Positions 1 through 64,000 of a stretch of 64,000 nt of DNA are shown piece after piece. The notes beneath the pieces were generated by a model. It was not told where the DNA came from. It saw only the letters and a program-made list of their open reading frames with translations, and made no database searches. Numbering within the stretch: position 1 is the first letter of the stretch; every line of letters begins with the position of its first letter. Both the position numbers and the translations under genes were made by a program. The stretch is taken from assembly GCF_016629525.1 (NCBI RefSeq), contig NZ_AP024269.1, positions 1,612,001 to 1,676,000 on the forward strand. Direction: 5' to 3'. Source of the DNA: Kaistia sp. 32K (GTDB taxonomy: Bacteria; Pseudomonadota; Alphaproteobacteria; Rhizobiales; Kaistiaceae).

Positions 1-423
1 ACCATCGTCTCGATGAAGCCCGGCGAACAGATGACGGTCGGCAAGCGCACCGTGACGATGGACGGCTTCGTGCCGATCCGCGGCGGCACCTATACCGGAA
101 CCGGCGTGCGCTTCACGGTACGCGAGGGCGGCAATGTCGTCGCCACGATGGAGCCGGAGAAGCGGATCTACACGGTGCAGAACATGCCGACGACCGAGGC
201 CGCGCTCAAGACCTTCGGTTTCTCGCAGCTCTACATCTCGCTCGGCGACATATCGACCGACGGCTCGACCGTGGTCCGCGTCTACTGGAAGACGCTGGTG
301 ACGCTGATCTGGCTCGGCGCGCTGGTGATGTCGCTGGGTGGCGCCCTGTCGCTCTCGGACCGGCGCCTGCGCGTCGGTGCGCCAAAACCTTCCCGGCGCT
401 CCGTCGCCGTGCCGGCGGAGTAG
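1..423 (+). CDS. ccmF: CcmF/CycK cytochrome c haem lyase subunit, C-terminal fragment
   Basis: This is the 3' end of a gene that enters the window from the left; the frame is open from base 1 and stops at 421-423. CcmF is the large membrane subunit of the System I haem lyase that ligates haem to apocytochrome c on the periplasmic side. The visible ~140 residues match the CcmF tail: a periplasmic beta-rich segment (MEPEKRIYTVQNMPTTEAA, then LYISLGD), a last membrane helix (TLVTLIWLGALVMSLGGAL) and a short basic cytoplasmic tail (SDRRLRVG). ccmH follows four bases later, the usual cycHJKL order of rhizobia. I identify it from the tail and the neighbour, not from the full protein. Confidence 0.9.
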   Translation, partial: TIVSMKPGEQMTVGKRTVTMDGFVPIRGGTYTGTGVRFTVREGGNVVATMEPEKRIYTVQNMPTTEAALKTFGFSQLYISLGDISTDGSTVVRVYWKTLVTLIWLGALVMSLGGALSLSDRRLRVGAPKPSRRSVAVPAE

Positions 424-427
424 GGCG

Positions 428-883
428 ATGCGCCGCCTCCTCCTCGCCTGCGCCCTGATCGCCTCCGCATTGCCGGCATTCGCCGTGCAGCCGGACGAGA
501 TCCTGAAGGACCCCGCGCTCGAAGCGCGGGCGCGGGCGCTTTCGATCGAGCTCCGTTGTCTGGTTTGCCAGAGCCAGTCGATCGATGATTCGGACGCCAC
601 GATCGCGCGCGACCTGCGCATTCTGGTGCGCGAGCGGCTCGAGGCGGGCGACAGCGACGATCAGGTCAAGGCGTTCCTCGTCGATCGCTATGGCGAATTC
701 GTGCTGCTGAAGCCGCGCTTTACCTGGCACACGGCGGTGCTCTGGGGGACGCCCCCGGTACTCCTAATTGTCGGCGGCGCGCTGGCTTTCGGCGTGTTCC
801 GTCGTCGCCGTTCGGCGCCCGCGTCCAGCCTGACCCAGGCCGAAGAAGCCCGTATCGAGGCCCTTCTGGCCAAGGACGATTGA
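428..883 (+). CDS. ccmH: CcmH/CycL cytochrome c biogenesis thiol-reductase
   Basis: 151 aa. CcmH is a membrane-anchored periplasmic thioredoxin-like subunit that reduces or presents the CXXCH cysteines of apocytochrome c to the haem lyase. Residues 1-19 form a signal peptide (LLLACALIASALPAFA). The family signature LRCLVCQ gives the redox pair C44 and C47. A helical segment follows, then a C-terminal membrane helix (VLWGTPPVLLIVGGALAFGVF) and a short basic tail. The ATG at 428 is chosen because a GGAG lies about seven bases upstream and because it starts directly at the signal peptide; the frame is open further upstream inside ccmF. Length is typical of the short CcmH/CycL type. Confidence 0.94.
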   Translation: MRRLLLACALIASALPAFAVQPDEILKDPALEARARALSIELRCLVCQSQSIDDSDATIARDLRILVRERLEAGDSDDQVKAFLVDRYGEFVLLKPRFTWHTAVLWGTPPVLLIVGGALAFGVFRRRRSAPASSLTQAEEARIEALLAKDD

Positions 884-1011
884 GCCCTTTTCCAACATTA
901 CGAACCTTTCACGTTCATGTCAGGCACCCGTAAGGTTGCCCAGCGCATCTTCGTCGTCATGGAGCAGCGATCTCGTGCTGCTCGCCTTTCAGTAAGTCGA
1001 CGGAGACACAC

Positions 1012-2544
1012 ATGACCGAACAGACCCCCGCTCCGAAGTCCACCCAGACCCGGTTCCGCAGCCGCGCCCTGCTGGGAACGGCGCTCGCCGCCGTCATCGT
1101 TGGCGGACTCGCGGGTCAGGCCCTGGTCAGCTCCCACACCCCGGCTTATGCCGAGGCCGTCCGCGTGCAGCCGCAGCAGCTGCCGAGCTTCGCGGACCTC
1201 GTGGACAAGGTGAAGCCCGCCGTGGTCAGCGTCCGTGTCAAGTCGACGACGACGGCGGCCGATGATTCCAGCGGCGCCCCGGATGCGTTCGGCTTCCCGA
1301 ACCCGGACCAGTTCCCGCCCGGCTCGCCGATGGAGCGCTTCTTCCGCCAGTTCCAGGACCAGCAGGGCCCGCAGGGCAAGAACCGGCTGCAGCGCCAGAA
1401 GCCGCGCCAGGCGATCGCCCTCGGCTCGGGCTTCTTCATCTCCGAGGACGGCTACGTCGTCACCAACAACCACGTCGTCGACGGCGCCACCGAGTTCACC
1501 GTCACCAATGCGGACGGCAAGGAATTCAGCGCCCGCCTGATCGGCACCGACGACAAGACCGACCTCGCGCTGCTCAAGGTCGATGATGCCGAGAAGTTCA
1601 CCTATGTCGAGTTCTCGAAGGGCCATTCCCGCGTCGGCGACTGGGTCGTCGCGGTCGGCAATCCGTTCGGCCTCGGCGGCACGGTGACGGCGGGCATCGT
1701 CTCGGCGCTCGGCCGCGAGATCGGCGCCGGTCCGTATGACGACTTCATCCAGATCGACGCCTCGGTGAACAAGGGCAACTCCGGTGGCCCGACCTTCAAC
1801 CTCGCCGGCGAAGTGATCGGCATCAACACCGCCATCTACTCGCCGTCGGGCGGCAGCGTCGGCATCGCCTTCGACATTCCGGCGGCGACCGCAGAGCGCG
1901 TGATCAAGGACCTGAAGGATCATGGCGAGGTCGTTCGCGGCTGGCTCGGCGTTCAGATCCAGCCGATCACCAAGGACATCGCCGACAGCCTGAACCTGAA
2001 GGAAGCCAAGGGCGCGCTCGTCAGCGAGCCGCAGGAAGACAGCCCGGCGACCGTTGCCGGCATCAAGTCCGGCGACGCGATCCTGACGGTGGACGGCAAG
2101 ACGGTCGAGGATGCCCGCAACCTGGCGCAGATCATCGCCGGCTACTCGCCGAACACGACGGTCAAGCTCGGCGTCTGGCGCGGCGGCAAGTCCGAGACCG
2201 TCGACGTCAAGCTCGGCAAGCTGCCGGGTTCGGAGAAGCAGGCCAGCGCCAAGCAGGCCGACGAGAAGGGCGCATCCGTCGCCGATCTCGGCCTTGCCCT
2301 GACGGCGGCCCCGGACGGCAAGGGTGTTGTGGTTTCCGATGTCGATCCGAGCGGATCGGCGGCGGAGCAGGGCATCCAGGCTGGCGACATCATTCTCGCG
2401 GTCGGCGGCAGTGAGGTTACGCGTCCCGGCGACGTCGAGCGTGAAGTCGTCGATGCGAAGAAGCAGGGCATGAAGGCCGTGCTGATGCGGGTGAAGTCCG
2501 GTGACCAGACCCGCTTCGTGGCACTTCCCTTCGGCAAGGCCTGA
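1012..2544 (+). CDS. degP: DegP/HtrA family periplasmic serine protease (Do)
   Basis: 510 aa. An envelope quality-control protease and chaperone that degrades misfolded periplasmic proteins. An N-terminal hydrophobic stretch (about residues 19-40) is a signal peptide or anchor. The trypsin-like domain has the full triad: H154 in NNHVVDG, D184 in KTDLALL and S257 in GNSGGP. Two PDZ domains follow, at roughly 300-390 and 415-505. A Gln/Pro-rich loop (about 95-135) sits before the protease core, as in rhizobial DegP. A strong terminator follows at 2599-2631. Next come a response regulator and kinase on the same strand. This order recurs in rhizobia, and I infer an envelope-stress link, although the terminator separates the transcripts. 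Confidence 0.95.
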   Translation: MTEQTPAPKSTQTRFRSRALLGTALAAVIVGGLAGQALVSSHTPAYAEAVRVQPQQLPSFADLVDKVKPAVVSVRVKSTTTAADDSSGAPDAFGFPNPDQFPPGSPMERFFRQFQDQQGPQGKNRLQRQKPRQAIALGSGFFISEDGYVVTNNHVVDGATEFTVTNADGKEFSARLIGTDDKTDLALLKVDDAEKFTYVEFSKGHSRVGDWVVAVGNPFGLGGTVTAGIVSALGREIGAGPYDDFIQIDASVNKGNSGGPTFNLAGEVIGINTAIYSPSGGSVGIAFDIPAATAERVIKDLKDHGEVVRGWLGVQIQPITKDIADSLNLKEAKGALVSEPQEDSPATVAGIKSGDAILTVDGKTVEDARNLAQIIAGYSPNTTVKLGVWRGGKSETVDVKLGKLPGSEKQASAKQADEKGASVADLGLALTAAPDGKGVVVSDVDPSGSAAEQGIQAGDIILAVGGSEVTRPGDVEREVVDAKKQGMKAVLMRVKSGDQTRFVALPFGKA

Positions 2545-2598
2545 GGAACTACAGCCGGCGTAGGCGCTGTGCGAGCCCCCAGCGTCTACGTTCGGCCT

Positions 2599-2631
2599 GG
2601 CAGGCGGGAGTTTTCCCGCCTGCCTCTTTTT
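2599..2631 (+). terminator. Rho-independent terminator after degP
   Basis: A perfect 11-bp stem (GGCAGGCGGGA, 2599-2609, with TCCCGCCTGCC, 2614-2624) and a GTTT loop are followed at once by TCTTTTT. It lies 55 bases past the degP stop and before the response-regulator gene, so degP probably ends its own transcript here. Confidence 0.92.
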
Positions 2632-2681
2632 CAGGGCCCGGGCTTCTGCACCCATCAGCAAAAAACGTTTAACCTGCCGCC

Positions 2682-3362
2682 ATGCGAATCCTGATCGTTG
2701 AAGATGATCGTGAAACGGCCAGTTACCTGCTGAAGGCATTGCGGGAGGCTGGCCATGTGCCGGACCACGCCGCCGACGGCGAGGAAGGCGGCTTTCTCGT
2801 CGACTCGAACAAGTACGACGTCATCGTCGTCGACCGCATGCTCCCCAAGAAGGACGGGCTGACGCTGGTCGAGGAAACGCGGCGCAAGGGCAACGACACC
2901 CCCGTCCTCATCCTCTCGGCGCTCGGCCAGGTCGATGATCGCGTCACGGGATTGCGCGCCGGCGGCGACGATTATCTCGCCAAGCCCTATGCCTTCTCCG
3001 AACTGCTCGCCCGCATCGAGGTGCTGGCCCGCCGGCGTAAGCCCGGCGAGGCGGAGACCATGCTCAAGGTCGGCGACCTCGAACTCGACCGGCTCAGCCA
3101 TCTGGTTCGCCGCGGCGAGATCAACATTCCGCTGCAGCCGCGCGAGTTCCGCCTGCTCGAATATCTCATGAAGCATGCCGGCCAGGTCGTGACGCGCACC
3201 ATGCTGCTCGAGAATGTCTGGGATTATCACTTCGATCCGCAGACCAACGTCATCGACGTCCACATTTCGCGGCTGCGCTCGAAGATCGACAAGGGTTTCG
3301 CCGAACCGCTTCTGCATACGGTTCGCGGCGCGGGATACATGGTCCGTGACGGGGTTCGGTAA
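2682..3362 (+). CDS. OmpR/PhoB-family response regulator
   Basis: 226 aa. A two-component DNA-binding response regulator. The receiver domain (1-117) has the acidic pocket ED at 8-9, phospho-acceptor D51 (VIVVDRMLP) and conserved K101 (YLAKPY). The C-terminal winged-helix domain (about 128-224) contains the OmpR-type pattern LQPREFRLLEYLMKHAGQVV and ends ISRLRSKID..VRGAGYMV. The partner kinase begins inside its last codons, so the two are translationally coupled. No good Shine-Dalgarno precedes the ATG. The pair sits between degP and glnE; I know this arrangement from rhizobia but do not assign a name, since FeuP/Q and ChvI/G are different loci. Confidence 0.93.
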   Translation: MRILIVEDDRETASYLLKALREAGHVPDHAADGEEGGFLVDSNKYDVIVVDRMLPKKDGLTLVEETRRKGNDTPVLILSALGQVDDRVTGLRAGGDDYLAKPYAFSELLARIEVLARRRKPGEAETMLKVGDLELDRLSHLVRRGEINIPLQPREFRLLEYLMKHAGQVVTRTMLLENVWDYHFDPQTNVIDVHISRLRSKIDKGFAEPLLHTVRGAGYMVRDGVR

Positions 3363-4740
3363 AGTCGTTCGCACGACTGCCTTCAAGCTGTCGGCCGTCT
3401 ATTTCATCGTCTTCACGGTGTTCGCGGTCGCCTTCGTCGGCTGGATCACGCGCGAGACGGACCGCTTCCTGACGCAGCAGGTGCGCGACACGATCGAGGC
3501 CGAGATCGGCGTGCTGGCCGATGAGGGGCTTCGCAGCGGACTGACCGGCATCGTCGCCGCCATCGAGCAGCGCAGCCGCATCCCCGGCGCCAGCCTCTAC
3601 GTCATCACCGACTCGGAAGGACGGGTCGTCGCCGGCAACGTCACCGAGGTTCCGCAGGCGCTGTTGAAGCGCAGCGGGCTCGAGCCCGTGACCATCCCCT
3701 ACAAGCGGCTCGAAGGCGAGACGGCCCACCACATCGCCATGGTGCAGGTGCTGCCGCTTCCCAACAATTTCCGCATGCTGGTCGGCCGCGACATCAGCGA
3801 GATCGAGCGCATCCGCGACGTCATCGGCAAGGCGATGATCAGCGCCGTCGTGCTTTTGATCTTCCTTGCCCTGACATCCTGGTTCTTCGTCAGCCGGCGC
3901 GTGCTGAAGCGGATCGATTCGGTCACCGCGATGAGCCGCCAGATCATGGCCGGCGACCTCTCGGGCCGGCTGGAGGTGACGCCGGCCGGCGACGAGTTCG
4001 ATCGTCTGGCGGAAAACCTCAACGCCATGCTCGATCGCATCGAGCATCTGATGCACGGCCTCAAGGACGTCTCCGACAACATCGCGCATGATCTGAAGAC
4101 GCCGCTGACGCGGCTGCGGACCCGGGTCGAAACCACCCTGGCCGGGCGCGCGGAGATGGAGACCTATCGCGCCGCGCTCGAAGCGACGATCGACGAATCC
4201 GACCAGCTCATCCGCACGTTCAATGCGCTGCTGATGATCGCCCGCGTCGAGGCCGGTTCGCCGGATGGCGCCATCGGGCCGATCGACATCGCCGACATCA
4301 CCGCCGAAATGGTCGAGTTCTACGAGCCGGTGGCCGAGGAGGCCGGCGTGCGGCTGACCCTGGCGCAGGATGTGACGCTGCCGATGGAGGGGAGCCGCGA
4401 GCTGATCAGCCAGGCGCTCGCCAACCTGCTCGACAATGCGATCAAGTATGTCCGGAGCGGCGAGGCGCCGCCGGGCGAGGCGACCGTGGCCGTGGAGGCG
4501 CGCCGGATCGACGGCGACATCGTGGTTTCCGTCGCCGACAACGGCCCCGGCATTCCCGCCCAGGAGCGGACGCGCGTGCTGCAGCGTTTCGTCCGGCTGG
4601 AAAAGAGTCGTTCACAGCCTGGCAGCGGTCTCGGTCTCAGCCTTGTCGACGCGGTGGCAAGGCTTCACCATGGCGCCGTCGCGATGAGCGACGCCGGACC
4701 GGGACTTGTCGTGGCCTTGCGCTTCCCCGTCCAGACCTGA
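3346..4740 (+). CDS. HAMP-domain sensor histidine kinase
   Basis: About 464 aa, partner of the preceding regulator. A GTG at 3346 is the most plausible start: it overlaps the regulator gene by 17 bases and leads straight into the first membrane helix (LSAVYFIVFTVFAVAFVGWI). A periplasmic sensor loop of about 130 residues follows, then a second helix (AVVLLIFLALTSWFFV), a HAMP linker, and the dimerisation/phosphoacceptor helix with H248 in NIAHDLKTPL. The ATPase domain shows the N box (LLDNAIKYV), G1 (DNGPGIP) and G2 (GSGLGLSLV). The frame stays open upstream into the regulator gene, but that extension is a shadow. The signal sensed is not visible from the sequence; proximity to degP makes an envelope signal a reasonable guess. 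Confidence 0.92.
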   Translation: MTGFGKVVRTTAFKLSAVYFIVFTVFAVAFVGWITRETDRFLTQQVRDTIEAEIGVLADEGLRSGLTGIVAAIEQRSRIPGASLYVITDSEGRVVAGNVTEVPQALLKRSGLEPVTIPYKRLEGETAHHIAMVQVLPLPNNFRMLVGRDISEIERIRDVIGKAMISAVVLLIFLALTSWFFVSRRVLKRIDSVTAMSRQIMAGDLSGRLEVTPAGDEFDRLAENLNAMLDRIEHLMHGLKDVSDNIAHDLKTPLTRLRTRVETTLAGRAEMETYRAALEATIDESDQLIRTFNALLMIARVEAGSPDGAIGPIDIADITAEMVEFYEPVAEEAGVRLTLAQDVTLPMEGSRELISQALANLLDNAIKYVRSGEAPPGEATVAVEARRIDGDIVVSVADNGPGIPAQERTRVLQRFVRLEKSRSQPGSGLGLSLVDAVARLHHGAVAMSDAGPGLVVALRFPVQT

Positions 4741-4757
4741 CGCGGAAGGACCGTGCG

Positions 4758-7748
4758 ATGGCTGTACGCAAAACGAGATCGATGGCCGAGCCGTCCGGTC
4801 TTCCGCTCGCCGCCGTCATCGCAGCCGATCTGCGACCGCCGAAGGCGGCGCGAAGCCGCGAGATCCTCGGCGATCTGCAGGCGGCTGCCAAGGAGGCGGG
4901 CGCAGGGCCGGCCTTTGCCGAACTGCTGCAGTCGCATGCCGGGCTCGGTCCGTTCCTCGCCGCCGTCTTCGATGCCTCGCCCTTCCTGCGCCAGATCGCG
5001 CTCGACGACGGAAAGCGCCTCGTCGGCATTTTGGCGGAGAACCCCGATAGCCGTTTCGCCGAGCTGATGGCCGCCGTCGCCGCGTCGTGGCGCGACACCG
5101 ACGAAGCCAGCCTGATGACGACGTTGCGCCGGGCGCGGGCCGAGGTGGCGCTGCTCGTCGGCCTCGCCGATCTCGGCGGCGTCTGGTCGGTCGACCGCGT
5201 CACCGGCGCGCTGACGACGTTCGCCGAGACCGCCGTCGCAGCGACCGTCGATTTCTTGCTCGCCGACGCCCACCAGGCCGGCAAGCTGCGCCTGCCGCAT
5301 CCCGACGAGCCATCGCGCGATTCCGGTTGGATCCTGCTCGGCATGGGCAAGTGCGGCGCGCGCGAGCTGAACTATTCGAGCGACATCGACCTGATCGTGC
5401 TGTTCGATCCGGAGCGGGCGCAGCCGACCGATCGCGACGAGATCGGCGCGCTGTTCGTCCGCATGACCCGCCGGCTGGTCAAGATCTTGCAGGAGCGGAC
5501 GAGCGACGGCTACGTCTTCCGCACGGATTTGCGGCTTCGCCCCGATCCTGGCTCTACCCAGGTGGCGATCTCGACGCCGGCGGCCTTCCTCTATTACGAG
5601 GCGAGCGGCCAGAACTGGGAACGCGCCGCGATGATCAAGGCGCGCCCCTTCGCCGGCGACATCGCGGCCGGCGACGACTTCCTGGCCGAGCTGGCGCCCT
5701 TCATCTGGCGCAAATATCTCGACTTCGCGGCGATTGCCGACATCCACTCGATCAAGCGCCAGATCCACGATCATCGCGGCCACGAGCAGGTGGCAGTCGC
5801 CGGCCACAACATCAAGCTCGGCCGCGGCGGCATCCGCGAGATCGAGTTCTTCGTCCAGACCCAGCAGCTGATCGCCGGCGGCCGCGACCGCGAACTGCGC
5901 GGGCGGCGCACGCTCGACATGCTGGATATCCTCGCCGCCAAGGGCTGGATCGCGCCGGAGACGGCGGAGGAACTGGCGCGCTGCTATCGCTTCCTGCGCG
6001 CCATCGAGCATCGCCTGCAGATGATCGCCGACGAGCAGACCCATACGCTCCCCGAGACGGAGGAGGGGCTGGAGGTCATCGCGCGCCTGATGGGCTACCG
6101 GACGGTGAAGGCCTTCTCCAAGGATCTGGTCGCGACGCTGGAGAAGGTGCGCGATCACTATATCCAGCTGTTCGAGGCCGCCCCGCCGCTTTCCTCCTCG
6201 CTCGGCAGCCTCGTCTTCACCGGCGACGACGAGGATCCGGAGACGGTGGCGACGCTGGCGAGCCTCGGCTACCGCAATCCGCGCGAGGTGAGCCGGACGA
6301 TCCGCGGCTGGCATTTCGGCCGCTATCCGGCGATGCGCTCGGCCGCCGCGCGCGAGCGGCTGACCGAGATCACGCCGGCGCTGCTCGAGGCGCTGTCGTC
6401 GACCGACAATGCCGACGCCGCCTTCAACGCGTTCGACCGCTTCCTCGCCCGCCTGCCGGCCGGCGTCCAGCTGTTCGCGCTTCTGAGCTCGAATCCGGGC
6501 CTCCTGAACCTCCTCACCACGATCATGGGCACGGCGCCGCGCCTGGCGGAGATCGTCACGGCGCGGCCGCATGTGCTCGACGCGGTGCTCGACCCCGCCT
6601 TCTTCGGCCGCCTGCCGGACAAGGCGATCCTTGCCGCCCGGCTCGACGCCAGCCTCGCCGAGGCGGAATCGCTGGAGGACGTGCTCGACCGCGCGCGCAT
6701 CTTCGGCAAGGAGCAGGGCTTCCTGATCGGCGTCCGCGTCGTCGCAGGCTCGGTGAGCACGCGCGCCGCCGGCTTCGCTTATGCCGACCTCGCCGACCTT
6801 CTCGTCTCGACCCTGCTGGAGCATGTTCGCAAGGCGCTCGAGGCGCAGCACGGCACGATCCCGCAGAGCCGGATCGCGCTGCTGGCGATGGGCAAGTTCG
6901 GCGGGCGCGAGATGACGGCGTCGTCGGATCTCGATCTCATCCTGCTCTATGATTTCCCCGATACCGAGACGGGCTCGAACGGTGCGCGGCCGCTCTCCGG
7001 CAGCCAGTATTTCGCGCGGCTGACGCAGCGCCTGATCGCGGCGATCTCCGCGCCGACGGCCGAGGGTTCGCTCTACGAGGTCGATTTCCGCCTGCGGCCT
7101 TCCGGCAATTCCGGACCGCTCGCCACCCACATCCGCTCCTTCGTCGAATACCAGACCAAGGAGGCCTGGACCTGGGAGCACATGGCGCTGACGCGGGCGC
7201 GGCCGATCGGCGGCGACGACAGCCTGATCGCGGCCGCCGTGGCCGATGTCCGCGCCATCCTCTCCACGCCGCATGACCAGAAGAAGGTCCAGCGCGACGT
7301 GCTGGAGATGCGCGCCCTGCTGGAAGCCGAGAAGACGGCCGAGGGCCCATGGGACCTGAAGCAGGTGCCCGGCGGCCAGATCGACATCGAGTTCATCACC
7401 CAGTACCTGCAGCTCGTGCATGGCGCCGGGCATCCGGAGATCCTCGACGTCGAGACCGAGGTATCGCTCGCGGCCGCCTCGCGAGCTGGGCTGTTGCCGG
7501 CGACGGAGGCGGAGATCCTGCTGCCGGCGCTCCGGCTCTATCAGAAGCTGGTGCTGATCCTGCGGCTCAGCGTCGACGGCCCGTTCAACCCGGCTGAGGC
7601 GCCGCGCGGACTGCTCGGCCTCCTGTCGCGGGCCGGCGAGCTGCCTGATTTCGCGACCCTCGACGCCCATGTCCAGGCGACGCAGAAGGACGTCCGCGCC
7701 GCCTTCGAGCGCATCATCGGCAAGGTTCGCAAGAGCAAGAAGGCCTAG
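4758..7748 (+). CDS. glnE: Bifunctional glutamine-synthetase adenylyltransferase/adenylyl-removing enzyme
   Basis: 996 aa, the normal GlnE length. It adenylylates (inactivates) and deadenylylates (activates) glutamine synthetase in response to PII and glutamine. Two nucleotidyltransferase domains are visible. The N-terminal one has GMGKCGARELNYSSDIDLIV near residue 195 (adenylyl-removing half); the C-terminal one has AMGKFGGREMTASSDLDLIL near residue 710 (adenylyltransferase half). Each carries the G-S/SSD-x-D metal motif and is followed by a helical domain. A GGAAGGA Shine-Dalgarno precedes the ATG, and the gene starts 17 bases after the kinase stop, so it may be cotranscribed with the two-component pair. 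Confidence 0.97.
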   Translation: MAVRKTRSMAEPSGLPLAAVIAADLRPPKAARSREILGDLQAAAKEAGAGPAFAELLQSHAGLGPFLAAVFDASPFLRQIALDDGKRLVGILAENPDSRFAELMAAVAASWRDTDEASLMTTLRRARAEVALLVGLADLGGVWSVDRVTGALTTFAETAVAATVDFLLADAHQAGKLRLPHPDEPSRDSGWILLGMGKCGARELNYSSDIDLIVLFDPERAQPTDRDEIGALFVRMTRRLVKILQERTSDGYVFRTDLRLRPDPGSTQVAISTPAAFLYYEASGQNWERAAMIKARPFAGDIAAGDDFLAELAPFIWRKYLDFAAIADIHSIKRQIHDHRGHEQVAVAGHNIKLGRGGIREIEFFVQTQQLIAGGRDRELRGRRTLDMLDILAAKGWIAPETAEELARCYRFLRAIEHRLQMIADEQTHTLPETEEGLEVIARLMGYRTVKAFSKDLVATLEKVRDHYIQLFEAAPPLSSSLGSLVFTGDDEDPETVATLASLGYRNPREVSRTIRGWHFGRYPAMRSAAARERLTEITPALLEALSSTDNADAAFNAFDRFLARLPAGVQLFALLSSNPGLLNLLTTIMGTAPRLAEIVTARPHVLDAVLDPAFFGRLPDKAILAARLDASLAEAESLEDVLDRARIFGKEQGFLIGVRVVAGSVSTRAAGFAYADLADLLVSTLLEHVRKALEAQHGTIPQSRIALLAMGKFGGREMTASSDLDLILLYDFPDTETGSNGARPLSGSQYFARLTQRLIAAISAPTAEGSLYEVDFRLRPSGNSGPLATHIRSFVEYQTKEAWTWEHMALTRARPIGGDDSLIAAAVADVRAILSTPHDQKKVQRDVLEMRALLEAEKTAEGPWDLKQVPGGQIDIEFITQYLQLVHGAGHPEILDVETEVSLAAASRAGLLPATEAEILLPALRLYQKLVLILRLSVDGPFNPAEAPRGLLGLLSRAGELPDFATLDAHVQATQKDVRAAFERIIGKVRKSKKA

Positions 7749-7796
7749 CGACGCGTCACGCGTCGCTGGCGGGCGGCTTCCCGCATAGGCTGATGG

Positions 7797-10199
<2,403 letters not shown>

Positions 10200-10389
10200 C
10201 TCGGCCCCCTGGTACCCGCTGTCATCGGGCCAGTCCCTTGCCCCGAATCACCCCCATTTGAATCGACGCGAATCACATTGTCCAGACGGCATTAGGGTTT
10301 CGTTAAGCATAATTTTCAGGCCGCGCCGGAGGCGAGTCCGGAGCGGCGATTTGTATGCCGGGAATGGCGGATTTTCTAGCTTTTTATGC

Positions 10390-13035
10390 TCAGGCGAGGG
10401 TCCGTGTGACGATGTCGCGCGTGTCCGGCGAGAGGGCTTTCGCCGCGGCGATCCGCTTCAAGGCCGCCTCGGCATGAGCGCGCCGCACCGGCTCCAGCGC
10501 GCGCCACGACCGGAAGCTGACCAGCAGCCGCGACGTCGTCTGCGGGTTGCGCTTGTCGAGGTCGAGCGCGAAGTCGGCGAGGAACTCGTAACCGGCACCG
10601 TCGATGCGGTTGAACTGGGTCTGGTTGGCGCCGGCGAAGCTGCCGACGAGAGCCCGGATCCGGTTCGGATTGTTCGCCGCGTAGGAGGGGTGGCGCAGCA
10701 GCGCCTGCACGCGGTCGAGCGTTTCCGAAGAGGGAACCGTCGCCTCGAGCATCAGCCACTTGTCGAGCACGAGGGCGTCGTCGGCATAGCGGTCATGGAA
10801 GGCGTTCAGGACGGCGCGCCGCTCCGGCAGCGCCGCCTGCGCGAGCACGCCGACCGCAGCCAGCCGGTCCGTCATGTTGCTGGCGCCCTCGAAATGCCGC
10901 AGCGCCCGATCGACCGCCGATTGCGAGCGGGTGGCGAGCAGCAGGTCGAGCAGGGTGTTGCGCAGCGCCCGCCGGCCGGCGCTGCCGGCGTCCGGCGCGT
11001 AGGCGCCGGCCTCGGTCGAGAGCGCCTCGTAGCGGCGGCTGAGGCGGTCCTCCAGCCCCGTGGCGATGGAGAGCCGCAGGGCGCGGCGCGCCGCCGCGAT
11101 AGCGTCCGGGTCGACGTCGTGGCCGAGCTCGCGGGCGATGTCGGCCTCGCTCGGCAGCTGCAGCACCTGGGCGCGGAAGGCCGGCTCCAGCAGCTCGTTG
11201 TCGACGACCTCGCCGAGCGCCTCGATCAGGGCGGGCTCGACATGGGCGGGGCGGCCCTTGATCTGGTCGGCGGTGCCGGCGATCAGGTTGCGCATCGCCA
11301 GCGTCTGCGCCGCCTGCCAGCGGTTGAACGGATCGCTGTCGGCGCGGACCTGGAACAGCAGGTCGGCCGTGGAGATGTCGATGGCGAGGCGGACCGGCGC
11401 CGAGAAGCCGCGGAGCAGCGACGGCACCGGCCGCGCGCCGACGCCCTCGAAGGTCAGCGTCTGGCTCCCTTCCGTCAGGTGGATGACGTCGTTCTCGACG
11501 CGTCCGCCACGGACGTCCTCATAGCCGAGATCCTCGCCGTTCGGACCCATCAGGCCGAAGCGGATCGGGGTGTGCATCGGCTTCTTCATCGTCTGCCCGG
11601 GCGTCGCCGGCACGCTCTGCGTGAGGGACAGGCGATAGGTCCGGGCGGCGGCGTCATAGTCGCCCTTGGCGATGATCTGCGGCGTGCCGGCCTGCGTGTA
11701 CCAGAGGTGGAACTGGGCGAGGTCGACGCCGGCCGCATCGGCGAAGCTGGCGAGGAAATCCTCGACCGTCGCCGCCTCGCCGTCATGGCGCTCGAAATAG
11801 AGATCCATACCCTTGCGAAAATCCTCGGGGCCGAGGATCGTCTTCAGCATGCGCACGACCTCGGCGCCCTTCTCGTACACGGTCGGCGTGTAGAAGTTAC
11901 TGATTTCATGATAGATTTCGGGGCGGACCGGGTGGGCGAGCGGGCCGCCATCCTCCGGGAACTGGCGCGCCTGCAGCGTGCGCACGTCGGCGATGCGCTT
12001 CACCGCGCGCGAGCGCATGTCGGACGAGAACTCCTGGTCGCGGAAGACCGTCAGGCCCTCCTTCAGGCAGAGCTGGAACCAGTCGCGGCAGGTGATGCGG
12101 TTGCCCGTCCAGTTGTGGAAATATTCATGCGCGATGACGCCCTCGACATTGGCGTAGTCGGCATCGGTCGCGGTATCCGGATCGGCAAGGACGTACTTGT
12201 CGTTGAAGATGTTGAGGCCCTTGTTCTCCATCGCGCCCATGTTGAAATCCGACACGGCGACGATGACGAAGATGTCGAGGTCGTATTCCAGGCCGAAGAC
12301 GTCCTCGTCCCACTTCATCGAGCGCTTCAGCGCGTCCATGGCATAGGCGCAGCGTTCTTCCTTGCCGTGCTCGCAATAGATGCGCAGCTCGACGTCGCGG
12401 CCCGACAGGGTCGTGAAGCTGTCAGTGATGACGCCGAGGTCGCCGGCCACCATGGCGAACAGGTAGGAGGGCTTGGGGAAGGGGTCGTGCCAGATTGCGA
12501 AATGGCGGTCGGTGCCCGGAATGTCGCCGCTCTCGACCGGATTGCCATTGGCGAGCAGGACCGGTGCATCGATCTTCGAGGCTTCGATGCGCGTGGTGTA
12601 GACGGCGAGCACGTCCGGCCGGTCGAGGAAATAGGTGATGCGGCGGAAGCCCTCCGCCTCGCACTGCGTGCAATAGGTGCCGCTGCTGCGATAGAGGCCC
12701 ATCAGCTTGGTATTGGCGTTGGCGTCGACCTCGGTCTCGATCTCCAGCGTGAACGGCGCGTTCGGCACGCCGGTGACCGTCAGGAGGTCGGGCGTCGCCA
12801 CATAGCGATCGGCGGGGAGGGGTGCGCCGTCGAGCTTCAGGCCCTTCAGGACGGTCTCGTCGCCGATGAGTTCGAGCTTGCCGCTTGCTGCCTCTTCCGT
12901 GTTCGGCCGGACCGAAAGCGTGGCGGTGACGCGCGTCGCCTTGGGGGCTAGGACGAAGTTCAGCGCCACCCTGTCGATGGTGAAGGCCGGAGCGCGGTAG
13001 TCTTCGAGCCGGAAAGCGGCGGTGTCGGTTTTCAT
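10390..13035 (-). CDS. pepN: Aminopeptidase N (M1 family zinc metallopeptidase)
   Basis: About 881 aa. A cytoplasmic broad-specificity aminopeptidase that trims N-terminal residues from peptides. It has the M1 substrate motif GAMEN (about 267-271) and the zinc site HEYFH with the distal glutamate in CLKEGLTVF about 19 residues later (about 303-307 and 326). The C-terminal half is the helical DUF3458 domain typical of the E. coli-type enzyme, and length agrees. The ATG at 13035 is preferred to the adjacent upstream TTG; a GGGAG lies a suitable distance upstream. The gene is divergent from the copper cluster, with about 220 bases between them. Confidence 0.96.
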   Translation of the reverse strand: MKTDTAAFRLEDYRAPAFTIDRVALNFVLAPKATRVTATLSVRPNTEEAASGKLELIGDETVLKGLKLDGAPLPADRYVATPDLLTVTGVPNAPFTLEIETEVDANANTKLMGLYRSSGTYCTQCEAEGFRRITYFLDRPDVLAVYTTRIEASKIDAPVLLANGNPVESGDIPGTDRHFAIWHDPFPKPSYLFAMVAGDLGVITDSFTTLSGRDVELRIYCEHGKEERCAYAMDALKRSMKWDEDVFGLEYDLDIFVIVAVSDFNMGAMENKGLNIFNDKYVLADPDTATDADYANVEGVIAHEYFHNWTGNRITCRDWFQLCLKEGLTVFRDQEFSSDMRSRAVKRIADVRTLQARQFPEDGGPLAHPVRPEIYHEISNFYTPTVYEKGAEVVRMLKTILGPEDFRKGMDLYFERHDGEAATVEDFLASFADAAGVDLAQFHLWYTQAGTPQIIAKGDYDAAARTYRLSLTQSVPATPGQTMKKPMHTPIRFGLMGPNGEDLGYEDVRGGRVENDVIHLTEGSQTLTFEGVGARPVPSLLRGFSAPVRLAIDISTADLLFQVRADSDPFNRWQAAQTLAMRNLIAGTADQIKGRPAHVEPALIEALGEVVDNELLEPAFRAQVLQLPSEADIARELGHDVDPDAIAAARRALRLSIATGLEDRLSRRYEALSTEAGAYAPDAGSAGRRALRNTLLDLLLATRSQSAVDRALRHFEGASNMTDRLAAVGVLAQAALPERRAVLNAFHDRYADDALVLDKWLMLEATVPSSETLDRVQALLRHPSYAANNPNRIRALVGSFAGANQTQFNRIDGAGYEFLADFALDLDKRNPQTTSRLLVSFRSWRALEPVRRAHAEAALKRIAAAKALSPDTRDIVTRTLA

Positions 13036-13260
13036 CAAGGAAGTCTCCCGCGCGACCGGCCTCGGATCAGCCAGTTCAGTTGGTCTCTAATCTAGGGGCT
13101 TCGGCTGGGGCTCGCTATGGCAAAGCCGGAATTCCCCTGAAAGTCGGGAAACCTTTCCGCGGATGGGGCATCCAAGCCAATGCGTCGCACTGGCCGGATG
13201 CGGCGAAGCTCTGTAACACTGCGACCGGCAGATCGGGCGTTCGGCTCGCAGGGGCGGTGA

Positions 13261-13635
13261 ATGGCAAATTCCTGGCGACAGCTGGCAGGAGAGGTGGGGA
13301 GCGCCTTCGGCGTTCTGGCCATTCTCATCCTGACGCTGCTTGCGCCGGTGCATGCCAGCGCCGAGGCCCGGCTGGCGCTGGGCGACCGCAGCGGCCTGAC
13401 CATTCTCTGCCTTCCGGCCGGCGAACAAACGGATCCCGCCAAGGGAACCAAGGTCAGCGCCTGCGATATCTGCGTGCTGTCGCAGGTCGCCAAGGCGTTC
13501 GGGCCGGCGGCGGCGTTGCCGGTTCCGCAGCCGGCGCTGCCGGTCGCCTTCACGCTGCTGCCCGCCGTCCAGTCGATCGATGCCGGGGCGGCGCTGGTCT
13601 TCCTTCCCGACGCGCGCGGGCCTCCGCTCGCCTGA
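13261..13635 (+). CDS. DUF2946-like secreted Cys protein at the head of a copper-associated cluster
   Basis: 124 aa. A signal peptide or single membrane helix covers about residues 14-33 (FGVLAILILTLLAPVHASA). The mature part has C50 (ILCLP) and a C68-x-x-C71 pair (SACDICVL), followed by a Pro/Ala/Leu-rich second hydrophobic region. This matches the pattern of small DUF2946 proteins found beside copper transport genes; the Cys and the His at 31 could bind copper, which is inference. The YcnI-like gene starts 83 bases downstream. The start has an AGGGGCGG just upstream. The family assignment rests on Cys spacing and neighbours only. Confidence 0.75.
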   Translation: MANSWRQLAGEVGSAFGVLAILILTLLAPVHASAEARLALGDRSGLTILCLPAGEQTDPAKGTKVSACDICVLSQVAKAFGPAAALPVPQPALPVAFTLLPAVQSIDAGAALVFLPDARGPPLA

Positions 13636-13718
13636 AATCGCCGGCCGTCCCTTCGGGCGGTCGTCTCGCGCCGGCGCGGCTCCGCACCGGCAATGCATTG
13701 CGATATCAGGTGAATTTC

Positions 13719-14237
13719 ATGAACAAGCTTCTGTTCGCTGGCGCCGCTGGCGTCCTCTTCCTGTCCGCTTCCGCGGCTTCCGCCCATGTGACGCTCGCCA
13801 CCCAGGAGGCCAAGCTCGGCACGAGCTACAAGGCCGTGCTGCAGGTTGGCCATGGCTGCGCCGGCTCGCCGACCGTCAAGCTGCGCGTCCAGATCCCCGA
13901 GGGCGTCATCAACGTCAAGCCGCAGCCGAAGCCCGGCTGGACGGTCGAGACCGTCAAGGGCGCCTACGCCAAGACCTACGACCTCTGGGGCGCCAAGGTG
14001 TCGGAAGGCGTGAAGGAGATCGTCTGGTCGGGCGGCAGCCTGCCGGACGACTTCTATGACGAGTTCGCCTTCCGCACCTACCTGACCGGCGATCTGCCGG
14101 CCGGCCCGCTCTATTTCCCCGTCGTGCAGGAATGCGAGAAGGGCAGCGAGCGCTGGATCGAGATTCCGGCGGCGGGCAAGTCGGCGGACGACTACGAGCA
14201 GCCTGCGCCGGCCGTGACGCTCTCGCCGAAGGGCTGA
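13719..14237 (+). CDS. YcnI-family (DUF1775) periplasmic copper-binding protein
   Basis: 172 aa. The signal peptide (LLFAGAAGVLFLSASAASA) should be cleaved to leave a mature N-terminal histidine (HVTLATQEAKLG). In the YcnI family this histidine, together with a Trp, forms the mononuclear Cu(II) site. The fold shows the family patterns KLRVQIPEGV, PKPGWTV, IVWSGGSLPDDFYDEF and YFPVVQEC. It lies one base-pair junction before the CopC-CopD gene (stop at 14235-14237, next start at 14241), so the two are clearly one operon. The role is inferred to be periplasmic copper binding or delivery. The start is placed at the ATG directly before the signal peptide; the open frame further upstream is noise. 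Confidence 0.92.
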   Translation: MNKLLFAGAAGVLFLSASAASAHVTLATQEAKLGTSYKAVLQVGHGCAGSPTVKLRVQIPEGVINVKPQPKPGWTVETVKGAYAKTYDLWGAKVSEGVKEIVWSGGSLPDDFYDEFAFRTYLTGDLPAGPLYFPVVQECEKGSERWIEIPAAGKSADDYEQPAPAVTLSPKG

Positions 14238-14240
14238 GTG

Positions 14241-15836
14241 ATGTCCCTGCGTGGCCTTCTTATGTGCCTCGCTCTGATCCTCCTCGCGGCGCCGCTGGCG
14301 CCGCGAGAAGCGTCGGCGCATGCGGCGCTGGTGGCGAGCGAGCCCGCCGCCGGCAGTGTTCTGCCAACCTCGCCCGACACGGTCGAGCTGACCTTCAGCG
14401 AGGCGGTGGCGCCGCTGGTGTTCCGCCTGCTGTCGCCGGGCGGCGCCGCGACCGACCTCGCCGGCGCGCGCAGCGACGGCGCCCGGCTGATCCTGCCGCT
14501 GCCGGTGGAGCTGGGGCAGGGCACCCATGTCGTCAGTTGGCGGGTCGTCTCCGAGGATGGCCATCCGATCGGCGGTACGCTCGTCTTTTCGGTTGGCGCC
14601 GCCAGCGGAACCGCCGCTTCGGCAGCGACCGAGGTCGCCTCCCTCGATGTCGCCATCGGCCTGTGGCTCGCCCGGGTCGGGCTCTATTCGGCGCTTTTCC
14701 TCGGCATCGGCGGCGTGTTCTTCGCGGCGTGGTCGTCGCGCGCGCCGATCCGCCCAAGCGTCTTGCGCAGCATCTGGACGGCCTTGCTCGGCCTCGGCGT
14801 CGTCTCGGCCGTCGTCGGTCTCGGTTCACAGGGCCTCGATGCGCTCGACCTGCCGCTGTCGGGGCTTGCCAACCGCAACGTCTGGGCGACCAGCCTCTCC
14901 ACCAGTTTCGGGCGCACGGCCGTCATCGCCGTGATCGCGTCGGGGCTCGGCATCGTCGCGCTGCGCACCTCGGCGCTCGGGTCCCGCCGCGCGCTTGCCT
15001 CGGTCGCCATGCTGGCGCCGGGACTGGCGCTGGCCGCGACCGGCCATGCCTCGGCCGCCGCGCCGCAATGGCTGATGCGGCCGCTGGTCTTTCTGCATGC
15101 CGGCGCCATCGCCTGGTGGGCGGGCGCGCTGTTGCCGCTGGCGGTGGCGCTGCATGCCGGCCGTGGTCGCGCGATCCTGGTGCGGTTTTCCCGGATCGTC
15201 CCCTTCGTCTTCGCCATCCTTCTCACTTCGGGCACCGTCATCGCCATCGTGCAGATGGGCGCTTTCGAGGCGTTCTGGACGACCGGCTATGGCCGCATCC
15301 TGGCCCTGAAGCTCGCCGTCGTGGCGCTTGTGCTGGTCCTTGCCGTGCACAACCGACTCGCGCTGACGCGGCCCGTTGTCCTCGGCGACGAGCGCGCGAC
15401 GCGCAGCCTGGTCCGCTCGGTCGCGGCGGAACTGGCCCTGGTCGTCATCGTCTTCGGGCTTGTGGCCGGCTGGCGCTTCACGCCGCCGCCGCGCACGCTC
15501 GACGCGGCGCTGCCGCCGATCGAGCTGCACCTCCATGGCGAGAAGGCGATGGCCGAATTCGTGCTGACGCCGCATGCCTCGGGTGCCGCCACGGTCGATA
15601 TCGATCCACTCGACGCCGATGGCGTGCCCTTCAAGCCGCGGGAGGTCACCGTTTCCCTGGCGCCGTCCAATGGCGGAATGGAGCCGATCCGCGTGCCGGC
15701 TGAGCCGGGCGAGGATGGCCGCTGGCGCGCGTCGGTGGCAGGTCTTTCGGGCACACTCGACTGGAAAATCCGCGTTGACCTGCTGATCAGCGACTTCGAC
15801 AAGGTCATTCTGGAGGGGCAGTTCACGCTTCCGTAG
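14241..15836 (+). CDS. CopC-CopD fusion, copper-binding/copper-transport membrane protein
   Basis: About 531 aa. The signal peptide is followed by a CopC domain starting with a mature histidine (HAALVASEPAAGSVLP..VELTFSE) and ending near SEDGHPIGGTLVFSV, which has the usual Cu(II)-type His/Asp residues. Then comes a CopD-type membrane domain of about eight helices (about 140-420) with His-containing helices (GHASAAAPQWL, FLHAGAIAWWAGALLPL). A C-terminal periplasmic beta domain of about 110 residues follows (IELHLHGEKAMAEFVLTPHASG). Such fusions move or hold copper at the inner membrane. The ATG at 14241 has a better-spaced AAGGG than the GTG at 14238. It is operonic with the YcnI gene. Confidence 0.92.
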   Translation: MSLRGLLMCLALILLAAPLAPREASAHAALVASEPAAGSVLPTSPDTVELTFSEAVAPLVFRLLSPGGAATDLAGARSDGARLILPLPVELGQGTHVVSWRVVSEDGHPIGGTLVFSVGAASGTAASAATEVASLDVAIGLWLARVGLYSALFLGIGGVFFAAWSSRAPIRPSVLRSIWTALLGLGVVSAVVGLGSQGLDALDLPLSGLANRNVWATSLSTSFGRTAVIAVIASGLGIVALRTSALGSRRALASVAMLAPGLALAATGHASAAAPQWLMRPLVFLHAGAIAWWAGALLPLAVALHAGRGRAILVRFSRIVPFVFAILLTSGTVIAIVQMGAFEAFWTTGYGRILALKLAVVALVLVLAVHNRLALTRPVVLGDERATRSLVRSVAAELALVVIVFGLVAGWRFTPPPRTLDAALPPIELHLHGEKAMAEFVLTPHASGAATVDIDPLDADGVPFKPREVTVSLAPSNGGMEPIRVPAEPGEDGRWRASVAGLSGTLDWKIRVDLLISDFDKVILEGQFTLP

Positions 15837-15857
15837 ACGTCAATTGCAAACTCTGAG

Positions 15858-15892
15858 TTGCCTACCTCATTTCCTGATGATATTTCATCAGG
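15858..15892 (+). promoter_or_regulatory. Candidate promoter with overlapping LacI-type operator
   Basis: A perfect inverted repeat, CCTGATGA-TATT-TCATCAGG (15873-15892), lies just before the Shine-Dalgarno of the LacI-type regulator gene. A plausible sigma70 promoter (TTGCCT at 15858-15863, 17-base spacer, TATTTC at 15881-15886) overlaps it. This would let the regulator repress its own transcription. The palindrome is seen directly; its role as operator is inference. Confidence 0.6.
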
Positions 15893-15907
15893 CGGGAGGA
15901 ATACCTC

Positions 15908-16933
15908 GTGGGCAAGACGACGCTGCAAGACGTCGCCCGGGAGGCCGGTGTCAGTCTCGCGACCGTGGATCGCGTGCTGAACGGGAGAGCCGGCGTCCAT
16001 GCGCGAACGGTCGAGAAGGTGCAGACCGCTGTCGATCGGCTGAATTATCAGCCGGATCGGATGGCGTCGCGCCTGGCGCGCGGCCGCGACTATCGCTTCG
16101 AAATCCTGCTTCCGAGCGGGACGAACGAGTTCATGCGCGTGCTCGAAACCGAGTTTCGCGCCACCGCCGAGCGCTACGTGCACGAGCGGGTCCTGCTCAA
16201 CATCACCCAGGTCGACGTCTTCGACGGCGAGGCGCTGGCGACGGCGCTGGAAAAGCTTCCCACCGACATTGATGGTCTCGCCGTCGTGGCGCTCGACCAT
16301 CCGGCCGTCGCCGAGGCGATCAATACGATCGTCGCTCAGGGCATCACCGTGGTGACGCTGGTTTCCGACCTGCCGGGAACGCGCCGCTCGCATTTCGTCG
16401 GCATCGACAACTACGCCGCCGGACGAACGGCGGCGAGCCTGCTCGGGCGGTTCCTCGGCAGGCGGCAGGGCAAGGTCGGGCTGATCGCCGGATCGCTGGC
16501 GCTGCGCGATCACATCGAGCGCCAGTACGGCTTCGAGCAGATCGTCGCTCGCGAATATCCCAATCTCGAAGTGCTGCCGGTGCGCGAGGGGCGCGACGAG
16601 GACGACCGCGTGCGATCCGCCGCCGAGGCGCTGCTCGCCGAGCACGACGATCTCGTCGGCGTCTACAATGTCGGCGGCGGCACGCCGGGCATCGTCGCCG
16701 CGCTCGAGAGCGCCGGCCGGACCCGCGACATCGTCTTCGTGGCGCACGAGCTGACGGCCTTCAACCGCCGCCATCTCATCCGCGGCCCCATCGACGCGAT
16801 CATCAACCAGGATCCCGGCCACATGGCCCGCAGCACCGCGCGCATCCTGCTCGCGATGCGCGAGGGCATGGAGATCGTTCCCGGCCAGGAACGCATCAAG
16901 ATCGATATTTTCATCCGGGACAACGTGCCCTGA
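15908..16933 (+). CDS. LacI-family transcriptional regulator
   Basis: 341 aa, with a GTG start preceded by GGCGGGAGGA. The N-terminal LacI helix-turn-helix (residues 4-25, TLQDVAREAGVSLATVDRVL) with hinge helix (NGRAGVHARTVEKV..LNYQPDRMASRLARG) leads into a periplasmic-binding-protein-like effector domain (GIDNYAAGRTAASLLGRFL, GKVGLIAGSL). The DRVLNGRAGV form is the RbsR-like subgroup with a CUT2-type effector domain. It sits immediately upstream of the isomerase-dehydrogenase-ABC operon on the same strand and probably controls it with the transported sugar or polyol as ligand. A palindrome just upstream of the gene may be its operator. Confidence 0.93.
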   Translation: MGKTTLQDVAREAGVSLATVDRVLNGRAGVHARTVEKVQTAVDRLNYQPDRMASRLARGRDYRFEILLPSGTNEFMRVLETEFRATAERYVHERVLLNITQVDVFDGEALATALEKLPTDIDGLAVVALDHPAVAEAINTIVAQGITVVTLVSDLPGTRRSHFVGIDNYAAGRTAASLLGRFLGRRQGKVGLIAGSLALRDHIERQYGFEQIVAREYPNLEVLPVREGRDEDDRVRSAAEALLAEHDDLVGVYNVGGGTPGIVAALESAGRTRDIVFVAHELTAFNRRHLIRGPIDAIINQDPGHMARSTARILLAMREGMEIVPGQERIKIDIFIRDNVP

Positions 16934-17016
16934 CGGGCGTGTCCAGACTTCAACCGACCAGGCTTCCACCGACCGAGGGCGTCAGCCCGAGACGACAGAC
17001 CCGAAGGAGACTTTCG

Positions 17017-18072
17017 ATGAAGACGATCAAGGGACCCGCCATTTTCCTGGCGCAGTTCGCCGGTGACGCCGCACCGTTCAACTCGTTCGACGCGATCTGC
17101 GGATGGGCCTCCTCGCTCGGCTACAAGGGCGTTCAGATCCCGACCTGGGACAGCCGCCTGATCGATCTCAACAAGGCGTCGGAATCGAAGGATTATTGCG
17201 ACGAGCTGGCCGGCACCGCCGCCAAGCATGGCCTCGAGATCACCGAGCTTGCCTCGCACATCATCGGCCAGCTGGTCGCCGTGCACCCGGTCTATGACGA
17301 GCTGATGGACGGCTTCGCGGTTCCCGCCGTGCGCGGCAACCCGAAGGCGCGCCAGGAATGGGCCGTCGACCATGTGAAGCGGGCCGCCCGCGCCTCGAAG
17401 AATCTCGGCCTCAAGGCCCACCCGACCTTCTCGGGCGCGCTCGCCTGGCCGTTCCTCTATCCATTCCCGCAGCGTCCGGCCGGCCTGGTCGAGGAGGCGT
17501 TCGCCGAGCTCGGCCGTCGCTGGACCCCGATCCTCGACGTGTTCGAGGAAAATGGCGTCGACGTCGCCTACGAGATCCATCCGAGCGAGGATCTGCATGA
17601 CGGCATCACCTTCGAGATGTTCCTCGACGAGGTGAAGAACCATCCGCGCGCCAACCTGCTCTACGATCCCTCGCACTTCGTGCTGCAGCAGCTCGACTAT
17701 CTCGACTACATCGACATCTATCACGAGCGCATCAAGGCCTTCCACGTGAAGGACGCCGAGTTCAACCCGACCGGCCGCCAGGGCGTTTATGGCGGTTACC
17801 AGAGCTGGGTGAACCGCGCCGGCCGCTTCCGTTCGCTGGGCGACGGCCAGGTCGATTTCGGCGCCATCTTCTCGAAGCTGACTGCCTACGACTATGACAG
17901 CTGGGCCGTGCTCGAGTGGGAATGCGCGCTGAAGCATCCGGAAGACGGTGCGCGCGAGGGTGCCGAGTTCATCAAGCACCACATCATTCGCGTCACCGAG
18001 CACGCCTTCGACGATTTCGCCGGCGCCGGCACCGACGAGGCGGCCAACCGCCGCATTCTCGGCATCGCCTGA
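17017..18072 (+). CDS. Sugar phosphate isomerase/epimerase-family TIM-barrel protein
   Basis: 351 aa; AAGGAGA precedes the ATG. It belongs to the xylose-isomerase-like/AP-endonuclease-2 TIM barrel superfamily. Candidate divalent-metal ligands are E186 and H188 (YEIHPSED), D217 and H220 (YDPSHF), H243 and D246 (FHVKDAE), and a glutamate in AVLEWEC near the C-terminus. The domain extends over the whole protein. Members next to CUT2 transporters and Gfo/Idh dehydrogenases usually isomerise, epimerise or dehydrate oxidised sugars or inositols. It is the first structural gene after the LacI regulator. The exact substrate cannot be read from the sequence. Confidence 0.9.
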   Translation: MKTIKGPAIFLAQFAGDAAPFNSFDAICGWASSLGYKGVQIPTWDSRLIDLNKASESKDYCDELAGTAAKHGLEITELASHIIGQLVAVHPVYDELMDGFAVPAVRGNPKARQEWAVDHVKRAARASKNLGLKAHPTFSGALAWPFLYPFPQRPAGLVEEAFAELGRRWTPILDVFEENGVDVAYEIHPSEDLHDGITFEMFLDEVKNHPRANLLYDPSHFVLQQLDYLDYIDIYHERIKAFHVKDAEFNPTGRQGVYGGYQSWVNRAGRFRSLGDGQVDFGAIFSKLTAYDYDSWAVLEWECALKHPEDGAREGAEFIKHHIIRVTEHAFDDFAGAGTDEAANRRILGIA

Positions 18073-18108
18073 CCCCCACAGGCAACGTAGCAGGAATTGG
18101 AGTAGATC

Positions 18109-19287
<1,179 letters not shown>

Positions 19288-19310
19288 TGACCAACGCCGA
19301 AGGGAGAGAC

Positions 19311-20843
19311 ATGGTAACGCCTACGCAACCGGCTCTCCTTGAGGCCGTAGGAATTTCGAAATCGTTCGGACCCGTCGAGGTGCTGGGAGACATCAACCTG
19401 TCTCTCGTGCCCGGCGAGGTCCACGCCATCATCGGCGAGAACGGTGCCGGAAAATCCACGTTGATGAAGATCCTCGCCGGCCATCTGCCGCCGACGAAGG
19501 GAGAACTTCGGATTGACGGGCAGTCGGTCGTCATGGCCGGCCCCGTCGACGCCGAACATCGCGGCATAGTCCTGGTGCACCAGGAGATCCTGCTCGCGCC
19601 CGATCTGACCGTGGCGCAGAACATCTATCTCGGCCGCGAGCTCCGCAAGGGCCTGACGCTCGACGATAAGGCGATGAACCAGGGCGCGGCGGACGCCGTC
19701 CGCGCGCTCGGCATCGACATCGACCCGACGACCGTCGTCGGCCGGCTCTCGATCGCGCAGCGCCAGCTGGTGCAGATCGCCCGCGCTTTGCTGGTGCCGC
19801 ACCGGGTCGTCATCTTCGACGAGCCGACTGCCTCGCTGACGCTGACCGAGACCGACGCGCTGCTGCGCGTCATCCTCGACATCAAGAAGAAGGGCGCCGC
19901 CGTCCTTTACATCTCGCACCGCCTGCCGGAGGTGAAGGAGATCGCCGACCGGGTGACGGTGCTGCGCGACGGCAAGCTGATCACTACGCGTCCGGCCGAG
20001 GGGCTGGAAGCCGTCGACATGGCGCGGCTGATGGTCGGCCGCGACGTCGCCAAGCTCTATCCTGATCGCGTCGCCACCGCGGCCACCGGCTATGCGCTGG
20101 AGGTCGAGGGCCTGGACGTGCCCGGCTATGCGCACGACGCCTCGTTCAAGCTCCGCCAGGGCGAGATCCTCGGCTTCGCCGGGCTGGTCGGCGCCGGCCG
20201 CACTGAACTGCTCGAAGGCGCGGTCGGCCTGCGCCCGGCGCATGGCAAGGTGAAGCTGAACGGCAAGCCGGTGAATTTCGTCAGCGTCCGCGACAGCATG
20301 CGCGCCGGCATCGTCTATCTGAGCGAGGACCGGAAGGGCAAAGGCCTGCTGCTCGCGCAGAATCTCGGCATCAACCTGACGCTGGCGGCCCTCGGCCAGT
20401 TCCTGCGCGGCATGCTGATCGATCGCCGCAAGGAAGCGAAGGCGCTCGACGACTCGATCGCCGAATTCGACATCCGTACGCGCAACAAGGACCTGCTCGC
20501 CGGGCAGCTCTCCGGCGGCAACCAGCAGAAGCTGCTGCTCGCCAAGATGATGCTGCTCGATCCGAAGATCGTCATCATCGACGAACCGACCCGCGGCATC
20601 GACATCGGCACCAAGGAACAGATCTACAAGTTTATCGCCGAGCTCGCGGAGAGCGGAAAATCGGTCATCGTCATCTCGTCCGAGATGCAGGAGGTGATCG
20701 GCATCTGCGACCGCATCCTCGTCATGCGCAACGGGCGCATCGTCGGCGAGGTGGCGGGCGACCGCATGACCGAGGACGAGATCGTCGTCCTCGCAACGGG
20801 TGTTACATCGAGGGAGGCCGCCTCGATGGCGGAACACGCATGA
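19311..20843 (+). CDS. CUT2-family sugar ABC transporter ATP-binding protein (RbsA-like)
   Basis: About 510 aa with two ABC cassettes, as in RbsA/XylG/MglA. The first has an intact Walker A (GENGAGKST, 42-50), a weak signature (LSIAQRQLVQIARAL) and Walker B (VVIFDEPTAS). The second has the degenerate Walker A usual for this family (GLVGAGRTE) but a proper signature (LSGGNQQKLLLAKMM) and Walker B (IVIIDEPTRGID). The ATG at 19311 is chosen because GGGAGAGAC sits immediately upstream; an in-frame ATG at 19287 overlapping the dehydrogenase stop is possible but lacks a good site. Overlaps the permease gene by four bases. Confidence 0.95.
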   Translation: MVTPTQPALLEAVGISKSFGPVEVLGDINLSLVPGEVHAIIGENGAGKSTLMKILAGHLPPTKGELRIDGQSVVMAGPVDAEHRGIVLVHQEILLAPDLTVAQNIYLGRELRKGLTLDDKAMNQGAADAVRALGIDIDPTTVVGRLSIAQRQLVQIARALLVPHRVVIFDEPTASLTLTETDALLRVILDIKKKGAAVLYISHRLPEVKEIADRVTVLRDGKLITTRPAEGLEAVDMARLMVGRDVAKLYPDRVATAATGYALEVEGLDVPGYAHDASFKLRQGEILGFAGLVGAGRTELLEGAVGLRPAHGKVKLNGKPVNFVSVRDSMRAGIVYLSEDRKGKGLLLAQNLGINLTLAALGQFLRGMLIDRRKEAKALDDSIAEFDIRTRNKDLLAGQLSGGNQQKLLLAKMMLLDPKIVIIDEPTRGIDIGTKEQIYKFIAELAESGKSVIVISSEMQEVIGICDRILVMRNGRIVGEVAGDRMTEDEIVVLATGVTSREAASMAEHA

Positions 20844-21844
20844 CCGATACCACGGCAAACAAATCAGCCGCGCGTCGATCGCTCGGCGACATCGATCTCC
20901 GGGCCGTCGCGCCCTTCGTCGCGCTGGCTTTCCTGCTGGTGCTTGGCGCGCTGGTGAACCCGAACTTCATAGGCGTCGACAACCTGCTCAACGTGCTGAC
21001 GCGCAGCGCCTTCATCGCGATCATCGCGGTCGGCGCCACCTTCGTCATCTCGGCCGGCGGCCTCGACCTGTCGGTCGGCGCCATGTCGGCCTTCGTCGCC
21101 GGCGTCATGATCCTGTTCATGAATACCGGCGTCGTCGACGGCCAGATCCCGATGCTCGTCGTCGCCATGCTGCTGGCGGTCAGCGTCGGCGCGCTTTGCG
21201 GCCTCGCCAACGGCGTCATCACCACGGCCGGCCGGATCGAGCCCTTCATCGTCACGCTCGGCACGATGGGCATTTTTCGCGCGCTCACGATCTATCTCGC
21301 CGAGGGCGGCTCGATCGCCATGAAGGCGCCGGATCTGCGCGCCGCCTATCGCCCGGTCTATTTCGGCAACCTCTTCGGCGTGCCGATCCCGATCCTCGTC
21401 ATCCTCGCGGTCGCGCTGATCGGCGCCTTCCTGCTCTACAGGACGGCGTTCGGCCGGCACGTCATCGCCGTCGGCTCGAACGAGGACGTCGCCCGCTATT
21501 CCGGCATCCCGGTCAACCGCGTCCGCACGCTGACCTATGTCATCCAGGGCGTCTGCGTCGCCATCGCCGTGCTCGTCTACGTGCCGCGCCTCGGCGCCGC
21601 CACGCCGACGACCGGCCTGCTCTGGGAGCTGCAGGCGATCACGGCGGTCGTCATCGGCGGCACCGCGCTCAAGGGCGGCGTCGGCCGCATCTGGGGCACG
21701 ATCTGCGGCGCGCTCATTCTCGAAGTGGTCGGCAACATCATGGTGCTGTCCAACTTCGTCAGCGAATACCTCATCGGAGCCGTTCAGGGCGCGATCATCA
21801 TCATCGCGATGCTGGTCCAGCGTTCGCTCGTTCGGAAGCGGTGA
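20840..21844 (+). CDS. CUT2-family sugar ABC transporter permease (RbsC-like)
   Basis: 334 aa, hydrophobic throughout, with about eight to ten helices. It carries the RbsC-type patterns VGATFVISAGGLDLSVGAMSAF, GLANGVITTAGRIEPFIVTLGTMGIFRAL and TALKGGVGRIWGT. The start overlaps the ATPase stop (ATGA), showing translational coupling. Together with the ATPase and the following binding protein it forms one complete importer of the ribose/xylose class. Confidence 0.95.
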   Translation: MTDTTANKSAARRSLGDIDLRAVAPFVALAFLLVLGALVNPNFIGVDNLLNVLTRSAFIAIIAVGATFVISAGGLDLSVGAMSAFVAGVMILFMNTGVVDGQIPMLVVAMLLAVSVGALCGLANGVITTAGRIEPFIVTLGTMGIFRALTIYLAEGGSIAMKAPDLRAAYRPVYFGNLFGVPIPILVILAVALIGAFLLYRTAFGRHVIAVGSNEDVARYSGIPVNRVRTLTYVIQGVCVAIAVLVYVPRLGAATPTTGLLWELQAITAVVIGGTALKGGVGRIWGTICGALILEVVGNIMVLSNFVSEYLIGAVQGAIIIIAMLVQRSLVRKR

Positions 21845-21904
21845 GGGGAGAAGGGGGAGTTCAATCCCCCAAGTTGCACTGACTGACTAAAAAGGGAGAG
21901 AGAA

Positions 21905-22849
21905 ATGCGTAAGCTTCTACTTGGATCCGTCGCGGCGGGCCTCATGCTCGTCGCCGGTTTCGCCCAGGCGCAGGAAACCAAGACGATCGCTGTCTCGATT
22001 CCGGCTGCCGACCATGGCTGGACCGGCGGCGTCGTCTACCACGCCCAGGAGCAGGCCAAGCGCCTCGAGCAGCGCTATCCGGGCCTCAAGGTCATCGTCA
22101 AGACGTCGCCGGATGGCGCGTCGCAGGCGAACGCCCTGCAGGACCTGACCACGCAGGGCATCGACGCCCTGGTCACCCTGCCGCACAATTCCGACGAGCT
22201 GACGGATCCGATCCGCCAGGTCAAGGACAAGGGCGTGTTCATCACGGTCGTCGATCGCGCGCTCACCGACAACACGGTCGCCGACCTCTACGTCGCCGGC
22301 AACAACCCGGCGCTCGGCCGCGTCGCCGGCGAGTACATCAAGGAAAAGCTGAACGGCAAGGGTAACGTCGTCGTCATCCGCGGCCTGCCGATCGTCATCG
22401 ACGAAGAGCGCAACAAGGGCTTCGACGAGGGCATCGCCGGCAGCGAGATCAAGGTTCTCGATCGCCAGTTCGGCAATTGGAGCCGTGACGACGCGTTCAA
22501 GGTCATGCAGGACTACCTGGCCAAGTTCCCGCAGATCGACGCGGTCTGGACCCAGGACGACGACATGGCCGTCGGCGTGCTCGAGGCCATCAACCAGGCC
22601 AAGCGCGAAGACATCCAGTTCGTCATCGCCGGTGCCGGCATGAAGGACATGATCAAGAAGGTCATGGACGGCGACAAGATGATCCCGGTCGACATCCTCT
22701 ATCCGCCGGCGATGGTCGCCGTCGCGATGGACCTGACGGCCGCCGGTCTCTACGACCACCTGCCGGTCCGCGGCAACTACATCCTCGACGCCACGCTGGT
22801 GACGAAGGACAACGCCAAGGACTTCTACTACCCCGACTCGCCGTTCTAA
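21905..22849 (+). CDS. CUT2-family periplasmic sugar-binding protein
   Basis: 314 aa. Signal peptide 1-22 ends in AQA. The mature protein has the type-I periplasmic-binding fold of RbsB-like proteins: TIAVSIPAADHGWTGG at the N-terminus, IDALVTLPHNSDELTDPI, VVDRALTDN and AVWTQDDDMAVGVLEAI. AGGGAGAGA precedes the ATG. It is the last gene of the operon and is followed by a terminator at 22874, so expression of the binding protein may be boosted relative to the membrane parts. The ligand is unknown; a ring sugar or polyol is implied by the isomerase/dehydrogenase context. Confidence 0.94.
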   Translation: MRKLLLGSVAAGLMLVAGFAQAQETKTIAVSIPAADHGWTGGVVYHAQEQAKRLEQRYPGLKVIVKTSPDGASQANALQDLTTQGIDALVTLPHNSDELTDPIRQVKDKGVFITVVDRALTDNTVADLYVAGNNPALGRVAGEYIKEKLNGKGNVVVIRGLPIVIDEERNKGFDEGIAGSEIKVLDRQFGNWSRDDAFKVMQDYLAKFPQIDAVWTQDDDMAVGVLEAINQAKREDIQFVIAGAGMKDMIKKVMDGDKMIPVDILYPPAMVAVAMDLTAAGLYDHLPVRGNYILDATLVTKDNAKDFYYPDSPF

Positions 22850-22873
22850 TCGGATCGGCCTGACCGGAACCTG

Positions 22874-22905
22874 GCCCTCTCCCGCGCCGCGGGGGAGGGC
22901 TTTTT
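22874..22905 (+). terminator. Terminator after the sugar ABC operon
   Basis: The stem GCCCTCTCCC (22874-22883) pairs with GGGGGAGGGC (22891-22900), with one G-T pair, and is followed by TTTTT. It sits 25 bases after the binding-protein stop. Confidence 0.85.
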
Positions 22906-22974
22906 GTTGGGATTCTTTTGGGGATGTCCCGCGTGCCGGCGGCTCAGGCTCGCCGTGCTGCCAGCCCCAACCTC

Positions 22975-23210
22975 GCCGTCATCCCGGGCTTGACCCGGGA
23001 TCCATGCAGCCGCGACATGGGGAGGCTCGCAGGTCCCCAGGACCTGGAGGCGCGGAGGACGTCTTTGCTGAACAAGGCCCCAACATGCTGAGGAGGCCCG
23101 AAGGGCCGTCTCGAAGCACGCAGAGCGCGGATGCGATGGATGAGTTGCCCTTATGCCGTGCGTCCTTCGAGACGCCATGCTTGCGCAAGGCTCCTCAGGA
23201 TGTTGGATAT
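22975..23210. repeat. Palindromic intergenic repeats (two families)
   Basis: The gene-free stretch 22850-23249 contains the operon terminator and then two repeat elements. At 22975-23014 is a copy of the CATCCCGGGCTTGACCCGGG repeat that recurs at 45071, 45252 and 45433. At about 23083-23127 and 23157-23204 are two inverted arms of the CCTGAGG..CTCGAAGCA family that recurs at 37481, 44887 and 55859. Nothing here looks coding. Confidence 0.75.
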
Positions 23211-23249
23211 CGGAGCGTTGCACGATCTGCCACTTGCGGCGTCCCCCGC

Positions 23250-23702
23250 CTAAAGCGGCAACAAATCCGTGTTCTTCACCTCCTCCATCACGGCGTAGGT
23301 ATGCGTCTCGCGCACGCCGGGGAGCGACAGCAGGCTGTCGGAGAGGAAGGCGCGGTAGGCGTTCATGTCGCTGACGCGGGCCTTGATCAGATAGTCGAAG
23401 CCGCCCGCCACCATGTGGCATTCCATCACCTCCGACGCGCGGCGGACGGCGGTGGCGAAATGGTCGAACACGTCCGGCGTCGTGCGGTCGAGCTTCACCT
23501 CGACGAAGACGAGCAGGCCGAGATCCAGCTTCTCCGCCGAAAGGCGCGCGTGATAGCCCTCGATGTAGCCCTCGCGGGTCAGCCGCTTGACGCGGTCGGC
23601 GGTCGCGGTCGGCGACAGGTTGACCTTGGCGGCGAGCTCCAGCGTGGTGATGCGGCCATCCGCCTGCAGGGCCTTCAGGATGGCGCGGTCGATGCGGTCC
23701 AT
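23250..23702 (-). CDS. putR: Lrp/AsnC-family regulator, probable proline-responsive activator of putA
   Basis: 150 aa. The N-terminal winged helix-turn-helix (MDRIDRAILKALQADGRITTLELAAKVNLSPTATADRVKRL) is followed by a RAM/AsnC ligand domain (LVFVEVKLDRTTPDVFDHFATAVRRASEVMECHMVAGGFDYLIKARVSDMNAY). The sequence ends VMEEVKNTDLLPL. In rhizobia and agrobacteria the Lrp-type PutR sits by putA and activates it in the presence of proline. Here an alpha/beta hydrolase gene lies between them, so the link is by vicinity and family; the symbol is tentative. Confidence 0.85.
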   Translation of the reverse strand: MDRIDRAILKALQADGRITTLELAAKVNLSPTATADRVKRLTREGYIEGYHARLSAEKLDLGLLVFVEVKLDRTTPDVFDHFATAVRRASEVMECHMVAGGFDYLIKARVSDMNAYRAFLSDSLLSLPGVRETHTYAVMEEVKNTDLLPL

Positions 23703-23732
23703 GCGGTTCGGGTCTTTCTCGAATGAATGCGG

Positions 23733-24554
23733 TCAGTCGGAGGGCAGGGTCGCCAGGAAGTCGAGGACCTCGGCGTTGAAAAGGTGCGGCCGCTGCAGCG
23801 GCGCGAAATGGGTGACGCCTTCGAGGAGGCGCAGGCGGGCGCGCGGAAGGGTCCGGGCCAGATATTCGGCATGCTCGGTCTTGATGAACTCATCGTCCGT
23901 GCTTTGCAGGACGAGGACCGGCGCGTCGATCCCGGCGAGGTCGGCGGGGCTGTAGTCGGGGAGCGTCCGCTGCATGACGCCGACCGCCTCGGAGAAGGCC
24001 TTGAAATCGTCCGGCGTCACGGAAAGCGCCGCATAATCCGCGACATGACGGCTGAAACAGTTATCGATCACCGACGTCGGAACGAAGGGCTTGGTGCCGC
24101 TCGCATCGACGTTGCAGGCGAAGAAGAGCACGCCGGAAACCCGCTCCGGATGGCTGCGCGCCAGCGCGAGCCCGGCGCAGGCGCCGTCGCTCCAGCCGAC
24201 GATCGCCGCTTTCGGCATTTCCAGCTCGTCCATCACCGCGAGGACATCGGCGGCCAGCAGGTCGTACGAGTAGGGCTGACCATCGCGCGTGCTGCGGCCA
24301 TGGCCACGGCTGTCGATGACGGTGACGGCGTAACCGGCCTCGACCAGCGCCGGCACCTGGTAGCCCCAATTGCCGCTATTCCCGAGCCCGCCATGCAGCA
24401 GGATCACCGGCGCGCCGCTGCCGAACTGCGCCTGCCAGATGCGGGCGCCACGATGCGCCACATAGCCCTGCCGTCCTGTCAGCGGCAGCGGGGCGGCACC
24501 CTGCGCCGCGAAGCGAGCGAGATCGTCGTCGGTGATGGTCATCGGAGCATCCAT
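23733..24554 (-). CDS. Alpha/beta-fold hydrolase
   Basis: About 273 aa. The fold is clear: oxyanion loop HGGLGNSGNWG (from about 54), strand and turn VTVIDSRGHGRST, nucleophile elbow GWSDG with S122, an acid in LVLQSTDDEFI and the catalytic histidine in GVTHFAPLQ near the C-terminus. Substrate is unknown; esterase, lactonase or haloperoxidase-like activity would all fit. The ATG at 24554 or the one at 24542 (MTITDDDLARF) could be the start; the open frame further upstream runs into the putA promoter region and is unlikely. It lies 30 bases upstream of the Lrp-type gene on the same strand, so the two may be cotranscribed. Confidence 0.88.
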   Translation of the reverse strand: MDAPMTITDDDLARFAAQGAAPLPLTGRQGYVAHRGARIWQAQFGSGAPVILLHGGLGNSGNWGYQVPALVEAGYAVTVIDSRGHGRSTRDGQPYSYDLLAADVLAVMDELEMPKAAIVGWSDGACAGLALARSHPERVSGVLFFACNVDASGTKPFVPTSVIDNCFSRHVADYAALSVTPDDFKAFSEAVGVMQRTLPDYSPADLAGIDAPVLVLQSTDDEFIKTEHAEYLARTLPRARLRLLEGVTHFAPLQRPHLFNAEVLDFLATLPSD

Positions 24555-24694
24555 CGGCTTGTGGCGGGAAGGATAGTGAAAATCACGGCAGAGACGAATC
24601 TTGCCGAGATAATCACGGTTTTGGCTGGCATCAAACCCCAAAGCAGCGCTTCCGGAGGCGATAGAGTGCGGCCAACGCCATTCCGGAGCCTTTC

Positions 24695-27600
24695 ATGCCG
24701 ACCGCCGCCTACGAACCCTTCCGCGCCCCCTATGCCGGTGACGACGCCGCGCTGATCCGCCACGCGATCCGTGGCGCCATGCTCGACGCCAGCGCCGAGA
24801 CACGCATCGACCGGCGCGCCACAGCCTTCATCGAGGCGATCCGCGGTCAGTCCGGCGCCGTCGGCGGCATCGAGGATTTCTTGCGCGAATTTGGCCTTTC
24901 GACCCGCGAGGGGCTGGCGCTGATGGTGCTGGCCGAGGCGCTGCTGCGCGTGCCGGACGCGGCGACGCAGGACCGCCTGATCGAGGACAAGCTCGGCGGC
25001 GCCGACTGGAGCGAGCATAGCGGCAAGGCGGAGGGCTGGTTCGTCTCCGCGTCTACCTGGGCGCTCGGCCTTTCGGCCCGCATCGTGACGCCGACCGACA
25101 GCGCCGACGGCATCATCGCCGGCCTCGTCAAGCGCCTGGGCACGCCCACCGTACGCACCGCGACGCGCCAGGCGATGCGCTTCCTCGGCTATCACTTCGT
25201 GCTGGGCCAGACGATCCAGGATGGATTGAAGCGCGCCAAGACCTTGGAAAAGCAGGGCTTCCGCTATTCCTACGACATGCTGGGCGAGGGCGCCCGCACG
25301 GCCGAGGACGCGCAGCGCTACTTCGACAGCTACGCCATGGCGATCGATGCCATCGGCAAGGGCGCCGGCAAGAAGGCGCTGCCCGACCGTCCCGGCATCT
25401 CGGTCAAGCTCTCGGCGTTGCATCCGCGCTACGAGGCCACCAACCATGCTCGCGTCATGGCGGAGCTGGTGCCGCAGCTGGTGAAGCTGGCCGGGCAGGC
25501 CAAGTCCTACGACCTGAACTTCACTGTCGACGCCGAGGAGGCGGACCGGCTGGAGCTGTCGCTCGACGTGATCGCGGCGGCGCTCGCCGATCCCTCGCTC
25601 GCCGGCTGGGACGGCTTTGGTCTCGCCATCCAAGCCTATCAGAAGCGCGCCGCCGCCGTGATCGACTGGATCGGCGAGCTGGCGAAGACGCTCGATCGCA
25701 AGCTGATGGTCCGCCTGGTCAAGGGCGCCTATTGGGACACCGAGGTGAAGCGGGCGCAGGAGCGCGGGCTCGACGACTATCCCGTCTTCACCCGCAAGGC
25801 GGCGACCGACCAGAACTATCTTTGTTGCGCGCGAAAACTGCTGGATCTGCGGCCGCGCATCTTCCCGCAATTCGCCACCCACAATGCGCTGACCGTCGCG
25901 ACTATCCTCGAGATGGCCGGCGAAGCGAGCGGCTTCGAGCTGCAGCGCCTGCACGGCATGGGCGAGGCGCTGCACAAGGCGGTGCATGAGAGCGTACCGA
26001 CCGTCTCGACCCGCATCTACGCGCCCGTCGGCGGCCATCGCGACCTGCTCGCCTATCTCGTCCGCCGCCTGCTCGAAAACGGCGCGAACTCTTCGTTTGT
26101 CGCGGTGGTCGGCGATCGCTCGGTGCCGATCGCGAACCTGCTCCACCGCCCGGACACGACGCTGGAAGGCGGCGCGCGCGCCCGCAACCGCAACTTGGCC
26201 CTGCCGGCGGATCTCTATGGCGCGAGCCGGCGCAACTCGGCCGGGCTCGAATTCGGCCATGCCGCGACACTGGCGGCGCTGGTCGAGGGCATGAAGGCGG
26301 AGGACGGCACGGCGCTGGTGGCCAAGCCGGTGGTGGCGACGCCGCTCGAAGACGGCAAGCCGCAGCCGGTGCTGAGCCCGGTCGACGGACGGACGGTGGT
26401 CGGATCCGTCGTTTCCCTGCCCGAGGATGCCGTCGACGCCGTCATGCAGGCGGGACTGAAGGGTTTTCGCGCCTGGCAGGCGACGCCGGTCGAGGAGCGC
26501 GCCGCCGCGCTCGAAAAGATGGCGGATCTGCTGGAGGCGAACCGTGACCGGCTGATGAGCCTGCTCGCCCGCGAGGCCGGCAAGACGCTGGCCGACGGGC
26601 TGTCGGAAGTGCGCGAAGCGACGGATTTCTGCCGTTTCTACGCCGCCGAGGCGCGCCGGCATTTCGGCCAGCCGATCCGCATGCCGGGGCCGACCGGCGA
26701 GCGCAACGAGTTGCAATATCGTGGTCGCGGCGTCTTCGTCGCGATTTCGCCCTGGAACTTCCCGCTCGCGATCTTCCTCGGTCAGGTGACGGCGGCGCTC
26801 GCGGCCGGCAACGCGGTCGTCGCCAAGCCGGCCGAGCAGACGCCGGTCATCGCCTTCGAGGCGATCCGGCTGCTGCACGAGGCGGGCGTGCCCGTCGCGG
26901 CCTGTCAGCTGGCACCCGGCGACGGCAAAATCGGCGCCCGTCTTGTAAACCATCCGTTAACCGCGGGCGTCGCCTTCACCGGCTCGACCGAGACGGCCTG
27001 GTCGATCAACCGCTCGCTCGCCGCGAAGCAGGGACCGATCGTGCCGCTGATCGCCGAGACCGGTGGCTTGAACGCCATGATCGTCGACGCGACGGCGCTG
27101 CCGGAGCAGGTGACCGACGACGTCGTCGCCTCCGCCTTCCGCTCGGCCGGCCAGCGCTGCTCGGCGCTGCGCATCCTCTATCTGCAGGAGGATGTCGCCG
27201 ACCGCATGCTGGAGATGATCGAAGGCGCCGCCGCCGAGCTCAAGGTCGGTGATCCGCGCGATCCGAAGACCGATCTCGGCCCGGTGATCGATGCCGAGGC
27301 GAAGGGCAATCTCGACCGCCACCTCGCGGCGATGCGGAAGACGGAGACCGTTCGCTTCGAGGGCAGGGTGCCCAACGCCGGGACCTATGTCGCGCCTGCC
27401 ATCATCGAGCTCAGGGAGGCGAAGACGCTCGACCGCGAGGTGTTCGGGCCGATCCTGCATGTGGTGCGCTGGAAGGCGAAGGAGCTCGACAGGGTGATCG
27501 CTTCCGTCGCCGCCACCGGCTACGGCCTGACGCTCGGCATCCACAGCCGCATCGACGAGACGGTCGACGCCATCGTGGAAAAGCTCGCCGTCGGCAATGT

Positions 27601-27790
27601 CTATGTGAACCGCAATGTCATCGGCGCCGTCGTCGGCACCCAGCCCTTCGGCGGCTCCGGCCTCTCCGGCACGGGCCCGAAGGCGGGCGGGCCCAACTAT
27701 CTGCTCCGCTTCGCCGAGGAGCAGGTGATCTCGGTCAACACCGCGGCCGCCGGCGGCAACGCCTCGCTGATGGCGATGGCGGACGGCTAG
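24695..27790 (+). CDS. putA: Bifunctional proline dehydrogenase/L-glutamate-gamma-semialdehyde dehydrogenase PutA
   Basis: 1031 aa. It oxidises proline to glutamate in two steps using FAD then NAD+. The N-terminal half (to about residue 480) is the proline dehydrogenase barrel (GISVKLSALHPRYE, MVRLVKGAYWDTEVKRAQ, FATHNA, YAPVGGHRDLLAYLVRRLLENG). The C-terminal half is the P5C/aldehyde dehydrogenase (ISPWNFPLAIFLGQ, VAFTGSTE, catalytic glutamate in LIAETGGLN and cysteine in SAGQRCSALR). It is short compared with the ~1300-aa enteric protein and starts without a ribbon-helix-helix domain, so it should not act as its own repressor; the nearby Lrp-type regulator would take that role. Confidence 0.97.
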   Translation: MPTAAYEPFRAPYAGDDAALIRHAIRGAMLDASAETRIDRRATAFIEAIRGQSGAVGGIEDFLREFGLSTREGLALMVLAEALLRVPDAATQDRLIEDKLGGADWSEHSGKAEGWFVSASTWALGLSARIVTPTDSADGIIAGLVKRLGTPTVRTATRQAMRFLGYHFVLGQTIQDGLKRAKTLEKQGFRYSYDMLGEGARTAEDAQRYFDSYAMAIDAIGKGAGKKALPDRPGISVKLSALHPRYEATNHARVMAELVPQLVKLAGQAKSYDLNFTVDAEEADRLELSLDVIAAALADPSLAGWDGFGLAIQAYQKRAAAVIDWIGELAKTLDRKLMVRLVKGAYWDTEVKRAQERGLDDYPVFTRKAATDQNYLCCARKLLDLRPRIFPQFATHNALTVATILEMAGEASGFELQRLHGMGEALHKAVHESVPTVSTRIYAPVGGHRDLLAYLVRRLLENGANSSFVAVVGDRSVPIANLLHRPDTTLEGGARARNRNLALPADLYGASRRNSAGLEFGHAATLAALVEGMKAEDGTALVAKPVVATPLEDGKPQPVLSPVDGRTVVGSVVSLPEDAVDAVMQAGLKGFRAWQATPVEERAAALEKMADLLEANRDRLMSLLAREAGKTLADGLSEVREATDFCRFYAAEARRHFGQPIRMPGPTGERNELQYRGRGVFVAISPWNFPLAIFLGQVTAALAAGNAVVAKPAEQTPVIAFEAIRLLHEAGVPVAACQLAPGDGKIGARLVNHPLTAGVAFTGSTETAWSINRSLAAKQGPIVPLIAETGGLNAMIVDATALPEQVTDDVVASAFRSAGQRCSALRILYLQEDVADRMLEMIEGAAAELKVGDPRDPKTDLGPVIDAEAKGNLDRHLAAMRKTETVRFEGRVPNAGTYVAPAIIELREAKTLDREVFGPILHVVRWKAKELDRVIASVAATGYGLTLGIHSRIDETVDAIVEKLAVGNVYVNRNVIGAVVGTQPFGGSGLSGTGPKAGGPNYLLRFAEEQVISVNTAAAGGNASLMAMADG

Positions 27791-27806
27791 GCAGATAACG
27801 GTGATG

Positions 27807-27834
27807 CGGGCGGGACCGGCATCCCGCCCGTTCT
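27807..27834 (+). terminator. Terminator-like hairpin after putA
   Basis: The stem CGGGCGGGA (27807-27815) pairs perfectly with TCCCGCCCG (27822-27830) around a CCGGCA loop. Only TTCTG follows, so the U-tract is weak. It lies 17 bases after the putA stop. Confidence 0.6.
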
Positions 27835-27990
27835 GCCGACGTTTTGGGGATGTGACGGCGCGGCGCGGCTGCTATGATCGCCCTGACGTCGGGGATTGCG
27901 CCGTTTTGACCGTGCGCGTTGTGCGCCACACGCCATCTGCTATAAGCACGCGCGGCCGCCAGCGGGTGCGGTGAATGAGATGACCAGTTC

Positions 27991-29955
27991 ATGGCTCTGA
28001 ATGCTCCGGGTTCCGGCACCGGGACCCCAACTCCGGATGTGGCCCATGAAGCGCCACCCGGAACCGCCTCCGAGGAAAGTGGCGGCGCAGCGGTAGCTCA
28101 TGCTGGGTTCTTCACCCTCGCGCTCGGTTCGGTCGGCGTCGTCTATGGCGACATCGGCACCAGCGTCATCTACGCGCTGCGCGAGGCGCTGCATGCGGCC
28201 GAGCGGGCGCATGGCGATCTCTACCGCGAGGACGTGATCAGCGTCATTTCGCTGATCATCTGGACGCTCACGATCATCGTGACGCTCAAATACGTCGTCA
28301 TCCTGCTGCGCGCCGACAACAATGGCGAGGGCGGCACGCTTTCGCTGATGGCGCTGGCGCTGCGCGCGACGGGTCGATCGGCCCCCATCATCTTCGTGCT
28401 CGGCGTCGCCGGCGCGGCGCTGTTCTACGGCGACGCGGTGATCACGCCGGCGATCTCGGTGCTATCGGCCGTGGAGGGCCTGACGCTCGTCACGCCCGCC
28501 TTCGATGGCTACGTCATCCCGATCACCATCGTCATCATCACCGCGCTCTTCCTGGTCCAGCGCTACGGCACCGCCAAGGTCGCCGCCTGGTTCGGGCCGA
28601 TCACCGCCCTCTGGTTCATCGTCATGACCATCGGCGGCTTCATGCACATCGCCGACGATCCCGGCATCTTCGCAGCCCTCAATCCGTATCATGCGGTCCG
28701 CTATGTCACGACCAACGGCCATACCAGCCTGCTGGTCATCGGCGCCGCCTTCCTGTCGGTGACGGGCGCCGAGGCGCTCTATGCCGATCTCGGCCATTTC
28801 GGCCGCAAGCCGATCCAGGCCGCCTGGCTCGCCTTCGTCTTCCCGGCGCTGACCGCCAATTATCTGGGGCAGGGCGCGCTGGTGCTGGCCAACCCGGCGG
28901 CGATCAAGAACCCGTTCTACCTGCTGTTTCCGGAATGGGCGCTGCTGCCGGTCGTGCTGCTCGCGACGATGGCGACGGTGATCGCCTCGCAGGCGGTGAT
29001 CTCCGGCGCCTTCTCGATGACCCGCCAGGCGATCCAGCTGAAGCTTCTGCCGCGCATGGAGATCGAGCACACGTCGGAGACGCATGCCGGCCAGATCTAC
29101 ATGCCGCAGGTCAATTCGATCCTGATGGTCGCCGTCCTGCTCCTCGTCATCATGTTCGGCTCGTCGAGCCGGCTTGCCACCGCCTACGGCATCTCGGTCA
29201 CGGCGGAAATGGTGATCACGGCCTGCCTCGCCTTCATCGTCGTCTGGCGCTTCTGGCGCTGGCCGCTGTGGGTTTCGGTGCTGCTGATTGCGCCGTTCCT
29301 GATCATCGACCTCGTCTTCCTCGGCGCCAATCTGCTGAAGATCACGGAGGGCGGCTGGCTGCCGATCCTCTTCGCCGTCGCGATCATGGCGGTCATGCGC
29401 ACCTGGGTGCGCGGCACCAAGATCCTGTTCGAGAAGAGCCGCCGCGCCGACGTGCCGCTCAGCGAGCTGGTCAAGAACCTCGAGAAGAGCAGCGTCGTCC
29501 GGGTTCCCGGCACGGCGGTGTTCCTGACCTCGGATCCGGAGACAGCGCCGTCCTCGCTGCTGCACAGCCTGAAGCACTATCGCGTGCTGCATCAGAAGAA
29601 CGTGCTGCTCACCGTCGTCACCAGCAACACGCCGCATATCGACGACGCCGACCGCGTGCGGATCGAGCCGATCAACGACAGCTTCACGCGGATCTTCATG
29701 ACCTTCGGCTACATGGAGACGCCGAACGTGCCGAAGGCGCTCGGCCTCTGCCGCAAGCAGGGCTGGAAGTACGACATCATGTCGACGTCGTTCTTCCTGT
29801 CGCGCCGCTCGATCAAGCCCGCGAGCCACCACCTGTTCTCGCGCATGCAGGACAAGCTGTTCATCAAGCTGGCGATCAACGCCAGCGACGCGACGGAGTA
29901 TTTCCACATCCCGACCGGCCGCGTCGTCGAAATCGGCACGCAGATGTCGTTCTGA
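27991..29955 (+). CDS. kup: Kup-family low-affinity potassium transporter
   Basis: 654 aa. A proton-coupled K+ uptake protein of the KUP/HAK/KT family in the inner membrane. Twelve or so helices occupy about residues 30-470, with the hallmark GVVYGDIGTSVIYALREAL in the first helix, then NNGEGGTLSLMAL, LFYGDAVITPAISVLSAVEG and MTRQAIQLKLLPRMEI. A ~150-residue cytoplasmic C-terminal domain follows (HRVLHQKNVLLTV-type strand, FGYMETPNVPKAL). Rhizobia often have several kup copies, so no number is given. The N-terminal ~35 residues are Pro/Gly-rich and poorly conserved. Confidence 0.96.
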   Translation: MALNAPGSGTGTPTPDVAHEAPPGTASEESGGAAVAHAGFFTLALGSVGVVYGDIGTSVIYALREALHAAERAHGDLYREDVISVISLIIWTLTIIVTLKYVVILLRADNNGEGGTLSLMALALRATGRSAPIIFVLGVAGAALFYGDAVITPAISVLSAVEGLTLVTPAFDGYVIPITIVIITALFLVQRYGTAKVAAWFGPITALWFIVMTIGGFMHIADDPGIFAALNPYHAVRYVTTNGHTSLLVIGAAFLSVTGAEALYADLGHFGRKPIQAAWLAFVFPALTANYLGQGALVLANPAAIKNPFYLLFPEWALLPVVLLATMATVIASQAVISGAFSMTRQAIQLKLLPRMEIEHTSETHAGQIYMPQVNSILMVAVLLLVIMFGSSSRLATAYGISVTAEMVITACLAFIVVWRFWRWPLWVSVLLIAPFLIIDLVFLGANLLKITEGGWLPILFAVAIMAVMRTWVRGTKILFEKSRRADVPLSELVKNLEKSSVVRVPGTAVFLTSDPETAPSSLLHSLKHYRVLHQKNVLLTVVTSNTPHIDDADRVRIEPINDSFTRIFMTFGYMETPNVPKALGLCRKQGWKYDIMSTSFFLSRRSIKPASHHLFSRMQDKLFIKLAINASDATEYFHIPTGRVVEIGTQMSF

Positions 29956-29976
29956 TTTCCGGCATCCGGGGCGAAA

Positions 29977-30013
29977 AAAAGGCCGCCACGAGGCAATTCG
30001 GGCGGCCTTTTTG
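29977..30013. terminator. Bidirectional terminator between kup and the HNH gene
   Basis: The stem AAAAGGCCGCC (29977-29987) pairs with GGCGGCCTTTT (30001-30011), with an extra CGA/TCG pairing inside the loop. An A-run precedes it and a T-run follows, so it can end transcription from kup and from the convergent gene at 30055. Confidence 0.9.
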
Positions 30014-30054
30014 TTGGTTGGTGGCAGATTGTACGCACCTGTTCTGACGTTAGG

Positions 30055-31239
30055 TCAATCAGGAAAACCATCGTCTATGTCCCATCCGTCAGAAGGTATG
30101 GGACTAGGCAGCATTCGCCCCTCTTTCTCGATACGCCGGATGTTCTCGGCCATCCACGCAGCCTTTGCACGCTCCCTCCGCAAAGCCTCCTGGCTATAGA
30201 TGTACAGGCTCAAATCTCCGGTCCAACGGCCATGGCCTTCAAGATCAAAATCGACCTTCAGACGCAGACGTTCATCAACAAGCGTTGCGTCCGGGATCCG
30301 CACGCCGAGGACCTGCCTAACATACAGCAAGGGGGGGTATTCGCTGGTTTGTCTTCCGAGCCTGGCTGGAGCGGGAATGCAGGCGAGACGTACCAGTTCG
30401 CACTTCACGAGATGCTCAAACCAGGTCGAGTCGCGTAACAATTCATAAAGCTCGGAAAGGTGGCTTCCGCCCTCCATATCGGCAAACCAGGTGCCGGTCG
30501 GCTGCTCAAGGACCATCTCAAAGGTCTGGTTCCAGTACTCTTCTCCGAAGATCATCTTGCCGGTGTGTCGGTTCATTCCCGCCAGCTCGGACGCTGGCCG
30601 GCGGCGGGCATCGGGCAGCCATTGAAACGCCATGCTCCACGCTGCTCCTTCCCGAGCGACTTCTGGTGCTTCAGCAAGGAGGCCGCCGAGGCCGAGTTCA
30701 CTCAGTAGAACGTATCGGGACAGCGGCGACTGAGCGTCAAAACGGCGGACGAAAGCGAAAAGATCCTCGGCGGAACCGAGCAAGAAGAACGCCAAGTGCA
30801 GGACGACGCCGGACGCATTGAAGCGGACAACTTGCCCACCAGCGACGATATTAGGCCCGATGGCAATCAGCCCGACTTCGGTCTCGATGCGCGTTCCCAA
30901 GCGGGCGAATTCGGTGTGGTCACGCCGGATGCGCTTCAGGGTTTCGGCTGGAAAGCGCACGTCATCTCGATCAACGATCCCGTCGCAACCACGGCACAAC
31001 CATATTCCGTTGTCGATACCTGATCTTTGCTCTGGTGTGAGCGAAGCATCGTATCGTCTCGCGCCCTGTCCCGGCGCTGCTGCGGTGATGTGGGACGCGA
31101 TACCGACGTTCATAAATGAAGCAGGCGACTCGTCGCTAGGCCCAATCGTCGGCGTCTTGCAGATTGAACAGCGATGCCCTGCACGGCCTGCGAGAGCCCT
31201 CTTCGTTGCCTCAGAGAATTCGTCTCGATTTGAACTCAC
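30055..31239 (-). CDS. HNH-type protein with uncharacterised C-terminal half
   Basis: About 394 aa. The GTG at 31239 is chosen as start because AAAGAGG lies seven bases upstream and the protein then begins SSNRDEFSEATKRALAGRAGHRCSIC, the usual opening of this HNH family. Residues 20-110 form a zinc-stabilised HNH module: C24-x-x-C27, H50 in IASHITAAAP, N77 in GIDNGIWLC, C82-x-x-C85 and D90. Proteins with this module often occur in bacterial defence loci or next to variable domains. Residues 120-394 are not a domain I recognise; one segment (EQPTGTWFADMEGGSHLSEL) vaguely recalls gp25-like baseplate proteins, which is a guess. Base composition is visibly less GC-rich than in neighbouring genes. 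The gene stands alone. Confidence 0.75.
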   Translation of the reverse strand: MSSNRDEFSEATKRALAGRAGHRCSICKTPTIGPSDESPASFMNVGIASHITAAAPGQGARRYDASLTPEQRSGIDNGIWLCRGCDGIVDRDDVRFPAETLKRIRRDHTEFARLGTRIETEVGLIAIGPNIVAGGQVVRFNASGVVLHLAFFLLGSAEDLFAFVRRFDAQSPLSRYVLLSELGLGGLLAEAPEVAREGAAWSMAFQWLPDARRRPASELAGMNRHTGKMIFGEEYWNQTFEMVLEQPTGTWFADMEGGSHLSELYELLRDSTWFEHLVKCELVRLACIPAPARLGRQTSEYPPLLYVRQVLGVRIPDATLVDERLRLKVDFDLEGHGRWTGDLSLYIYSQEALRRERAKAAWMAENIRRIEKEGRMLPSPIPSDGWDIDDGFPD

Positions 31240-31471
31240 GATTTGGCCTCTTTGACTTGAGCTGCTGATAGTACCCTCTGCTCGCAAAACTTTCATGGAT
31301 TGTGCCGTTCCGACAGCATCATCATCGAAATGAGCTGAACGGTTCCATCAGCAGCTCCATCGGCGTCGAGCCGGAGCCCGCCGGATCGGCCGTTGTCGAA
31401 TTCCGCTCCGCCCGTCCGTCGTGGCAGGGAAGGCGGGGCGGAAGGCCCGGCCGTGGGCTTCAGGAGGCGTC

Positions 31472-31816
31472 ATGACCCGGTATCTGGTCGCCATTCATCA
31501 TCCCGATGACGATGACGCGGCCGCCGTCGAGGATGCGGCCATGTCGGATGCCATCGATCGGCTGAACGAGGAGATGATCGCCGCCGGCATCCGGGTGTTC
31601 GTCGGCGGATTGCGCTCGCCGGAGAGCGCGCGGTCGCTGCGGCTCAAGCCCGACGGCAAGGTGGTCGTCACCGACGGGCCCTATGTCGAGGCCAAGGAGC
31701 ATATCGGCGGCTTCTGGGTGCTGGAGGCGGCCGATCTCGACGAGGCGCTGGCCTGGGGGCACAAGGCGGCGATCGCCTGTCGCGCGCCCGTCGAGGTCCG
31801 CCCGTTTCACGGCTAG
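31472..31816 (+). CDS. YCII-related (DGPF) domain protein
   Basis: 114 aa; CAGGAGGCG precedes the ATG. It has the YCII/DGPF fold pattern, with LRPDGKV-like LKPDGKVVVTDGPYVEAKEHIGGFWVLEAADLDEALAWGHKAA. Family members are small dimeric ferredoxin-like barrels with a His-Asp pair (here H in AIHHPD). They often sit near ECF sigma factors, but no sigma factor gene is seen here. Function is unknown. Confidence 0.88.
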   Translation: MTRYLVAIHHPDDDDAAAVEDAAMSDAIDRLNEEMIAAGIRVFVGGLRSPESARSLRLKPDGKVVVTDGPYVEAKEHIGGFWVLEAADLDEALAWGHKAAIACRAPVEVRPFHG

Positions 31817-31909
31817 AGCGTCTTCGAGCGGAGCGGATACCGGTTCGCATGAAGAAAACGCGACCCGGCAAATAGCTGGAGCGTTTCGTCGTTTCCGGCA
31901 GACGCTCCG

Positions 31910-31938
31910 GGATCTCCCGGCGCGACGCCGGGAGATCC
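31910..31938. terminator. Perfect hairpin between convergent genes
   Basis: A 13-bp perfect stem (GGATCTCCCGGCG, 31910-31922; CGCCGGGAGATCC, 31926-31938) with a three-base loop lies between the YCII gene and the convergent MFS gene. It lacks a T-run on either side, so it may be a terminator only in part or a short repeat. Confidence 0.5.
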
Positions 31939-31967
31939 GTTGGCGGTTCGGCAGGCTTGGCCCGGCC

Positions 31968-33191
31968 TCACTCCGCCGACGCTTCCGCCGGCTTGCGGCC
32001 CGGGCGCACCAGGAACAGCAGCAGCGCGATGAAGCCGGCCGCGACCGAGAAGGGCAGCGCCTCGGCGCCGAAGAGGTCCATCAGCAGGCCGATCGGCGTT
32101 GAGCCGATGACGGAGCCGGCCGAATAGGCCATGGCGAAGCCGGTCGAGACGACGGCGAGCCGCTGGCCGCGATAATCCTGGCCGATCAGCACGATGCCGA
32201 GCGTGTAGAGGCCGGATACCGTGCCGCCGGCGAGGAAGATCACCGGCTCGAGCAGGAACGTCCTGTCGATGACGAGCGGGAAGGCCAGCGTGCTGACGAC
32301 GGCGAGCACGGCGCAGCCGATCAGCGTCAGCCGGCGGCCGTGCCGGTCGGCGAACCAGCCGAGCGCCACGATCAGCACCGCCTCGCCGAGGCTGAACACG
32401 GCGACCAGGCGCGAGGCGCCGGCGTCGGTCAGCCCGTGCGCGAGGCCATAGAGCGGCAGCAGGCTCTGCATCGCCGTCTCGCCGATGCCGGTCAGGAAGG
32501 CGGCGGCGATCAGGCTGCCGGCGAGCGTGAGGGACATCCGCAGCGTGTGGGCGTTGCCGCTCTCTTCCTCGTCCTCGACCTCGCCGACCGCCGAGCGGAT
32601 CGACAGCGCCACGGCGACGCCGATGGCGAGCGGCACCATCGCGGCGACGAGCGGCAGGCTGCCGGTCGAGCCGGTGCCGCTGAGGAGCAGCGGGCCCATG
32701 AACTGGCAGGCGGCATAGAGCGTGCCCGATGCACCGACGATGCGCCCGCGATTCTTGTCGTCGACGACGCCGTTCAGCCAGATCTCCGTCGTGGTCCAGA
32801 GCGCCGAGAAGCAGGTTCCCATGACGAAGCGCGCCACGAACCAGACGACGATGTCGTCGAAGACGAGGATGGCCGCGAAGGAGGCGAGCGACAGCGCGAA
32901 CTGCGCCGCCACCAGCAGGCGAAGGCCCATCCGGTCGATCAGCCAGGGCACGAAGGGGCCGAAGATCAGGATGCCGGCGCCGGCGATCGAGGCATTGAGG
33001 CCGATCAGCCAGGTGGCGATGCCCTTCTTTTCCAGCGCGAGCGAGAAGAACGGATAGGAATAGCCGAACAGCAGCGCCTCGATGCCGATCAGCAGCAGGA
33101 TGCCGGCGACGCGCCAGTAGCGGGTTCGCGCGACGGTGGACTTGGAGGCGGCAGGCTTCGCAGCGGCAGACTTGGTATCTTGGGACGGCAT
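31968..33191 (-). CDS. MFS transporter
   Basis: About 407 aa with twelve predicted helices in two halves and a basic Ala/Lys-rich N-terminal tail of about 27 residues. The ATG at 33191 overlaps the stop of the SET-domain gene (TGATG), so the two are translationally coupled; the frame stays open upstream but that part overlaps the SET gene and is noise. Conserved points include FVARFVMGTCFSALWTTTEIWLNG and WFADRHGRR, the loop-type MFS motif. The gene order looks like export or uptake of a compound handled by the two upstream proteins. Substrate is not inferable from the sequence. Confidence 0.93.
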   Translation of the reverse strand: MPSQDTKSAAAKPAASKSTVARTRYWRVAGILLLIGIEALLFGYSYPFFSLALEKKGIATWLIGLNASIAGAGILIFGPFVPWLIDRMGLRLLVAAQFALSLASFAAILVFDDIVVWFVARFVMGTCFSALWTTTEIWLNGVVDDKNRGRIVGASGTLYAACQFMGPLLLSGTGSTGSLPLVAAMVPLAIGVAVALSIRSAVGEVEDEEESGNAHTLRMSLTLAGSLIAAAFLTGIGETAMQSLLPLYGLAHGLTDAGASRLVAVFSLGEAVLIVALGWFADRHGRRLTLIGCAVLAVVSTLAFPLVIDRTFLLEPVIFLAGGTVSGLYTLGIVLIGQDYRGQRLAVVSTGFAMAYSAGSVIGSTPIGLLMDLFGAEALPFSVAAGFIALLLFLVRPGRKPAEASAE

Positions 33192-33604
33192 CAGATCTCG
33201 CAGAGAGGCTCGGGGCACCAGCACCGGATACCCTGCGGCACCAGGTCGAACGTCCGGTAGTCGGCGGTCAGTTCCTCGCCTTCCTGGATCTCGCGATCGG
33301 CGAAGACATAGAGCTGATCCTCCACCCGCGTGTTCGGGTGGCAGGAATGGTTGAGGAAGTCGATGCCGGCGGGCTCTTCCATCGGCAGCAGGCAGAGCAG
33401 CTTGCGGCCGATCAGCTTCAGATGCACCGACTGGCGCCACCAGTAGTCGTCGAGCTCGTCCTGCTTGTCGAGATCGATCAAGAGCGCCTTGCCGTCGAAG
33501 AAGCCGAGCAGCGTATCCTTCGGGATGACGGCGCTGGCGTGGATCGTCTTGTGATCGTCGCTGATCGCGCGGACCTCGATGACCTCGTCGTTCGTGTAGC
33601 TCAT
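33191..33604 (-). CDS. SET-domain protein-lysine methyltransferase with post-SET zinc motif
   Basis: 137 aa, single domain. The SET core is complete: NHSCHPN (85-91), the SAM/knot motif, and catalytic Y116 in GEELTADYRTFD. The C-terminal C128-x-C130-x4-C135 is a canonical post-SET zinc cluster that would pair with C88. AGGA precedes the ATG at 33604. It lies four bases after the unknown 310-aa gene and overlaps the MFS gene, so the three form one operon. In bacteria such small SET proteins methylate lysines of unknown protein targets; here the likely partners are the operon neighbours, which is inference. Confidence 0.9.
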   Translation of the reverse strand: MSYTNDEVIEVRAISDDHKTIHASAVIPKDTLLGFFDGKALLIDLDKQDELDDYWWRQSVHLKLIGRKLLCLLPMEEPAGIDFLNHSCHPNTRVEDQLYVFADREIQEGEELTADYRTFDLVPQGIRCWCPEPLCEI

Positions 33605-33608
33605 GCGA

Positions 33609-34541
33609 TCACTTCCTGAAGTCGAAAGCTGGGATACCGCCGGACTGTCCGTCGCGGCTTGCCTGGTAGCGTTGTCCGTCGAATAGCGCGGCGAGCCAGC
33701 GCTCGCAAAGCCGGTTCGCATAGACGATGGGCATTTCGTGGTCGTGCGGCTCCTTGGCGAGCTCGGCGAACACCGGATCGTTGTGCGGCGCCGTCCAGGA
33801 TTGCTGGTCGTCCGAAAGATGGACCGCGCGCTCGAAGGTCGCGGAGATCTTCTGGTAGCCCTGGATGGTGTTGATCGACATCTTCTGCCAGGCGGTGGCG
33901 CATTTGTGTAAGAGCCGCTCCAGCTCGCGCCGCTCGGTGACCTCGTGCGGCGCGCAGTGGAAATGGCGCTGGCAGAGGTCGCGCACCAGCATGCCGAAGG
34001 CGAAGGCGTCGGACGTCGTGTTGATGGCGAGGAACGGCGTGCTCAGCGCCGGGTCGTAGAGCGGGTCGGCGACGACGGCGGCATGCGGGCAGAAGGCGAC
34101 CGGGAAGAACTCGTAGACGGTCGGGATCCCCGTCACCGGGCAGGTGACCTCGAACGGGATCGCCACGGTCTCGCTGTTCACCAACGCGCCGGCGCTCTCG
34201 GCCAGGCCGGCATCGACCATGATCTGGGCGAGCAGGCGCAGTTCGTCTTCCGAATTGGTAAAGCTCCGCTGCGTCTCCACGATCGCCAGGAAGCCGGTCT
34301 TCCGGTAGTCCTCGACGTCGAGGCGGAAGGCGTTGAGCGCCTCGGAGAACTGGTAGCCGTTGCGGACATGGGCGACCGTGTAGCGGCCGAGCTGGAACTC
34401 GCGCTTGCCGGCGGAGCAGCGCAGATCCGCCTGCAGCCAGTCGTCGAATTCGCTATTCGTCGGTACTTTGGGATGAAATGGGCAACCGACAGCGCCCGAA
34501 GACGCTATCCCAGCCGAATCATCATCCGGTGGGAAGTTCAT
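33609..34541 (-). CDS. Unknown Cys/His-containing protein, first gene of the SET-MFS operon
   Basis: 310 aa, no signal peptide or membrane helix. I do not recognise the family. Visible features are an N-terminal GCPFHPKVP motif (19-27), a second CPVTGIPTVYEFFPVAFCPHAA segment (two Cys and a His) and a CQRHFHCAPHEV segment, so metal or cofactor binding is conceivable. The remainder is mixed alpha/beta and soluble in appearance. The stop lies four bases before the SET-domain start, and the operon continues into the MFS gene. A weak GGGGG precedes the ATG. It is probably expressed from the AT-rich region upstream (34560-34660). Confidence 0.8.
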   Translation of the reverse strand: MNFPPDDDSAGIASSGAVGCPFHPKVPTNSEFDDWLQADLRCSAGKREFQLGRYTVAHVRNGYQFSEALNAFRLDVEDYRKTGFLAIVETQRSFTNSEDELRLLAQIMVDAGLAESAGALVNSETVAIPFEVTCPVTGIPTVYEFFPVAFCPHAAVVADPLYDPALSTPFLAINTTSDAFAFGMLVRDLCQRHFHCAPHEVTERRELERLLHKCATAWQKMSINTIQGYQKISATFERAVHLSDDQQSWTAPHNDPVFAELAKEPHDHEMPIVYANRLCERWLAALFDGQRYQASRDGQSGGIPAFDFRK

Positions 34542-34831
34542 GTTGCCCCCGCAGCGCTACCCAGACTTTAAATGGACGTGATTGCATCGAAATTGGAGAC
34601 ATAATCAAAGCAATGTCAACCATATTATAGACAAGTCTACTGATCTATTTCCTGTGTCTCTCCGCCGGTTCCGAAGGGGAGGCGGCGGCCAGCCGACCGC
34701 ATTGCATCGTGCCTTCACAGTCGCCCCCGCGCTCGGTCTGGTCGGTTCGCCAGCGATCGCTAAAATCGTCGTAAACCGGTTAAGGCCGCATAAAAGGCTG
34801 ATGCCTAGGGTAGCGTCGAAAGAAAAACGAG
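34542..34831. other. AT-rich intergenic region, probable divergent promoters
   Basis: The 290 bases between the SET-MFS operon and the first CHASE4 gene include a visibly AT-rich patch at about 34560-34660, unusual in this window. On the minus strand it contains a TATAAT (34629-34624) and a TTGACA (34619-34614), but not spaced as one promoter. It is likely the promoter region for the minus-strand operon. No gene seen. Confidence 0.4.
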
Positions 34832-37060
34832 ATGGACACGCGACGCATGTCTCACCCGATCGCCGGGCGAATTACATTCAATCTGGTAGCCGGCATTGTC
34901 GTCACGATCGTGACGGTCATCTCGGGCGTCGCCTGGATGGCCTATCGCCAGAACGATCAGGCCGCTGAACAGACGCGCACGATGGTGATGGGCGGCGTCG
35001 ATGCGATGCATACCCGTGTCCAGGGTCTCGCCAACGACTACTCGTGGTGGGAGGAGGCCTATGACGCCTATCTCCGCGACGACAACGCCTGGATCGAGGC
35101 GAATATCGGCACCGGCATCATCGACACCCAGATCGCCGATTTCCTGGCGATCATCTCGCCCGACCGCGAGCTGAAATATGGCTGGTGGACGCCGGCCGAC
35201 GCGCCGAATTCCGAAACGGTGATGTCGCCGAAGCTGATCGCCAAGATCGAGGAGCTGATCCGCACCGCGCCGATCGAGAACAACGCGGCGCGCTCCTCCT
35301 ATGTCGAGACCGCCGCCGGCACGCTGCTCTTCGCGGTGTCGCGCATCGCCCCCGTGTCGAAAGTCGACACCGTCAAGGCCGAGAATCTCCCGGTCCTGGT
35401 CATGGGCTTCTATCTGAGCAACCAGCGCCTGTCGGAGCTCGGCCGCACCTTCCTCATCAACGATCTCCGCCTCGAGCGCGAGAACCTCGACAAGCTGGAC
35501 AATGATTTTCCGGAGATCCGCGACATCTATGGCGAGGTGATCGGCCGCTTCGTTTGGACGCCGCCGACGCCCGGCTTCGCGGTGCTGCGCAATGTCGTGG
35601 CGCCGATCGCCGGCGGCCTGCTGCTGTTCTGTCTGATCGCGATGTGGACCGTGCTCAGGGCGCGGCGCCTCGCCCTTTCGCAGGCGCTGAGCGAGCGCCA
35701 GGCCGTCACCGCGGCGCGCACCGACAGCCTGACCGGTCTCACCAACCGTTACGGCTTCAACGAGCTGAGCGACAGCGCCCAGTTCAGCGATGCCTGCGAT
35801 GCCGGCGAGGCGGCGATCATCTATCTCGACGTCAACGGCTTCAAGTCGGTCAACGATTCGATCGGCCATGCGGGCGGCGACGAGCTGGTGGGGCTGCTCG
35901 CCGAGCGGCTGTCGATGATCCTGCCGCCCGACGCCCGCTTCGCCCGCGTCGGCGGCGACGAGTTCGCCGTGGCGCTGACCGGCCGTTCCGCCTCGGCGGC
36001 CGTCGCCGGCGTCGCGTCGGCCATGGTGCACGCGCTCGACCAGCCCTTCAGCGTCGCCGGCTTCCAGTTCCAGGTGACGGCGGCGGTCGGCTATGCCGTT
36101 TCCGACGGCAACGAGGTGACGCCGGCCGAGCTGCTGCGCCGCGCCGACCTCGCCATGTACCAGGCGAAGAACGCCGCCGAGCGCGATGCGGTGCCCTATC
36201 ATTCGGGCTTGGAGACCGGCGCGCTGCACCGCAAGCGGCTCGGCATGGCGCTGCGCGGCGCCATCGAGGGCAACGAGCTCTCGGTCGCCTACCAGCCGAT
36301 CGTGCGGGCGAGCGACCTCGCCATCGTCTCGGTCGAGGCGCTGGTCCGCTGGGACTCGAAGGAGTTCGGCCGCGTCTCGCCGGCCGAGTTCATCCCGGTC
36401 GCCGAGGAGACCGGCGTCATCCACGACATCGGCAAGTTCGTGTTCCAGCGCGCCTGCCAGGACATGATCGAATGGCCGGGCCTGAAGATGTCGATCAACG
36501 TCTCGCCGGCGCAGCTGCGCGATCCGAGTTTCGCCAACGATCTCGGCGCGATCGCCCGCCGGCATGACGTCGTGCCGAACCGCTTCAAGCTGGAGCTCAC
36601 CGAAGGGCTCTTGGTGCGCAACCCGACCATCGCCAAGCGCAAGCTGGCGCGGCTGAAATCGATGGGCTTCGGCCTGTCGCTGGATGATTTCGGCACCGGC
36701 TTCTCCTCGATCGGCTATCTGCGCCAGTTCCCGTTCGACTGGCTGAAGATCGACAAATCCTTCATCTCGGAGCTCGGCACCAACCCGACCGCCAACGCGC
36801 TGATCCAGTCGATGATCGCGCTCGGCGACGCCATGGACATCGCCGTCGTCGCCGAGGGCATCGAGACGGTCGAGCAGCTGCAGCTGCTGCGCCTGCTGCA
36901 ATGCGAGTACGTCCAGGGCTTCCACCTGGCCAAGCCGATGTCGGCGGCCGAGATCACCGCGCTTCTCGCCGGCCTCGGCGAAAGCCGGCGCCTGTTTCCC
37001 GACCTGGCGCCGCCGCCGATGCTGGACAAGGACCGCCTGATCAACCTCGTGCAGTCCTGA
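34832..37060 (+). CDS. CHASE4-GGDEF-EAL cyclic-di-GMP protein
   Basis: 742 aa. Two membrane helices (about 14-37 and 249-270) bracket a periplasmic CHASE4-type sensor (NDYSWWEEAYDAYLRDD, DTQIADFLAIISPD). The cytoplasmic part has a GGDEF domain with an intact GGDEF at 374-378 and an EAL domain with EAL at 502-504, plus DDFGTGFSSIGYLRQ and AEGIETVEQLQLL. Both motifs are intact, so synthesis and hydrolysis of cyclic-di-GMP are both possible. No I-site RxxD is visible before GGDEF. The start could also be the ATG at 34847. It is one of two such proteins in the window. Confidence 0.93.
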   Translation: MDTRRMSHPIAGRITFNLVAGIVVTIVTVISGVAWMAYRQNDQAAEQTRTMVMGGVDAMHTRVQGLANDYSWWEEAYDAYLRDDNAWIEANIGTGIIDTQIADFLAIISPDRELKYGWWTPADAPNSETVMSPKLIAKIEELIRTAPIENNAARSSYVETAAGTLLFAVSRIAPVSKVDTVKAENLPVLVMGFYLSNQRLSELGRTFLINDLRLERENLDKLDNDFPEIRDIYGEVIGRFVWTPPTPGFAVLRNVVAPIAGGLLLFCLIAMWTVLRARRLALSQALSERQAVTAARTDSLTGLTNRYGFNELSDSAQFSDACDAGEAAIIYLDVNGFKSVNDSIGHAGGDELVGLLAERLSMILPPDARFARVGGDEFAVALTGRSASAAVAGVASAMVHALDQPFSVAGFQFQVTAAVGYAVSDGNEVTPAELLRRADLAMYQAKNAAERDAVPYHSGLETGALHRKRLGMALRGAIEGNELSVAYQPIVRASDLAIVSVEALVRWDSKEFGRVSPAEFIPVAEETGVIHDIGKFVFQRACQDMIEWPGLKMSINVSPAQLRDPSFANDLGAIARRHDVVPNRFKLELTEGLLVRNPTIAKRKLARLKSMGFGLSLDDFGTGFSSIGYLRQFPFDWLKIDKSFISELGTNPTANALIQSMIALGDAMDIAVVAEGIETVEQLQLLRLLQCEYVQGFHLAKPMSAAEITALLAGLGESRRLFPDLAPPPMLDKDRLINLVQS

Positions 37061-37075
37061 GTGTCTGGTCGTCTT

Positions 37076-37717
37076 CACCTCTCCCTGAGGGAGAGGTCGG
37101 AGCGAAGCTCCGGGTGAGGGTTTAGGAAACTCTCCGGTGAGGCCGTAAACCCTCACCCGCCGGCCTACTGCCATCGACCTCTCCCTCAGGGAGAGGTGAG
37201 AGGAGAGCGTCCTGGATTATGGGCCCAGACACCAAGGGCAGGACACCGTCGCCCCGGCGGAGGCCGGGGGCCATGAACACCGACCAGGAAAGCTTGGCCG
37301 AGCCTATCGGCCACAGGCCGGTGTGTCTGGATCCCGGCCTTCGCCGGGATGACGGCGGAGCGTGGCGCGGCCGATGGGCTTGTCCTCGCGCCATCTCAAC
37401 ATGAGGGCTCTGTCACCAGCTCTCCCTCCTTAGGAGATCTTCGCGTATCCCTGCCCAGCCGCCGTGCCACGCCCGATCCCCATCATCCTGAGGTGCCCGA
37501 GCGCAGCTCGGGCCTCGAAGGACGCACGGTCGAGGGGCAATCATCGATGGCACAGCCGCTCTGCGTGCTTCGAGACGGCCCTGCGGGCCTCCTCAGCATG
37601 ATGAGGGTGTTGTTTGCACGGTCTCCTGAGCCGAGAGGTGAGGGGCGAGGCGGCTCGAATGGGAGTCGTCCCCCGCCCGCACTGGCTTCGGTCGGGCCGG
37701 CCTGCGATAGTCCGGTC
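37076..37717. repeat. Intergenic block of palindromic repeats
   Basis: The 657-base gap between the first c-di-GMP gene and the glycosylase gene is made of repeats. 37076-37124 and 37146-37200 are inverted arms containing CTCTCCCTGAGGGAGAGG. 37240-37360 is a divergent pair of the CCCCGGC..GGGATGACGG family. 37481-37529 and 37561-37605 are inverted arms of the CATCATCCTGAGGTGC..CTCGAAGGACG family. Open frames across this block are repeat-derived and not genes. Confidence 0.8.
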
Positions 37718-38962
37718 ATGACGGTGCATCCAAGTCTGATTCAGGGATCTCTTTCCGCCGACGAGGCGCGCCGCGTTGCGCTCGCGGCGCAGGGCTTCGG
37801 CGGCGGCCGCGACGCCACGCCGGCGCAGTGGCGGCGGCTCGCGCCGCTGGTCGAGCGGATGGGGCTGCTGCAGCTCGATTCGGTCAATGTGCTGGTCCGC
37901 TCGCACTACCTGCCCCTGTTCAGCCGGCTCGGCGCCTATTCCCGCGCCGCCCTCGACGAGCGCGCCTTCGCGGGCGGGGCCAAGCGGGCGCTGTTCGAAT
38001 ACTGGGCGCATGAGGCCTCGCTGCTGCCGCTCGACTATTACCCGCTGATGCGATGGCGGATGAAGCGCGCCGCCGCCGGGGTCGGCATCTATGGCGGGCT
38101 CGTCACCTTCGCGGCCGAAAACCCCGGTTATCTTCGCGCCGTGATCGACGAGATCGGCCGTCGCGGGCCGCTGGCGGCGAGCGAACTGGACGATCCGGGC
38201 GAGCGCAGCGGTCCCTGGTGGGGGTGGCACAAGGGCAAGACGGCGCTCGAATATCTGTTCTGGACGGGCGAGGTGGCGACGAGCCATCGGCGCGGTTTCG
38301 AGCGCATCTACGACCTCGCCGAGCGTGTCATTCCGTCTGATGTCGCCGGCGCCACCGTGCCGGACGAGGCCGATGCCATTCGCGCCCTGGCGCTTGCCGG
38401 CGCCCGCGCCCATGGCGTGGCGACGGAAATCGACATCCGCGATTATTTCCGCCTGCCCGTCGCCGAGGCGCGGCTGGCGCTGCAACAGCTGGTCGAGGAG
38501 GGGGCGCTTGCCCCGGTGCGCGTCGACGGCTGGAAGCAGCCGGCCTACTTCGCCGTCGAAACCCCGATCCCGAAACGGCTGGCGCCGACGGCGCTGCTGT
38601 CGCCGTTCGACCCGCTGGTCTGGCACCGTCCCCGCACCGAGCGGATCTTCGATTTCCACTACCGGCTGGAATTCTACACGCCGGAGCCGAAGCGGGTCTT
38701 CGGCTATTTCGTCATGCCGTTCCTGCATCGCGGCCGGCTCGAGGCGCGGGTAGACCTGAAGGCGGATCGCGCCGGCGGGCGGCTGCGGGTTCTCGGCGTC
38801 TTCGCCGAGGAGAAGCTGCGCCGGCCGGACGAGATGATCACAGCGCTGGCGCAGGAACTGCGGCGCCTGGCCGGCTGGTTGCAGCTCTCCGACATCGTCG
38901 TCGAGGCGGAGGCGCCGCTCGCCGTCACGCTCCGCGAAGCGCTGCGCACAGCCGACGCCTGA
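37718..38962 (+). CDS. YcaQ-family winged-helix DNA glycosylase (AlkZ-like)
   Basis: 414 aa, starting at the ATG at 37718 that opens MTVHPSLIQGSLSADEARRVALAAQGF. It has three winged-helix motifs and a C-terminal domain, as in AlkZ/YcaQ, which unhook DNA interstrand crosslinks or excise bulky N-alkyl adducts. The catalytic motif reads QLDSVNVLVRSHYLPLFSRLG (Q52, D54). Q-x-D rather than Q-x-Q is the YcaQ-type pattern. Other landmarks are EYWAHEASLLP, GPLAASELDD and LLSPFDPLVWHRPRTERIFDFHYRLEF-type motif. The frame is open upstream only through repeat DNA. Confidence 0.92.
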   Translation: MTVHPSLIQGSLSADEARRVALAAQGFGGGRDATPAQWRRLAPLVERMGLLQLDSVNVLVRSHYLPLFSRLGAYSRAALDERAFAGGAKRALFEYWAHEASLLPLDYYPLMRWRMKRAAAGVGIYGGLVTFAAENPGYLRAVIDEIGRRGPLAASELDDPGERSGPWWGWHKGKTALEYLFWTGEVATSHRRGFERIYDLAERVIPSDVAGATVPDEADAIRALALAGARAHGVATEIDIRDYFRLPVAEARLALQQLVEEGALAPVRVDGWKQPAYFAVETPIPKRLAPTALLSPFDPLVWHRPRTERIFDFHYRLEFYTPEPKRVFGYFVMPFLHRGRLEARVDLKADRAGGRLRVLGVFAEEKLRRPDEMITALAQELRRLAGWLQLSDIVVEAEAPLAVTLREALRTADA

Positions 38963-39013
38963 TTCCGCAGCGCCCGGATATATTTTCATTCGCGTTAAGG
39001 TTGATGTGCTTGT

Positions 39014-41230
39014 ATGCCGTTGGGGGAATTGACCTTCAGCGGTGCCATGAATCTACTTCCGCGATCGACGTTCAGATTTGCGTTGCGTATCGCCCTGCCG
39101 GTTCTTCTTGTGCTGGCGGGATCGATCGTCTTCATGATCGTCGCCCTGCAGGAAATGGCCGGCGAGGTCGACCAGATCGACGCCGCCGCGACGGAGCGTT
39201 CCGCCTCCGCCTCGCTGGCGGCGCTCCTGAAGCAGATGCGCGACGTGCATGGCGACTACGCCGTCTGGGACGACGCCGCGATCAAGCTCTACAACACCGT
39301 CGATACCGAGTTCGCCACGCGGAACTTCAAGGAATCCACCCGCTCGGCGGTGTTCTTCGATTCCGCCTATCTGCTGGACGAGAACGGGCAGCACGTCTTC
39401 GCCTATCGCCGCGGCGGCGTCGCGCCGCGCGGCCCGCTGGAGGAGTTCGGCTCGCCGCTGCAGGTGATGCTGACCGCGCTGGCGCGGAACTACACGGAAT
39501 ACGACGCCAAGGCCGGCCTCATGAAGGACCGCTCCGGCGCCATCACGGCGGTCGTCGTCGGTTCGATCTATCCGACCAGCAGCACGGTTGCGCGGGCGCG
39601 CGGGAAGCCGCGCCTGCTGGTGCTCGCGCACACGCTCGATGATCGGTCGATTCGTCACCTGGGGAACGATTTTGCCATCGAGGGCATGTCGCTCAGCTTC
39701 GATCCGAACTTCGCCGGCCAGCGGGTGCCGCTGATCGATCCGACCGGCAAGTCGATCGGCGCGCTGACCTGGCAGGAGCGCAGCCCCGGCAACGAGGCCT
39801 ATGGGCGGGTGGCGCCCGTCGCCTATGTCACGCTCGGCCTGATCGGCACGACCATCCTTTTCCTGCTCGGCATCGGCTACGCCAATCTGGTTTCGGCGCG
39901 CCGGCGCGAGCGCCAGGCGATCCATGACGCCCATCACGACAGCCTGACCGGCCTGCCGAACCGGGCCGCGCTGACCAAGGGGCTCGATATCGCCGTCCGC
40001 CGCAACGGGACGCAGCCGCTCGCGGTGATCTTCCTGGATCTCGACGGCTTCAAGGAGGTGAACGACTCCTATGGCCATGATACGGGCGACCGGCTGCTGG
40101 AGCGCGTCGCGCGCGGGTTCAAGGCCATCTGCGGTCAGCGGGGGCTCTTGGCCCGCGTAGGCGGCGACGAGTTCGCGCTCGTGCTCGACAGCTCCGACAC
40201 CGTGGCCGCCGCCGAGGAGATCGCCAACCGGCTCGTCCAGTTCCTGCAGGCGCCACTCAACATCGACGGCCGCGTGCTGACGATCGGCACCAGCGTCGGC
40301 ATCGCCTTTGCCGGGGAGGGCGGGATGACGGCGGAAGAGCTGCTGCGCCGCGCCGATGTCGCGATGTACCAGGCGAAGGAACTCGGTCGCAGCCGCGTCG
40401 CGCTCTATGACCGGTCGATCGACACCGACAAGATCGAGCGCCGCGTGATCGCCGACGAATTGCGGCTCGCGCTCAAGCACAATGCGCTTCAGCTCGTCTA
40501 CCAGCCGATCTACGACGCCGTGACCATGCGCCCGGCGCTGGTGGAGGCGCTGCTGCGCTGGCATCACCCGGTGCGCGGCCTGGTTGCGCCGGACCTGTTC
40601 GTCTCCGTCGCCGAGGAAATGGGGCTGATGGACGAGCTCGGCACCTGGGTCCTGCGCCATGCCTGCCGGGACGCCGTGGCGTGGCCGGAGGTCGGCCTCG
40701 CCGTCAACGTGTCGCCGGTGCAGTTCCGCAATCCCGGCTTCGACCGGATCCTCGCCACGATCCTCGCCGAGACCGGCCTGCCGCCGTCGCGGCTCGAGAT
40801 CGAGATGACGGAGACCAGCCTCGTCACCTATCCCGACCGCGCCCAGAACATCGTCGCGCTGCTGCGCATTCACGGCATCAGCGTCGCGCTGGACGATTTC
40901 GGCACCGGCTATTCGTCGATCGGATATTTGAGGCGCTTCGCCTTCGACAAATTGAAGATCGATCGCTCGCTGGTCCACGGCGTCTCGGTCGACCCGGAAA
41001 CGCGCCGGCTCTGCGAGGCGACGATCGCGCTGGGGCTGGCGCTCGACCTGAAGGTGACGGCGGAGGGCCTGGAGACCAAGGCCGATGTCGAGATCATGCG
41101 AGCCGCCGGCTGCTCGCATCTGCAGGGCTATTACTTCGCCCGCCCGATGGCGGCCGAGGCCGTCACCGAGCTTCTGGCACGGTCGGACGACGACGACGAA
41201 CAGGCGGCCGGATCGCTGCAGCGCGCCTGA
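39014..41230 (+). CDS. CHASE4-GGDEF-EAL cyclic-di-GMP protein (second)
   Basis: 738 aa. Architecture equals the protein at 34832: an N-terminal helix (RIALPVLLVLAGSIVFMIVAL), a CHASE4-like periplasmic region (HGDYAVWDDAAIKLYNTVDTEF), a second helix (LGLIGTTILFLLGIGYANLV), GGDEF intact at 383-387 and EAL at 511-513 (VEALLRWHHP), then DDFGTGYSSIGYL. Both catalytic motifs look intact. The start may alternatively be the ATG at 39047 (MNLLPRSTFRF). It lies about 50 bases after the glycosylase gene. The two c-di-GMP genes resemble each other in order and domains but are clearly diverged, so this is an old duplication. Confidence 0.93.
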   Translation: MPLGELTFSGAMNLLPRSTFRFALRIALPVLLVLAGSIVFMIVALQEMAGEVDQIDAAATERSASASLAALLKQMRDVHGDYAVWDDAAIKLYNTVDTEFATRNFKESTRSAVFFDSAYLLDENGQHVFAYRRGGVAPRGPLEEFGSPLQVMLTALARNYTEYDAKAGLMKDRSGAITAVVVGSIYPTSSTVARARGKPRLLVLAHTLDDRSIRHLGNDFAIEGMSLSFDPNFAGQRVPLIDPTGKSIGALTWQERSPGNEAYGRVAPVAYVTLGLIGTTILFLLGIGYANLVSARRRERQAIHDAHHDSLTGLPNRAALTKGLDIAVRRNGTQPLAVIFLDLDGFKEVNDSYGHDTGDRLLERVARGFKAICGQRGLLARVGGDEFALVLDSSDTVAAAEEIANRLVQFLQAPLNIDGRVLTIGTSVGIAFAGEGGMTAEELLRRADVAMYQAKELGRSRVALYDRSIDTDKIERRVIADELRLALKHNALQLVYQPIYDAVTMRPALVEALLRWHHPVRGLVAPDLFVSVAEEMGLMDELGTWVLRHACRDAVAWPEVGLAVNVSPVQFRNPGFDRILATILAETGLPPSRLEIEMTETSLVTYPDRAQNIVALLRIHGISVALDDFGTGYSSIGYLRRFAFDKLKIDRSLVHGVSVDPETRRLCEATIALGLALDLKVTAEGLETKADVEIMRAAGCSHLQGYYFARPMAAEAVTELLARSDDDDEQAAGSLQRA

Positions 41231-41251
41231 CCGCCGGCTCTTCGCTTGAGA

Positions 41252-41896
41252 TCAGGCGAGCGCTTTGACCGCCGCCGCGATCGCCTTGCCGAGCGTGACA
41301 TGCGCGTCGGGATCGAGATGGATGCCGTCATAGGCGCTGGAGCGGATATGCTGTCCCGCGTCGAGGAACGCCGCGCCGTGCTCCCTGGCGATTGCCGCGT
41401 AGAGCGTCGCGAAGGCCTGCGACTTGGCGAGGCCGCCGGCCAGCATCGGCGTGTATTCCGGCTTCTCGCCGGTATGGTCGAGGATGGGCGCCGGCGCTAC
41501 GACGAGGATCTTCGGCACGCCGGAATTGTTGCCGGCCTCGGCCTGCTTGATCACCTTGATCAGCTCGCCGACGCCCTTGGCGATATCCTCCGCCGGCACG
41601 TTGAAGCGCGCCTTGAGGTCGTTGGTGCCCAGCATGATGACGACGACGTCGAGCGGCCGGTGCGAGCGAAGGCAGGGCAGGAGGTAGGTCTTGCCGTTCA
41701 TGTACTCGCCCTCGACGGGGTCGGAGTGCACGGTGGTGCGGCCGGGAAGCCCTTCCTCGATCACCAGCCAGTCGGCGCCGAGCTCGTTCTGCGCGATGCC
41801 CGGCCAGCGCTCGTCGCGCCCGTAGCGATCGTCGGGACGGGCGACGGTGGCGGCGCCCCAGGTGTTGGAATCGCCATAGGCGAGTACGGTCTTCAT
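41252..41896 (-). CDS. SGNH/GDSL-family hydrolase
   Basis: 214 aa; GGAGGAG sits before the ATG at 41896. The catalytic blocks are in place: GDSN at 8-11 with nucleophile S10, a glycine block (GLPGRTT), GTND (Asn for the oxyanion hole) and DGIHLD near the C-terminus with the catalytic Asp and His. No signal peptide, so it acts in the cytoplasm. Family members are arylesterases, acyl-thioesterases or acetylxylan esterases; the MKTVLAYGDSNTWG opening is typical of the arylesterase-type clade. It converges with the c-di-GMP gene and diverges from the nitroreductase gene. Confidence 0.93.
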   Translation of the reverse strand: MKTVLAYGDSNTWGAATVARPDDRYGRDERWPGIAQNELGADWLVIEEGLPGRTTVHSDPVEGEYMNGKTYLLPCLRSHRPLDVVVIMLGTNDLKARFNVPAEDIAKGVGELIKVIKQAEAGNNSGVPKILVVAPAPILDHTGEKPEYTPMLAGGLAKSQAFATLYAAIAREHGAAFLDAGQHIRSSAYDGIHLDPDAHVTLGKAIAAAVKALA

Positions 41897-42068
41897 CGAA
41901 ACTGCTCCTCCCGGCGAATCTGCTTCGCCCCTGCGGAACCGATCAAACATCAAGGCTGATATTTCTCAAGCGGGGGGCTTACGCGCGGCCCACGCCCCTC
42001 TAGGATCGGCGCCGTCGCCGGCGCGACTCTCGCCGCAGACGCCCCGCATGCCGATGGAGACCCCTTTC

Positions 42069-42653
42069 ATGAGGAAGCCCGCCGAGACCGATGCGCCGAT
42101 CCTGCCGGTGATCGCCGAACGCTGGAGCCCGCGCGCCTTCGATCCCGAAAAGACGCTGACGGAAGCGGATCTGAAGCCCCTGTTCGAGGCCGCGCGCTGG
42201 GCGCCTTCGTCGAGCAACACCCAGCCCTGGCGCTTCGTCTACGCCTTTCGCGGCGAGCCGTTCTTCGACACGCTGGTCGACTGCGCCGTCGAGGGCAACC
42301 GGCCCTGGGTGCGGCGCTGCTCGGTGCTCGCCTATGCGATCGCCAGGACCCATTCCGACAGCGGCCGCGCGCTCTGGCACAATCGTCACGATACCGGCAT
42401 CGCGCTCGGCTATCTGTTGCTGCAGGCGACCGCCAACGGCCTCGCCGTGCATCCCTTCGGCGGCTTCGAGAGCGACGAGGTGATCGCCGCCGCCCATGTC
42501 CCGGAGGGCTATGAGCCCTGCACCGGCATCGGCATCGGTTTTCCCGGTGATCCGGACATCCTGCCGGAGCGGGACCGCGAGCGCGAGCTCGGCGGGCGCG
42601 AGCGCCGCGCCGTGCGCGATTTTGCCTTTCACGGCCCCTGGCCGGAGGCCTGA
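42069..42653 (+). CDS. Nitroreductase-family FMN oxidoreductase
   Basis: About 194 aa from the ATG at 42069, chosen because a GGAG lies nine bases upstream; ATGs at 42048 and 42054 are possible. Patterns RWSPRAFDPEKTLTEADLKPLFEAARWAPSSSNTQPWRFVY and LLQATANGLAVHPFGGFESDEV identify the NfsA/NfsB-type fold, with the SSSNTQPW loop binding FMN. It reduces nitro groups, quinones or other NAD(P)H acceptors. A separate flavin reductase is not evident nearby. Confidence 0.92.
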   Translation: MRKPAETDAPILPVIAERWSPRAFDPEKTLTEADLKPLFEAARWAPSSSNTQPWRFVYAFRGEPFFDTLVDCAVEGNRPWVRRCSVLAYAIARTHSDSGRALWHNRHDTGIALGYLLLQATANGLAVHPFGGFESDEVIAAAHVPEGYEPCTGIGIGFPGDPDILPERDRERELGGRERRAVRDFAFHGPWPEA

Positions 42654-42729
42654 GGCGGAGGTGAACCCCGGCGGGAGGATGGCGGCTCATGGCCGCCGCG
42701 CCGGATGAACGACAATGGGAGTGAGTGAC

Positions 42730-44751
42730 ATGACCACCGAGGACAAGAGCCAGGACCCGGTTCGCTGGGGCATCATCGGGCCGGGCGGCATCGCCAAGGC
42801 GTTTCGCGACGGGCTGAGCCATTCGCGCAACGGCCGCCTGGTTGCGATCGGCAGCCGCAATCCGGCCAAGCCCGGCCTCGCCGAGGATTTTCCCGGCGCC
42901 CGCATTCTTGACGGCTACCAGGCGCTGCTCGACGACCCCGAGGTCGAGGCCGTCTACATCGCGACGCCGCATCCAGGCCACGCAGAATGGGCGATCAAGG
43001 CGGCCGAGGCCGGCAAGCACGTGCTCGTCGAGAAGCCGCTGGGGCTCACCGCCTTCGAGGCGGAGGCGATCTTCCACGCGCACAGGAAGGCCGGCACCTT
43101 CGCGGGCGAGGCCTTCATGTACCGCCTGCATCCGCAGACCAAGCGGCTCTATGACCTGGTCGCCGAGGGCGCGATCGGCGAAGTGCGGGCCATCAAGTCG
43201 AGCTTCGGCTTCGCCATGCCGGGCTTCGATCCCGCGCACCGGCTCTATGCCAACGACCTCGCCGGCGGCGGCATCCTCGACGTCGGCTGCTATCCGGTCT
43301 CGATGGCGCGGCTGATCGCCGGCGCCGCCTCCGGCAAGCCCTTCCTCGATCCGGTGGAAGTGCAGGGCGCGGCGCATCTCGGCAAATCCGGCGTCGACGA
43401 ATGGGCGGCGGCGATCCTGACCTTCCCGAACGACATTATCGCCGAGGTCTCCTGCAGCGTGTCGCTGGCGCAGGACAATGTGCTGCGCATCCTCGGCACC
43501 AAGGGCCGCATCGAGGTCGCCGACTTCTGGTTCGCCGGCGGCAAGGAAGGCGGCACCGGCACGATCCGCATCGTGCGGCCCGACGGCAATGTCGAGGCGA
43601 TCGAGGTGGCCGAGCCCGGCTGGCTCTATTCCTTCGAGGTCGACGCGGCCAGCGAGGCGATCCGCGCCGGCAAGCAGGAGCTGGCGTCGCCCGGCATGAG
43701 CTGGGCCGATACGCTCGGCAATCTCCGAACGCTCGACAAGTGGCGCGCGGGCGTCGGCCTCGTCTTCGACATCGAGACGCCGGCGCGCAAGACCACCACC
43801 ATCACCGGCGCCAAGCTTGCGCGCGGCGAAAAATCGATCCCGAAGCGGCAGATCGCCGGCGTCAACCAGCCGACCTCGGTGGCGGCGCTCGGCTTCGAGT
43901 TCTTCCCGGATTTCGCCTCGGCCTCGGTGCTGCTCGACGCCTTCCACGAGGCGGGCGGCAATCTGTTCGACACGGCCTACATCTATGCCGGCGGCAAGAC
44001 GGAAAAGATCCTCGGCGACTGGCTGACGAGCCGGGGCGTTCGCAATGAATCCGTCGTCATCGGCAAGGGTGCGCACTCGCCGCTCGTCTATCCCGATGTC
44101 ATCGGCAAGCAGCTGACGGAATCGCTCGACCGGCTGCAGACCGATCGTGTCGACCTCTACTTCATGCATCGTGACAATCCGGACGTGCCGGTCGGCGAGT
44201 TCGTCGATGCGATGGACGCCGAGGTGAAGGCCGGCCGCATCCGCGGTCCCTATGGCGGCTCGAACTGGACGCGCGAGCGCATGGACGCGGCGATCGCCTA
44301 TGCCGAGGCCAACGGCAAGCAGAAGCCGGGCGCGCTTTCCAACAACTTCTCGCTGGCCGAGATGCTCGATCCGATCTGGGCCGGCTGCGTCGCCGCCTCG
44401 GACGATGTGTGGAAGGCGTGGCTCGACGAGCGGCAGATCCCGAACTTCGCCTGGTCGAGCCAGGGCCGGGGCTTCTTCACCGACCGCGCCGGCCGCGACA
44501 AGCGCGACGACGAGGAGATCGTGCGCGTCTGGTACTCGGAGAAGAATTTTGGCCGCCGCGACCGGGCGATCGAGCTGGCCAAGAAGCTCGGCCGCGACCC
44601 GATCCACGTCGCGCTCGCCTATGTGCTGGCGCAGCCCTTCCCGGTGGTGCCGCTGATCGGCCCGCGCACACTGGCCGAACTCGAGGACAGCCTCTCCGCC
44701 CTCGACATCCAGCTGTCGCCCGAGCAGGTCGCCTGGCTCGACAAGGGCTGA
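42730..44751 (+). CDS. Fused Gfo/Idh/MocA oxidoreductase and aldo/keto reductase
   Basis: About 673 aa. The first half (to about 335) is a Gfo/Idh/MocA dehydrogenase: GIIGPGGIAKAF nucleotide loop, EKPLGLTAFEAEAIF with the catalytic Lys, and GGGILDVGCYPVSMARL. The second half (about 345-673) is an aldo/keto reductase: FDTAYIYAGGKTEKILGDWL (Asp/Tyr), VVIGKGAH (Lys), LYFMHRDNP (His) and a C-terminal NADP motif LIGPRTLAELEDSLSALD. The ATG at 42730 is preferred; GGGAG lies upstream. A fusion could channel a sugar between an oxidation and a reduction step. It is not adjacent to a transporter. Substrate unknown. Confidence 0.93.
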   Translation: MTTEDKSQDPVRWGIIGPGGIAKAFRDGLSHSRNGRLVAIGSRNPAKPGLAEDFPGARILDGYQALLDDPEVEAVYIATPHPGHAEWAIKAAEAGKHVLVEKPLGLTAFEAEAIFHAHRKAGTFAGEAFMYRLHPQTKRLYDLVAEGAIGEVRAIKSSFGFAMPGFDPAHRLYANDLAGGGILDVGCYPVSMARLIAGAASGKPFLDPVEVQGAAHLGKSGVDEWAAAILTFPNDIIAEVSCSVSLAQDNVLRILGTKGRIEVADFWFAGGKEGGTGTIRIVRPDGNVEAIEVAEPGWLYSFEVDAASEAIRAGKQELASPGMSWADTLGNLRTLDKWRAGVGLVFDIETPARKTTTITGAKLARGEKSIPKRQIAGVNQPTSVAALGFEFFPDFASASVLLDAFHEAGGNLFDTAYIYAGGKTEKILGDWLTSRGVRNESVVIGKGAHSPLVYPDVIGKQLTESLDRLQTDRVDLYFMHRDNPDVPVGEFVDAMDAEVKAGRIRGPYGGSNWTRERMDAAIAYAEANGKQKPGALSNNFSLAEMLDPIWAGCVAASDDVWKAWLDERQIPNFAWSSQGRGFFTDRAGRDKRDDEEIVRVWYSEKNFGRRDRAIELAKKLGRDPIHVALAYVLAQPFPVVPLIGPRTLAELEDSLSALDIQLSPEQVAWLDKG

Positions 44752-44763
44752 GCGGTCGTTAGT

Positions 44764-44830
44764 AGACCCTCACCCCGACCCTCTCCCGCACGCGGGAGAG
44801 GGGGACCGCCTGCGTCGGTGAGGGGGCGGT
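44764..44830. repeat. Palindromic repeat after the fused oxidoreductase
   Basis: Contains CCCTCACCCC at one end and GGTGAGGGGG at the other, with a hairpin CCCTCTCCCG-CACG-CGGGAGAGGG inside. It resembles the 37076-37200 element and starts 13 bases after the stop of the fused oxidoreductase gene, so it may also terminate transcription. Confidence 0.6.
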
Positions 44831-44886
44831 GGTCCTGGCTCGGTCGCCGATACCGCTCTCTGACACCGCGTTTCCAAGAACTCGAC

Positions 44887-45043
44887 CATCATCCTGAGGT
44901 GCCCGGCAAAGCCGGGCCTCGAAGGAGGGTCCAGGGAACTCCTGATTTGATCGCGGGGATATCGCCAGACCCTGCCTGCAAGCCGGAGCGCCGGCTGGAC
45001 CCTCCTTCGAGGCTTCGCTGTCGCGAAGCACCTCAGGATGATG
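44887..45043. repeat. Inverted pair of CATCATCCTGAGGTGC-family repeats
   Basis: The left arm (44887-44930) reads CATCATCCTGAGGTGCCC..CCTCGAAGGAGGG; the right arm (45001-45043) is its inverse, CCTCCTTCGAGG..CACCTCAGGATGATGG. About 70 bases lie between the arms. Same family as 37481-37605 and 55859-56020. Confidence 0.75.
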
Positions 45044-45060
45044 GCGGAGGATTTCGATTG

Positions 45061-45480
45061 GCCACCCGCTCGCCATCATCCCGGGCCTGACCCGGGATCC
45101 ATTCAGCCGGGTTGATAGCCGCGCGAACCTCCCGGTTGCGCGGCTGCATGGATCCCTGCTTCCGCAGGGATGACGACGGAGGGTGGGAATCCAGTTGAGC
45201 TCTATCGGTGGCAGACGCGTTCGACGCCTTGGCACAAACTAGCCACCCGCTCGCCGTCATCCCGGGCTTGACCCGGGATCCATTCAGCCGGGTTGATGGC
45301 CGCGCGAACCTCCCGGTTCCGCGGCTGCATGGATCCCTGCTTTCGCAGGGATGACGGCGGAGTGTGGGAATCCAGTTGAGCTCTAACGGTGGCAGACGCG
45401 TTCGACGCCTTGGCTCACACTTGGCCACCCGCTCGCCGTCATCTATGGCCCGACCCGGATCCATTCAGCCGGGTTGGCGG
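45061..45480. repeat. 181-182 bp tandem repeat, about 2.3 copies
   Basis: The units start with GCCACCCGCTCGCC at 45061, 45242 and 45424 (periods 181 and 182). Each full unit carries a ~105-bp imperfect palindrome (CATCCCGGGC..GGATCCAT, then ATGGATCC..AGGGATGA) followed by ~75 bp of common spacer (AATCCAGTTGAGCTCTA etc.). The third copy breaks off after about 55 bases. Frames across it are repeat-derived. The remaining gap up to 45535 holds no recognisable gene. Confidence 0.88.
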
Positions 45481-45535
45481 CCGCGAAGCGCTTCTCAAGG
45501 GAGAGGCAGCAGCCGTATTCCTGCCGAAACCCGGC

Positions 45536-45715
45536 CTATTCCATCTCTGTGTCGCGCGCGGATGGCGTCGACATCGTCATCTGCCGCTGCGGCGTCGGGC
45601 GCGCGTGCAGCAGGGCTGCGGCGAGCGAGCGGTTGAGCGCCTTGTACTGGCTGCGCAGTGCCTCTTCGCGGAGGTCGGCGGCGTTCGGGGTCTTGGCCCG
45701 GCTGGTCATTGTCAT
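45536..45715 (-). CDS. Small protein of unknown function (59 aa)
   Basis: 59 aa, starting MTMTSRAKTPNAADLREE and ending SARDTEME. A strong GAGGAGAC directly precedes the ATG at 45715, and it begins 23 bases after the stop of the 65-aa gene on the same strand; these are the reasons for calling it. Residues 13-38 (ADLREEALRSQYKALNRSLAAALLHA) form a likely amphipathic helix. No signal or membrane segment. No family recognised. Codon use is consistent with its neighbours but the case rests on the ribosome site and the operon arrangement. Confidence 0.6.
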   Translation of the reverse strand: MTMTSRAKTPNAADLREEALRSQYKALNRSLAAALLHARPTPQRQMTMSTPSARDTEME

Positions 45716-45738
45716 GTCTCCTCTAACCGCCGCTGCGC

Positions 45739-45936
45739 TTAGGCGCAGCGGCTGCGTCGTTCCGGCTCTTCGTCCGGCTGCGCCTCGATCGGCTCGGGGC
45801 CGATCGGCAGGTCAGCCAGTTCACGCAGGCTTCGTGTCCAGAGTGTGGACTCCGGAAATTCATTCTCGTTGTCGGCGACCGGAATCGGCTCGGCCGCCCA
45901 ATCGACGATGGCCCTGAGAAGCCTGTAGATCGTCAT
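45739..45936 (-). CDS. Small protein, weakly DUF1127-like (65 aa)
   Basis: 65 aa with GAGGAG seven bases before the ATG. Residues 2-16 form a short hydrophobic helix (TIYRLLRAIVDWAAE), followed by an acidic region and TLWTRSLRELADLPIG, which recalls the RELADLGI motif of the small DUF1127 proteins. The tail is charged (PDEEPERRSRCA). It is divergent from the LysR-type gene (92 bases between starts) and precedes the 59-aa gene. DUF1127 genes next to LysR-type regulators are a familiar alphaproteobacterial arrangement; the assignment is tentative. Confidence 0.7.
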   Translation of the reverse strand: MTIYRLLRAIVDWAAEPIPVADNENEFPESTLWTRSLRELADLPIGPEPIEAQPDEEPERRSRCA

Positions 45937-46028
45937 GGTTCATCTCCTCGGCTGACGTCGAGGAAGCATGGTCCTAAACCGATCGAGGCGGTATCGACAT
46001 GATCTCGGTCACACTTTAGAAAAACTGC

Positions 46029-46931
46029 ATGGCCGATCCCTTCAAAGTCCCGCTTAACGCGCTCCGCGCTATAGAAATCGTCGCCCGTAGCGGCACACTC
46101 GCGATCGCGGCCGATGAACTTGGCGTGACCTCGGGCGCGGTCAGCCAGCATATCCGCCGCGCCGAGGCGCGGCTGGGCGTGCTGCTGTTCGAGCGGACGC
46201 CGCGCGGCCTCGTCCCGACCCCGGCGCTGGAGGCGGCGCTGCCGCTGCTCTCGGCCGGCTTCCGGCAGGTCGCTGAGGCCGTGTCGGTGATGGAGGGCGA
46301 CCGGCGCGGCACGCTGACCATCACCACGGCGCCGACCTTCGCGGCGCGCTGGCTGGTGCAGCGCCTCGGCCGCTTCACGCGTGAAAACCCGGATATCGAG
46401 ATCCGCTTCGTCGCGTCGACCACCGTTGTCGACCTGGCGCGCAGCGATGTCGACTGCGCGATCCGGCTCGGGCGCGGCGATTGGCCCGGCGTCGCGGCCG
46501 AAAAACTGCTGCCGCAGCCCTTCTTCCCCGTCTGCGCGCCGCTCTGGCGCGACCCACTGCGCGAGCCGGCCGATCTCGGCCACGTGCCCGTTGTTGCCGA
46601 CGAGGGCACGATGGTCGAATGGGCGGCGTGGTTCGAGGCCGCCGGCGCGCCGATGCCGAAGCTCGCGGGACCGTCCTTCACGGATCCGATCCTGGCGCTG
46701 GAGGCGACGATTTCGGGGCAGGGGGTGATGCTGGCCTGGCAGATGGTGGTGCAGGACGCGCTCGACACGGGGCGTCTCGTGCGTCCCTTCGCGACGGAGG
46801 CGAAGACGGATCTCGCCTACTGGTTCGTGACGACGGAGGCGAAGCGGAAGAACCGCAAGGTGCGGCTCTTCCATGACTGGCTCACGCGCGAAATGGCGCT
46901 CTCGACCGGGATCGCGCCGGGTTCAGGCTGA
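46029..46931 (+). CDS. LysR-family transcriptional regulator (GcvA-like)
   Basis: 300 aa. The winged helix-turn-helix ([57 protein letters not shown]) is followed by the LysR effector domain ([31 protein letters not shown]). The GcvA-type features are PLNALRA and LVPT. It is divergent from two small-protein genes and probably controls them; an ACCG-N7-CGGT inverted repeat at 45978-45992 is a possible site. It converges with the VOC gene and overlaps it by nine bases at the 3' ends. Confidence 0.92.
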
Positions 46932-47366
46932 GCCGGGCAAGGCGCCTTCCGCGTAGGCAGATGCGAATTCGGCGCTGGGCGGGATCGGCGTGATCACGTC
47001 GATCAGCACGCCGTTCGGATCGGCGGTGATGAAATGGCGCTGGCCGAACGCCTCGTCGCGGAGCTCGAGCCGCATCGGCAGACCGGCGGCGGTGAGCCGC
47101 GCGTACTCCGCATCGACATTCACGACCTCGAAATTGAGCAGCAGGCCGGCGACCGCGCCGCGCCCGGTTTCGGGGATCGTCTCGTGCGAGCCGTCGAGGA
47201 TGGCGAGGTTGACGGTGGGATCGCCGGCCGATTGCAGATGCACGTACCAGTCGCTCTCGAACAGCGCCGCGAGGCCGAAATGCGCCGTATAGAACGCCGC
47301 CGTGCCGGCGACGTCGCGCGTCATGACGACGGGATAGAAGCTGGTGATCTTCATTGGGGTCTTCAT
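46923..47366 (-). CDS. VOC-family (glyoxalase/bleomycin-resistance fold) protein
   Basis: 147 aa. The paired beta-alpha-beta-beta-beta modules of the VOC fold are seen in [26 protein letters not shown] and [54 protein letters not shown]. The [14 protein letters not shown] segment is the usual metal-ligand strand. Possible roles are dioxygenase, glyoxalase or antibiotic binding. It is divergent from the TetR gene, with two palindromic operators between them, so it is the likely target of that repressor. The start could also be the second Met (47354). Confidence 0.9.
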
Positions 47367-47389
47367 GGCTTTCCACGCTCCGGGATTTC

Positions 47390-47406
47390 ACATACAGTCT
47401 GCATGT
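47390..47406. promoter_or_regulatory. TetR-type operator, copy 1
   Basis: ACATACAGTCTGCATGT, a near-perfect 17-bp palindrome, 23 bases upstream of the VOC gene start. It matches the second copy at 47419 in 15 of 17 positions. Confidence 0.8.
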
Positions 47407-47418
47407 TTCTTTTCATTA

Positions 47419-47435
47419 ACATACAGGCTGTATGT
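47419..47435. promoter_or_regulatory. TetR-type operator, copy 2
   Basis: ACATACAGGCTGTATGT, a perfect palindrome around one central base. It ends exactly one base before the ATG of the TetR gene, so it overlaps the ribosome-binding zone. Start-to-start distance from copy 1 is 29 bp, close to three helical turns. Confidence 0.85.
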
Positions 47436-48002
47436 ATGCAATCGCCGCGCAGCAACCAGGACCGCACCGAGAAGACCCGCGCCGCGCTGATCGCGGCGGC
47501 GCGCGCGCTGTTCGTCGACAAGGGCTATGCAGAGACGGCGACGCCGGAAATCGTCGCGGCGGCCGGCATCACGCGCGGCGCGCTCTATCACCATTTTCGC
47601 GACAAGCGGGACCTGTTCCGGGCGGTGGCGGAGGAGGAGGCGAGGGCCGTGGTGGTTGGGATCGAGGCCTCAACGCCCGAGGTCGAAAAGCCGCTCGACG
47701 CGCTCCTTGCCGGCAGTCGCGCCTATCTCGACGCCATGGCCGCGCCGGGCCGGACGCGGCTGCTGCTGATCGAGGCGCCGGCCGTGCTCGGCCTCGCCGA
47801 GACGCGCGCGCTCGACGAGGCGCATGCGGCGCGCACGCTCCGGGAAGGGCTCGCCGCGCTCGGCGTCGCGGAAGAAGCGGAGGCGCTCGGCGACCTGCTC
47901 TCGGCCGCCTTCGACCGGGCCGCGCTCGCGCTCGACGCCGGCGGCGATCGTGCGGCCTATGAAGCGGCGCTTTCGCTACTTATAAGGCGTCTGGTGTCGT
48001 GA
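47436..48002 (+). CDS. TetR-family transcriptional regulator
   Basis: 188 aa from the ATG at 47436 (MQSPRSNQDRTEKTRAALIAAARALFVDKGYAETATPEIVAAAGITRGALYHHFRDKRDLFRAV). The TetR helix-turn-helix covers about residues 14-57; the C-terminal ligand domain follows. No Shine-Dalgarno is visible because the operator abuts the ATG, so the message may be leaderless; an in-frame ATG at 47403 is an alternative. Two palindromes directly upstream are presumably its binding sites, controlling itself and the divergent VOC gene. nudK follows 54 bases later. Confidence 0.92.
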   Translation: MQSPRSNQDRTEKTRAALIAAARALFVDKGYAETATPEIVAAAGITRGALYHHFRDKRDLFRAVAEEEARAVVVGIEASTPEVEKPLDALLAGSRAYLDAMAAPGRTRLLLIEAPAVLGLAETRALDEAHAARTLREGLAALGVAEEAEALGDLLSAAFDRAALALDAGGDRAAYEAALSLLIRRLVS

Positions 48003-48056
48003 CGCGCTTTGTCCGGGCGGGAAGCCCGGCGGGCTGACAGGCAGGAAAGATCTCAG

Positions 48057-48653
48057 ATGAGCGATTGGAAGGACCGGGTCCGGGAGCGCGAACGCGTATT
48101 GCTCTCCGACAATTGGGGCCGGCTGCACAAGAACGTCTTCGACTATCGCCGCTCGGACGGCACCTGGCAGGAACAGGTCCGCGAGACCTATGACCGCGGT
48201 GACGGCGCGGCGGTGCTTCCCTACGATCCGGATCGCGGCACGATCCTGCTGATCCGCCAGTTCCGCTATCCGGCCTTTGTGCGCGGCCATGAGGAGCCGT
48301 TGATCGAGGCCTGCGCCGGCCTGCTCGACGCCGACGATCCCGTCACCTGCATCCGGAAGGAAGCCGAGGAGGAACTGGGCGTCCAGCTCGAGGCGCCGCG
48401 CCGCGTCATGGTTTCGTTCATGTCGCCCGGCAGCGTCGTCGAGCAGCTGCACCTCTTCGTCGCCCGCTACCAGCCCGGCGACCGCATCGGCGATGGCGGC
48501 GGCCATGTCGACGAGGGCGAGGACATCGAGGTGCTGGAGCTTGCCTTCGACGAGGCGCTCGCCATGGTCGACGACGGCCGTATCTGCGACGCCAAGACGA
48601 TCATGTTGATCCAGTACGCGGCGCTGAAGGGCCTGCTGAAGGGCGGGTCGTAG
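48057..48653 (+). CDS. nudK: GDP-mannose pyrophosphatase NudK (Nudix hydrolase)
   Basis: 198 aa; CAGGAAAG precedes the ATG at 48057. The Nudix region reads EACAGLLDADDPVTCIRKEAEEELGV, very like the NudK subfamily (AGLLDxD..P..CIRKEA.EE.G) rather than the classical box; a Lys replaces the usual Arg before the first Glu. The tail MVDDGRICDAKTIMLIQYAALKGLL is also subfamily-specific. NudK hydrolyses GDP-mannose and related nucleotide sugars to sugar phosphate and GMP. A decayed copy of the C-terminus lies about 1.3 kb downstream at 49982-50077. Confidence 0.92.
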   Translation: MSDWKDRVRERERVLLSDNWGRLHKNVFDYRRSDGTWQEQVRETYDRGDGAAVLPYDPDRGTILLIRQFRYPAFVRGHEEPLIEACAGLLDADDPVTCIRKEAEEELGVQLEAPRRVMVSFMSPGSVVEQLHLFVARYQPGDRIGDGGGHVDEGEDIEVLELAFDEALAMVDDGRICDAKTIMLIQYAALKGLLKGGS

Positions 48654-48675
48654 CGCGGCCCGGACCGGCGACGCC

Positions 48676-49131
48676 TCAGGACTTCCCGGCGGCGTCATAA
48701 TCCCGGCGGCTGGCGCGGATCGCCTCGTGATGCGCGCTCGCCCAGCCGGTCAGCACCTTCATCGGCTCGGCCAGCGAATGGCCGAGTTCGGTCAGCGCGT
48801 ATTCGACCTGCGGCGGCGTGGTCGGGAAGACCTGCCGGCTGACCAGGCCGTCGCGCTCCAGGCTGCGCAGCGTCACCGTCAGCATGCGCTGCGAAATGCC
48901 GGCGACGGCGCGCTTCAGCGCGTTGAAGCGCTGCGGTCCCGTCGTCAGCTGCAGCACGGTCAGATAGCTCCAGGCATCGCCCAGTCGGTCCAGCACGTCG
49001 CGGACGGGGCATTCCTCGGCGGGAAGCACCGTCATGCCGGCGAACGGACCGTTCACCAGCGGCGCTCCAATCGCCTTTCCCGCCGCCGGCGACGCAGCGA
49101 TGAAATCCCGCGCTTCCGCCATTTCGTTCAT
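48676..49131 (-). CDS. HxlR-family transcriptional regulator
   Basis: 151 aa from the ATG at 49131 with AAGGA upstream. The winged-helix HxlR domain starts at [60 protein letters not shown]41 at the start of the domain is the redox- or electrophile-sensing cysteine position of the HxlR/YodB/QorR group. It is divergent from an NAD(P)H-binding reductase gene, with a perfect palindrome between them, the standard QorR/YybR layout. Function: probably repressor of the neighbour in response to quinones or aldehydes (inference). Confidence 0.93.
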
Positions 49132-49222
49132 GGTTCGGCTTCCTTCTGGCGGCGAGGTGGTTCCCTCGCTGTGCCCTGGTTCAGGGGAGATGCGTCCTTC
49201 CCGGATGCAAGTCAAGCGCCTA

Positions 49223-49237
49223 GTTACGGATCGTAAC
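49223..49237. promoter_or_regulatory. Candidate HxlR operator
   Basis: GTTACG-GAT-CGTAAC, a perfect 6-bp inverted repeat with three-base spacer, lies between the divergent HxlR and reductase genes. The GTTAC..GTAAC form is the usual HxlR/QorR site type. Confidence 0.8.
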
Positions 49238-49297
49238 CGCGCGGATGCGGCAAGGGCAGGCGGGATCGTTCGCCGTTCCAGGAAAAGGACTTCAAGA

Positions 49298-49942
49298 ATG
49301 AAGATCGCAGTCATCGGTGCGACGGGCTTCGTGGGCTCGGCCGTGGTCGCGGAAGCGCTGGCGCGCGGCCATCAGGTGGGCGCGATCGCCCGCCATCCGG
49401 AAAAGCTCGCCGAGGCGCCGGGCCTGACCCGGATCGTGGGCGACGTGCGCGACGCCGACCGGGTCGCCGCGCTGGTCGCCGGCTACGACTATGTCGTCAG
49501 CGCCTACAATCCCGGCTGGACCAATCCGGATATCTATAACGAGTATCTGCTTGGCGCGGCGGCGATCGTCGCCGGCGTGAAGAAGGCCGGCCTGCCGCTG
49601 CTCGTCGTCGGCGGCGCCGGCAGCCTCGAAGTGGCGCCGGGCGTGCAGGCGGTCGACCTGCCGGAATTCCCGGAGACCTGGAAGCCCGGCGCGCTCGCGG
49701 CCCGCGACGGCCTGAACGAGATCCGCAAGGAAACCGAACTCGACTGGACCTTCCTGTCGCCGGCCGCCTTCCTGGAACACGACACGCCGCGCACCGGCCG
49801 CTACCGCCTCGGCGGCGACAATCCGGTCGTCGATCCGGCGACGGGCACGGCGCATATCTCGATCGGCGATCTCGCCGTCGCTGTTCTCGACGAGGCGGAA
49901 GCGCGCAAACACAAGCACCGCCGCTTCACCGTCGGCGTATGA
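49298..49942 (+). CDS. NAD(P)H-binding short-chain oxidoreductase (YwnB/NmrA-like)
   Basis: 214 aa. It begins with an atypical-SDR Rossmann motif, [37 protein letters not shown], and continues [56 protein letters not shown]. This matches the YwnB/YhfK group of NAD(P)-dependent reductases, often regulated by HxlR proteins. AGGAAAAGGA lies upstream. A perfect 11-bp hairpin (49956-49966 with 49970-49980) follows the stop. Confidence 0.92.
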
Positions 49943-49955
49943 CGCCAATCGAGAA

Positions 49956-49980
49956 GCCGCCCGGATCCGATCCGGGCGGC
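49956..49980 (+). terminator. Terminator-like hairpin after the reductase gene
   Basis: GCCGCCCGGAT (49956-49966) pairs perfectly with ATCCGGGCGGC (49970-49980) around CCG. No T-run follows; the nudK remnant begins right after it. Confidence 0.6.
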
Positions 49981-49981
49981 C

Positions 49982-50077
49982 GAGGCGTTCGCCAGGGTCG
50001 ACGACGGCCGCCTCTGCGACGCCAAGACGATCCCGCTGATCCCGTTTGCCGCGCTGAAGGGGCTGCCGACCGCGTAG
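49982..50077 (+). pseudogene. Decayed nudK C-terminal fragment
   Basis: The frame reads EAFARVDDGRLCDAKTIPLIPFAALKGLPTA then TAG. Over 28 residues it matches the NudK C-terminus (EALAMVDDGRICDAKTI..AALKGL) at 22 positions. Nothing upstream in frame continues the gene; a hairpin belonging to the reductase gene abuts the left edge. It is a remnant of a second nudK copy, not a functional gene. The rest of the gap to 50177 shows no gene. Confidence 0.8.
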
Positions 50078-50177
50078 GATGGCTGGTCGAGCCGTCGGCC
50101 ATCTGCTTTCATGGAGTAGTAAGGGAATCATTCGATCGCCTATCGGTAAGGCTGCGCCCTCAATAGCATCAGGTGAA

Positions 50178-51623
50178 ATGCACCGCCTCATTCTCGCATT
50201 TCGACGATTGGGTGGTGTCATCGGTGTCCTGTTGCCGGTCCAGGGCGCGTTGGCGGCAGACCGGCTGGTTCTGTTCGACGCCGACGGCTTCGAGGTCCGC
50301 GCCCATCTGCAGATCGGCGGCAACGCCGTCTTCGAGCGCAATCTGTTCTGGAATCTCGCCGAGACGGTCGCGCCAGCCGTCGGCTTCGACGCGAACACCG
50401 ACTGGCTCGAGGGCTATGTCATGCCCGGCCTCAGCTTTTCCAAGGAGATCGGCGACGCGTTGACGGCCTATGGCAAGGTTTCGATGGTGGCTTCGGGGAC
50501 GCTTGGAATCGATGCCTTCGACGTGGGAGGCACGGGACGCATCACCCTCGAGGACGGCTATCTCGGCCTCCGCTCGCGGGATACGAGTGGCGCGGTGCCC
50601 TGGTTCGACGTCTCGCTCGGTCCGCGCGACTACAAGGCCGGCACCGGCATGCTGATCGCCAATGGCGGCGCCAACGGCTTCGAGCGCGGTGCCTTGAAAC
50701 TTGGCCCGCGCGACGCCTGGGAGAGGGCGGCGCTCGCCCGGTTTGGCTTCAACGGGTTCACGGCGACGGGGTTCTATATCGAGCCCAACGAACTGCCGCG
50801 CAATCCGACCAACACGCAGATCGTCGGCGGCGATTTCCGCTATGATGGCCCCTCGGACACCTACGCCGGCGCCACGATCGGCTACGTCCCGACGTCGACG
50901 GCGCCCTATCCCAAGGCGGCGCCCGGCGGGATCGGGGTTCCCACGATCCTTTCCGATGGCCGCGACGGTCTGAAGTTCGTCAATCTCTATGGCCGCGCCT
51001 TGCCCTTCGAGGGCAAGCTCGAAAATCTCTTCGTCAGCGGCGATTTCGCCTATGAGTGGAACGAGCGCATCGACATGCGGGCCTGGGGCGGCAGGGCCCA
51101 GATCGGCTATACGTTCGCCAGCCTCGGCTGGACCCCGGTTCTGACTTACACCTATCAGACCTTTTCCGGCGACGACCCCTCGACGCCCGCGCTCGAGCGC
51201 TTCGATCCACTCTACTACCAGGGCACGCCGAGCGCCTGGTCTACGGGCTCGAAGTCTTCGATGGTCTTCATCAACTCGAACGTCAACGCGCATCAGCTCA
51301 GCTTGAGCGTCCAGCCGACGCCGCGCGACACGCTCACGTTTCGCTATGCCTATATCGACGCCAACCAGCTGCAGAGCCCGATCCAGTTCGGCCAGGCGAC
51401 GCGGCTCGAATTCGCCAACGGCGTCTCCGACCCGGTCGCCGGCGTGACCGAGCGCCACCTCGCGGACGACGTCTATCTCGAATATATCCGCGCGATCACG
51501 CCCAGCACCTATCTGGCGACCGGCATCAGCGCGTCCGTGCCGGGCGCAGGCATGAGGTCGATCCTCAGCGGTGACGCGCCGATCTGGTATGGCGGCTACG
51601 CCAATATCGTCAGCGATTTCTGA
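50178..51623 (+). CDS. Outer-membrane beta-barrel protein (alginate-export-like)
   Basis: 481 aa. The signal peptide (about residues 1-26, ending GALA) is followed by repeated amphipathic strands: GTGRITLEDGYLGLRSRD, YAYIDANQLQSPIQFGQATRLEF, VYLEYIRAITPSTYLATGISAS. The C-terminal residue is Phe (YANIVSDF), as in most outer-membrane barrels. The overall layout resembles the Alginate_exp family of porin-like barrels, but I cannot confirm the family. AGGTGA precedes the ATG. A terminator at 51671 closes the gene. Confidence 0.82.
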   Translation: MHRLILAFRRLGGVIGVLLPVQGALAADRLVLFDADGFEVRAHLQIGGNAVFERNLFWNLAETVAPAVGFDANTDWLEGYVMPGLSFSKEIGDALTAYGKVSMVASGTLGIDAFDVGGTGRITLEDGYLGLRSRDTSGAVPWFDVSLGPRDYKAGTGMLIANGGANGFERGALKLGPRDAWERAALARFGFNGFTATGFYIEPNELPRNPTNTQIVGGDFRYDGPSDTYAGATIGYVPTSTAPYPKAAPGGIGVPTILSDGRDGLKFVNLYGRALPFEGKLENLFVSGDFAYEWNERIDMRAWGGRAQIGYTFASLGWTPVLTYTYQTFSGDDPSTPALERFDPLYYQGTPSAWSTGSKSSMVFINSNVNAHQLSLSVQPTPRDTLTFRYAYIDANQLQSPIQFGQATRLEFANGVSDPVAGVTERHLADDVYLEYIRAITPSTYLATGISASVPGAGMRSILSGDAPIWYGGYANIVSDF

Positions 51624-51670
51624 GCGCGCGGCTCGGCTTAGCGCGGCGCGAAGCGGCGGACATGCCGAAA

Positions 51671-51703
51671 GGCCGTCCGGAAAGATCCGGACGGCCCGAT
51701 TTT
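51671..51703. terminator. Terminator between the barrel gene and mrp
   Basis: GGCCGTCCGGA (51671-51681) pairs perfectly with TCCGGACGGCC (51686-51696) around AAGA and is followed by CGATTTT. It lies between the ends of convergent genes and may serve both. Confidence 0.85.
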
Positions 51704-51720
51704 CTGAAGCGGGACTCGCC

Positions 51721-52890
51721 CTACTCGATGACGATGCTGGGCGCCTGCCTTGCGCCGGAGCCGCCCGAGACATTCGCCCAGATCTTCGCGGCGATGTCCT
51801 TGTAGACGCGGGCATGCGGGCCTTCCGGCGCCGTAGCGACGACCGGCCTGCCGCTGTCCGAGGTCTCGCGGATCACCATTTCGAGCGGCACTTCGCCGAG
51901 GAACGGCACGCCGAGCCGCTCGGCTTCGCGCTTGGCGCCGCCATGGCCGAAGATGTCGTAGCGGGCGCCGGTGTCGGGGGCGATGAAATAGCTCATGTTC
52001 TCGACGATGCCGAGCACCGGCACGTCGACCTTGCGGAACATGGCGAGGCCCTTGCGCGCATCGATCAGCGCCAGGTCCTGCGGTGTCGAGACGATGACGG
52101 CGCCGGCGAGCGGCACCTGCTGCGCCATGGTCAATTGCGCGTCGCCGGTGCCGGGCGGCATGTCGACGACCAGCACGTCGAGCGGCGCCCAGGCGACCTC
52201 GCGCAGCATCTGCGTGATCGCCGACATCACCATCGGCCCGCGCCAGATCATCGGCGTCTCTTCCTCGACGAGGAAGCCCATCGACATCGTCTTCAGCCCG
52301 TAGGCCTCCATCGGCTTCAGCGTCCTGCCCTCGATCGCTTCGGGCCGGCCGGAAAGGCCGAGCAGGCGCGGCACGGACGGACCGTAGATATCGGCGTCGA
52401 GCAGGCCGACCTTGAGCCCGTTGGCGAGAAGGCCGAGCGCGATGTTGACCGCGGTGGTCGACTTGCCGACGCCGCCCTTGCCGGAAGCGACGGCGATGAT
52501 CGCGCCGACGCCGGGAATTCCGGGCTTGGCGGAGGAGGTCGGCCGGGCCGGCGTCGGGCGCGGCGGGTGGGCGGCGGGCGATTCATGCGTATGCGCGTGC
52601 GCCGCCGGGCGGGGCGGTTGCGGCGCGGGGGCGCCGGCTTTCCGCTCGGCCGTCAGGATGACGAGCGTGCTCTCGACGCCCTCGAGCCCGCGCACGGCGG
52701 CGGCGGCCTTCTCGCGCAGCGGCTCCAGCTCATGCGCGCGCGCCGCGTCGACGGTGATCGAGAACATCACCTTGCCGCCATTGATGAGAATGTCCGAGAC
52801 GAGGCCGAGGCTGACGATGTCCCCGTTGCCGTCCGGACCTTCGACCGAGCGCAGCCGCTCGAGAATGGCGTGTCTGTCGAGGGCGGTCAT
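51721..52890 (-). CDS. apbC: Mrp/ApbC-family iron-sulfur carrier ATPase
   Basis: 389 aa. An N-terminal MIP18/DUF59-like domain (about 1-90) and a Pro/His-rich linker precede the P-loop ATPase (ASGKGGVGKSTTAVNIALGL, deviant Walker A with the signature Lys). Later motifs are VDMPPGTGDAQLT and ENMSYFIAPDTGARYDIFGHGG. In most Mrp proteins this last stretch carries a C-x-x-C pair that holds the bridging Fe-S cluster; here it is A-P-D-T, the form common in Hyphomicrobiales. Role: transfer of Fe-S clusters to target enzymes in the cytosol. Confidence 0.94.
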   Translation of the reverse strand: MTALDRHAILERLRSVEGPDGNGDIVSLGLVSDILINGGKVMFSITVDAARAHELEPLREKAAAAVRGLEGVESTLVILTAERKAGAPAPQPPRPAAHAHTHESPAAHPPRPTPARPTSSAKPGIPGVGAIIAVASGKGGVGKSTTAVNIALGLLANGLKVGLLDADIYGPSVPRLLGLSGRPEAIEGRTLKPMEAYGLKTMSMGFLVEEETPMIWRGPMVMSAITQMLREVAWAPLDVLVVDMPPGTGDAQLTMAQQVPLAGAVIVSTPQDLALIDARKGLAMFRKVDVPVLGIVENMSYFIAPDTGARYDIFGHGGAKREAERLGVPFLGEVPLEMVIRETSDSGRPVVATAPEGPHARVYKDIAAKIWANVSGGSGARQAPSIVIE

Positions 52891-53468
52891 GGCAGGCGGT
52901 ATTCCTTGTTGTGGCGTTGACGGGCGACCTTAGTCCATCAGGGCCGCCAAGGGGTATCGGATTCAGGCGGATCCCCCGCGCGCGAAACGGCGCAGGCCGG
53001 CCGCAATGCGGTCCGAGGATTCGGGCGCGAATCCGGCGCCCGGATGGCGGGTGTGCGGAGAGGCAACAGCGGCGAAGATAGCTCGCCTTGCGCGACCGCG
53101 TTCGGGCAGGAATGCCGGAGAGGAACCGAAAGTCGTTTATTTTCAGCGCGTTGCGTTAACCGGCCTTGCCCCATCTATTACCAGAAACTTAACCACAACC
53201 GTCACACGGAAGACATTCGGTGTTGCATTTCTGTCATAGCGCCCGATCACGCTTTCGCTATGATCTGAGACACGGAATCACGAGATGAGATTCCGGTCGC
53301 AACTACCGGCCACCCTGGGGTGGGGGCCAACAAAAGTAGAAGCGGCTGAACGGGGATTAGGACGGACTTCGAACGAGCTGACGAGAAGGGGTGATCCTAA
53401 CGGGTCTACTCGGCAGCGACGAGAAGAATGAAATACTCTCCTGGTTTTACCTTTTTGGAGGTCAGGAT
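52891..53468. other. Long leader/intergenic region upstream of the porin gene
   Basis: This 578-base stretch holds no recognisable gene. It contains a CCACCC-TG-GGGTGG hairpin (53310-53323) and an AT-richer part around 53150-53240 that probably includes the promoter. The long untranslated region before the porin may be regulatory; I cannot assign a riboswitch. Confidence 0.4.
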
Positions 53469-54788
53469 ATGAACTTTAAGACCCTTCTCCTCGGCTCTGC
53501 AGCAGCCATGATCATGGCTGGCGGCGCTCAGGCGGCGGATCTCACGGTCGCCGAGCCGGTCGACTACGTGAAGGTCTGCGACGCTTTCGGCACGGGCTTC
53601 TTCTATTCGCCGGGCACGGACACCTGCATCAAGGTCGGCGGCTACCTGAAGTTCGGTACCTCCTTCGGTGATCGTTCGGGCGCGCCCTTCGTTGGCACGT
53701 TCAACAACATCTACACGAACAGCAACTGGGGCAACTTCTACACGGAAGCTTCGATCCAGCTGACGGCTTCGTCGGTCACCGAATACGGTAACCTGACCGG
53801 CTTCATCGACTACCGCGCCAAGACCGGCAACGTCCGCGGCACGGGCGACGTCACCGACTATATCAACTCGGCGACAAACTCCGCCTACGTCGACAGCGCC
53901 TACCTTGAGCTCGGACCGCTCAAGGCTGGTTACTTCACCTCGCTGTTCGATTTCGGCCGCGGTTACAACGACACCGGCATGTTCGGTTCGGACTCGACCA
54001 CCGATCACATCCAGCTGACCTATGCCGTCAACGGCTTCGGTCTGGCGGTCTCGGTGGAAGACGCGCGTGATCGCAACGCCTTCGGCCAGGTCAATGGTCC
54101 GCTGGATCCCAACTTCCCGCTTATCGATAACTACTCGGGCGGTCAGGACAACATCCCGGATATCGTCGGTGCCGTCACCTACGCTTCGGGCATCTTCTCG
54201 GCCAAGGTCGCCGCTGCCTGGACCCATCAGGCAGTCAGCATCGACTACAGCCGCGCCGGCACTCCTGCCGATCCGTTTACCATCGACGCTAAGGACGGCT
54301 GGGCCGTCGGCGGCGGTCTCGAGATCGCGCTCGACAACTTCTCGGCTGGCGACCGCTTCTTCGTGTCGGCTGCCTACGGCGACAACGCCAACTCCTACAC
54401 CGGTCTTGCCGGCGGCACCTCGGTGTCCGGCTTCGTCGGTCCGGTCCTGAGCTATGACTTCGCGTCGGCGCCGGGCACCAGCTGGAGCGCGCTGGCTTCG
54501 TACAAGCACGTTTGGACCCCGCAGCTGTGGTCGTCGCTCTCGGGCGGCTATGCCAACTTCAGCGGCCGTGATGAACTCGATGGCGGCGACGTCGACGCCT
54601 GGCGCGCTGGCTTCACCACCGCCTACACGCCGGTCAAGGGTCTCGACATCGTCGGCGACGTCTTCTACACGGACGTCAAGGTCAAGAACGACAATCCGAA
54701 CCTCGGCAACCCGAGCGCCAACGTCCCCGTTGGCGATCGTGACGGCAGCGGTTGGACGTTCAACCTGTTCCTGAAGCGCTCCTGGTAA
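53469..54788 (+). CDS. Porin, Omp2b/Porin_2 family
   Basis: 439 aa; GGAGGTCAGGAT lies before the ATG. The signal peptide (residues 1-22) ends AQA. The mature N-terminus has the two conserved Cys of this family (VKVCDAFGTGFFYSPGTDTCIKVGGYLKFG), typical of Brucella Omp2b and rhizobial RopA-type porins. Beta strands continue to the C-terminal aromatic-rich end (FNLFLKRSW). Codon use is highly biased with preferred C/G-ending codons, as expected for an abundant protein. It is a general diffusion channel of the outer membrane. A strong terminator follows at 54816. Confidence 0.95.
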   Translation: MNFKTLLLGSAAAMIMAGGAQAADLTVAEPVDYVKVCDAFGTGFFYSPGTDTCIKVGGYLKFGTSFGDRSGAPFVGTFNNIYTNSNWGNFYTEASIQLTASSVTEYGNLTGFIDYRAKTGNVRGTGDVTDYINSATNSAYVDSAYLELGPLKAGYFTSLFDFGRGYNDTGMFGSDSTTDHIQLTYAVNGFGLAVSVEDARDRNAFGQVNGPLDPNFPLIDNYSGGQDNIPDIVGAVTYASGIFSAKVAAAWTHQAVSIDYSRAGTPADPFTIDAKDGWAVGGGLEIALDNFSAGDRFFVSAAYGDNANSYTGLAGGTSVSGFVGPVLSYDFASAPGTSWSALASYKHVWTPQLWSSLSGGYANFSGRDELDGGDVDAWRAGFTTAYTPVKGLDIVGDVFYTDVKVKNDNPNLGNPSANVPVGDRDGSGWTFNLFLKRSW

Positions 54789-54815
54789 TCCCAGGGTTAG
54801 CTTAGCTATCGAAGG

Positions 54816-54846
54816 CCCGGCGGAGCGATCCGCCGGGCTTTTTCGT
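54816..54846 (+). terminator. Terminator after the porin gene
   Basis: GCCCGGCGGA (54816-54825) pairs perfectly with TCCGCCGGGC (54830-54839) around GCGA and is followed by TTTTTT. Confidence 0.93.
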
Positions 54847-55021
54847 TTTTGGCTGTTGAAAGTCGAGCGCCTGCACGCCGGTAGGTGCTCATCGAGCGGC
54901 TTGTTGTGTGGCCGCTTGCGGGGTGCCGGATATCCTGTCCATCACTGCGGGCGTGGGGACCCGCGTTGTTCGACCGTTCTGCGCGGGTGACGGCCTTTGT
55001 CCCGCGCTTTAGAATGCCCGG

Positions 55022-55774
55022 ATGGAATGGACCGATCAGGGCCTGGTACTGGGCGTACGGCAGCATGGCGAGACGAGCGTCGTTCTCGAGCTGATGACGG
55101 CCGGGCGCGGCCGGCATCTCGGCCTGGTGCGCGGCGGCCGTTCGCGCCGGCTGGCGCCGGTGCTGCAGCCGGGCAATACAGTGCAGGCGATCTGGCGCGC
55201 CCGTCTCGACGAGCATCTCGGCATCTTCACGATCGAGCCGGTGACGAGCCGCGCCGCGCGGCTGATCGGCGATTCCGGCACGCTTTTCGCGCTGCAGACG
55301 CTGACCGGCCACCTTCGCCTGCTCGCCGAGCGCGAGCCGCATCCGGCCCTCCACGGCGCGGTCGAGGCGGTGCTCGATGCGGTCGCCGCGGCGGAGCAGC
55401 CGCAATGGTTCGATTTCGCCACCTTCATCGCCCGGTTCGAGCTGATCCTGCTCGAGGAACTGGGCTACGGGCTGGATCTATCGACCTGCGCCGCCACCGG
55501 CGCGCGGGAGGAGCTGCTCTATGTCTCGCCGAAATCCGGCCGGGCCGTCAGCCGGGCAGGGGCGGCGGGCTATGAGGAGCGGTTGTTGCCGCTCGCGCCG
55601 TTCCTGACCGGCGGACCGTCGAACGGCGCGCCGGAGGAGCTGCGCGATGCGTTCCGCCTGACCGGGCATTTCCTGTCGAAGCATATCTACGGCCCGCGCG
55701 GACTGCGCGAGCCGACGGCTCGCACGGAACTCCTGACGCAGCTCGACCGGCTGATTTCCGTTCAGGCCGTCTGA
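55022..55774 (+). CDS. recO: DNA repair protein RecO
   Basis: 250 aa. RecO works with RecF and RecR to load RecA at gaps. The N-terminal OB fold (MEWTDQGLVLGVRQHGETSVVLELMTAGRGRHLGLVRGGRSRRL) and the central helical domain (FDFATFIARFELILLEELGYGLDLSTCAATGAREELLYVSPKSGRAVSRAGA) match alphaproteobacterial RecO. The usual zinc-cysteine pattern is reduced, as in this class. Length is typical. Both sides are bordered by intergenic repeats or terminators, so it is probably transcribed alone or from a promoter not visible to me. Confidence 0.93.
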   Translation: MEWTDQGLVLGVRQHGETSVVLELMTAGRGRHLGLVRGGRSRRLAPVLQPGNTVQAIWRARLDEHLGIFTIEPVTSRAARLIGDSGTLFALQTLTGHLRLLAEREPHPALHGAVEAVLDAVAAAEQPQWFDFATFIARFELILLEELGYGLDLSTCAATGAREELLYVSPKSGRAVSRAGAAGYEERLLPLAPFLTGGPSNGAPEELRDAFRLTGHFLSKHIYGPRGLREPTARTELLTQLDRLISVQAV

Positions 55775-55858
55775 GAACCGGGCCATAATTCGAAATTAGG
55801 CCTGGGGTAGCAGGGCCTGTTGTCCAAACCTCGAGCCCTCTGGACCAGCTCCGACCTC

Positions 55859-56020
55859 GTCCTGAGGTGCTTCGCGGAGCGAAGCCTCGAAGGAGGCTCC
55901 AGCGGAGTACTTCTGTTTGCGGACGAAGTCCGTCGAAATCCGACCCGCAGTCTGCAGCCTGGGAGTTTCTCTGGACCCTCCTTCGAGGCCCGGCTTCGCC
56001 GGGCACCTCAGGATGATGGT
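55859..56020. repeat. Inverted pair of CCTGAGGTGC-family repeats
   Basis: The left arm (55859-55900) reads GTCCTGAGGTGC..CCTCGAAGGAGG; the right arm (55974-56020) is its inverse ending CACCTCAGGATGATGG. Same family as at 37481 and 44887. It fills most of the gap between recO and the convergent small gene. Confidence 0.75.
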
Positions 56021-56058
56021 CGAGTTCTACCCGACAGGATCGTACCAAACGCCCTTGA

Positions 56059-56379
56059 TCAGCGCGCCCAGCAGAAGTCGCGCACCTTCGGCGAGTAGCG
56101 GAACGGGTTCAGGGCAATGTCCTGGCGGCAGCGGTTGCGGATGCCGAGCTGCGTTGTCGGATCGAGCGATGCCTTGAAGGCGGCGAGCGACGCGGTGTCG
56201 TCGGGGACAGTCGAAAGGTCGAAGCCGAAGACCTTCCAGTCGGGCAGCGGGCCGGACTCAATCCCGCTCGTGGGGAAGCTGTTGGCGCTCGTCGCCGCCG
56301 CGGGCGACGCCGAAAACACGGCCGGCGCGGCGAGAAGCGCCAGGGCGACGATACCGAGGGCGGTTTTGGACAGGCTCAT
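56059..56379 (-). CDS. Small secreted protein of unknown function
   Basis: 106 aa from the second ATG (56379), which is better spaced from an upstream AGGA than the ATG at 56382. The signal peptide (MSLSKTALGIVALALLAAPAVFSASPAAA) is followed by a mature part of about 75 residues with two Cys (IRNRCRQDIALNPFRYSPKVRDFCWAR) that could pair. It matches no family I recognise; the C-terminal NP-F-x-Y..VRDFC pattern may help a search. It stands alone between repeat DNA and the phosphonate pair. Confidence 0.78.
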   Translation of the reverse strand: MSLSKTALGIVALALLAAPAVFSASPAAATSANSFPTSGIESGPLPDWKVFGFDLSTVPDDTASLAAFKASLDPTTQLGIRNRCRQDIALNPFRYSPKVRDFCWAR

Positions 56380-56592
56380 CATGGATCCTCATTCAATCGA
56401 ACGACCGTACGATCTGCGATATATACGGAATATCGTTGCCGGAGCGTGAAATACAACCGCGACATGGCCGCCTGCGACGCCGCCCGGCCGCGTCATGGGA
56501 TTGCCGGAAATGCGCAATGTCTCCGTTCCGCCATCCGCGCCGGGTTAAACTGACGCGCCCCACGATTCGGACGCCAAACCGTCGAGATCATC

Positions 56593-57288
56593 TTGCGCTA
56601 CGCCATCTATGCCACGCCATCCGCCGAACATCCCCTGTCGCTCGCCGCGGCCCGCTGGCTCGGCCGCGACGCCTTCAGCGGCGAGGATCATCCGCTGCCG
56701 GAGGTCAACGGCTTCTCTGGCGGCACGATCGAGGCCTATCTGGCGGATCCGGGCCGCTACGGCTTTCACGGCACGCTGAAGGCGCCGTTCACGCTGGCCG
56801 AGGGCCAGAGCGAGGCTGCGCTGATCGCGACGCTCGACGCCTTCGCGGCCGGTGCGGCGCCGGTGACGGTTCCGGAGCTGGTGATCCGGCGGCTCGGCCG
56901 CTTCTTCGCGCTCGTGCCCAACGAGCGCGTCGAGGCGCTGGACGCGCTGGCCGGTCGGGTCGTCGCCGATTTCGAGCCCTTCCGCGCGCCGCTTTCGGAA
57001 GCCGACATCGCCCGGCGCCGCGCCGCCGGGCTGACACTCGACGAGGAGACGAACCTCATCCGCTGGGGCTACCCCTATGTGTTCGATGCGTTCCGCTATC
57101 ACATGTCGTTGACCGGCCGGGTTCCGAAGGACGACGCGGAGCCGATGGCGACGGAATTGAAGCGTCACTTCGCCGATTTCGACGGCAAGCCCTTCGTGCT
57201 CGACCGCCTGGCGATCTTCATCGAGCCGGAGCGCGGCGCGCCTTTCGTCGTGCATCATGTCGCGACGCTGGCCGGAGGCGCGCGCTGA
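56593..57288 (+). CDS. DUF1045 phosphonate-associated 2H phosphoesterase-like protein
   Basis: 231 aa, using a TTG start; MRYAIYATPSAEHPLS is the usual beginning of the family. The two 2H motifs are visible: GFHGTLKAPF (H59) and YHMSLTG. The family occurs in phosphonate (C-P lyase) gene sets next to phnM and is thought to be a phosphodiesterase acting on ribosyl phosphonate products. Its stop overlaps the phnM start (TGATG), proving a shared operon. Confidence 0.9.
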   Translation: MRYAIYATPSAEHPLSLAAARWLGRDAFSGEDHPLPEVNGFSGGTIEAYLADPGRYGFHGTLKAPFTLAEGQSEAALIATLDAFAAGAAPVTVPELVIRRLGRFFALVPNERVEALDALAGRVVADFEPFRAPLSEADIARRRAAGLTLDEETNLIRWGYPYVFDAFRYHMSLTGRVPKDDAEPMATELKRHFADFDGKPFVLDRLAIFIEPERGAPFVVHHVATLAGGAR

Positions 57289-58424
57289 TGGCCGAGCAGA
57301 TCTTCACCAACGCCCGGATCGTGCTGGAAGACGAGGCCGTCGAGGGCAGCCTGCTGGTGCGCGACGGCAAGATCGCCGATTTCGACAGCAGCGCGACGCG
57401 CCATGGCGAGGATCTGGGCGGCGATTACCTCGTGCCCGGCTTCGTCGAGCTGCATACCGACCATCTCGAGAACCACTATGCGCCGCGTCCCGGCGTGCGC
57501 TGGAACCCGATCGCGGCGGTGCAGTCGCATGACGCACAGGTCGCCGGCGCCGGCATCACCACGGTGTTCGATGCGCTGCGGGTCGGCATGGACGAGGACG
57601 CGCGCACCTCGACGGCCGAGATGCAGATGCTGGCCGACGCCATCGAGCAGGCGAAGCGGGAGGAGCGGCTGCGCGCCGATCACTTGCTGCATCTGCGCTG
57701 CGAAGTGTCGGCGCCCGACGTCCTCGATGGTCTAGCCGGTTTCCTCGACGTGCTGCCGGTGCGCCTCGTCTCGCTGATGGACCATTCACCCGGCCAGCGC
57801 CAGTTCGCCAGCCTCGACAGCTATCGCGCCTTTTACCAGGGCAAGATGGGCATGTCGGACGCCGCCTATGAGGCGTTCGCCGCGAAGCGCATCGCGCAGG
57901 CGGACGAGTTCTCCGCCCGGCATCGCCGCGAGATCGTCGATCTCTGCCATCCGCGCGCCATCGCGGTGGCGAGCCATGACGACGCAACATCAGCGCATGT
58001 CGAGGAGGCAGCTTCCGACGGCGTTTCCATCGCCGAGTTCCCGACCACGATCGAAGCCGCCGCCGCGTCGCGCGCCGCCGATATCCAGGTGCTGATGGGC
58101 GCGCCCAATCTGGTGCGTGGCGGCTCGCATTCCGGCAATGTCTCGGCCGTCGTGCTGGCCGAGGCCGGACAGCTCGACATCCTGTCGTCGGACTATGTGC
58201 CGTTCAGCCTGATGGTCGCCGTCTTCGCGCTGCCGGGCCTGGTGCCGTCGATCAGCCTGCCGCAGGCGGTGCGCCTGGTCACGCGGGCGCCGGCCGAGGC
58301 GGTCGGGCTCGACGATCGCGGCGCGATCCGCCCGGGCCTTCGCGCCGATCTCGTCCGGGTTCGCGCCGGCGATGGCGTGCCGGTGGTGCGCAGCGTCTGG
58401 CGCGAGGGCAACCGCGTCTCCTAG
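57288..58424 (+). CDS. phnM: PhnM, ribosyl-1-methylphosphonate 5-triphosphate diphosphohydrolase
   Basis: 378 aa. An amidohydrolase-fold enzyme of the C-P lyase pathway that removes pyrophosphate from alpha-D-ribose 1-methylphosphonate 5-triphosphate. The metal motifs are in place: FVELHTDHLENH, then CEVSAPD, SLMDHSPGQRQF, AVASHDDATSAHVEEA and LSSDYVPFSLMVAVF. The start overlaps the DUF1045 stop. No other phn genes (phnG to phnL) lie in the window, so the pair is split from the core cluster or acts independently. Confidence 0.95.
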   Translation: MAEQIFTNARIVLEDEAVEGSLLVRDGKIADFDSSATRHGEDLGGDYLVPGFVELHTDHLENHYAPRPGVRWNPIAAVQSHDAQVAGAGITTVFDALRVGMDEDARTSTAEMQMLADAIEQAKREERLRADHLLHLRCEVSAPDVLDGLAGFLDVLPVRLVSLMDHSPGQRQFASLDSYRAFYQGKMGMSDAAYEAFAAKRIAQADEFSARHRREIVDLCHPRAIAVASHDDATSAHVEEAASDGVSIAEFPTTIEAAAASRAADIQVLMGAPNLVRGGSHSGNVSAVVLAEAGQLDILSSDYVPFSLMVAVFALPGLVPSISLPQAVRLVTRAPAEAVGLDDRGAIRPGLRADLVRVRAGDGVPVVRSVWREGNRVS

Positions 58425-58521
58425 CGGGCCGCCTCGCGCAGATGTGCGCTCCCTAGCTGGCGTGGCCGTTCTATGCTCCGTCGCCGGGTCGCCAGGACCC
58501 GGCGAGTAGGAGGAGCGTATC

Positions 58522-58971
58522 ATGGCCACGCAACAAGGCGTTCATACCCATCCCGCAATGAACCCGGTGATCCGCAAGCTCGCGGACGAGATCCAGCCCC
58601 TGCTCGACGGGATCGGCGCCTGCATGGATCGCGGCGACGCGCGGGAGGCGGCGACGTACTTTACCGACGACGCCAATGTGATCAGCCCGAGCGGATTGAC
58701 CGGTTCCGGCATAACCGGTGTCCAGCGCGTGCTCGCGGCCGACATGGCCTCGATCCTGAAGGGCACGCAAAGCCACTTCACGATCGAAGCGGTGCGGCCG
58801 CTCGGCGATGTCGCCTTCGTCGATGCGTTGCACGAGATCAGCGGCATCGAGGCGGCCGGCGGACAGCCGTTCCAGATCCATCTGGTCGCGCTCGTCCGCA
58901 AGCAGGGCAACAGCTGGAAGCTGCTGGAGGCGCGGCCCTACGCGTTCATGCCGCCGATGACCAAGCACTGA
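58522..58971 (+). CDS. NTF2-like/SnoaL-like protein
   Basis: 149 aa; AGGAGGAG lies before the start. The cone-shaped NTF2-like fold is suggested by [89 protein letters not shown] and the closing GNSWKLLEARPYAFMPP. It resembles the SgcJ/EcaC group of small uncharacterised NTF2-like proteins. No partner is evident nearby; function is unknown. Confidence 0.85.
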   Translation: MATQQGVHTHPAMNPVIRKLADEIQPLLDGIGACMDRGDAREAATYFTDDANVISPSGLTGSGITGVQRVLAADMASILKGTQSHFTIEAVRPLGDVAFVDALHEISGIEAAGGQPFQIHLVALVRKQGNSWKLLEARPYAFMPPMTKH

Positions 58972-59007
58972 CGCAGGGGTCGATCCGGCCCCGGCCCGGG
59001 GCCGGCA

Positions 59008-59493
59008 TTATTTCTCGACGATGATCGCCGTGCGCATCATGCCGATCTCGTGGACGGCCTTGAAGAACACCTCGGCATTCGCCTTGTCGAGGCGGACGCA
59101 GCCATGCGAGGCGGGGCGGCCGAGATGCCGGGTCTCGCTCGTCGCGTGAACCGCGATGCCGTCATTGAAGAAGACGGAATAGGGCATCGGCGCGTTCTCG
59201 TATTTCGACGAATAGTGCATCTCGTCGAGATAGTCGGGACGGAACTGGCCTGGCGGTGTTTCAAAGCCCTTGCGGCCGGTCGAAACCTTCCAGCTGTAGG
59301 TTTCCTTGACGCCATTGCCGCGGTTGACCACGACGTCCATCTGCTGCTTCGAGAGGTTCACCGTGGCGCGGACGCCGGCCGGCGCCGGGAACAGCGAATT
59401 GGCGGAGGCGAGCTGCGGCAGGGTGATCAGCGCGGCGAAGGCAAGCGGGGCGACGAGGCGGCCCAAGGAGCGGACGACAGGGCGGGCGGTCAT
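59008..59493 (-). CDS. L,D-transpeptidase (YkuD domain)
   Basis: 161 aa. A signal peptide ends near residue 32 (LPQLASA). The YkuD catalytic set is complete: H116 (AVHATSETRHLG), H130 and C132 in GRPASHGCVRL. It cross-links meso-diaminopimelate residues of peptidoglycan or attaches proteins. The mature enzyme is a bare catalytic domain without LysM. It has a similar neighbour on the same strand at 59655, about 160 bases upstream. Both begin with the pattern (VNLS(K/S)QQM). Confidence 0.93.
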   Translation of the reverse strand: MTARPVVRSLGRLVAPLAFAALITLPQLASANSLFPAPAGVRATVNLSKQQMDVVVNRGNGVKETYSWKVSTGRKGFETPPGQFRPDYLDEMHYSSKYENAPMPYSVFFNDGIAVHATSETRHLGRPASHGCVRLDKANAEVFFKAVHEIGMMRTAIIVEK

Positions 59494-59654
59494 GGCGGCG
59501 GGTTCCCAAGTGGGGCTCAGTGTGGGGGCTTAGGGTAGGACTCGGTGTGGGACTCGGTCGTGCCGGAAAGCACAACCGTCGATATGTCTTAGCGCCCGTC
59601 CGAAACGCTGTCAGTGATCATCGTCACGCCAAGCGGGTCCGGGTTACGATTTTC

Positions 59655-60116
59655 TCAGCGTGTGATCACGACGCGCGCATTTTTCATGCCGCGCTCGGCG
59701 ATCAGCTGGTAGAGCCGGCGGGCATTCTCGGGCGCCAGGCGGATGCAGCCATGCGAGGCCGGCCGGCCGAGCGAACGGACATGCGGGGTGCCGTGGATGG
59801 CATAGCCGCCATGGAAGAAGACCGAGTTGGGCATGGGCGCATCATCGTATTTGCGCGAGTACCACATCCGGTGCATGCGCGTCGGCCGGTAGCTGCCGAC
59901 GGGCGTGCGGTAGCCCTTCCTTGCTGTCGAGACGTCCCAGCCATAGCGCGCCCGGCCATCGACATAGACGATCATCTGCTGCGACGAGAGATTGACGCGG
60001 GCGACGACGTCGGCCTTCGCGGCTTGCGGCGGGGCGGCGGCGAGGGCGGCGACGCCAAGGGCCACGGACAGGGCGAACATCGCGAGGGGGCGGGTTGGGG
60101 CGAAGGGCGGGGGCAT
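59655..60116 (-). CDS. L,D-transpeptidase (YkuD domain), second copy
   Basis: About 153 aa from the ATG at 60116 (MPPPFAPTRPLAMFALSVALGVAALAAAP); an ATG at 60146 is possible. Signal peptide about 1-33, then the YkuD domain: VNLSSQQMIVYVDG, H108 in GYAIHGTPHVRSLG, H122 and C124 in GRPASHGCIRL. A paralogue of the 59008 gene, clearly diverged. The two may have complementary peptidoglycan roles; redundancy is usual in rhizobia. Confidence 0.9.
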   Translation of the reverse strand: MPPPFAPTRPLAMFALSVALGVAALAAAPPQAAKADVVARVNLSSQQMIVYVDGRARYGWDVSTARKGYRTPVGSYRPTRMHRMWYSRKYDDAPMPNSVFFHGGYAIHGTPHVRSLGRPASHGCIRLAPENARRLYQLIAERGMKNARVVITR

Positions 60117-60396
60117 GCTCGTCTGGCTCCTCGAATATCCGATCATCCTTCCGTAAGGGTAACAGGAAATCCTGAACAACCGGTAATCCCGTTCACTTGA
60201 TCCAGCCCATGCATGGTTGCAGGGGCAGGGTTGCAGCCATGGGGGATGTCGGCATGTCGGGAACGGTCGAATGAGCCGGCGAACCGTGCTAGCAACACCC
60301 GGCCGGATGCTCTTTCCAGGGGATCCGCGTGGGCGCGAACCATTTGTCGTTCGCCCCGATCCGCAGGAAACGCTTTCGCGCCAAAGGAGAGCATGG

Positions 60397-61215
60397 ATGT
60401 CCGTCGTGGCCCAGACCCGCCGTTTGACGGCGATCGATATCGGCAGCCGCAAGGGTGGCACGCCGATCGTCTCGCTGACGGCCTATCACGCCCATACGGC
60501 GGCGATCATGGATTCGTATGTCGACTTCATCCTGGTCGGCGATTCGCTCGGCATGGTCATGCACGGGCTCGAGAGCACGGTTCCCGTCACCCTCGACATG
60601 ATGATCCTGCAGGGGCTCGCGGTGATGCGCGGCTCCAAGCGGGCGCTCGTCGTCGTCGACATGCCGTTCGGCTCCTATGAGGAGAGCCCGCAGGCGGCCT
60701 TCCGCTCGGCCTCGCGGATCATGAAGGAGACCGGCTGCGGCGCCATCAAGATGGAAGGCGGCGTGCACATGGCCGAGACGGTCAGCTTCCTGACCAAGCG
60801 CGGCATTCCGGTCATGGGCCATATCGGCCTGACGCCGCAGTCGATCAACACGATGGGCGGCTTCAAGGTGCAGGGCAAGAACGACGAGAGCGCGGCGGCG
60901 GTGATGGCCGACGCCAAGGCGATCGCGGAAGCCGGCGCGTTTGCCATCGTCGTCGAGGGCGTGATCGAGCCGGTCGCGCGCGACATCACGCGCGCGGTCG
61001 CCGTACCGACCATCGGCATCGGCGCCTCGCCGGATTGCGACGGGCAGATCCTGGTGCTCGAGGACATGCTGGGCCTGTCGCCGCGCGTGCCGAAATTCGT
61101 CAAGAAGTTCGGCAATCTCGGCGGCATGATCGAGGAAGCGATCTCCGCCTATGCCGACGAGGTCAAGGCGCGCACCTTCCCGTCGCCGGAGCAGGTCTAT
61201 ACCAAGAAGGCCTGA
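60397..61215 (+). CDS. panB: 3-methyl-2-oxobutanoate hydroxymethyltransferase (PanB)
   Basis: 272 aa; AAAGGAGAG precedes the start at 60397. It transfers a hydroxymethyl group from methylene-tetrahydrofolate to ketoisovalerate in pantothenate synthesis. Conserved points: MGhVMHG-type metal/substrate site [21 protein letters not shown]49 and D88 for Mg, GAIKMEGG (K118) and [20 protein letters not shown]. It is a TIM-barrel of normal length. panC is not adjacent in this window. Confidence 0.96.
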
Positions 61216-61409
61216 TTCCAGGCCGCCGGCCCGGGTTTTGGGGACCGCACGCAGGCCCGGCCGGTGTGCGCGTCCGCTCCCGATGCCACGGTGATGTTTC
61301 GGGCGCGGCGGCGAGCCGATATTCTCCTGGTTGACGGCGATCATCGATTTGCCAGCTGAGGGGCGCTTCGTTATGGTGCGCGCCGCTGACCGGAGCCGGA
61401 AAGAAGAGA

Positions 61410-62087
61410 ATGACCGATATTTTTCACGAAGTGGAAGACGACCTTCGCCGCGAGAAGGCGAAGCGTCTCTGGGCTCGCTTCGGACCTTATGTTCTTCTGG
61501 TTGCGGTGCTGATCGTCATCGGCGTCGGCGGCTGGCGTGGCTGGGAATATTGGCGCGAGCAGCAGGCGGCCGCCGAGGGCGACCGTTTCGTCGCCGCGCT
61601 GAAGCTCGCCAGCGAAAGCAAGCATGACGAGGCGATCGCGGCGCTGAACGACATCGCGGCGACCGGTTCGGGCGGCTATCCCGTGCTCGCGAGCTTCCGG
61701 GCGGCTGCCGAACTCGCCGCCACCAAGAAGACCGACGACGCCGTGAAGGCGTTCGACGCGATCGCCGCCAAGGCCGATACGCCGCCGCTCCTGAAGTCGA
61801 TGGCGCGGCTTCGCGCGGCGATGCTGGTCGTCGATACGTCCGATCTCGCCGGCATGAAGAGCCGCGTCGGCGATCTCGCCGAAGTCGGCAATCCCTGGCG
61901 TCATAGTGCTCGCGAGCTGCTCGGCCTCACCGCCTGGCAGAAGGGCGACCTCGAGGCGGCGCGCGGCTATTTCCAGTCGATCCAGGACGATCCGGAGACG
62001 CCGCAGTCGATGCGCAGCCGCGCTCAGCTGATGCAGGATCTGATCCGTTCCAAGATCGGCGCGGCGCCGGCTCCGGCCAAGAGCTGA
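61410..62087 (+). CDS. YfgM-like tetratricopeptide membrane protein
   Basis: 225 aa. A short cytoplasmic N-terminus (TDIFHEVEDDLRREKAKRLWARFGP) is followed by one membrane helix (about 27-43, VLLVAVLIVIGVGGWRGWEY) and a periplasmic TPR-like domain (AALNDIAATGSGGYPVLASFRAAAELAATKKTDDAVKAFDAIAAKADTPPLLKSMARLRAAMLVVDT). This is the YfgM pattern, a protein that in enterics links SecYEG and periplasmic chaperones. It precedes der, as in many proteobacteria, with no bamB between them here. Confidence 0.88.
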   Translation: MTDIFHEVEDDLRREKAKRLWARFGPYVLLVAVLIVIGVGGWRGWEYWREQQAAAEGDRFVAALKLASESKHDEAIAALNDIAATGSGGYPVLASFRAAAELAATKKTDDAVKAFDAIAAKADTPPLLKSMARLRAAMLVVDTSDLAGMKSRVGDLAEVGNPWRHSARELLGLTAWQKGDLEAARGYFQSIQDDPETPQSMRSRAQLMQDLIRSKIGAAPAPAKS

Positions 62088-62236
62088 TCTCCGGCCGAGC
62101 GGATCCGCTCGCCGTACCAACCGTTTTCGTCGTTCCGGGGCCACGCGGGGCGTGTTAGCCGGAACCTCGACGTGGCAGTCTTTCGGGAAGTCGCGGCCGC
62201 CGCGGCTTCCCGTCGCCATTTGAGGCCCTACCCATC

Positions 62237-63649
62237 ATGACCTTCACCGTCGCCATCATCGGCCGTCCCAATGTCGGCAAGTCGACCCTCTTCAACCGCC
62301 TCGTCGGCCAGAAGATCGCGCTCGTCGACGACACGCCGGGCGTGACGCGCGACCGCCGTCCGGGCGAGGCCAGGATCGGCGACCTCTATTTCACGATCAT
62401 CGACACGGCCGGCCTCGAAGACGCCGATCCCGAGAGCCTCGAGGGCCGCATGCGCGCCCAGACCGAGATGGCGATCGAGGAGGCGGATGTCTCGCTGTTC
62501 CTGATCGACGCCCGGGTCGGCGTGACGCCGGTCGACGAGTATTTCGCCGAGCTGCTGCGCCGCGTCGGCAAGCCGGTCGTGCTGGTCGCCAACAAGGCCG
62601 AGGGCAAGCTCGGCGAGAACGGCGTGCTGGAAGCCTATTCACTCGGCCTTGGCGAGCCGATCGCGCTTTCCGCCGAGCATGGCGAGGGCATGGCCGACCT
62701 GTTCGCGGCGCTGCTGCCGTTCGAGCGGGAAGAGGACGAGCTCGACGACGAAGACGACGATTTCGACGCGCCGCTGCCGGTCGATCCCGAGACAGGCGAG
62801 GAAATCGAAGCGCCGCTCGACCTGACGAAGCCGATCAAGGTCGCGATCGTCGGCCGCCCGAATGCCGGCAAGTCGACGCTGATCAACACCATGCTGGGCG
62901 AGGACCGCCTGCTGGTCGGCCCCGAGGCCGGCATCACGCGCGACTCGATCTCGGTCGACTGGACCTGGAACGACCGCCGCATCAAGCTGTTCGACACCGC
63001 CGGCATGCGCAAGAAGGCGCGCGTCGAGACCAAACTGGAGAAGCTCTCCGTCGGCGACTCGCTGCGCGCCATCCGCTTCGCCGAAGTGGTCGTGCTGATG
63101 CTCGACGTCACCATTCCGTTCGAGAAGCAGGACCTGCAGATCGCCGATCTGGTCGCCCGCGAGGGCCGCGCCTTGATCATCGCCTTCAACAAGTGGGACC
63201 TCGTCGAGGACCGCCAGGCGAAGATGGCGGAGCTGCGCGAGATGGCCGAGCGGCTGCTGCCGCAGGTGCGCGGCGTGCCGCTGGTGCCGCTCTCGGGTCT
63301 CACCGGTTCCGGCATCGACAAGCTGATGGGCGAGCTGCTCAAGGTCTACGCGACCTGGAACCGCCGCATCCCGACGGCGGCGCTGAACCGCTGGCTCGCG
63401 AGCGTGCTGGAGCATCATCCGCCGCCGGCCGTCTCCGGCCGCCGCATCAAGCTCCGCTACATGACGCAGCCCAAGGCCCGCCCGCCGACCTTCGTCGCCT
63501 TCTGCTCGCGCCCCGAGGCGCTGCCGGACGCCTATACGCGCTATCTGCTGAACGGCATCCGCGAACACTTCAAGCTCGCCGCCGTGCCGCTGCGCCTGCA
63601 GCTGCGCAAGGGCGAGAACCCGTTCGAGCACAAGGCGAAGAAGCGGTAG
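62237..63649 (+). CDS. der: Ribosome-assembly GTPase Der (EngA)
   Basis: 470 aa. Two tandem GTPase domains: the first with GRPNVGKST at 9-17 and DTAGLED; the second with GRPNAGKST at about 206-214, [12 protein letters not shown] and NKWD. An acidic linker of about 25 residues ([17 protein letters not shown]) lies between them. The C-terminal KH-like domain follows ([43 protein letters not shown]). Required for 50S subunit maturation. The gene is preceded by the YfgM-like gene. Confidence 0.97.
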
Positions 63650-63700
63650 CTTCCCGGGGCCGGATACGGCTCCCTGCCTCACGCAGATAGGATCGACGTC

Positions 63701-64000
63701 ATGACATCGCCCATCCACGTCCTGATGACGGGCGATGATCTGCTGGAGCCGGCATCCCGGATCCTCGATCCGATCGGCGCGCGGATCGAGACGATGAGCG
63801 GGCCGATCGATCGGGCGCGCATGATCGCGACGCTCGCGGCCCGGCGGTTCGACGCCATCCTGGTGCGGGCCAATCCGCCGCTCGACGCCGCCGTGCTCGA
63901 CGCCGCGCCGGGTCTCGCGCTGATCTCCAAGATGGGGGCAGGGGTCGACAGCGTCGACCTCGCCGGCGCGACCGAGCGCAACATCCCTGTGATGACAGCC
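63701..64000 (+). CDS. D-isomer 2-hydroxyacid dehydrogenase, N-terminal part (truncated by window edge)
   Basis: The frame opens at the ATG at 63701 (AGGA upstream) and runs to the window end, 100 codons. The visible sequence (VLMTGDDLLEPASRILDPIGARIETMSG.., RRFDAILVRANPPLDAAVLDAAPGLALISKMGAGVDSVDLAGATERNIPVMTA) is the substrate-binding domain of a phosphoglycerate- or hydroxyacid-dehydrogenase. The Rossmann domain would follow outside the window. The reaction cannot be specified. Confidence 0.85.
   Translation, partial: MTSPIHVLMTGDDLLEPASRILDPIGARIETMSGPIDRARMIATLAARRFDAILVRANPPLDAAVLDAAPGLALISKMGAGVDSVDLAGATERNIPVMTA

Follow-up and report, generated by a model that had tools for sequence, protein, structure and literature searches.

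U310, an orphan protein that Kaistia sp. 32K encodes beside a SET-domain methyltransferase and an MFS transporter, is predicted to have the sandwich fold of AglA, one of the heme-dependent guanidine N-hydroxylases (YqcI/YcgG), and it probably works like an enzyme of that group. Taking the predicted fold, residue conservation, and gene neighborhood jointly, we read the locus as pairing a putative thiolate-heme oxygenase with its own MFS transporter, joined in some genomes by a methyltransferase, an interpretation to which we give roughly even weight.

Results

Gene layout and distribution of the U310 family

The window, 64,000 nucleotides in length, covers positions 1612001-1676000 of a single-contig, 5.35-Mb genome (labeled G000). 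Direct reading bears out the initial annotation of three minus-strand genes, with four bases (TCGC) between U310 and the SET gene and with the SET stop and MFS start overlapping as TGATG (Table 1). An alternative SET start in the list of open reading frames gives 176 aa; the relatives of the SET protein are mostly 137-142 aa long and start with MSYT or a close variant, in keeping with the length as first read. Because the SET protein is conserved in Kaistia (90-93% identity across four loci) and residues of U310 are invariant in 86 sequences, these genes are not chance open reading frames.

Table 1. Features of the U310 locus, in window coordinates
Feature	Coordinates	Strand	Description and basis
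U310	33609..34541	-	310-aa orphan protein; ATG at 34541, TGA at 33611-33609; read directly
SET-domain methyltransferase	33191..33604	-	137 aa; ATG at 33604, TGA at 33193-33191
MFS transporter	31968..33191	-	407 aa; ATG at 33191, stop ends at 31968
Cys42 codon, proposed axial heme ligand	34416..34418	-	motif C-x-A-G-[KR]-R; invariance, topology, spacing
Divergent intergenic region, putative operon promoter site	34542..34831	.	separates U310 from the divergent GGDEF-EAL gene
Divergent CHASE4-GGDEF-EAL protein	34832..37060	+	context; Pfam, gene tables

U310 had been described as a protein that could not be placed, and the family searches agree: it has no Pfam match at E ≤ 1, a single subthreshold NCBIfam row (0.086; 12.9 bits, where the cut-off is 40), and one row at E 0.16 in a phmmer search of PDB sequences, while its profile retrieves three ubiquitin-ligase rows from the PDB at E 0.28 or worse and does not find AglA. 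Thirty diverse members, each scanned alone, gave scattered chance hits only. A protein search returned 188 clusters, and 218 were found with the alignment as query; no Pfam domain occurs in the best 120 of either set, and we found no mention of the family in the titles and abstract openings searched. The nearest named carriers are Kaistia species, at 91 and 90% identity. The family is rare, occurring (with G000 counted) in 4 of 385 genomes of the class sample and 23 of 397 of the order sample; in the phylum sample of 349 genomes, G000 alone has it, and we attribute the one further match (32 residues, 19.6 bits) to chance. Nine genomes carry a distant subfamily with ~30-34% identity to the window protein where measured. 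In genome G774, the U310 frame (locus L054, 7787-8758) is split into two open reading frames, by decay or assembly error, and SET is absent.

The MFS transporter as a constant neighbor

The window transporter matches PF07690 (2.1e-27; 96.4 bits, cut-off 33.4). PRK03633 is the best NCBIfam model both for this protein and for all six neighbor MFS proteins scanned; scores of 38-75 bits against a cut-off of 361 place them outside the PRK03633 equivalog family. An MFS gene adjoins U310, or is separated from it by SET alone, in 29 of 29 genomes (26 from the class and order samples, G000 included, plus those of loci L004, L006, and L012), a count that includes a gene running off the contig in L006 and a partial match in L042. 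This constancy supports the tie between U310 and a transporter that was first suggested from the window. The three-gene order itself holds only in part: the U310-MFS link is general, but SET stands between the two genes in 13 of the 20 close loci and in none of the nine distant ones. Relative to U310, the transporter gene lies downstream on the same strand in 20 genomes and is divergent in nine. The whole G000 genome yields 54 MFS matches, and an MFS neighbor is expected for ~2% of random genes there (~5,000 genes by estimate). The link is positional, and the margin over a second MFS protein of the same genome is small.

An oxidizing enzyme beside an exporter could serve detoxification rather than biosynthesis, with U310 oxidizing a compound of foreign origin or one linked to stress, which the MFS protein would expel and which, at most of the distant loci, a MarR protein would sense. 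Six of the nine distant genomes have a MarR homolog beside U310 (Pfam-tested in two), and the MFS gene is divergent in all nine; however, neither of two MarR queries had a match at the close loci retrieved, and the many invariant residues of U310 suggest one definite substrate. We judge detoxification to be rather unlikely and retain a biosynthetic oxygenase with its transporter as the preferred reading. Two of the MarR homologs (L043, 8756-9412; L046, 6923-7582) carry a C-terminal Cys cluster, CRxCxLExCPQExCxV, possibly a metal or redox sensor. The Bacillus genes ycgE-ycgF-ycgG may form a parallel regulator-exporter-enzyme set.

PADLOC gave no hit for U310, SET, or MFS, and a phage-defense reading of the three genes was set aside as unsupported. 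Elsewhere in the window (30055-31296, minus strand), a 413-aa protein without a Pfam family resembles, in its N-terminal third, the HNH-type endonuclease effectors of PADLOC candidate defense systems (PDC-M68A, 2.5e-15).

Predicted fold and putative heme site of U310

The predicted structure of U310 matches the AglA fold over 177-185 of about 240 domain residues. Foldseek comparisons of two U310 models, which are not independent (the second draws on 30 alignment rows, 21 of which it shares with the alignment for the first), retrieve AglA at E values of 6.2e-3 and 4.5e-3. Over the AglA alignments, TM-scores are 0.28-0.46 and rmsd is 8.6-10.2. Many of the rows ranked below AglA are heme domains of nitric oxide synthases, which carry out thiolate-heme oxidation of arginine. 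A search of viral structures returned no match at E ≤ 0.001. The predicted thiolate-heme fold makes U310 look like a cofactor enzyme, in support of the earlier suggestion of a metal or cofactor.

Cys42 is invariant in both alignments used (86 of 86 sequences in A2 and 30 of 30 in A6, with 21 rows common to both). It lies between helices 29-38 and 43-50, the second of which is short and leads to the first strand, and U310 and AglA have in common a Cys followed by nine residues, a G/D/N, and then a strand. Judged by eye from this topology and spacing, the invariant Cys after the first helix of U310 would occupy the place of AglA Cys44, at which the AglA Cys ligates heme. We lean toward heme-thiolate chemistry for U310.

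The same fold might instead hold a non-heme metal, with C42, C134, H253, and H268 forming a structural or redox Zn/Fe site: no other Cys or His position is shared by every one of the 86 sequences of A2, and all 30 of A6 have the counterparts of these four. AglA, however, ligates heme with the Cys at the Cys42 place and likewise has a Cys (Cys145) near the place of C134, and we consider a non-heme site unlikely. Of the Cys/His clusters noted in the initial annotation, CPFH, C151, and H199 are not invariant (in A2, C20 and H23 of CPFH are kept in 83 and 66 of 86 sequences, C151 in 78, and H199 in 43). Zinc clusters at CPFH and RHFHCAPH were rejected as the main site because both stretches vary. 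Within the set of 20 close loci, 10 of 13 U310 proteins encoded with SET retain CPFH, versus 2 of 7 encoded without it; we do not take this association as a link, because six of the seven SET-less proteins form one clade (L054 left out).

Residues Arg166, Lys196, and Arg200 of AglA engage the heme carboxylates. In U310, no basic residue is invariant between the strands of F145 and N174, and Arg166 has no invariant counterpart; the majority consensus has Arg at position 152, where the window protein has Pro. The sequence routes to the fold (phmmer against PDB sequences, profile against PDB, and hhalign against YqcI/YcgG members) were all negative. The PF08892 HMM found neither U310 nor 29 relatives at E ≤ 1, nor any of three distant U310 relatives at E ≤ 0.1, and hhalign of U310 against nine YqcI/YcgG members, with and without an AglA fragment, gave probabilities below 1% with shallow profiles (Neff 2.4-2.9); for scale, an ordinary PF08892 protein reaches AglA at just E 1e-3. 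Because sequence and profile methods show no link and Arg166 lacks an invariant counterpart, we do not file U310 under PF08892 and propose instead that it may be a strongly diverged relative or a structural analog of the YqcI/YcgG enzymes.

U310 further differs from AglA in its longer C-terminal part, which holds many invariant residues, and from the AglA family in its SET and MFS partners. Efflux transporters are mentioned in a passage of PMC2922099 on operons that include the YqcI/YcgG superfamily. Ordinary PF08892 proteins are found in 12 of 289 genomes of the class sample, and three of the nine distant-U310 genomes (G033, G162, and G260) also carry them. A DUF1989-like gene adjoins the ordinary YqcI/YcgG gene in five of the seven loci read (L072 and L074-L077; PF09347 confirmed by Pfam in L074 only).

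The optional SET protein

The SET protein matches PF00856 (2.6e-12; 47.5 bits, cut-off 22.4) and carries NHSC, DYR, and a CxCx4C sequence (CWCPEPLC), in agreement with the canonical post-SET motif first read in it. In alignment A5 (32 rows), N85, H86, D115, and Y116 are invariant, and C88, C128, C130, and C135 are kept in at least 90%. SET domains bind SAM through a loop with a GxG; here the GRG of MLL aligns with H[KQR][ATGS] in most family members. The family is compact, with 14 of 397 order-sample genomes at 228-254 bits and the next best at 59.7.

U310 adjoins SET in 12 of these 14 genomes. The other two (G399 and G687) keep the MFS, SET, and divergent GGDEF-EAL genes and lack U310 both at the locus and in the rest of the genome; between MFS and SET, their loci also contain another small SET gene, encoded on the opposite strand (L109, 7431-7823, and L110, 6998-7405; Pfam-tested in L109 only). 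U310 is in turn found without SET in 16 of 29 genomes. Because each occurs without the other, SET has a role without U310, and U310 one without SET, and the original idea that SET exists to modify U310 is not supported by these counts. A U310 tree was built from 23 rows, comprising 19 close members and four of the nine distant ones and omitting L054; on it the SET label has to change twice, as a single gain plus a single loss would explain.

If SET were a protein lysine methyltransferase acting as a regulator of U310 or of the transporter, that would accord with genes that overlap or nearly touch, with the retention of NHSC, DY, and post-SET, and with the best solved-sequence match, an H3K36 (histone) methyltransferase. 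The U310-MFS pairs lacking SET, the SET genes lacking U310 in G399 and G687 (though accompanied by MFS there), and the altered GxG place in the SAM loop argue against such a regulator, and we regard it as doubtful. BurB (PDB 9l4t, 9l4v) is described in PMC12542666 as a SET-domain methionine S-methyltransferase that methylates free methionine, and like the window protein, it is a small single-domain SET protein with post-SET, although it has LHSC in place of NHSC. It ranks second of 13 when the single SET sequence is the query and 16th of 43 PDB sequences when the SET profile is used (15 of the other 42 score higher and 27 lower), scoring 28.8 bits versus 39.9 for the top histone methyltransferase. 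By analogy with BurB, a metabolite is a possible substrate for a SET enzyme.

Other neighbors of the locus

Inherited synteny without shared function is a very unlikely explanation of the grouping: the close loci do share the divergent CHASE4-GGDEF-EAL gene (18 of 18 read; no match at distant loci) and an AlkZ-like gene (15 of 18), and the latter, which 29 of 32 genomes have at some location (above the cut-off in 28), illustrates that neighbors can last without an evident link, but MFS adjacency is kept in other families, in a different gene order and without the GGDEF-EAL or AlkZ neighbors. The AlkZ-like DNA glycosylase of the window (37349-38962, plus strand; PF06224, 4.4e-70) has a second copy in the same genome. 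Given its broad occurrence, self-resistance to a U310 product was rejected as its role, and a link to U310 was dropped, AlkZ being present in the U310-less G399 and G687 and lying away from U310 in distant genomes.

Discussion

We propose that U310 would bind heme through the Cys42 thiolate, between the helices and the central sheet, and would activate O2 using electrons from a general reductase. It would then oxidize, and most likely N-hydroxylate, a small nitrogen-containing metabolite, which the MFS protein would move, most likely outward. In one branch, SET may add a methylation step, acting either on the metabolite or on a pathway protein, while other branches would dispense with it. A bolder version, improbable as a whole, is that U310 represents a second branch of thiolate-heme N-oxygenases, missed by the sequence searches used here and equipped with its own exporter in a minimal, self-sufficient pathway, and that SET, in one lineage, methylates the small molecule, so that three genes would suffice for a secreted, N-hydroxylated, and methylated metabolite.

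If U310 does bind heme via Cys42, the thiolate-heme class to which the AglA structure (2025) belongs would extend beyond its sequence family, and a family so far without a name, with 218 matched clusters, would acquire an activity that can be tested. With an MFS partner always present, the candidates for the substrate narrow to small molecules that are transported. The SET gene, being optional, offers another natural system for asking whether bacterial SET enzymes act on metabolites in the manner of BurB.
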